A stretch of DNA of 25,133 nucleotides. Source: a virus. Below are positions 1 through 25,133 of this stretch, piece by piece (the first letter of the stretch is position 1; each line of letters opens with the position of its first letter). The notes beneath the pieces are model-generated. The model was not told the origin of the DNA. It ran no database searches and saw only the letters and a list, made by a program, of their open reading frames with translations. The stretch lies in the IMG/VR virus record IMGVR_UViG_3300010883_000419, positions 1-25,133 of that record; one strand, 5' to 3'. Made by a program: the position numbers and the translations under genes.

Positions 1-7
1 AGAATAA

Positions 8-211
8 ATGACGCTGGTCTTTATGTTAGTTGTCATGGTAAATGGTGACATAGACCCGAAGGCCACTTCATATTGGTTTAGTCTGACTAGATGCAGGTAC
101 TTTGCCGAACAGCTAACAGTTCAGGGAACTCACCGAAAATACCACACGCCTGTAATGGCTTATTGTGTCCCAAAATATGTAAATCCAAAAAAGGTGGCCG
201 TCCATGATTGA
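8..211 (+). CDS. Small conserved-type phage protein, unknown function
   Basis: A 67-residue protein with no recognised domain. The frame is closed by a TAA at 5-7 directly before the ATG, so this is the earliest possible start, and that TAA may also end an upstream gene. The N-terminus has a short hydrophobic stretch (residues 2-11). The rest is polar, with cysteines near residues 29 and 53 and a C-terminal YCVPKYVNP-type segment. From memory, small proteins of this shape (an aromatic/cysteine pattern around YFAEQL and YCVP) recur in aquatic phages next to lysis and tail genes. It overlaps the next gene by 8 nt, which supports co-transcription with the late/lysis operon. Function unknown. Confidence 0.65.
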   Translation: MTLVFMLVVMVNGDIDPKATSYWFSLTRCRYFAEQLTVQGTHRKYHTPVMAYCVPKYVNPKKVAVHD

Positions 212-692
212 TCCAGTCACCGCTGTAATGGCGGCAACCAAAGCCTTCAACATGGTTAAAAAGATGGTTGCGGCTGGTCGAGAAATCGATGACACCTTGG
301 GACAGATTGGTGCTTGGTACGGGGCGGTGTCTGACTTCAATGAGGCAAAAAAACAGGCTGAGAATCCACCGCTTTTTAGAAGGTTGGTATCTGCTCAGTC
401 GGTAGAACAGGAAGCTATGAATGTCTACATTCAGAACAAGAAGATCGCATTCCAAGAAAATGAGTTGCGTGTTTTGTTAATGTACACTTATGGGCAGACA
501 GGCTACACTGAATTGGTTGCCCTTAGGCGCAAGATAAGAGAGCAAAGAGAAGCAACAGTATATGCTCAAGCGCGAAGGCGAAAGGCATTTTTTTGGAACA
601 GCATAGCAGCGGCAGCAGCTTCAACTGTTTTATATGTTGTATATTTATTAATCAACGCAATTATGGTTCAAATCAATGGCAACGGTATCTGA
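204..692 (+). CDS. Helical protein with C-terminal membrane anchor, lysis-region
   Basis: A 162-residue protein, largely alpha-helical and rich in charged residues and alanine. There is one clear hydrophobic segment near the C-terminus (about residues 133-155), followed by a short polar tail. Directly before it is a basic stretch with several Arg/Lys, so the bulk is predicted to be cytoplasmic. This polarity is opposite to a classical i-spanin, which has an N-terminal anchor. It starts 8 nt inside the preceding gene and overlaps the next by 17 nt, and it precedes two small membrane proteins and an endolysin. A role at the membrane during lysis or late infection is inferred from position only; the family is not recognised with certainty. 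Confidence 0.7.
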   Translation: MIDPVTAVMAATKAFNMVKKMVAAGREIDDTLGQIGAWYGAVSDFNEAKKQAENPPLFRRLVSAQSVEQEAMNVYIQNKKIAFQENELRVLLMYTYGQTGYTELVALRRKIREQREATVYAQARRRKAFFWNSIAAAAASTVLYVVYLLINAIMVQINGNGI

Positions 693-858
693 AGCACTTT
701 TGAAATTAGAAGCACACGAAAGAGAATGCGCTGTTCGGATGATAAGCATTGAGCGAAGGCTTGACGCTGGGGCGCAAAGATTTAAGAAATCTGAAGCCAT
801 GTTAATTAGCATGTATCCGCTAATTATTGGTTTATTTATATTGGAAAAGGTATTTTAA
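676..858 (+). CDS. XhlA-like small membrane protein (possible holin accessory)
   Basis: A 60-residue protein: a charged amphipathic helix (about residues 4-38), then a hydrophobic segment (about 42-58) and almost no tail. This architecture, with its spacing of Glu/Arg residues (EAHERECAVRMISIERRLD), resembles the XhlA/hemolysin-type proteins that accompany holins in many phages. The assignment is by pattern only. The start lies 17 nt inside the upstream gene and has no obvious Shine-Dalgarno sequence, so it is probably translationally coupled. The stop is immediately followed by the ATG of the holin. It may act as a holin partner or antiholin at the inner membrane. Confidence 0.6.
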   Translation: MATVSEALLKLEAHERECAVRMISIERRLDAGAQRFKKSEAMLISMYPLIIGLFILEKVF

Positions 859-1236
859 ATGAGCTTGTTAAACTTAATTGCTCCCGTTGCCGGATTACTA
901 GATAAATGGATTCCTGATGCTGACACAAAACAGAAAATTGCTCATGAAATTGCAACAATGTCAGAAAAACACGCGCAGGAGATCGCAGTTGCTCAAATTG
1001 CACTCAACACTCAAGACGCCAAAGGAAGCTGGTTCCAAAGTTCTTGGCGACCAGCAACCGGATGGGTCTGCGTCCTTGCTCTTGGAGTAAATTATCTTAT
1101 ATCGCCATTGGCTGCTGGTTTTGGAATACTTATTCCTCAAGCAGACGGAGGTACATTGATGCCAATATTGATGGGCATGCTTGGTTTAGGCGGCATGAGA
1201 TCGTTTGAAAAGACTAAACAAATACAAGGAAAATAG
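859..1236 (+). CDS. Holin, GTA-type (3-TM superfamily)
   Basis: A 125-residue protein: an N-terminal amphipathic part, a charged helix with the pattern 'Q...N..DAK..WFQSSWRPATGWVC', then two to three hydrophobic segments (about residues 65-90 and 94-115) and a basic C-terminus. The WRPxxGW motif just before the first membrane segment is characteristic of the holin family described for gene-transfer-agent release (Pfam GTA_holin_3TM), from recall. Holins form lesions in the inner membrane that release endolysin. The gene abuts the XhlA-like gene and sits 2 nt before the endolysin gene, a normal lysis arrangement. An AAGG at 846-849 is a reasonable ribosome site. Confidence 0.8.
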   Translation: MSLLNLIAPVAGLLDKWIPDADTKQKIAHEIATMSEKHAQEIAVAQIALNTQDAKGSWFQSSWRPATGWVCVLALGVNYLISPLAAGFGILIPQADGGTLMPILMGMLGLGGMRSFEKTKQIQGK

Positions 1237-1238
1237 TT

Positions 1239-1628
1239 ATGGCTAAATTACCAAAGCCTCAAGGGTATTTTAAACCCAAAGAACTAACTTGCAAATGTGG
1301 ATGTAACACAATCGAGTTTGATTTAATATTCTTGTCAACCCTAAACTCTATCAGAGAGGAGTGCGGATTTAGTTTTGCGCTGTCATCTGCTTACAGATGC
1401 ACCAAACACCCTATAGAAGCTCGCAAGGAGCATTTTGGGGCGCATACAACCGGAAAGGCTGTGGATATACTATGTAATGGCGAAAAGGCTTTAGAAGTGA
1501 TTAGGGTGGCTCAAAAGCATGGTATACAAAGAATAGGCATTCAGCAAAAAGGTGGCGGTCGATTTATTCACCTTGATGCTTGCACTACTGAAGAAGGTTT
1601 TACTTCTCCAGCAATGTGGTCATACTGA
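1239..1628 (+). CDS. Peptidase M15A-family endolysin
   Basis: A 129-residue single-domain protein with the complete M15 D-Ala-D-Ala carboxypeptidase/endopeptidase signature. SSAYRC lies near residues 49-54. The zinc ligands are His69 (GAHTTG), Asp76 (AVDI) and His111 (FIHLD). A CKCGC cluster near residues 18-22 is typical of the phage M15A subgroup. The enzyme is expected to cut peptide cross-links in peptidoglycan. No signal peptide is visible, so it needs the upstream holin for export. It is the last gene before a strong terminator, which marks the end of the late transcript. Family assignment is confident; exact bond specificity is not determined. Confidence 0.9.
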   Translation: MAKLPKPQGYFKPKELTCKCGCNTIEFDLIFLSTLNSIREECGFSFALSSAYRCTKHPIEARKEHFGAHTTGKAVDILCNGEKALEVIRVAQKHGIQRIGIQQKGGGRFIHLDACTTEEGFTSPAMWSY

Positions 1629-1697
1629 TTTAACGGTGTTACACTTATTGAGCGTTATCTGACGTAAGGATTTAAGACACCTTTGCAATCCCCTTTT

Positions 1698-1719
1698 GCC
1701 CCTTAACTGGGGCTTTTTT
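1698..1719 (+). terminator. Rho-independent terminator after lysis operon
   Basis: GCCCC (1698-1702), a 6-nt loop, GGGGC (1709-1713) and six T (1714-1719). It lies 70 nt after the endolysin stop and 24 nt before the next promoter's -35, so it separates late from early transcription. Confidence 0.85.
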
Positions 1720-1742
1720 ATGCTTGCTAATAAACAAAAATG

Positions 1743-1771
1743 TTTACAATGCCTATAAAATGGCCTATAAT
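1743..1771 (+). promoter_or_regulatory. Sigma70-like promoter P1 (early operon 1)
   Basis: TTTACA (1743-1748), a 17-nt spacer and a perfect TATAAT (1766-1771). The -10 is followed after 4 nt by ATTCAATCAAT (1776-1786), a motif repeated at two other promoters here. It lies just before the gene at 1804, whose ribosome site is AAAGGGAAA (1791-1799). Confidence 0.85.
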
Positions 1772-1803
1772 GTATATTCAATCAATAAAAAAAGGGAAAT
1801 GAC

Positions 1804-2100
1804 ATGGATATTTTAGTTTGCAACAAATGTAATATTGATCTTTTAGGCGGGTGTCCCGATAGATTCGAGTATAAAGGATATGACGCTTGGTGTTTTGAAT
1901 GCGATGCTCCAACTAATAAAGTAATTTTGCAAATTGCAGATCAAGAAATGACTAATTTTGAAAAGGGCGAATATGATGCTGTTCACGGGCATGATGTTCA
2001 AGACAATCAAGACCCTGATTATTATTCAGGTTACGGGGAAGAATATTCGCGGCAACAAAATGCGGATGCTTTAACAACTTTACAAACCATAGGACTATAA
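1804..2100 (+). CDS. Zinc-ribbon-like early protein, unknown function
   Basis: A 98-residue protein and the first gene of the early operon. The N-terminal third carries two Cys-x2-Cys pairs (Cys6/Cys9 and Cys30/Cys33), the usual layout of a small zinc ribbon. The rest is acidic (many Asp, Glu and Tyr; DPDYYSGYGEEY near 72-83) with no recognised domain. It stops 2 nt before the annealing-protein gene, so it probably belongs to the recombination operon. Being first after a strong promoter suggests immediate expression. A nucleic-acid- or protein-binding role is a guess from the zinc ribbon. Confidence 0.75.
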   Translation: MDILVCNKCNIDLLGGCPDRFEYKGYDAWCFECDAPTNKVILQIADQEMTNFEKGEYDAVHGHDVQDNQDPDYYSGYGEEYSRQQNADALTTLQTIGL

Positions 2101-2102
2101 AA

Positions 2103-2720
2103 ATGAGCTTATCAAGCGAAGTGTGGAACAAATTAGTAGCGGTTGATGTATCTGACCATATTGAGAAAAAAGGAAAACTGTCTTACCTGTCGTGGGCGTG
2201 GGCTTATGGGATAATGATGGAGAATTATCCTGACTTGCATTATTCATTTGAAGAAGATCGTTGCGAGTTTACGAATACCGTAGAAATTACGTGCGTTGTT
2301 CATATTCATACTGGTTCTGATCAAGATCAAATGATGATGCGTCATATGTGGTTGCCCGTTATGGATAACAGAAATAAGGCTATCGTTAATCCTGACAAAT
2401 TTGCAATTAACAGTTCAAAAATGAGATGTCTCGTAAAGTGTTTTTCAATGTTCGGGTTAGGTCATCACATTTATGCCGGTGAAGATATTAACCCAGTAGT
2501 TGCGATGGCCGCTGAAGCTGTAATTACGCCAGACCAAGTTCTTCTTCTTAATGCTTTTTTTAATTCAACTGGTGTTACTGAAGAACAATTTTGCAAAAAG
2601 TTTAAAATTGATGCCATCTTTGATTTAAAAGCAGGATTTTATGATCGCGCTATTGCTATGTTAAATGACAAAATGGCAAGCCTTGAAGCTGAAGCTAGGT
2701 CAAAGGATGAGGCCAAGTGA
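2103..2720 (+). CDS. DUF1071-type single-strand annealing recombinase
   Basis: A 205-residue protein matching the phage DUF1071 family (from recall). LSYLSWAWA lies at residues 26-34, with 'VMDNRNKAI' near 87-95 and 'RCLVKCFSMFGLGHHIYAGED' spanning about 108-128. The family has been linked to Erf/Rad52-like single-strand annealing proteins, which pair complementary strands during replication-linked recombination. The C-terminal tail (about 140-205) is variable and charged. The next gene is a YqaJ exonuclease, giving the classical exonuclease plus annealase pair. It overlaps that gene by 4 nt (GTGA), so translation is likely coupled. Confidence 0.82.
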   Translation: MSLSSEVWNKLVAVDVSDHIEKKGKLSYLSWAWAYGIMMENYPDLHYSFEEDRCEFTNTVEITCVVHIHTGSDQDQMMMRHMWLPVMDNRNKAIVNPDKFAINSSKMRCLVKCFSMFGLGHHIYAGEDINPVVAMAAEAVITPDQVLLLNAFFNSTGVTEEQFCKKFKIDAIFDLKAGFYDRAIAMLNDKMASLEAEARSKDEAK

Positions 2721-3319
2721 TTATTCTTGACGGGTTTGAGCAGGGAACTCCCGAATGGTTTGCCGCCAGACTGGGCAAGCCTTCTGCAAGTTGTTTTTCT
2801 AGGCTGATAACGACAAAAGGCAAACCCTCTACTCAAGCCCCTAAATACATTCTTCAGCTTACTGCTGAAATTATTACAGGGGAATGTGAGCCAACATATA
2901 CAAATGAACACATGACAAGAGGTAATGATTTAGAGCCTGAAGCCCGCGAAGATTATGAATGGATTACTGGTAATGAGGTTTTGCAAGTAGGGTTTATAGT
3001 TAACCCTAAATTTCAATATGGGTGTTCGCCTGATGGCTTGGTAGGTTCCAATGGCGGCTTGGAAATTAAATGCCCAGCCCCGCAAACTATGATCAAGTAT
3101 CGTTTAGATAAAAATGAATTAGCAAAGGCTTATTGGCAACAAATCCAAGGCTGTATGTATTTAACCGGAGCAACATGGTGGGATGCGTTTGCATATCATC
3201 CAGCAATGCCTCACGTTTTAATCAGAGTTGATCGAGATGATGAGTTTATAAAGAAGTTGGCCATTGAAATTGATCTGGCCGTTAACGCAATAAAAACCAA
3301 TGTGGAGTTATTAACATGA
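2717..3319 (+). CDS. YqaJ-family viral recombinase exonuclease
   Basis: A 200-residue 5'-3' exonuclease of the YqaJ/lambda-Exo type (PD-(D/E)xK fold), expected to resect double-strand ends for the annealing protein encoded upstream. Visible elements are TPEWFAARLGKPSAS (11-25), the RGNDLEPEAREDYE helix (68-81), the catalytic Asp in CSPDG (Asp106), the E-x-K pair in LEIKCP (Glu116/Lys118) and the QxxxxxY motif QIQGCMY (142-148). The start is a GTG overlapping the upstream stop as GTGA. AAAGGA at 2702-2707 gives a suitable ribosome site. The gene overlaps the SSB-like gene by 4 nt. Confidence 0.92.
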   Translation: MIILDGFEQGTPEWFAARLGKPSASCFSRLITTKGKPSTQAPKYILQLTAEIITGECEPTYTNEHMTRGNDLEPEAREDYEWITGNEVLQVGFIVNPKFQYGCSPDGLVGSNGGLEIKCPAPQTMIKYRLDKNELAKAYWQQIQGCMYLTGATWWDAFAYHPAMPHVLIRVDRDDEFIKKLAIEIDLAVNAIKTNVELLT

Positions 3320-3630
3320 AAGTAGGAATCTCAGTAAGAATTGACGTAACCAAAATCGACAAAAGTCGCTTATATAAAGGTGCAAAAGGTACTTATCTTG
3401 ACCTAACTACCTTTGTAGATACTGCGGTAGCTGATCAATACGAAAATCATGGCTTTATTAGTCAGACTGTTGACAAGGAGGAAAGGGCAGCAGGAACTCA
3501 GACACCTATTCTTGGTAACGTAAAGGTATTTTATACCGACTCAAGTTCCCCAGCAGGGTCTGGCGGTCAAAGTACAACGGCAAAAGAAGAAATGACCATT
3601 CAAGAACTGGATGATGATATACCGTTTTAA
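3316..3630 (+). CDS. SSB-like protein with canonical SSB C-terminal tip
   Basis: A 104-residue protein. The N-terminal 75 residues are beta-rich with a basic/aromatic pattern compatible with an OB fold. A low-complexity Ser/Gly/Gln/Thr linker (about 76-87) leads to an acidic tail ending DDDIPF. This layout (OB fold, flexible linker, acidic tip) is that of bacterial SSB, and the tip matches the E. coli SSB end by recall. It is probably the phage ssDNA-binding protein of the recombination operon, able to recruit host SSB-interacting enzymes through its tail. The N-terminal domain is not a standard SSB sequence, so the OB fold is inferred. Its start overlaps the YqaJ gene (ATGA). Confidence 0.78.
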   Translation: MKVGISVRIDVTKIDKSRLYKGAKGTYLDLTTFVDTAVADQYENHGFISQTVDKEERAAGTQTPILGNVKVFYTDSSSPAGSGGQSTTAKEEMTIQELDDDIPF

Positions 3631-3637
3631 CCTAAAA

Positions 3638-3655
3638 CCCCCCCTTTCGGGGGGG
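3638..3655 (+). terminator. Perfect GC hairpin after SSB gene (possible terminator)
   Basis: Seven C (3638-3644), TTTC, seven G (3649-3655), starting 7 nt after the SSB-like stop. There is no T-run on the + strand; on the reverse strand the stem is followed by TTTTAGG. It could slow polymerase, protect the mRNA 3' end or act with Rho. A further G/C-rich stretch (GGGTT at 3666-3670 and AACCC at 3686-3690) could form a second hairpin before the HTH gene. Confidence 0.45.
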
Positions 3656-3718
3656 AAACCATAGGGGGTTTGTGCGGATCGGGGGAACCCGCCTAATTAA
3701 TATATCACAAGGATTTAT

Positions 3719-3931
3719 ATGATGGAAATGATACACGCAGGTAAGTGCTTAAAACACGCTCAGATCGACAAGGGTGTTAAAAGCATGGATTTGGCAAAAA
3801 TAACTAAAACTTCGCCTCAACAAGTATTAAGATGGCGAACGAATTCAAACATGAAGCTACACACAATACAGTTATTGGCCTTATCTTTGGATATAACTAT
3901 CGAGGATTTTATATCATATCATTATAAGTAG
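3719..3931 (+). CDS. Cro/C1-type helix-turn-helix regulator
   Basis: A 70-residue single-domain protein with a clear XRE-type helix-turn-helix: helix 2/turn/helix 3 around MDLAKITKTSPQQVLRWRT (about residues 23-41), followed by 'LHTIQLLALSLDITIEDF', typical of the fourth and fifth helices. ATG codons at 3719 and 3722 are both possible; AAGG (3709-3712) is better spaced for the second. It is probably a DNA-binding regulator of early transcription. Its position between the first early operon and a promoter with a long leader (3956) suggests it acts on nearby promoters, perhaps the palindromes at 7629-7676. No opposing repressor gene or integrase is visible, so a lysogeny switch is not supported. 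Confidence 0.8.
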   Translation: MMEMIHAGKCLKHAQIDKGVKSMDLAKITKTSPQQVLRWRTNSNMKLHTIQLLALSLDITIEDFISYHYK

Positions 3932-3955
3932 CACCGGCTTATTTACACAATTTGG

Positions 3956-3984
3956 TTTACTTTAGCCTGTAGACCATATGTAAT
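3956..3984 (+). promoter_or_regulatory. Sigma70-like promoter for replication operon
   Basis: TTTACT (3956-3961), a 17-nt spacer and TGTAAT (3979-3984). It sits in the gene-free gap after the HTH gene. Predicted transcription starts near 3991, leaving about 290 nt of untranslated leader before the next gene. Confidence 0.65.
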
Positions 3985-4283
3985 GTACATGTATTCGGGC
4001 TTGAGGGTGACGGAATCCTGAAATTAAACGTCACAGCGTGGTTGACCCTCCAGACATAGCCCCCGCGAGAACTCGGTTGTTCTTAAAGGATAGGTTGGAT
4101 ATCCGATACGAATACAAATTAACCGCAGAGTTGCATTTGCCCTTTGATCTTAAATTTACTATTTTATATAGTAAAAGGGTTAAATCACCTGAAATAAAGT
4201 TTCTTATTATTTACAAAAGAATATATAAGAAACATATTTAACTACTTACAAGGTGAGGCTTGCCGAACCATTAGGAGAATAAA
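3985..4283 (+). ncRNA. Long structured 5' leader / possible small RNA
   Basis: The 352-nt gap 3932-4283 holds a promoter and then no convincing gene. Inverted repeats seen by eye: GTGACG (4007-4012) with CGTCAC (4029-4034), backed by GAGG/CCTC outside; AGAAC (4068-4072) with GTTCT (4079-4083); CCCTTT (4140-4145) with AAAGGG (4174-4179), which competes with TTTACTAT (4155-4162)/ATAGTAAA (4168-4175); TTTCTTAT (4200-4207) with ATAAGAAA (4225-4232). The alternative pairings are compatible with a regulatory leader or a processed small RNA. No known riboswitch class is recognised. A GTG-initiated frame at 4038-4241 was judged not to be coding. Confidence 0.4.
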
Positions 4284-4628
4284 ATGTTAACAAGATTAGA
4301 TGAATTAAGACATCAAGCTGAAAGGTTCCACATGGAACATCCTCAAGTTTGGGATATGTTTGAAGAGTTTACTTTTGACAGGATACACAATGGATACCGT
4401 AATTACTCTGTGTACACTGTTATGGAAAGAATACGGTGGGACTTAGGCAATATTGGTGGTGACGGTACCAGTGAATTTAAGATTAACAATAATATTCATC
4501 CGTTTTATGCAAGGCGGTTTATGAAAATGTATCCAGAACATGATGGTTTTTTTCGTATTCGCTTACAGAAAAGTGCTAATCGACCCGCAAATGGCTTCAA
4601 CCCAACACCAGAACAGGTGTCAAAATGA
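4284..4628 (+). CDS. Conserved-type phage early protein (HPxVWxxFxxFTF family)
   Basis: A 114-residue soluble protein rich in aromatic and basic residues. The pattern 'HPQVWDMFEEFTFDRI..G..NYSVYTVMERIRW' (about residues 19-52), followed by 'FKINNNIHPFYARRFMKMYPEHDGFF' (about 65-90), is familiar from many proteobacterial phages, where the gene sits among replication and recombination genes. I do not know an experimentally supported function. The start has a good ribosome site (AGGAG, 4273-4277). The stop overlaps the next gene by 4 nt (ATGA), so the two are probably made together. A DNA-associated role is inferred only from context. Confidence 0.75.
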   Translation: MLTRLDELRHQAERFHMEHPQVWDMFEEFTFDRIHNGYRNYSVYTVMERIRWDLGNIGGDGTSEFKINNNIHPFYARRFMKMYPEHDGFFRIRLQKSANRPANGFNPTPEQVSK

Positions 4629-5020
4629 AACTAAATACAAAAGAAGAATGGCACCCGCCAGAAGAACTAATCCAAAAATGGAAACTCGCTTATCCGAAAG
4701 TAAACGTGGAACAAGAATTGCTTAAAATGGATACATGGTGTGAATCTAATCCAGCTAAACGCAAGACAAAAAACGGAATTAGTAAATTTTGTAACAGTTG
4801 GCTTGGTCGCTGTCAGGATACAGGCGGCTCCTCACCAACAACATTTTCACCTAGAGCGGTTAACAAAGAAATAAGGTTGCGCGATATACCTCTTGATGCA
4901 AAATTAACCGATGTGTCTTGGCTTGATCATGGCGAGGAAAGAAATGCCGCAATTTCATATTACCTAATGACCCGCGGATTCTACTTTGACGGAACGGAGA
5001 TAATTCATGCCAGCAGCTAA
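4625..5020 (+). CDS. Putative replication accessory protein (replisome-organiser C-terminal-like)
   Basis: A 131-residue protein. Its N-terminal half carries a pattern common to the C-terminal segment of phage replication proteins: a Trp/Pro-rich opening, 'LIQKWKLAYPKVNVEQELLKMDTW', then 'NPAKRKTKNGISKFCNSWLGR' (about residues 19-62). In larger phage replication initiators and DnaT-like proteins this region is thought to contact ssDNA or the helicase. Here it stands nearly alone, with a variable C-terminal half. It overlaps both neighbours (4 nt upstream, 14 nt downstream). No helicase, primase or DNA polymerase is in this window, so recruitment of host replication enzymes is plausible but inferred. 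Confidence 0.65.
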   Translation: MKLNTKEEWHPPEELIQKWKLAYPKVNVEQELLKMDTWCESNPAKRKTKNGISKFCNSWLGRCQDTGGSSPTTFSPRAVNKEIRLRDIPLDAKLTDVSWLDHGEERNAAISYYLMTRGFYFDGTEIIHASS

Positions 5021-5348
5021 TGACCCAAAGTGGCTTGTTTTTAAAGGCGATCACCCATATTTTGAGGATGGAGTACCTTACACTCACAGAATGTATAGTG
5101 AATGGTCGATTAAAAATCAGCTTGATGGAGGTGTTAAAATTCAAACCATTAAAGGCAGATTGTCTGTTGCTCATTTTTGCCAGCCTGATCATTTGTTAGC
5201 TCCTAAAACTCTAAAACATAAAGTCGAAAAAAATAAAGAGTTAAGGGGATTTTGCAAAGAATCGAGGGACGCTAGGCTAATATGTTCACGGCTTGACAGC
5301 CCGCAAGAAGCTTTTAGCCAAAAATGGTTAAGCAGGAAACTTTTGTGA
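5007..5348 (+). CDS. Hypothetical early protein
   Basis: A 113-residue basic protein with no recognised domain. The N-terminal half has an aromatic pattern (PKWLVFKGDHPYFEDGVPYTHRMYSEWSI), and the C-terminal half is rich in Lys, Arg and Glu. It begins 14 nt inside the previous gene and ends with a 4-nt GTGA overlap with the preferred NinB start at 5345. Its place between a replication-type gene and NinB suggests a nucleic-acid role, but nothing in the sequence proves it. Confidence 0.6.
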   Translation: MPAANDPKWLVFKGDHPYFEDGVPYTHRMYSEWSIKNQLDGGVKIQTIKGRLSVAHFCQPDHLLAPKTLKHKVEKNKELRGFCKESRDARLICSRLDSPQEAFSQKWLSRKLL

Positions 5349-5791
5349 CTGAAGGAGATTATGTATTTATAAAATCAAAAGGAGATGTTGAAAAGCGTCT
5401 CCCTTATTTGCTTAAAAGGCTAAATGACTGGGATTACTTTACTCCTTTAGCAATTAAGTTTGAGCGATATTCAGATCCCCGAACAATCAGCCAGAATAAA
5501 TTATTCCATAAATGGTGCGATCAAATGTCAAAGCACTTTATTAAGCGAATAGACACGGCTACAAAAGAAAATATTAAAATGATGATGAAGCAAAGGTTTC
5601 TTGGAACCTATGACATAGTAATAGGCAAAACGGTTATCGAAGGTCAGGTAAAAGCGTCTAGTAAGCTTACAAAAGGCGAAATGGTACATTTTATGGATAA
5701 CGTGTATCATTGGGCTAAAGACAACGGGGTGCTGCTGATTGTTCCAGAAGATAGCGAGTATCAGAGGATGAAGCAAAAGCAGGATAGATAA
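5345..5791 (+). CDS. ninB: NinB-like recombination protein
   Basis: A 148-residue protein resembling lambda NinB/Orf, which binds ssDNA and SSB and assists recombination in place of RecFOR. Supporting patterns are 'SDPRTISQNKLFHKWCDQMSKHF', typical of the conserved QN..(W) region, and a C-terminal 'LTKGEMVHFMDNVYHWAKDNG...PEDSEY' region. I chose the GTG at 5345 over an in-frame ATG at 5324. AGGA (5334-5337) is 7 nt upstream of the GTG, the GTG overlaps the previous stop as GTGA, and the ATG has no ribosome site. The protein would act with the DUF1071/YqaJ/SSB set encoded upstream and with NinG downstream. Confidence 0.72.
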   Translation: MTEGDYVFIKSKGDVEKRLPYLLKRLNDWDYFTPLAIKFERYSDPRTISQNKLFHKWCDQMSKHFIKRIDTATKENIKMMMKQRFLGTYDIVIGKTVIEGQVKASSKLTKGEMVHFMDNVYHWAKDNGVLLIVPEDSEYQRMKQKQDR

Positions 5792-5792
5792 T

Positions 5793-6971
5793 ATGTCCGG
5801 AATTGATCCAAGAATATTAAAAGAATACGCTGAAACAGAAAGGCAACATCAAATTATTGACGCAGTAATTGAATGCGGCTCAAATCAAAAAGCATCAAAG
5901 AAATTAAAATGCGACAGAACCACAGTTGATAAAAGCATTAAAAGGATGGAAAGGTATGCTGCTAGGGAAGGTGTAGCCCCGCATAGGGACTTAATACACA
6001 AGACAGCAGAAGGCTTTGAAGCCAAGCGAATATCAACAGCATATAAAGCTGACGGGTCTGTAGGACTTCAGTGGGTAATTCAGGAGCCTGAAAAAAAGAG
6101 TCTAAAAGAACGTTTAGAGTTAATGATAGATGGTGTTAAAGATGACTTAAAAGGCTTTAAAAAAGCAGTTAAAGAGCCAGCAAAAGTTAACGCTGACTAT
6201 CTGGCTATGTATATGATAGGCGATCACCATTTTGGTATGCTTGCAGATTCAGAAACCAAGATTGACGATGATGATTGGGATGTAAAAATAGCGACTAAAA
6301 TATTAGTTGATGCTACTGACAGGCTGGCTAATAGAGTAGGCAATGCAGAAGTCGGTGTTTTGCTTAATGTAGGCGATTTTTTTCATGCCGATTCTAGCGC
6401 AAATACTACCACCAAAGGTACACCCGTTGATGTTGATACCCGTATAGGTAAGACATTTAAACTTGCTGGCAGACTATTCCAGATACTTATTAACAAAATG
6501 TTATTAACCCACAAAGAAATTGTGGTTATTAATGTAAGAGGCAACCATGATTCAGATATGGCTTGTCACCTGTCCAGTTCGTTAGAATTGCTATATAGCC
6601 AAGAACCTCGCGTTACCATCCTACCAAACTACTCAAAGTTTATTCATTATCAATGGCACAACAATCTATTCGTATTCCACCACGGGGATAGAATGAAGCA
6701 TGAGCAAATACTTCAAACGGTAATTAAAAACTTAGATGACCAGTGGAGCCAGTCGAAAAACCGCTATTGTCACCTTGGTCATATACACCACCATATCGCC
6801 AGAGAAATAGGTTCTATGCACTTTGAGCATTGGGGAAGCCTTACAAGCACAGATCAGTGGCATTCAGATTCTGGTTACGGAGCAGAGCGATCAATGACAG
6901 CTGTCGTATATCACAAAGACAACGGTGAAGATTCGCGGGTTAAAATAACGGTAGGAGCATTAGATGAGTAA
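5793..6971 (+). CDS. HTH-metallophosphoesterase (SbcD/Mre11-like phosphatase fold)
   Basis: A 392-residue protein. Residues ~1-60 form a homeodomain-like HTH (NQKASKKLKCDRTTVDKSIKRM), residues ~60-130 a charged linker, and ~135-380 a calcineurin-like metallophosphoesterase. All metal-binding motifs are present: GDHH (143-146), GDFFH (194-198), GNHD (250-253), HHGD (296-299) and GHIHHH (329-334). This class includes nucleases and phosphodiesterases such as SbcD. With a DNA-binding HTH, and with NinB and NinG as neighbours, a DNA end-processing or structure-specific nuclease role is likely, but the substrate is unproven. It begins 1 nt after the NinB stop and overlaps the next gene by 8 nt. Confidence 0.88.
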   Translation: MSGIDPRILKEYAETERQHQIIDAVIECGSNQKASKKLKCDRTTVDKSIKRMERYAAREGVAPHRDLIHKTAEGFEAKRISTAYKADGSVGLQWVIQEPEKKSLKERLELMIDGVKDDLKGFKKAVKEPAKVNADYLAMYMIGDHHFGMLADSETKIDDDDWDVKIATKILVDATDRLANRVGNAEVGVLLNVGDFFHADSSANTTTKGTPVDVDTRIGKTFKLAGRLFQILINKMLLTHKEIVVINVRGNHDSDMACHLSSSLELLYSQEPRVTILPNYSKFIHYQWHNNLFVFHHGDRMKHEQILQTVIKNLDDQWSQSKNRYCHLGHIHHHIAREIGSMHFEHWGSLTSTDQWHSDSGYGAERSMTAVVYHKDNGEDSRVKITVGALDE

Positions 6972-7152
6972 TGTTTTGCGATTCCCCCCTAAAGGCATAA
7001 CGGTTACAAAAATGGATTGCGAATGCGGATACCCTCTTGAGTTTTGGATGGGAGACGATGACTGTGCTTATGGAATGTGTGGTCGATGCAATCTTGAACA
7101 CCTTGATCAAGTAACTGTTCCTTCAGATGATATACAGGATTGGACGCATTGA
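6964..7152 (+). CDS. Small zinc-ribbon protein
   Basis: A 62-residue protein with four cysteines in a CxC...CxxC pattern (Cys19, Cys21, Cys39, Cys42), compatible with one structural zinc site, in an acidic C-terminal background. It is sandwiched between the metallophosphoesterase (8-nt overlap) and NinG (4-nt overlap), so it is certainly part of this operon. Function unknown; small zinc ribbons at this place in phage nin-type regions may be nucleic-acid or protein adaptors. Confidence 0.7.
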   Translation: MSNVLRFPPKGITVTKMDCECGYPLEFWMGDDDCAYGMCGRCNLEHLDQVTVPSDDIQDWTH

Positions 7153-7574
7153 GTAAAAAGAAATCAACTATTGCACAAGAAATTGATAAAGCGGCAAAGC
7201 TACTGCAACGCTATGTAAGGCTGAAATCATCCGATGACAACGGTTACTGCCAGTGCGTTAGTTGCGGGAGAATAGCACATTACGCGACGATGGATGGCGG
7301 GCATTATTATAGCCGTCGACATATCAGGTTGAAGTGCTTTGAAGAGAACGTGCATCCCCAGTGCAAGCGGTGCAATATGCTGATGAGCGACCCTGTTATT
7401 CATGACGCGTACAAGGCATTTATGGTTGATATGTATGGCGAAAGAAGAGTAAAGGCCATGAAAAAAATAACTTATTTGCCGCCTAAAAAGTTTAATAGGG
7501 ATGAAGTGATCCAATTCTCGCGTGACCTGAAAGAACGCATTAAAAATGAGGAGTGGCGCGTTGGAGAGGTTTAA
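7149..7574 (+). CDS. ninG: NinG/Rap-type recombination endonuclease
   Basis: A 141-residue protein of the lambda NinG (Rap) family, structure-specific endonucleases that act on recombination intermediates such as Holliday junctions and D-loops. Diagnostic patterns are 'CQCVSCGRIAHYATMDGGHYYSRRH', with a CxxC zinc pair and the GHY motif, then 'FEENVHPQCKRCNMLMSD', with a second CxxC and the N..QC..CN core, and 'Y...M...YGERRV'. The preferred start is TTG 7149: AGGA (7136-7139) lies 9 nt before it and it overlaps the preceding stop as TTGA. An in-frame TTG at 7140 would leave no room for that ribosome site. Last gene of the operon. Confidence 0.88.
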   Translation: MSKKKSTIAQEIDKAAKLLQRYVRLKSSDDNGYCQCVSCGRIAHYATMDGGHYYSRRHIRLKCFEENVHPQCKRCNMLMSDPVIHDAYKAFMVDMYGERRVKAMKKITYLPPKKFNRDEVIQFSRDLKERIKNEEWRVGEV

Positions 7575-7576
7575 AC

Positions 7577-7633
7577 ATGATCCTGAACGTGTCGTATTTT
7601 TGCAGTGATCTGTCCTTGTCTTTGCCTATATAA
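7577..7633 (+). CDS. Possible 18-residue leader peptide
   Basis: An 18-codon frame starting at ATG 7577, 8 nt after a good ribosome site (GGAGAGG, 7563-7569) at the end of the NinG gene. Its stop codon (7631-7633) lies inside the first palindrome of the operator pair. The peptide is Leu/Ser-rich with no recognised feature. It may be fortuitous; listed because of the ribosome site. Confidence 0.2.
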   Translation: MILNVSYFCSDLSLSLPI

Positions 7634-7676
7634 CTAAAAGTTATAAAAGGGTCCTGGTTATAACAACAAGTTATAA
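7629..7676. promoter_or_regulatory. Pair of perfect palindromic operator-like sites
   Basis: Site 1 is TATAACT-AAA-AGTTATA (7629-7645). Site 2 is TTATAAC-AACAA-GTTATAA (7658-7676). Both share the half-site TTATAAC/GTTATAA core, and their centres (7637 and 7667) are 30 bp apart, close to three helical turns. They lie directly upstream of the promoter at 7705-7733. The size and spacing suit two dimers of a small HTH regulator such as the Cro-like protein encoded at 3719-3931, but that pairing is inference. Confidence 0.6.
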
Positions 7677-7704
7677 AATAATATCGCATCAATTAACAAT
7701 AAAG

Positions 7705-7733
7705 TATACTTTGTCGATTATTTAAATTAAAAT
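7705..7733 (+). promoter_or_regulatory. Promoter P2 with conserved start-region motif
   Basis: TATACT (7705-7710), a 17-nt spacer and TAAAAT (7728-7733). ATTCAATAAAT follows after exactly 4 nt (7738-7748), the same geometry as at 1771/1776 and 8211/8216. The -35 is weak by consensus, so this promoter may depend on the factor that binds the upstream palindromes. It drives the gene at 7765. Confidence 0.55.
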
Positions 7734-7764
7734 ATACATTCAATAAATCGATAAGGAAGAAATT

Positions 7765-8142
7765 ATGAAATTAGGTACTGAAACAGGCTCTCTTATAAAT
7801 TATATCTACTCAACTGCTTGTTGCGAAGATATTAAAATTGGTGACCCCGCTACTTTAACAGGTTGGACTGATCGCTACGCGGCTACGGTTTCAAATTTGT
7901 TTACCAAAGGCAAATATGACTATATCTCGGTTCAACAAGATATTGCTGATGTTGTTGGCGGCACAGGTTACGGAGATGAGGTTTATGAATATAGCCGAAA
8001 TCCTAACGCTCACGAAGTTACATTCCGAATAGTAGATGGTCGGTTAAAACCTGTCTACAAAAGCGAACATGGCCGCTGGGTAAAAGGCAGTGGAGGTTGC
8101 TACGTAGGACGGAGAGACCAATACAGAGACCCATCATTCTAA
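7765..8142 (+). CDS. Hypothetical early protein (KLGTETGSLIN type)
   Basis: A 125-residue protein in a transcription unit of its own, flanked by promoter P2 and a GC hairpin. The opening 'KLGTETGSLINYI' and the 'GDPATLTGWTDRYAATV' segment (about residues 26-42) are patterns I recall from uncharacterised phage early proteins. The C-terminal half is basic and Gly/Tyr-rich. The N-terminus also resembles the start of the protein at 8612-8863 (HPETGAEIANLIN). There is a clear ribosome site (AAGGAAG, 7752-7758). Placement under its own operator-controlled promoter suggests a timed or highly expressed product. Function unknown. Confidence 0.75.
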   Translation: MKLGTETGSLINYIYSTACCEDIKIGDPATLTGWTDRYAATVSNLFTKGKYDYISVQQDIADVVGGTGYGDEVYEYSRNPNAHEVTFRIVDGRLKPVYKSEHGRWVKGSGGCYVGRRDQYRDPSF

Positions 8143-8149
8143 ATCAACC

Positions 8150-8163
8150 GCCCCTTCGGGGGC
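8150..8163 (+). terminator. GC hairpin with TTCG tetraloop (possible terminator)
   Basis: GCCCC (8150-8154), the stable TTCG tetraloop, GGGGC (8159-8163), 7 nt after the stop of the 7765 gene and just before the next promoter. There is no T-run on the + strand, so it is an imperfect intrinsic terminator or an RNA-stabilising 3' hairpin. Confidence 0.45.
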
Positions 8164-8182
8164 AAATTAGTTTACAAAAAGG

Positions 8183-8211
8183 TTTACAGTAGTGTATATG
8201 CCATATAGTAT
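8183..8211 (+). promoter_or_regulatory. Promoter P3 with conserved start-region motif
   Basis: TTTACA (8183-8188), a 17-nt spacer and TAGTAT (8206-8211), then ATTCAATCAAT after 4 nt (8216-8226), identical to the motif after P1. A second TTTACA lies at 8171-8176. It drives the gene cluster 8248-9676. Confidence 0.75.
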
Positions 8212-8247
8212 ATACATTCAATCAATCAAAAAACAAAGGCTAATCAA

Positions 8248-8610
8248 ATGACTATTGAAACTGTAAAGCAAAACCTTGAACTGCTAATTGCTAACATTCA
8301 GCCATCTTATAAAAATTGGGATGGTGATCTAATTGACCTGACAGATTACGACAAAGATTCGGCTTGTTATAAATTTCTATTGCAAATGGACAGCTGGTTA
8401 GACGATGTTCTTCCACCATGTATTAGTAATCAAAAATACTTTTTGGATGTGTTATATATGGATATCGAGTCTGATGCGTGTTCAAACTTGCTGAAGAATG
8501 CTATCTATTTGCACCTTGAACCTTTGTTGCGCGATTTAGTGCAAGAGGCGTATTATATTGTTAACAACATCCAACCTGAACCTTTTGCTGGATATGAGAG
8601 GGGAGAATAA
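8248..8610 (+). CDS. Hypothetical acidic early protein
   Basis: A 120-residue acidic, apparently all-helical soluble protein rich in Leu, Asp and Tyr. No domain is recognised. It is the first gene after promoter P3, whose predicted start site lies about 30 nt upstream, and it ends 1 nt before the ATG of the next gene. Acidic early proteins of this size can be host-directed inhibitors or DNA mimics, but nothing here establishes that. Confidence 0.7.
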   Translation: MTIETVKQNLELLIANIQPSYKNWDGDLIDLTDYDKDSACYKFLLQMDSWLDDVLPPCISNQKYFLDVLYMDIESDACSNLLKNAIYLHLEPLLRDLVQEAYYIVNNIQPEPFAGYERGE

Positions 8611-8611
8611 A

Positions 8612-8863
8612 ATGATTAGATTACACCCCGAAACAGGGGCTGAAATTGCAAACCTGATTAATACCATTGACGCGTCAGAAATCATGCTGAGAAAATCAGG
8701 CACCGACCTAATTGAACAAATGTATTGGATGTCCAAGAAATTTAAAGCAATTATTTCCTTAACAGAAAATTACGGAATACCGCATTCTAATTATAATTTA
8801 GCTGTTAAAAATATGAAGCTTGATATGTACGCAAACGCTACACTCTCAGGAGAAGCAGAATGA
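8612..8863 (+). CDS. Hypothetical early protein
   Basis: An 83-residue, mostly helical protein of unknown function. The start is the ATG at 8612, preceded by GGGGAG (8600-8605). A longer in-frame reading back to a TTG at 8558 would overlap the upstream gene and lacks a ribosome site. The N-terminus (RLHPETGAEIANLIN) echoes the protein at 7765 (KLGTETGSLINYI), which may reflect a shared short motif. It overlaps the next gene by 4 nt (ATGA). Confidence 0.65.
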   Translation: MIRLHPETGAEIANLINTIDASEIMLRKSGTDLIEQMYWMSKKFKAIISLTENYGIPHSNYNLAVKNMKLDMYANATLSGEAE

Positions 8864-9111
8864 AAACTACGGATTATAATGGCTGGACAAATCGAAACAC
8901 TTGGCTTGTAAATTTACATTTTGGTGGTATATTGCAAGATTGTGCTAATGATGACGGTGAAATTTCTACTTTAATTCAAGAAATTTTTCTTGATCACCTT
9001 GATCTGGAAACTAAACATCTGGATGCTACTGTTATGGATTTTTTAGATATTGAAGGAATTAACTGGGATGAACTTGCCGAATGGTATAAGGAGGGTGCAG
9101 ACCATGCTTAA
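8860..9111 (+). CDS. YNGWxNxxTWxVNL-family phage protein
   Basis: An 83-residue acidic protein opening with YNGWTNRNTWLVNLHF (about residues 5-20). This signature is widespread in small uncharacterised early proteins of many phages; I believe it corresponds to a DUF family but will not state the number with certainty. The C-terminal part is Asp/Glu/Leu-rich and helical. The start overlaps the previous stop (ATGA). The last codons overlap the next gene by 8 nt and contain its strong ribosome site. Function unknown; early expression under P3 is inferred. Confidence 0.75.
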   Translation: MKTTDYNGWTNRNTWLVNLHFGGILQDCANDDGEISTLIQEIFLDHLDLETKHLDATVMDFLDIEGINWDELAEWYKEGADHA

Positions 9112-9274
9112 TAATCATTCTGTTAGTTATACGCAAATTAAAGATATTGATAAAGCCAAGCTAGAACGCCAAGAAAATCGTATCGGATTAATTGGTTCAG
9201 TGGTTTTGTTTGCTCTTTATTGTATTGTTTCAACTATGGAGTATAACGACTGTATTAACTTAGGGGTATGCTAA
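9104..9274 (+). CDS. Small single-pass membrane protein
   Basis: A 56-residue protein: a polar N-terminal ~27 residues containing a charged helix, then one hydrophobic segment (about residues 27-45) and a short Cys-containing tail. I chose the ATG at 9104 because AAGGAGG (9088-9094) is an ideal ribosome site 9 nt upstream. An in-frame TTG at 9050 lies deep inside the upstream gene. First of three consecutive single-TM proteins. Function unknown. Confidence 0.65.
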   Translation: MLNNHSVSYTQIKDIDKAKLERQENRIGLIGSVVLFALYCIVSTMEYNDCINLGVC

Positions 9275-9480
9275 TGCAAATTCTTATGGGAATATTAGTC
9301 TGTTCTGCTTTACTGGTAATGCTACAGGGTTCATGGCTGATGGTCATGGACGCAGAAGAACGGCATAAAAAGCGTCAAGAAAAAAAGCACATCGAAGCTG
9401 ATGACGAACCAGACAATCACTGGGTAAGGCTACGAAAAGCTTATCCAGCAATAGAAAAAGAGGATATCCACAATGGATAA
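9274..9480 (+). CDS. Small membrane protein with charged cytoplasmic tail
   Basis: A 68-residue protein with an N-terminal hydrophobic segment (about residues 2-24) followed by a highly charged Lys/Glu/His/Asp region (29-68). The ATG at 9274 overlaps the preceding stop as TAATG and has AGGGG (9262-9266) 7 nt upstream. An ATG two codons earlier (9268) is too close to that site. Expected in the inner membrane with the charged tail in the cytoplasm. Second of three membrane proteins. Function unknown. Confidence 0.65.
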   Translation: MQILMGILVCSALLVMLQGSWLMVMDAEERHKKRQEKKHIEADDEPDNHWVRLRKAYPAIEKEDIHNG

Positions 9481-9676
9481 TGTGAAAAAGTTTATTGACA
9501 AAGCGCATAAAAGTGCTGACAAAGCCATTTCAAGGGCGCAGAAAAATGCGTCTAGTCTTGATATAGAGCCAATTAAAGAGTGGATGTTTAAGCCGATAGT
9601 TGTAAAACAGATTTACTTTTTTGGGGCTTATGTGGCATTGTTTCTCATAGCAATGTACAAGCTGTTTAGTTTTTAG
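9473..9676 (+). CDS. Small tail-anchored membrane protein
   Basis: A 67-residue protein with a basic, alanine-rich amphipathic helix (about residues 1-30) and a C-terminal hydrophobic segment (about 44-64) ending almost at the stop. It overlaps the previous gene by 8 nt and has AGAGGA (9461-9466) as ribosome site. Last gene of the P3 operon, followed by a long non-coding region. Small early membrane proteins in phages often act in superinfection exclusion or host membrane remodelling; here that is only a possibility. Confidence 0.65.
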   Translation: MDNVKKFIDKAHKSADKAISRAQKNASSLDIEPIKEWMFKPIVVKQIYFFGAYVALFLIAMYKLFSF

Positions 9677-9963
9677 TCAACCGAGGTGTCATTACCTCTC
9701 CGACCAGAGTGATCCACTGGTGGTTAGTACGGATCAGGCCGAGGTTACTTTTGACCTTTTGACCCAGACTTGTCCACTGGGGAGCCGAAACGGACTTTAT
9801 ACCATAGATGGTATTAAAGGCATCAACATCAATCATTTCAAATCATACTGTTTAGTCTTTATAATTGCGATCCACTAACCAACTGGATACTACCGTGATT
9901 ATTTACATGATTATTTTCATCCTCGCCTCTCTGTCAGCCGTAGCCGTTGACGATCTAACATAG
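9677..9963 (+). ncRNA. Hairpin-array region, candidate structured RNA
   Basis: No gene is convincing here. Hairpins found by eye: GAGGT/ACCTC (9683-9698); ACCAG/CTGGT with a 9-nt loop (9703-9721); AGGTTA/TGACCT followed by TTT (9742-9760), which could terminate the upstream operon; CCCAG/CTGGG with a 9-nt loop (9763-9781); CTTTATACCA/TGGTATTAAAG with one bulge and a TAGA loop (9795-9819); ATCCA/TGGAT with a 9-nt loop near 9870-9888. The second and fourth hairpins are near-copies (CCAGAGTGATCCACTGG and CCAGACTTGTCCACTGG). No tRNA or known RNA family is recognised. Confidence 0.4.
9895..9963 (+). CDS. Possible 22-residue hydrophobic peptide
   Basis: A short frame from GTG 9895 (or ATG 9907) to TAG 9961-9963, encoding a very hydrophobic peptide with an acidic end. 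No good ribosome site is visible. The stop abuts the -35 of the next promoter. Probably chance, noted for completeness. Confidence 0.12.
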   Translation: MIIYMIIFILASLSAVAVDDLT

Positions 9964-9993
9964 TTTACATTTCAGTTTAAAACCCGCTACAAT
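9964..9993 (+). promoter_or_regulatory. Sigma70-like promoter for modification/late region
   Basis: TTTACA (9964-9969), then TACAAT (9988-9993) with an 18-nt spacer. It lies 30 nt before the gene at 10024 and is the last promoter-like site I find before the long run of modification and virion genes. The ATTCAATCAAT motif of P1-P3 is absent, so it may belong to a different temporal class. Confidence 0.6.
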
Positions 9994-10023
9994 ACCCTAG
10001 CTTAACTGCCACAGGGTTAAAAT

Positions 10024-10287
10024 ATGACTAAAAAAACAATATCATGCTTACTTGGTGAGTGTGCTTTATTGCAGATGCCTGACTTGCTTGAGGAGTTTAA
10101 CGGCATTATGGACTCATTTTGTAGCGGCACCTCTCCTAGTTATTTAACAATAAATGAAATTGATTCATGGTGCTTAAAGGTAACTAATGCAATTGACTGT
10201 AATAAATCTAATGTCGGAATTGCACTAGGCGATATAGTTGATATTAGAATCAATGTAAGCAATAAAAAATTCGGGACTGAGCAATGA
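10024..10287 (+). CDS. Hypothetical protein, first gene of modification operon
   Basis: An 87-residue soluble protein with four cysteines (near residues 8, 13, 33 and 50) not arranged as a clear zinc motif, and no recognised domain. It is the first gene after the 9964 promoter and overlaps the ParB-like gene by 4 nt (ATGA), so it is co-expressed with the base-modification genes. Its size and lack of similarity to anything I recognise prevent a functional guess. Confidence 0.65.
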   Translation: MTKKTISCLLGECALLQMPDLLEEFNGIMDSFCSGTSPSYLTINEIDSWCLKVTNAIDCNKSNVGIALGDIVDIRINVSNKKFGTEQ

Positions 10288-10907
10288 ATCTAGCAATAAA
10301 TTACAAAGAAACTAAAGAAATAATCCCTTACATAAACAACTCAAGAACCCATAGTGAATCGCAAGTTCAGCAAGTGGCGTCAAGCATTAAAGAATTTGGA
10401 TTTACCAACCCTATCTTGATAGATCAAGATGGCGGGATTATAGCTGGCCATGGTCGGCTCTTAGCGGCTCAACTGCTAAACTTGAAGACTGTCCCAACAA
10501 TAACGATAGAAGGTTTAACTGAATTCCAGAAAAAAGCGTACGTTATCGCGGACAACAAGCTTGCTATGAATTCAGGATGGAATGAGGAATTGCTTCGTCT
10601 TGAAATAGAGGCTTTGCAAGAAATAGACTTTAATCTTAACGTAATAGGCTTTGATGACGGTGAGCTTGCTACTTTGTTTTTGGACATTGAAGAGGGTGGT
10701 ACTGATGCGGAAGAAGAGTGGGACAATATGCCTGAATTCGACCAACCCGACGATACAAGCTTCAGAAAAATTATAGTGCATTTTGATACGCCGGAGGACG
10801 TGGCTGAATTTTGTTCTTTAATAGGCCAGCCTGATACTGGCAAAACAAAGTCAATTTGGTATCCGCAAAAAGAAAGAAACGACTATGAAGCAATGAGATA
10901 TAAATGA
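10284..10907 (+). CDS. ParB-like domain protein
   Basis: A 207-residue protein. Residues ~1-95 form a ParB/Srx-like domain: 'I.PYINNSRTHSESQVQQVASSIKEFGFTNPILID', the nucleotide-site motif GIIAGHGRLLAA (51-62), and ADNKLAMNSGW (89-99), typical of phage ParB-like proteins. A helical region and an acidic linker follow, then a small C-terminal domain (about 155-205, FRKIIVHFDTPEDVAEFCSLIG). This is not a plasmid-partition ParB (no HTH). Proteins of this type often accompany phage DNA methylases or base-hypermodification enzymes, and ParB domains can bind or hydrolyse CTP. Here it overlaps the glycosyltransferase gene (ATGA), so a role in the modification pathway is inferred. Confidence 0.82.
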   Translation: MNLAINYKETKEIIPYINNSRTHSESQVQQVASSIKEFGFTNPILIDQDGGIIAGHGRLLAAQLLNLKTVPTITIEGLTEFQKKAYVIADNKLAMNSGWNEELLRLEIEALQEIDFNLNVIGFDDGELATLFLDIEEGGTDAEEEWDNMPEFDQPDDTSFRKIIVHFDTPEDVAEFCSLIGQPDTGKTKSIWYPQKERNDYEAMRYK

Positions 10908-11788
10908 ATTCAGATAATTACCCGCAATTTCCGCTTTATATCCCATCGCTTGGCCGTCATAAATATATGATTACAAGCCGAGCCTTAACTTTAATGGGAG
11001 TAAAGCATAATATTGTTGTCGAACCTCACGAGGTTAAGTTGTATGAAAATGCTGTTAAGCGGGACAAGCTGCTAACTACTGTTATTCCGCTAGATATGTC
11101 TTTTAAACAAAAGTATGATTATTGTGATTCTTTTGGAACCACAAGATCAACCGGTAGTGGACCAGCTAGAAACTTTATTTGGGAGCACGCTAAAGCTACA
11201 GGTGCAACACATCACTGGATTATGGATGACAATATATCCAGCTTTAGGCGTTTAAATAAAAATACAAAGATTAAATGCGAATCTCCTGCATTTTGGCGGT
11301 CAATGGAAGACTTTGCATTACGTTATAAAAACGTAGGCATGAGTGGTCCACATTATGCTATGTTTGCCCCTGCCAAGGCTCATAGGCCACCGTTCTTAAC
11401 TAATACAAGAATATATTCTTGCAACCTAATAAGAAATGACCTTCCTTTTAGATGGCGAGGCAGATATAACGAAGATACCATTTTGTCGCTCGATATGCTT
11501 AAAGCGGGTTGGTGCACTATATTATATTATGCATTTTTGCAGGAAAAGCTTGCAACTCAGACGGTTAAAGGAGGAAATACTGATTCTGTTTATACCGACG
11601 GAACAGCAAATAAGTCTTTAATGCTTGTGAATGAACACCCAGATGTATCTGTTGTTAGCATGAAATATGGTCGAACGCACCATCATGTAAGCTATGAAAA
11701 TTTTAAATGGATGAAGCTTATAAAGCATGATCATGTTAAAAAGACAGGTCAGAACAAAGATTACGGCATGGGGTTAAGAAAAAAATAG
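10904..11788 (+). CDS. TET-associated-type glycosyltransferase (TAGT), putative DNA base glycosyltransferase
   Basis: A 294-residue protein matching my recollection of the TAGT family, described by comparative genomics as glycosyltransferases encoded beside phage TET/JBP oxygenases. Landmarks are LYIPSLGR near the N-terminus (11-18), NIVVEPHEV (36-44), GSGPARNFIWEHA (84-96), the nucleotide-sugar/metal motif WIMDDNI (105-111), a conserved RWRGRYNEDT block (183-192), KGGN (222-225) and a YGRTHHHVSY block (255-264). It is expected to transfer a sugar from a nucleotide donor to a hydroxylated base in DNA. The two following genes can make or alter a UDP-sugar. It begins 4 nt inside the ParB-like gene. 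No base hydroxylase is in this window, so the acceptor is unknown. Confidence 0.75.
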   Translation: MNSDNYPQFPLYIPSLGRHKYMITSRALTLMGVKHNIVVEPHEVKLYENAVKRDKLLTTVIPLDMSFKQKYDYCDSFGTTRSTGSGPARNFIWEHAKATGATHHWIMDDNISSFRRLNKNTKIKCESPAFWRSMEDFALRYKNVGMSGPHYAMFAPAKAHRPPFLTNTRIYSCNLIRNDLPFRWRGRYNEDTILSLDMLKAGWCTILYYAFLQEKLATQTVKGGNTDSVYTDGTANKSLMLVNEHPDVSVVSMKYGRTHHHVSYENFKWMKLIKHDHVKKTGQNKDYGMGLRKK

Positions 11789-11789
11789 G

Positions 11790-12620
11790 ATGAATATTCT
11801 AGTAACAGGGGGGCGCGGGTTTATTGGCACAAATTTAGTGGAATATCTATCGCGTGAAGGTCATACAATTCTAGTACTTGATAACATGACCTCTGGCGCA
11901 AGAAGAGGCATTCTTGTAGATGTAAAATATGTTGTAGGTTGCTGCTCACAAATAAATGAATTAGAGGACTATAATCCAGATGTTGTTATACATTTAGGTG
12001 AGTATGCTAGAGTACAACAAAGCTTTGAGGAGCCGCTTTATGCAATGAAAAACATTACCTCAACTTTGCCTCATGTACTTGATTATTGTAGGGTAACTAA
12101 TGCCAAAATGATTTATGCAGGATCAAGCACCAAGTTTGGAAATGCTGAATCGCCTTATTCAATATCAAAAGCAACAAACACAATGCTTGTAGACAGCTAT
12201 TGCAAGATGTTTGATATACCTTATGCAATAACATACTTTTACAATGCTTACGGCAAATTAGAGTGTGCATCGGGCTTTTATGCTACTGCTGTAGCCAAGT
12301 TTATAGATGCAAAGAAAAAAGGCTTAGATGTTGTTATTTATGGTGATGGTATGCAGCGTCGTAACTTTACAAATGTTAAGGATATTGTAAGTGGAATAAG
12401 CAGTGTTATGCATTACGGCAATGGAGATGGGTACGGTATTGGTTCAGATGAATCTTATTCTGTGCTGGAATTAGCCCAGATGATAAACAATAACTACAGG
12501 TTTGCTGCTCAAGCAGCAGGAAATAGAACGTCAGCAACATTAGATACAGCTAAAACAAAAAGTCTAGGGTGGGAGGCAAAACGAAAGCTACACAATTACA
12601 TTCAAGGGGAATTAAAATGA
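11790..12620 (+). CDS. Extended SDR NAD-dependent sugar-nucleotide epimerase/dehydratase
   Basis: A 276-residue Rossmann-fold enzyme of the GalE/RmlB/UXS superfamily. It shows TGGRGFIG (6-13) for NAD(H), Asp31 for the adenosine ribose, HLGEYARVQQS (68-78), SS(T) at 112-114, and the catalytic YSISK (Tyr123, Lys127). 'FYNAYG' (substrate region) and RRNFTNVKDIV follow. At 276 residues it is shorter than typical GalE or UXS (about 310-340), mainly at the C-terminus. Candidate reactions are 4-epimerisation of UDP-hexose or UDP-pentose, or decarboxylation of UDP-glucuronate to a UDP-pentose; the sequence alone does not decide. It starts 1 nt after the glycosyltransferase stop and overlaps the UGDH-like gene by 4 nt. 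Confidence 0.85.
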   Translation: MNILVTGGRGFIGTNLVEYLSREGHTILVLDNMTSGARRGILVDVKYVVGCCSQINELEDYNPDVVIHLGEYARVQQSFEEPLYAMKNITSTLPHVLDYCRVTNAKMIYAGSSTKFGNAESPYSISKATNTMLVDSYCKMFDIPYAITYFYNAYGKLECASGFYATAVAKFIDAKKKGLDVVIYGDGMQRRNFTNVKDIVSGISSVMHYGNGDGYGIGSDESYSVLELAQMINNNYRFAAQAAGNRTSATLDTAKTKSLGWEAKRKLHNYIQGELK

Positions 12621-13381
12621 AGATAGGAATTATAGGTCATGGGTTCGTAGGGCAGTCGGTTGCTAATGCATTTGATTCAGTGTTAATTAGTGATCCAGCA
12701 TACAATAAAGTTACGATCCAAGACGTGCTTGATCAATCGCCTGATGCTATATTTATATGTGTTCCAACGCCTAAAAAACCTGATGGATTTGTCGATGGGT
12801 CTATAGTAAAAAGCGTAATTGATGCGATACCTGATGGCATTCTTACGATAGTTAAATCTACCATAACACCTGACTGGTTACCTATTGGTAAAATAGGACT
12901 TGTAATGAACCCTGAATTTCTTACTCAAGCAAATGCAAAACATGAATTTATGAACCCGTCTATGCAAGTGTTTGGAGGCGATAGAATAGATACTGACAAA
13001 GCTGTAGAGGTGTATAAGCATAGTTCCGTAGCTGCATGCCCAGAATATCACACAGATATAAACACAGCTTGCCTTGTTAAATATTGCATTAATAGCTTTT
13101 TGGCAACCAAAGTATCATTTTTAAATGAACTGTATGATTTATATACTACATACACAGGAAACGACTGGGATCAGCTAATTAATATAGTTAGTTCAGACCC
13201 AAGGATAGGCGGTAGCCATCTAAATGTACCTAACAACGGTATGTTTGGCTTTGGAGGTGCTTGCTTTCCAAAGGATACCAGCGCATTGCTTAACTTTGCG
13301 CTAAGTAACAATTGCAGCCTAAATGTTCTGAATGCTGCAATATCTGTTAATGACGATATACAGGAAACAAAGAATAAATGA
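12617..13381 (+). CDS. Short UDP-glucose/GDP-mannose dehydrogenase-like protein
   Basis: A 254-residue protein with an N-terminal NAD-binding Rossmann domain (IGIIGHGFVG, 3-12) and the central dehydrogenase domain. The predicted catalytic set is intact: MNPE (97-100), Lys155 and Asn159 in KYCINSFLATKVSFLNE, and the thiohemiacetal cysteine Cys216 in GGACFPKD (213-220). The C-terminal nucleotide-sugar-binding domain of typical UGDH (390-450 residues) is missing; the protein ends about 35 residues after the active cysteine. The ATG at 12617 overlaps the previous stop (ATGA) and has AGGGGA (12605-12610). It would oxidise a UDP-hexose to a uronate, feeding the SDR enzyme and the glycosyltransferase. 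It overlaps the terminase small subunit gene by 4 nt. Confidence 0.85.
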   Translation: MKIGIIGHGFVGQSVANAFDSVLISDPAYNKVTIQDVLDQSPDAIFICVPTPKKPDGFVDGSIVKSVIDAIPDGILTIVKSTITPDWLPIGKIGLVMNPEFLTQANAKHEFMNPSMQVFGGDRIDTDKAVEVYKHSSVAACPEYHTDINTACLVKYCINSFLATKVSFLNELYDLYTTYTGNDWDQLINIVSSDPRIGGSHLNVPNNGMFGFGGACFPKDTSALLNFALSNNCSLNVLNAAISVNDDIQETKNK

Positions 13382-13758
13382 AAAACGGCAATCAAGGTGA
13401 TGGAGGCGGTAGGCCAGAAGTTGTATTTAACTCAGAGCAAATAGGTTTGATTTCTGGGTTAGCTGCTGTGCTTACTAAAGGTCAAATTGCAGACTATTTT
13501 AGCGTATCTGAAACAACATTTAGAGCAATTGAAGAGCGACAACCAGAAGTTTCTGACGCTTATAAAAAAGGGAGGGTACAACAGATAGCTAGTATGGGAT
13601 CAAATCTTGTTAAAATGGCTAAAGCTGGCAATGTAACGGCAGCTATATTCTATCTTAAAACCCAAGCAGGATGGAAAGAGCAAGAAGCAGAAGCTCAAGA
13701 AATACCCGCAATTAACATAGTGGTGGATGGTCGTGCAATTAACTCTACCCCAGAGTGA
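13378..13758 (+). CDS. terS: Terminase small subunit-like protein
   Basis: A 126-residue protein: a Gly-rich N-terminus, an HTH region (TKGQIADYFSVSETTFRAIEER, about residues 34-55), then a helical 'KGRVQQIASMGSNLVKMAKAGNVTAAIFYLKTQAGWKE' segment (about 64-101). That segment is characteristic of phage small terminases and related packaging HTH proteins. It would recognise the packaging site and regulate the large subunit. It overlaps the dehydrogenase gene upstream by 4 nt and the large terminase gene by about 32 nt, so the modification and packaging genes share a transcript. No packaging site could be identified. Confidence 0.82.
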   Translation: MKNGNQGDGGGRPEVVFNSEQIGLISGLAAVLTKGQIADYFSVSETTFRAIEERQPEVSDAYKKGRVQQIASMGSNLVKMAKAGNVTAAIFYLKTQAGWKEQEAEAQEIPAINIVVDGRAINSTPE

Positions 13759-14947
13759 AATATTTATGAATCAGTCGCGCTTTAGAGTATGCGTGGCTGG
13801 CAGAAGGTTTGGAAAGACGTTCTTATCTACAGGCGCCTTATTAAATGCTGCTGTAGGCGGTAAAAATAGAAATTGTTGGTATGTAGCCCCAACCTATGGG
13901 TCAGCTAAAGAAATAGCGTGGAATATGCTAATACACACCATACCCGAAGAGTATGTGTCTAAAACAAACGAAAGCAGCCTAATGATTCGCCTTATTAACG
14001 GTTCAGTTATATCGCTTAAAGGCGCGGAGAAGCCTAACAACCTAAGAGGTAGGGCATTAGATTTTGTTGTGCTAGATGAATTTGCAGATATGCGGCCAGA
14101 AGCATGGTATGAAGTAATCAGGCCAAGTTTGTCTGACAGGCAAGGCAGTGCAATGTTTATTGGGACACCTAAAGGCAGAAATCACTTTTATGACCTATGG
14201 GTAAAAGGCATGGATTCTGCTGAAGGATGGTCAAGTTTTCAGTATACAACCATTGAGGGCGGTAATGTTCCTGAGTCAGAAATTGAAGCAGCAAAGTCTG
14301 ATCTTGATGAGCGAACATTTAACCAAGAATATCAAGCTCAATTTGTTACATATGCCGGCCTAATTTATTATGGGTTTAGCCGAGAATCGTCTGTGTTGGA
14401 TATGAAGGATGATAATGGTACACTCCACATAGGGATGGACTTTAACCTTGATCCCATGTCTGCCGTTATCTGCATTCGTAAAGGCGAGAAGCTGTATGCC
14501 GTTGACGAGATAGTCATGTTTGGATCAAATACGGATGAGATGGTTCAGGAAATTAAGAGCCGTTATGCTCACAGGAATATAATTATTTATCCAGACCCTG
14601 CATCAAGACAGCGGAAAACTTCTGCTGGTGGTCGTACAGACTTGTCGATCTTACAGAACGCAGGATTTAGCGTTAAGGCCAAGAAATCTCATGCATTAGT
14701 CAGGGATAGAATTAATGCCGTGAATAGCCGCTTACTGTCTAGTGATGGTCAGCGTCATTTTTATGTCGGTTTAAAATGCAAGCAAACTATAAAGTCGCTT
14801 GAAAGACAGACATACAAAGAGGGAACTAGCATACCAAATAAAGACGATGGCTTTGATCATATGAATGATGCCCTTGGTTATTTGATAGAATACTTGTTTC
14901 CAGTTCGCACACAATATGATGCACCGCAACCGACTAGGTGGACTTGA
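13727..14947 (+). CDS. terL: Terminase large subunit
   Basis: A 406-residue DNA-packaging motor. The ATPase part shows a Walker A variant AGRRFGKT (24-31), VAPTY (53-57), Walker B VVLDE (114-118) and the coupling motif IGTPKG (145-150). The nuclease part has acidic residues in GMDFNLDP (Asp238), YPDPASRQRKTS (Asp290) and DGFDHMNDALGY (Asp377, Asp381), matching an RNase H-like nuclease. Length is somewhat short for TerL (usually 420-600), but both domains appear complete. The ATG at 13727 gives the longest reading; a GTG at 13733 is an alternative. It ends with a 1-nt overlap (TGATG) with the preferred portal start. Confidence 0.95.
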   Translation: MVVQLTLPQSEIFMNQSRFRVCVAGRRFGKTFLSTGALLNAAVGGKNRNCWYVAPTYGSAKEIAWNMLIHTIPEEYVSKTNESSLMIRLINGSVISLKGAEKPNNLRGRALDFVVLDEFADMRPEAWYEVIRPSLSDRQGSAMFIGTPKGRNHFYDLWVKGMDSAEGWSSFQYTTIEGGNVPESEIEAAKSDLDERTFNQEYQAQFVTYAGLIYYGFSRESSVLDMKDDNGTLHIGMDFNLDPMSAVICIRKGEKLYAVDEIVMFGSNTDEMVQEIKSRYAHRNIIIYPDPASRQRKTSAGGRTDLSILQNAGFSVKAKKSHALVRDRINAVNSRLLSSDGQRHFYVGLKCKQTIKSLERQTYKEGTSIPNKDDGFDHMNDALGYLIEYLFPVRTQYDAPQPTRWT

Positions 14948-16362
14948 TGGATTTTGACGTAAAACAAACCAACCCTTTATATGTTAATAATATTGCCAGA
15001 TGGGAATTCTATTTACGTTCTTACATGGGTGGGCAAGACTATATTGATGGAAAATACCTGACCAAATACATTAGCGAGTCAGATGAAGATTACAAAAGAA
15101 GGCTTGAATTAACACCGCTTGATAATCACTGTAAAAACATAGTGCATATTTACAGCAGCTTTCTGTGGCGAGTGCCGCCTACCAGAGTTTTTAATTCATT
15201 AGCTGATAACGTGGCTCTTGAACCATTTATGGATGATTGTGATTTTGATGGTCGCAGCTTTAATTCTTTTATGCGTGAAGCGCAAGTTTGGGCAAGCGTT
15301 TACGGTCATGTCTGGATAATGATGGACAAGCCAAAATCAAACGCTGGAACAAAAGCACAAGAACTTGAGCAAGAGATTCGGCCTTATGTTACTTTGTTTA
15401 CTCCAGAGAATGTTAAAGATTGGAAATTTGAGCGAACCGCAAGCGGCAGATATGAACTTGTTTATTTAAAAGTAATTGAATCAATTGAACTGGATGATGA
15501 ATTAAATGAAGACACTTATTATCGTATATGGGATAAACAAGAAGTATCTTTGTGGCAAGTAAACGATGAAACAGAAAGAAAAATTGAATCTGAGCCAAAT
15601 GTTCTTGGTCGAGTTCCTGCTACATATTTACCAGCTAACCGTTCAGTAGAACGAGGAATAGGAATAAGTGACCTGTCAGATGCTGCTTATATGCAGCGCG
15701 CAATCTATCAAGAATTGTCAGAAATAGAGCAATTGATCAGGATTTCCAATCATCCTACATTAGTCAAGACTCATCAGACAGACGCTAGTGGTGGTGCTGG
15801 CGCCATTATAAATATGCCTGACGATATGGATGCATCTTTACGCCCGTTCCAAATGCAGCCAAGTGGAGCCAACCTTGACGCAGTAAGAAACGCTATTGAA
15901 GACAAAGTTAATAGCATAAACAGAATGTCTCATATGGGTGCAGTCAGAGGAACTGAAGCAATAACCATGTCAGGGGTAGCAATGGCTACTGAATTCCAAA
16001 TGCTTAATGCTAAATTATCAGAAAAAGCAGATTTACTTGAATTGGCTGAAGAGCAACTTTGGGTAATGTTTTGTGATTGGCAGCAAATAAAACCGGATGT
16101 AGAAGTATTTTATCCTGATTCTTTTGATTTGCGAGACTATGACAAGGAGCTATTATTCTTGCAACAAATGCGCTCAACTGGAGTTAAATCAGTAACGCTT
16201 GCTATGGAAATAGATAAAAAGATTGCTGACCTTGTTCTTGATGATGAGGTACTTGTTAAAGCACATGATGAAATTGAATCTGGTTCGCAAGTTTTAGGTC
16301 AGTTTAATTCAGCTATTTCTACAGGTAATGTTCTTGAAGATCAAGCCGCGCTAACAATCTAA
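14947..16362 (+). CDS. Portal protein (DUF4055-like)
   Basis: A 471-residue portal protein, forming the dodecameric DNA channel at one capsid vertex. The N-terminus 'YVNNIARWEFYLRSYMGGQDYIDG..L' and 'RRLELTPLDNHCKNIVHIYSSFLWRVPP', a central 'YMQRAIYQELSEIEQLIRISNHPTLV', and a helical 'AITMSGVAMATEFQMLNAKLSEKADLLELAEEQLW' stem segment fit the DUF4055 portal-like family, by recall. I chose the ATG at 14947 (AGGTGG at 14936-14941 upstream, TGATG overlap) over a GTG at 14938. It ends as TAATG with the MuF-like gene. Order TerL-portal-MuF is classical. Confidence 0.88.
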   Translation: MDFDVKQTNPLYVNNIARWEFYLRSYMGGQDYIDGKYLTKYISESDEDYKRRLELTPLDNHCKNIVHIYSSFLWRVPPTRVFNSLADNVALEPFMDDCDFDGRSFNSFMREAQVWASVYGHVWIMMDKPKSNAGTKAQELEQEIRPYVTLFTPENVKDWKFERTASGRYELVYLKVIESIELDDELNEDTYYRIWDKQEVSLWQVNDETERKIESEPNVLGRVPATYLPANRSVERGIGISDLSDAAYMQRAIYQELSEIEQLIRISNHPTLVKTHQTDASGGAGAIINMPDDMDASLRPFQMQPSGANLDAVRNAIEDKVNSINRMSHMGAVRGTEAITMSGVAMATEFQMLNAKLSEKADLLELAEEQLWVMFCDWQQIKPDVEVFYPDSFDLRDYDKELLFLQQMRSTGVKSVTLAMEIDKKIADLVLDDEVLVKAHDEIESGSQVLGQFNSAISTGNVLEDQAALTI

Positions 16363-17120
16363 TGGCTAAAGATGTCGAACATTTAAAAGGAGTTATTGCG
16401 CTTGCTGAAACGCATCAAGCAAAACTAGCTTCTGCTCTGGTAACTTTAGAGTCAAGAATAGCCACATTAATGGCTACAGCTCCGTTAAAAAATGGCGATT
16501 TGTTTGATTTAACGTGGGCTATTAAAGCAAGAGTAACTCTAAGAGAAGTTATTGAAACCGAATATTTAGCAACTGTTGATGACATTATACGAGAATACGC
16601 TGTTGTCGCAGAAAGCGGTGCTGCTATGCTTGCGACTTATGGGCAAATGGCAGTGTTAGATTCTGAAGTTGTATCTCAATTGCAAAGGCTTACATATAAA
16701 GGCTTTGAGGATTTAGGTCAGCAGTATCTTGATGTTGTTGCAAAGGAAATTTATAGCAATACTTTGTTAGGAACTCCTTTTGCGGCAAGCGTGGCGTCAA
16801 TTAAGGAATCTGTTGAAGCAGGGTTAGGCCGTTACGCCAAACAATCAATGCATGATGGCTTGATGCAATTTGATTCTGCGATAAATACAAAAATTGCTTT
16901 GGATAGCGGAGTAACTGAATTTAAATATTATGGTCCTGATGACAGTAAGACTAGACCATTTTGTGAGAGGCACGTTGGAAAAGTTTATACAAAAGACGAA
17001 ATAATGGAAGAGTGGTCTGGCAGTTGGGCTGGCAAGATTAGTGGAGACCCTTTTTTAGTCAGAGGAGGATATAACTGCCGCCACCGGTTTAGAGGTTTTA
17101 CTGATTTGGAGGGTTTATAA
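16362..17120 (+). CDS. MuF-like minor head protein (phage head morphogenesis)
   Basis: A 252-residue protein. The N-terminal two thirds is helical. The C-terminal domain has the SPP1 gp7/Mu gpF signature: 'FKYYGPDDSKTRPFCERHVGKVYTKDEI' (about residues 187-214) and 'GGYNCRHRFRG' (about 235-245), with Cys/His residues that are conserved in the family. Such proteins are present in a few copies per virion, bind the portal and assist capsid assembly or DNA ejection. Start and stop are both fused to neighbours as TAATG. No extra toxin or effector domain is attached. Confidence 0.88.
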   Translation: MAKDVEHLKGVIALAETHQAKLASALVTLESRIATLMATAPLKNGDLFDLTWAIKARVTLREVIETEYLATVDDIIREYAVVAESGAAMLATYGQMAVLDSEVVSQLQRLTYKGFEDLGQQYLDVVAKEIYSNTLLGTPFAASVASIKESVEAGLGRYAKQSMHDGLMQFDSAINTKIALDSGVTEFKYYGPDDSKTRPFCERHVGKVYTKDEIMEEWSGSWAGKISGDPFLVRGGYNCRHRFRGFTDLEGL

Positions 17121-17194
17121 TGCCACAAGGTAAAGGAACATATGGGTCTAAAGTTGGCCGACCAAAGAAAAAGAAGAAAAAAGTTAAGAAGTAA
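17120..17194 (+). CDS. 24-residue lysine-rich peptide, head region
   Basis: A tiny gene beginning at the ATG that overlaps the MuF stop as TAATG, with GGAGGG (17108-17113) as a good ribosome site. The product starts MPQGKGTYGSKVGRP and ends in an almost pure Lys run (10 Lys in the last 12 residues). I recall near-identical small peptides between MuF/portal and scaffold genes of other aquatic phages, which argues it is real. A DNA- or capsid-binding peptide is a plausible guess. It is usually missed by gene callers because of its size. Confidence 0.65.
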   Translation: MPQGKGTYGSKVGRPKKKKKKVKK

Positions 17195-17246
17195 TCATTT
17201 ATGATACACTGCAAATTCACCAACTACTCTATATGAGGCACGCAAC

Positions 17247-17915
17247 ATGAGCGATGAAATCATGGAAACAGAAACTGAGACTGAAACAGTAGCAATACAA
17301 AGTCAGGATAAGACGTTTACGCAAGATGAGTTAGACCGCATTGTTGCAGACCGCATTGCAAGAGAACAAAGAAAGTTTGAAAAAAAGCTTTCCGGTATTG
17401 ACCTTGATGATGCGAGAGACTTAATGCAAAAGCGAGAGGATGCCGATTTAGAAAGGCAGAAAGAGCGCGGAGAGTTTGATAACATCTTAAAGAAAACAGT
17501 CGAAAAGAAAGATTTGGAAATTAGTGCATATAAAAGCAAGTTGCAACAAACGCTAGTTGATGGAGCGTTATTGTCAGCGGCAAGCCAAAACAATGCAGTA
17601 AACCCAGATCAAGTATCTACTTTATTGAAAGGCTACACCAGACTGTCCGATGATGGCTCAGTTGAAGTGTTGGACGCTCATGGAGTGCCAAGGTACAATG
17701 ATAGTGGTGATTTGTTATCAGTCAATGACATGGTGACAGAATTTTTAACAGGAAATCCTCACTTTGTTCGCGCTAGTCAAGGCGGTACAGGGTCGCAGGG
17801 TAAGACTGGTGGCATTAACGATATGCTTGGCAAAGTCAAAAGTCGTGAAGAATTTGAACAACTTACTCCCCAGAAGCGATCTGAATTTATCAGAAGCGGT
17901 GGGACACTCCAATAA
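17247..17915 (+). CDS. Capsid scaffolding protein
   Basis: A 222-residue highly charged helical protein. An acidic Glu/Thr-rich N-terminus is followed by FTQDELDRIVADRIAREQRK (about residues 24-43), a hallmark of phage scaffold/GP20-type proteins, a long coiled-coil region (40-100), and a Gly/Ser linker before a basic, polar C-terminal segment (about 195-222) that could bind the coat. It lies directly upstream of the major capsid gene. Scaffolds direct procapsid assembly and then exit or are degraded; no protease domain is present. The 52-nt upstream gap holds no secure promoter. Confidence 0.85.
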   Translation: MSDEIMETETETETVAIQSQDKTFTQDELDRIVADRIAREQRKFEKKLSGIDLDDARDLMQKREDADLERQKERGEFDNILKKTVEKKDLEISAYKSKLQQTLVDGALLSAASQNNAVNPDQVSTLLKGYTRLSDDGSVEVLDAHGVPRYNDSGDLLSVNDMVTEFLTGNPHFVRASQGGTGSQGKTGGINDMLGKVKSREEFEQLTPQKRSEFIRSGGTLQ

Positions 17916-17933
17916 TTTAAGGAAGATTTTAAA

Positions 17934-19097
17934 ATGGCTAATACAATCACGGCTTTAATGCCTGACATTTATGAAGCACTAGACGTTGTATCACGCGAAC
18001 TCACTGGCATGATTCCAGCGGTAACTATGAACGCATCAGCAGAACGTGCTGGTCTAAACCAAAACATCCGCGTTGATGTTGAACCCGCTGGTAATGTTGC
18101 TAACATTACTCCTGCTATGGTTGTCCCTGATCCTACTGGTCAAACTTCTGGATCAACTGACATCATAATCACCAAAGCTAGAGCCGCAGAGTTTGGTTTT
18201 AACGGTGATGAGCAAAAGATTCTGAACACTGGCATTGGCTATACTAGCGTCCGCGCTCAGAAGATTGCTCAAGCTATCCGTTCTATTACTAACGAAGTTG
18301 AAGTTGATTTGGCTGGACTGCAAAGCACTTTCTCTCGCGCTGTAGGAACTGCTGGCACTACTCCTTTCGGAACTGCTAACAACTACACCGATGCATCAAA
18401 AGCACTTCAGGTACTAAAGGACAATGGCGCACCTCTAAGCGACAATCAGCTTGTCATTAATACCAATGCTGGCGTTAATCTTCTTGGTCTGCAATCAGCC
18501 GTTAATGCTGCTGGTACTGATTCAATGTTGCGTCAAGGCGTTTTGCTAGACATTAACGGTATGCCTATTCGTGAGTCTGCACAGATTGTCAATCAAGCTG
18601 CTGCTTCACTTGCTGGTGCGGCTACAACTAACGCTGCTGGCTATGCTGTTGGTGCAAACGTACTGACTCTAGCTGCTGGTGGTACAGGTACAGTTGGTGC
18701 TGGTGACGTTATTACTTTTGCTGGAGATACTAACCAGTATGTCGTAACCAGTGCAGTATTTGCTGGTGCTAACCCTGCTGCCGGAGATACCATTACTCTT
18801 GCTGCTAACGGTTTGCGTGTTGCAATGTCTGCCGCTACAAAGGCTATTACAAAAGTAGCTGCCTCAGACCGTAACATGGCGTTTAATCGTTCTGCTCTAG
18901 TTTTGGCTGCTCGCGCTCCTGCCTGTCCTGAGGAAGGCGATCAAGCTGAAGACGTAATTGTAATCACTGATCCACGTTCTGGTCTTAGCATGGAATTTGC
19001 CATGTACAAAGGCTACAGAAAAGTGCGTTATGAAGTTGGTTTGGCTTGGGGTGTTAAAAACATCAAGCCAGAGCATACTGCTCTTCTGTTGGGTTAA
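17934..19097 (+). CDS. Major capsid protein, P22 coat-like
   Basis: A 387-residue HK97-fold coat protein of the P22 gp5 family. The opening 'MPDIYEALDVVSRELTGMIPAV' (9-30) and the closing 'DRNMAFNRSALVLAARAP...GLSMEFAMYKGYRKVRYEVGLAWGVKNIKPEH' are typical. An Ala/Gly/Thr-rich beta segment at about 221-305 (GAGDVITFAGDTNQYVVTSA) corresponds to the accessory insertion seen in this family. Codon use differs from the neighbours (more C-ending codons and Ala/Gly-rich), consistent with very high expression. AAGGAAG (17919-17925) is the ribosome site, and a terminator follows at 19106. P22-like coats use no maturation protease, and none is encoded nearby. Confidence 0.92.
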   Translation: MANTITALMPDIYEALDVVSRELTGMIPAVTMNASAERAGLNQNIRVDVEPAGNVANITPAMVVPDPTGQTSGSTDIIITKARAAEFGFNGDEQKILNTGIGYTSVRAQKIAQAIRSITNEVEVDLAGLQSTFSRAVGTAGTTPFGTANNYTDASKALQVLKDNGAPLSDNQLVINTNAGVNLLGLQSAVNAAGTDSMLRQGVLLDINGMPIRESAQIVNQAAASLAGAATTNAAGYAVGANVLTLAAGGTGTVGAGDVITFAGDTNQYVVTSAVFAGANPAAGDTITLAANGLRVAMSAATKAITKVAASDRNMAFNRSALVLAARAPACPEEGDQAEDVIVITDPRSGLSMEFAMYKGYRKVRYEVGLAWGVKNIKPEHTALLLG

Positions 19098-19105
19098 TTA
19101 AGACT

Positions 19106-19140
19106 AGCCTCATTCTCTTAGGGGGGTGAGGCTTTTAATT
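19106..19140 (+). terminator. Terminator after major capsid gene
   Basis: AGCCTCA (19106-19112) pairs with TGAGGCT (19127-19133), a 14-nt loop containing six G, then TTT AATT. It probably gives partial termination, lowering tail-gene expression relative to the coat protein. Confidence 0.68.
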
Positions 19141-19150
19141 GAGGTTTGAA

Positions 19151-19564
19151 ATGGCATATTCGTCTGATGCGGATTTATTAAAATTAATACCTGATATTTT
19201 AGATTTGGGCATTGATTCGTTTAGTATAGAACATCCAAAGGCTCAAGCTGATATTGAGCGCGATTTGCGTATTAAATGGTGGCCGAAAAAAGGTATTGCT
19301 GGTGAAATGGTTGAATCAAAATTAACCGCTTTACAATTTACTCAAGCATCAGCATATTTAGTGCTGTGGATGTATGCATTGCCAAAGCTTACCAATTGGG
19401 TTGATGGCGATAGATTTGGAAACATGATTGATTTTTATAAAGCTAGATACGGTGAAGAAATGGAAGCTGTATATGGTGACGGCATAGAATACGATTTGGA
19501 TGGAGATGGTGCTGTTGCAGAACAAGAACGAGAATACATTGCTGTTAACAGGCTTGATAGATAA
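19151..19564 (+). CDS. Head-tail connector / adaptor protein
   Basis: A 137-residue helical protein. The pattern 'DLLKLIPDILDLG..SF..EHPKAQADIERDLRIKWWP', followed by a hydrophobic helix and an acidic C-terminus (DLDGDGAVAEQERE), resembles the gp6/gp15-type adaptors that sit below the portal. The ATG at 19151 has GAGG (19141-19144) as ribosome site. An in-frame TTG at 19139 is inside the terminator tail and is not preferred. The position, first after the coat gene, is standard for the adaptor. The DxDGDG motif near the C-terminus looks like a calcium-binding loop, unusual for this protein. The gene overlaps the next as TAATG. Confidence 0.75.
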   Translation: MAYSSDADLLKLIPDILDLGIDSFSIEHPKAQADIERDLRIKWWPKKGIAGEMVESKLTALQFTQASAYLVLWMYALPKLTNWVDGDRFGNMIDFYKARYGEEMEAVYGDGIEYDLDGDGAVAEQEREYIAVNRLDR

Positions 19565-19998
19565 TGCAAGTAAGGTTAACAAGTAACGGCAAAGAAATAG
19601 AACGCTTATTAAAAAAACGCGGTAAAGCCTTATCTAAAAGTGTTCGCAGAGCGTTATCAAGAACAGCTTTGGCTGGAATACAAATAATAGAAGAAAGAAC
19701 GGCAAAAGGCAAAAGTTACAAAGGTGGCAGCTTTAAACCATATAGTAAATTGCCAGATGGAGGATATTTTGCTTGGCGTAAAGAACAAGGGTTAACTACT
19801 AAACCTAATTTAAGCGTTAGCGGAAATATGCTTAGTTCATTAACATCAAGCGTAGACAACAGAGCGGCTACCATATTTTTTAGTCGCGCTACTGAAGCAG
19901 AAAAAGCAGCAAAAAATAATGCAACTAGGCCGTTTTTTGGGTTTTCTGATTTAGAAGAAAAAACTTTAGGAAAAGTATTTTTTAGGACTTTGAAATGA
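19564..19998 (+). CDS. Neck / head-tail joining protein (HK97 gp10-like)
   Basis: A 144-residue basic protein. The N-terminal helical region 'KEIERLLKKRGKALSKSVRRALSRTALAGIQIIEERTAKG' and the later 'NLSVSGNMLSSLTSSV..' with 'RPFFGFSD' near the C-terminus follow the pattern of phage HK97-gp10-like or virion-morphogenesis proteins that complete the neck. Position between connector and tail terminator agrees. It overlaps both neighbours (1 nt and 4 nt). Confidence 0.75.
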   Translation: MQVRLTSNGKEIERLLKKRGKALSKSVRRALSRTALAGIQIIEERTAKGKSYKGGSFKPYSKLPDGGYFAWRKEQGLTTKPNLSVSGNMLSSLTSSVDNRAATIFFSRATEAEKAAKNNATRPFFGFSDLEEKTLGKVFFRTLK

Positions 19999-20429
19999 GC
20001 GTAAGAGAAAATATTGCTAATAATCTAGTTGCAACTTTACAAGCTACTACTGCTCCTGTGGGCGTTAAGTATGTTACGCGAGAGCCGTTTGATTTTGACA
20101 AGTTATCGAGCGCACAATTTCCTGCAATATTAGTAAGGAGTGCGGACGAAGACAGAGAAGACAGTACCCTTGGCGGTTCGGTTAGTAAACGAATGGCTAC
20201 AATTAATTATGAATTCATTTGCTACGTTAAAGGCGCAATTATAGATTCGGCCAGAAACAATCTTATTGAAGCAATTGAAGAAGCACTTGATGTTGATCGT
20301 TTGCGCGGTGGTTATGCACTAGACACGCAAATAACAAGCATTGAGATTGACGAAGGTTCCATTGACCCCATCGGTGGGGTTATTATTACAGTTCGCGTCT
20401 TATACCAATATACTCGCGGCACAACTTAA
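19995..20429 (+). CDS. Tail terminator (tail completion) protein
   Basis: A 144-residue protein with the mixed helix/strand profile of lambda gpU-like tail terminators. It has an N-terminal helix 'VRENIANNLVATLQAT', strands around 'FPAILVRSADED', 'ATINYEFICYVKG' with a following helix 'ARNNLIEAIEEAL', and C-terminal strands ending 'VIITVRVLYQYTRG'. It caps the tail tube and joins it to the head. Assignment rests on this pattern and on gene order (immediately before the tail tube). It overlaps the previous gene by 4 nt. Confidence 0.72.
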   Translation: MSVRENIANNLVATLQATTAPVGVKYVTREPFDFDKLSSAQFPAILVRSADEDREDSTLGGSVSKRMATINYEFICYVKGAIIDSARNNLIEAIEEALDVDRLRGGYALDTQITSIEIDEGSIDPIGGVIITVRVLYQYTRGTT

Positions 20430-20451
20430 ACTTTAAAATAGGTAAATTATC

Positions 20452-20853
20452 ATGGCGACTAAAACAGGCGCATCCGGTGTAGTAAAAATCCAAGTAGCGG
20501 GAACGACTGTTGCCGTGGTGGGAGAAGTTCGTTCATTTACATTTGATGGTTCAGCAGACACTATTGAAGATTCAGTAATAGGTGATGTTGCAAGAAGTTA
20601 CAAGACAGGCTTAAAAACTAACACAGTATCACTTGAAGTTTATTGGGATGAAGCCGATGCACAACAATTAGTCCTTGATGAACGTGCTTCAATAGATTTT
20701 GAAGTATATCCAACAGGTACTGGAAGCGGTGAGACATTCTTTTCTGGTAGCGGTATTGTTACATCACGCTCAATCACTGGTTCTTTTGACGGAATGGTTG
20801 AAGCAAGTTTTGCTATTCAATGCAGTGGAGCAGTATCTGAAGCACAAGTTTAA
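20452..20853 (+). CDS. Major tail (tube) protein
   Basis: A 133-residue beta-rich protein. 'SGVVKIQVAGTTVAVVGEVRSFTFDGSADTIEDSVIGD' followed by 'SLEVYWDEADAQQLVL' and 'SGIVTSRSITGSFDGMVEASFAIQCSG' is the usual profile of small siphophage tail tube proteins, whose hexamers stack around the tape measure. Position between tail terminator and chaperone genes agrees. It has its own ribosome site (AGG at 20440-20442) and a 22-nt gap upstream, in keeping with higher expression than its neighbours. No Ig-like extra domain is attached. Confidence 0.82.
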   Translation: MATKTGASGVVKIQVAGTTVAVVGEVRSFTFDGSADTIEDSVIGDVARSYKTGLKTNTVSLEVYWDEADAQQLVLDERASIDFEVYPTGTGSGETFFSGSGIVTSRSITGSFDGMVEASFAIQCSGAVSEAQV

Positions 20854-20870
20854 CAGCGGGGAATTAAACC

Positions 20871-21218
20871 ATGGGACTAGCTAAAGAGTTAAGAAACAGA
20901 AGGAAGTTAGAAGCAAGAGAGGTTCTTGTTCCTGCATGGGCTGATGAATCTGGAGCGTTTAAATTATATAGCCGAAGTATTACTTGCTATGATTTAGATC
21001 AACTGCAGAAAAAGCACCCTAACTTTCTTAATAACACTACCATTGGAGCGATGGTCGATCTGATTTGCATGAAAGCAGAAGACGAAGGCGGCAACAAGCT
21101 TTTTAAATCTGCTGAAGATCGGCTTGATCTAATGGGAGAAGAAACTAATGTGATATCAGATATCGCTAATCAGATGTTTGCAGAAATTGAATCTGTAGAG
21201 GACGCGGAGGGAAACTAA
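20871..21218 (+). CDS. Tail assembly chaperone gpG-like
   Basis: A 115-residue acidic, helical protein: 'GLAKELRNRRKLEAREVLVPAWAD..' then 'CYDLDQLQKKHPNF..NTTIGAMVDLICMKAEDEGG' and 'DRLDLMGEETNVISDIANQMF'. This is the profile and position of the lambda gpG equivalent, which coats the tape measure before tail-tube polymerisation. The last codons before the stop contain the slippery heptamer GGGAAAC (21209-21215), so part of the product should be extended into the downstream reading frame as the gpGT equivalent. RBS GGGG is at 20859-20862. Confidence 0.82.
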   Translation: MGLAKELRNRRKLEAREVLVPAWADESGAFKLYSRSITCYDLDQLQKKHPNFLNNTTIGAMVDLICMKAEDEGGNKLFKSAEDRLDLMGEETNVISDIANQMFAEIESVEDAEGN

Positions 21219-21358
21219 GGAGCGATCAGTTAAGGATGAACCTGCTTTCCTTGGCTGACCGCTTGCATCTTACAATAGAAGAAGCAGAGCAAATGCCCGT
21301 CAGTCACTTTAATGAGTGGCTAGCATATTTCCAAATACAGAGTGAAAGCAATGGCTGA
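20871..21358 (+). CDS. gpGT-like frameshift fusion (-1 at 21209-21215)
   Basis: A -1 shift on G GGA AAC (21209-21215) moves ribosomes past the TAA at 21216 into an open frame running from CTA 21215 to the TGA at 21356-21358. This adds 47 residues, for a total near 162. The extension contains 'NLLSLADRLHLTIEEAEQMPVSHFNEWLAYFQI', the typical T-domain pattern of tail chaperones (LADRL..T..E...M....EW.AYF). An internal ATG at 21236 with AAGGA (21232-21236) could in principle start the T part alone, but conserved phage biology favours frameshifting. The fusion overlaps the tape-measure gene by 8 nt. Confidence 0.82.
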
Positions 21359-23186
21359 CCAAAAGTTTAATATCAAAATATTTGCAATGGACAAGACCAA
21401 AAAAGGTTTTGCTTCAGCAGCAGCAGGAATTAAACGAATAACTAAAGCCGTTTTTAGCATGAAATCAGCTTTGGTGTTAGTTGCTGGAGCCACTGGTTTT
21501 GGCTTTCTTATTAAAAGATCGTTAGATGCAACTGACAGCTTAAAGAAAACAGCAGATAAAATAGGAACAACAACTTCCGCTTTGGGAGGGTTAAGATACG
21601 CAGCAGAAATTACTGGCGTTGAAACCCGAACAATGGATATGGCTTTACAGCGATTTACTAGAAGGACAGCTGAAGCTGCAAAAGGTACAGGCGAAGCAAA
21701 AGGTGCAATTAAAGAGTTAGGAATTAACGCCAAAGAATTAAACAATATGCCTTTGGATAAAAGGATGTTGATATTAGCTGATGCTTTCGGGAAAGTAAGA
21801 AATGATTCCGATAAACTACGGTTGGCTTTTAAACTATTTGATTCCGAAGGCGCCGCATTAGTTAATACATTAGGTTTAGGCAGAGAAGGTTTGCAAGAAT
21901 TGTTAGGCGAAGCAAAAATGCTTGGTTTAACCATGTCAACTGATGCAGCTGCTGGCGTTGAAAAAGCAAATGATTCTATTGTTAAATTAATGTCTGTCGG
22001 AAAAGGTTTAACGGATCAGTTTACCGCGGCATTGGCTCCAGCAATAGAAGAAGCAGTAACACAGCTGACTCGTTTTTTTACAGCAATATCTAAAGAACAA
22101 GGAGGTGTGGAGAAATGGGCTCAGTCTTTGGCTAAAGGATTTTTGCAATCTATTGCTAATATTATAACAGCCTTAGATACTGGTCTTGAAGCAATCTCAG
22201 GTTTCGTTAATAAAGCTAATAGTATTTTTAATTCCATTGAAGTTAAATCTCAAGAAAATAAGATAGAAAGTTTTAAAGAAAAAATACTTTCATTATATGG
22301 TGAAATTAAAGGAATAGAAGCGGGTGGGCTTCCAAGTCTTTCAGACATATTAATGGGAGAAAATCTAGACGATAAAAAAGACAAGATAGAAAGCTTGATG
22401 AATCAAGTTATCTTGGCAGATCAAAAATTAAAAGAAATGCAACAACCTTTAGTAGATAACGGGCTTGGAGATTTTTTTGATAAATCTATTGCTAAAATAT
22501 TGGAACTTAAAGAAGCAATAGGCGGTTCCGATGGAAAACCTAATATTTTTGTACCTACGATAGACGGATTAAACAACGTACAACAAGCATTTAAAGATTG
22601 GCAAACAACAGTAAAAGATTCTGATGAAATAGTAAAAGCATTTACTACAAACGCATTAAATGGAATGACAGATGCTTTGACTGCCGGAATAACGGGCGCG
22701 GCTAACTTTGCTGACGCTATGAAGTCAATGGCGAAAAGCGTAGTTGATAGTCTTATTAAGATGCTAATTCAAAAATATATTGTTGATGCTGCTTTTGGTG
22801 CTATTACTGCCAGCTTTGGTGGCGGTGGAGGTGGCAGTGCTGGAGTTACGGCTGGAGGAACTGGCGGCAACTTAACAACTATGGCGGGTCTTTCAGGCAG
22901 AGCCATTGGGGGATCGGTTCAAAGCGGTCAGCCTTATATGGTTGGTGAGAGTGGGGCTGAGATGTTTATTCCTAACTCTCAAGGCTCAATCGTACCTAAC
23001 AACAAACTTGGTGGCGGTAGCGGTGTTACAATCAACCAAACCATTAACGTGACCACCGGAATACAAAGCACTGTAAGGGCAGAGATTGTTGGCTTAATGC
23101 CTCAAATTGCTCAAGCAGCAAAAGGCGCAGTGGCAGATGCTAGATTGCGTGGTGGCAACTTTAGCAAAGCAATGTCAGGAGCGTAA
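21351..23186 (+). CDS. Tape measure protein
   Basis: A 611-residue protein, the longest gene in the window and placed directly after the chaperone pair. It contains a hydrophobic segment near residues 30-55, long helical Ala/Lys/Glu-rich stretches (about 55-480), a second hydrophobic region around 440-480, and a Gly-rich C-terminal part (about 480-530) leading to 'GRAIGGSVQSGQPYMVGESGAEMFIP', a motif recurrent at tape-measure C-termini. At about 1.5 angstrom per residue it predicts a tail near 90 nm. No lysozyme or peptidase domain is seen. The ATG at 21351 overlaps the gpGT stop; a GTG at 21342 is the alternative. Confidence 0.9.
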   Translation: MADQKFNIKIFAMDKTKKGFASAAAGIKRITKAVFSMKSALVLVAGATGFGFLIKRSLDATDSLKKTADKIGTTTSALGGLRYAAEITGVETRTMDMALQRFTRRTAEAAKGTGEAKGAIKELGINAKELNNMPLDKRMLILADAFGKVRNDSDKLRLAFKLFDSEGAALVNTLGLGREGLQELLGEAKMLGLTMSTDAAAGVEKANDSIVKLMSVGKGLTDQFTAALAPAIEEAVTQLTRFFTAISKEQGGVEKWAQSLAKGFLQSIANIITALDTGLEAISGFVNKANSIFNSIEVKSQENKIESFKEKILSLYGEIKGIEAGGLPSLSDILMGENLDDKKDKIESLMNQVILADQKLKEMQQPLVDNGLGDFFDKSIAKILELKEAIGGSDGKPNIFVPTIDGLNNVQQAFKDWQTTVKDSDEIVKAFTTNALNGMTDALTAGITGAANFADAMKSMAKSVVDSLIKMLIQKYIVDAAFGAITASFGGGGGGSAGVTAGGTGGNLTTMAGLSGRAIGGSVQSGQPYMVGESGAEMFIPNSQGSIVPNNKLGGGSGVTINQTINVTTGIQSTVRAEIVGLMPQIAQAAKGAVADARLRGGNFSKAMSGA

Positions 23187-23189
23187 TAA

Positions 23190-23750
23190 ATGCCTTTATC
23201 TTTTCCCAATGTTGGCATAAAAAATATGTCGATGAGACTGAAACGAGTTGTAGCTGTAAGTGAATCGCCATTTACATTAGATACTCAGGTATATGCTCAT
23301 CAAGGTGCTAGATGGGAAGCAGAGGTGTCTCTGCCGCCTTTATCGCATATCGAGGCACGATCTATCGAGGCTTTTATAGTCGGCTTAAAAGGGCGGGAAG
23401 GCACGTTTACGTTCGGCAACCCATTGCATACCAGCACAGCAACATCAACCACATCTGGCACCACAGCGATTAGAGCCGAAACGCTAACTACTTCAGCGGC
23501 AGCATCAGCGGTTACTGCGGGAACTTATTTTCAACTTGGAAGTTATCTGTACATAGTAACGGCTGACAAATCATCTGGTGCTGGAACATTATCTTTTCAG
23601 CCTCCTTTGCGAGCGGCTGTTTCTAGCGGTACGGCTTTGGATTTTACTTTGCCAAAAAGTTTATGGCGTATGGCTTCAAATGAACTTTCTTGGTCGGTAA
23701 GTGATGCTAGCTTTTACGGGTTTAGCTTCTCCATGACGGAGGCTTTATGA
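23190..23750 (+). CDS. Minor tail / distal tail protein
   Basis: A 186-residue beta-rich protein. 'ARWEAEVSLPPLSHIEARSIEAFIVGLKGREGTFTFGNP' and the ending 'LSWSVSDASFYGFSFSMTEAL' follow the pattern of minor tail proteins encoded directly after the tape measure in lambda-like siphophages (gpM/distal-tail position). A Thr/Ser/Ala-rich insertion (about 80-115) probably forms an exposed loop or small extra domain. It starts 3 nt after the tape-measure stop and overlaps the following gene by 4 nt. The precise role (hub ring or tape-measure cap) is inferred. Confidence 0.75.
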   Translation: MPLSFPNVGIKNMSMRLKRVVAVSESPFTLDTQVYAHQGARWEAEVSLPPLSHIEARSIEAFIVGLKGREGTFTFGNPLHTSTATSTTSGTTAIRAETLTTSAAASAVTAGTYFQLGSYLYIVTADKSSGAGTLSFQPPLRAAVSSGTALDFTLPKSLWRMASNELSWSVSDASFYGFSFSMTEAL

Positions 23751-24388
23751 GTAGAGTATTAACCAGTGGCATGACCGCAGTTACAACGGCAGATGTTGTT
23801 CGGCCTATTTATCTTATTCGTATGGTATTTGATTCTGGTGAATCTCCTAATGAATTAAATATATGGTCTGGCAATGGCGATCTTAGTTATGACAGTGAAA
23901 CATATGTTGGCGTTGGTGATCTTCTCAGTATAAGTGAAATAAAAGAAACGTCAGATATAGAAGCGACTGGTGTTAATGTAACTTTGGCTGGCGTTAAAGC
24001 AAGTTTGTTGGCGATAGCCAAAGACCACGAATATCAGGGTAGACCATTAACTATTTTGCTTGGCGCGTTTGATGATGTAGGCGATTTAATTGCCGATCCA
24101 ACAATAGTGTTTTCTGGTTTTATGGATGTTATGACCATATCCGAAGGAGCAGAAACCTCTACAATATCTATTGCTGTAGAAAACAAGTTAATTGCTTTTG
24201 AGCGATCTAAGGTTAGGAGATATACAGCGGAAGATCAAAAAATAGATCATCCTTCAGATAAAGGCTTTGAATACGTAACGGCCATTCAGGAAAAAGAAAT
24301 CGTATGGGGCAGACCGTCACCAGTTTCTCAATCTAATCGCGGATCAGGGGCGGGTTTTATGGGCTATGATCCAAGGAATGAGCATTGA
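23747..24388 (+). CDS. Minor tail protein (DUF2163/gpL-like)
   Basis: A 213-residue beta-rich protein. 'VRPIYLIRMVFDSGE..NIWSGNGDLSYDSETYVGVGDLLSISEIKETSDIEATGVNVTLAG' and later 'FSGFMDVMTISEG.ETSTISIAVENKLIAFERSKVRRYT' fit the N-terminal domain of the DUF2163-type minor tail family found in gene transfer agents and many siphophages (from recall). The position equals lambda gpL. No Cys-rich C-terminal iron-sulfur segment as in lambda gpL is visible. It ends with a 4-nt TTGA overlap with the GNAT gene. Confidence 0.78.
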   Translation: MSRVLTSGMTAVTTADVVRPIYLIRMVFDSGESPNELNIWSGNGDLSYDSETYVGVGDLLSISEIKETSDIEATGVNVTLAGVKASLLAIAKDHEYQGRPLTILLGAFDDVGDLIADPTIVFSGFMDVMTISEGAETSTISIAVENKLIAFERSKVRRYTAEDQKIDHPSDKGFEYVTAIQEKEIVWGRPSPVSQSNRGSGAGFMGYDPRNEH

Positions 24389-24840
24389 TATTTATAGCAC
24401 ACGAATGTTTAGCTAATGTCAAAGAAGACATTAAACCCCTGATAGAAGAGCATTGGGAAATGGTTGCCTTAAACCAAGGCACTATAAAGCTAAACCCTAA
24501 CTGGAAAGAATATGCCCGTCTTGATGCGGATGGAGTATTACGAGCCTTCACTGCTAGGAAAGACGGTCAACTTGTTGGTTATTGTGTCTTGACTGTATCG
24601 CAAAGCATTCATTATTCAGATCATGTATTTGCTAACAACGATGTTACATTTGTCCTGCCCGAACACAGAGAAGGCGCAACAGGCTATAAACTGTTAAAAT
24701 TCGCTGAAGATCATTGCAGAGACAATGGTATATCTTTATTAAACATAAACACCAAAGTGCATATTCCTTTTGATAATTTATTGATTGGAATGGGCTTTGA
24801 TTTAATTGAACGCATTTACTCAAAATGCTTTAAGGATTAA
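24385..24840 (+). CDS. GNAT-fold acetyltransferase-like protein in tail locus
   Basis: A 151-residue protein with the GNAT layout: N-terminal helices, a beta hairpin 'GVLRAFTARKDGQLVGYCVLTV' (50-71), the acetyl-CoA motif on 'FVLPEHREGATGYKLLKFAEDHC' (Arg95, Gly97, Gly100), then 'LLNINTKVH' and 'LLIGMGFDLIERIYSK' (C-terminal strand). The start is TTG 24385 overlapping the upstream stop as TTGA, with AAGGA (24373-24377) in place. It lies between a gpL-like gene and a tail-tip gene, where lambda-like phages usually carry a tail-tip peptidase (gpK). Acetyl-donor binding is likely; substrate unknown. Confidence 0.78.
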   Translation: MIFIAHECLANVKEDIKPLIEEHWEMVALNQGTIKLNPNWKEYARLDADGVLRAFTARKDGQLVGYCVLTVSQSIHYSDHVFANNDVTFVLPEHREGATGYKLLKFAEDHCRDNGISLLNINTKVHIPFDNLLIGMGFDLIERIYSKCFKD

Positions 24841-24843
24841 AGA

Positions 24844-25133
24844 ATGGCAATTGCAGCAATAGCAGGAATAGCAGCAGCGGGTAGTTATGCTGCTGCGGTA
24901 GGACTTGCCGCGATGACACTTGGCGGTTTTGTTACCGCTTTTGCTATTGGTGCAGGACTGTCTATGATTTCAAGGGCGTTAATGCCAGCCCCCGATATAG
25001 GCGCACAAATGGGAGGAAGGTCGGTAACGGCCAGAGATGCCGCGCACACTAGGAAAGTAGTTTACAGCAGAGCAAGAATTGGTGGGAATATTGTTTACTT
25101 AGAATCAACAGGGTCAGACAATAAATACATATG
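24844..25133 (+). CDS. Tail tip / host-attachment protein, 5' part (truncated by window end)
   Basis: Open to the window end: 96 complete codons. The N-terminus is strongly Ala/Gly-rich and hydrophobic (about residues 1-45, with a glycine-zipper look), followed by 'PAPDIGAQMGG..VTARDAAHTRKVVYSRARIGGNIVYLES'. The R-x-VVYGxxRxGGxxVY-like segment is typical of the start of siphophage tail-tip or central-fibre proteins (gpI/gpJ-like hub region, GTA-type 'putative tail protein'). It begins 3 nt after the GNAT stop. The assignment is from this motif and position; the receptor-binding part lies beyond the window. Confidence 0.7.
   Translation, partial: MAIAAIAGIAAAGSYAAAVGLAAMTLGGFVTAFAIGAGLSMISRALMPAPDIGAQMGGRSVTARDAAHTRKVVYSRARIGGNIVYLESTGSDNKYI

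Follow-up and report, generated by a model that had tools for sequence, protein, structure and literature searches.

The gap between two genes of a phage record contains two back-to-back copies of an RNA element of about 60 bases with a pseudoknotted fold (9679-9736 and 9737-9797), and we put the probability that 9679-9797 belongs to a structured RNA family at about 95%. The window, the whole stretch of DNA analysed, is a virus record of 25,133 bases in which NinB, NinG, a ParB-like gene and terminase genes follow one another in this order. The gap is bounded by the gene of a 67-aa small membrane protein (9473-9676, + strand, with a C-terminal membrane span), whose TAG stop codon occupies 9674-9676, and by an 87-aa gene that starts at 10024. 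A preliminary description had read the whole of 9677-9963 as an array of hairpins and a candidate non-coding RNA. The RNA is upheld for 9679-9797, where compensatory changes are abundant and a + strand reading is indicated, but the array is not: the unit is a junction with a pseudoknot, present once or twice, and the remainder of the gap holds a promoter-like site, an inverted repeat and a micro-ORF.

Each domain is a three-way junction of the helices P1, P2 and P3 with an added pseudoknot, formed between the 9-nt P3 loop and a tail that lies immediately 3' of P1. In domain 1, which was delimited by the alignment and pair counts (all parts of both domains are on the + strand), P1 joins 9679-9683 to 9721-9725 (AACCG/TGGTT) and starts 2 nt downstream of the TAG stop codon. 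The P2 hairpin spans 9683-9698 (GAGGTG..TACCTC), with G9683 contested by P1 and P2, and is followed by J23 (9699-9703), by P3 (9704-9707/9717-9720, CCAG/CTGG, loop 9708-9716) and, after P1 closes, by a linker (AGTAC, 9726-9730); the pseudoknot pairs 9710-9715 with 9731-9736 (TGATCC/GGATCA). Domain 2 has related copies in other loci and is matched by the covariance model R1 at 9734-9798 with 71.8 bits, a score to be read knowing that the window unit itself belongs to the R1 training set. Its P1 consists of 9737-9740 paired with 9782 and 9784-9786 (GGCC/G-GCC, with A9783 bulged), its P2 of 9742-9745/9754-9757 (AGGT/ACCT) and its P3 of 9764-9767/9777-9780 (CCAG/CTGG, 9-nt loop 9768-9776); a linker (GAAAC, 9787-9791) leads to a pseudoknot of four pairs (9772-9775/9792-9795, GTCC/GGAC), compared with six in most relatives. 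The two near-identical hairpins noticed at the outset, CCAGAGTGATCCACTGG at 9704-9720 and CCAGACTTGTCCACTGG at 9764-9780, are confirmed (60 nt apart and 82% identical). These 17-nt hairpins are the P3 stems of domains 1 and 2; as short hairpins they do exist, but each belongs to a larger domain with a pseudoknot and supplies, through its 9-nt loop, one strand of that pseudoknot. The folding energy, which the preliminary description had proposed to compare with shuffled sequence, does show an excess, but a modest one (z of -1.44 for the gap 9677-9963 and of -1.91 for 9677-9822). Because the gap folds only mildly better than shuffles, thermodynamics could not carry the RNA claim, and it is the comparison with relatives that is decisive for regarding 9679-9797 as more than chance structure.

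Searches of viral contigs show the predicted element to be widespread in uncultured phages. A search with the neighbouring ParB-like protein yielded 80 loci; the gap is 97% identical in one of them (L001) and partially similar in many others. Placed side by side, these loci share one unit of about 60 nt, single or double, in which P1 (e.g. GACCA/TGGTC) encloses P2 (AGGY..RCCT) and P3 (CCAG/CTGG), and the P3 loop pairs with the tail (TAGTCC/GGACTA). R1 matched 30 times across the window and the 80 ParB loci together and 84 times in loci fetched by DNA pattern, and two further DNA patterns brought in other sequence types. Across the family, P1 also appears as GACTA/TAGTC, GATCG/TGATC and GTAGCA/TGCTAC, P3 as CAGG/CCTG and CTAG/CTAG, and the pseudoknot strand as TGGTTC, TGCCGC and TGATGC, with others besides. 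A strict descriptor detected 332 cores (in 297 fetched viral loci), whereas a shuffled pass gave 3. These cores correspond to 299 arrays, 31 of them double, and to 202 distinct sequence contexts, the latter being a fairer count than loci since some of the fetched loci overlap on the same contig; the domains form 45 clusters at 80% similarity. Long contigs mostly hold one site, and L134, L317, L330 and L354 hold more. The copies in L134 (5900-5971 and 12905-12963) are divergent: one closely follows an apparent tRNA 3' end, and the other, with an extra hairpin in its junction, lies shortly upstream of an intrinsic terminator. Pattern matches in three loci (L114, L132 and L138) have no loop-tail pairing and were set aside as chance.

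Among isolate phages, a DNA search with the element returned no true match, and neither R1 on six nor R2 on eleven isolate relatives gave one, a comparison that has no positive control among isolates. A DNA-pattern scan of bacterial species genomes produced 51 matches, about the chance expectation; only two of these could pair at three further positions, and both were rejected as they lack the rest of the element. R2 gave no match when run on 390 genomes from a single order, 385 from a single class and 4 individual genomes, a thin sampling in which few candidates were scored.

The comparative evidence comes from two alignments. The first, of 22 units, was made with MAFFT from sequence only and was not fitted to the structure; it contains 36 double-change cells versus 10.5 +/- 2.4 in shuffles and at most 6 in slid controls, and RNAalifold picks P2 and the pseudoknot helix from it unprompted. 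R1 describes the nested helices only, with the pseudoknot left out, and an alignment of 74 sequences was built by a model without the pseudoknot. In this larger alignment 95.6% of cells are paired, there are 252 double-change cells (71 +/- 12 in shuffles, at most 20 in slid controls) and the covariation score is 0.530 versus 0.215. All helices, including the pseudoknot, are backed by compensatory changes, so that the covariation check proposed in the preliminary description found such changes abundant in homologues. Four of the six pseudoknot pairs change on both sides, with 96.2% of cells paired, and the proposed pairs rank as the strongest covarying column pairs by mutual information with APC correction. 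Outside the helices, the conserved bases are the U that opens the pseudoknot, the A after it and an AC before the tail. The DNA patterns fixed some bases, and the invariance in loci fetched with them is therefore partly imposed; taken by themselves, the 20 rows from loci fetched with the ParB protein have these pair changes and conserved bases too. Finally, G-U pairs number 37 and A-C mismatches 6, and the RNA is therefore read on the + strand.

These observations also bear on the idea of a site acting at the level of DNA (an operator, an origin or a packaging mark) or of mere chance hairpins. The gap does contain inverted repeats, one of which (9796-9819) may be an operator, but the G-U excess on one strand, the covariation of the pseudoknot and the fixed sense orientation behind genes leave this explanation scarcely credible. 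The coat-protein or packaging array and the DNA landmark suggested earlier are likewise disfavoured, as copies stand behind unrelated genes and on either genome strand, yet in sense at a stop codon.

The positions of the copies show that the predicted element stands at the 3' end of the preceding gene, directly behind its stop codon. Of 106 distinct domains, 91 have an upstream stop that ends between -8 and +14 nt from P1, with a mode at -1. TAG makes up 57 of the 81 adjacent stops versus 169 of 1215 (14%) across all long ORFs, and the upstream genes belong to 12 unrelated families according to BLAST. Counted against a tie to the stop codon is that compact phage genomes place any intergenic element partly near stops. 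Three settings recur. A long non-coding stretch may separate the RNA from the next gene, as in the window; the RNA may follow an ssb-like gene, 16-20 nt ahead of the next gene; or it may lie at a convergent operon end, in the order stop codon, RNA and intrinsic terminator (a hairpin and T run). Past the stop there is no shared reading frame, and all three frames close, mostly after a short variable distance. The three settings, together with this lack of a shared frame, favour a 3'-UTR element. The next gene follows at anything from 0 to several hundred nt, which ties the RNA to the upstream gene, and a 3'-UTR role linked to that gene is highly probable. A pseudoknotted fold directly behind a stop, mostly UAG, would also be expected of a stimulator of stop-codon readthrough or frameshifting; the closed frames and a P2 length that varies regardless of frame make such a function very improbable.

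Genes related to that of the 67-aa protein, which has a weak holin-family match (phrog_689, E 0.0043), are the most frequent immediate upstream neighbours of the RNA. In L317, L330 and L354 convergent operons carry one copy per strand, and the minus-strand copies directly precede intrinsic terminators. A scan for intrinsic terminators, taken as a G+C-rich hairpin with a T run right behind it, found none on the + strand of 9677-10023, and a strict scan from the domain end to 150 nt beyond found none in 101 domains, a random control also giving 0.

In the window the RNA comes after NinB and NinG, at the site where Psychrobacter phage Y8A has Q. This position would suit a transcription element that acts on RNA polymerase in the manner of HK022 put and replaces Q at the early/late boundary. 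PF06530 was found in none of 25 RNA-bearing records searched versus two of three relatives without the RNA, in a search that covered this single Q family and contigs that are incomplete. Some copies lie mid-operon behind an ssb-like gene and others immediately ahead of an operon-end terminator, which speaks against the proposal, since antitermination would make little sense there; the copies before terminators weaken the idea of an antiterminator in place of Q. Both put and the element are short phage RNAs; put is cis-acting, about 70 nt long, lies in early transcripts downstream of early promoters and acts on RNA polymerase. It consists of two stem-loops with no pseudoknot described (PMC9378689), which also counts against the proposal; the element, with its different fold and position, does not have this pair of adjacent stem-loops behind an early promoter. 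An antiterminator, among the functions first suggested, is possible but disfavoured, and replacement of Q is improbable. The NinB/NinG region of the window (5324-10904) has no PF06530 Q gene, and Psychrobacter phages with a similar gene order have one.

A scan of the window against Rfam 15 with gathering and E-value thresholds gave nothing near any cut-off, and nine loci scanned in the same release gave 0 matches, the ribozyme and xrRNA models included. A literature search, whose coverage is incomplete especially for subscription papers and preprints, returned no description of the element; motifs of a 2010 survey that have no Rfam number (e.g. the marine Ocean-VI) fall outside the comparison. 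The L17 downstream element (RF01708) is likewise a structured RNA conserved in the 3' UTR of bacterial mRNAs (PMC2864571). In contrast to the element, it accompanies a single gene family, in Lactobacillales and Listeria, and the Rfam scans gave no match to it. An RNA with a pseudoknot and strong covariation, found in hundreds of contigs from uncultured phages at stop codons of unrelated genes and lacking an Rfam entry, suggests that these phages share an unstudied step in the control of their mRNA. Its short, well-defined fold and the covariance models would permit exonuclease, cleavage and reporter assays without the host.

Several mechanisms could act through such a fold. A self-cleaving ribozyme for trimming phage transcripts where genes end would fit a compact pseudoknotted fold of about 60 nt, intergenic sites in phages and tandem copies, but the failure of any Rfam model, ribozymes among them, to match, the small number of invariant unpaired positions and the lack of an evident cleavage site make it doubtful. 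A better candidate, though still an unlikely one, is a regulatory element: the fold would be bound by a host or phage RNA-binding protein, or by a metabolite, that regulates the gene upstream or the one downstream, or it would be the body of a small RNA derived from the 3' UTR. The few conserved bases outside the helices, present also in loci that were not fetched by pattern, and the copies that lie 16-20 nt before the next start, near the ribosome-binding site, are in keeping with this. The neighbours are diverse, however, with 12 upstream families and no common pathway, and downstream the next gene is often separated by hundreds of nt or missing on that strand.

We infer, tentatively and at somewhat below even odds, that the likeliest mechanism is a compact mechanical block to RNA decay. 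The knot would halt decay at the end of the gene, by stopping either exonuclease progress or RNase entry, and would thereby stabilise or separate adjacent segments of phage transcripts; alternatively, a stable fragment derived from the 3' UTR might be left over. Because P1 in many copies opens with the final base of the stop codon, a terminating ribosome should keep P1 open, and folding would be possible only between ribosomes. It counts against a decay block that copies which precede terminators should already resist 3' exonucleases and that many gammaproteobacteria are not known to have a 5'-3' exonuclease such as RNase J.

Along the strand, flavivirus xrRNAs consist of P1, P2 hairpin, P3 hairpin, P1, linker and tail, in this sequence. 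The element resembles the mosquito-borne type (e.g. Zika xrRNA1) in helix order and three-way junction, in the pseudoknot between P3 loop and tail, and in lying in 3' UTRs, often in tandem. Zika xrRNA1 is a three-way junction with a loop-tail pseudoknot (PK2, L3-S4) (PMC7603331), and xrRNA works as a mechanical block of general effect, which halts bacterial RNase J1 as well (PMC5760640). Unlike these RNAs, the element has a P1 that follows P3 without a linker, occurs in DNA phages and also mid-operon, and has no Rfam similarity. For PK1, the pseudoknot at the 5' end of xrRNAs, alignment columns 1-3 (the bases 5' of P1) have no covarying partner, in a test that would miss invariant pairs, and a linker from P3 to P1 that could hold such a pseudoknot is lacking. 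As this 5'-end pseudoknot finds no support, which also counts against the decay block, we do not file the element as an xrRNA. That DNA phages of bacteria evolved, on their own, a knot or ring of the xrRNA kind that is located at stop codons and blocks decay enzymes mechanically seems rather improbable; if true, it would extend the class of exonuclease-resistant RNAs beyond the RNA viruses in which they are known. The sib retroregulator of phage lambda and bacterial REP elements also set the stability of upstream mRNA through a 3' structure, as proposed here. They are simple hairpins or RNase III sites and, unlike the element, have no conserved pseudoknot.

The remainder of the gap contains features of other kinds. 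The strong hairpin noticed earlier is present (CTTTATACCATAGATGGTATTAAAG at 9795-9819) but is no general part of the element: a stem directly follows the domain in 38 of 103 cases versus 25-43 at control offsets, and a general P4 hairpin was therefore dropped. The inverted repeat TTTATACCATAGATGGTATTAAAG (9796-9819, unstranded), which takes the form ATAYCAT-N-ATGRTAT in most near relatives and is operator-like or a hairpin, is not part of the general RNA family. It sits just upstream of a conserved -10 box and is a possible operator for a phage regulator. The promoter scan gave a promoter-like site at 9837-9865 (TTCAAA-17-TATAAT, + strand), whose -10 box (9860-9865) is conserved in relatives and which would drive a 22-aa micro-ORF. 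The third hairpin of the preliminary description (ATCCA/TGGAT, 9-nt loop) is present at 9870-9888, just before the micro-ORF, but is not kept in most relatives: it is found in the window and L001, altered in L038 and missing from the others.

The statement that no coding frame explains the gap fails at 9895-9963 (+ strand), where the micro-ORF, with a GTG start, encodes the conserved peptide VIIYMIIFILASLSAVAVDDLT; it is a neighbour of the RNA and not part of it. Between the window and six relatives, substitutions by codon position are 32/22/88, that is, 88 at third positions versus 54 at first and second positions together, and many loci encode peptides resembling it. In L314, L317 and L354 a micro-ORF-like sequence ends a longer frame (51 aa in L317). 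A second promoter-like site (TTTACA-18-TACAAT, 9964-9993, + strand) precedes the 87-aa gene at 10024. In L038 and L131 a similar ORF of 145-169 aa (TEKWKEKTAQELKFYSEPTMVS.. and TEQWKEKIAKELKSYNEPTMVS..) separates the RNA from the conserved block downstream, an insertion that recurs at the same place.
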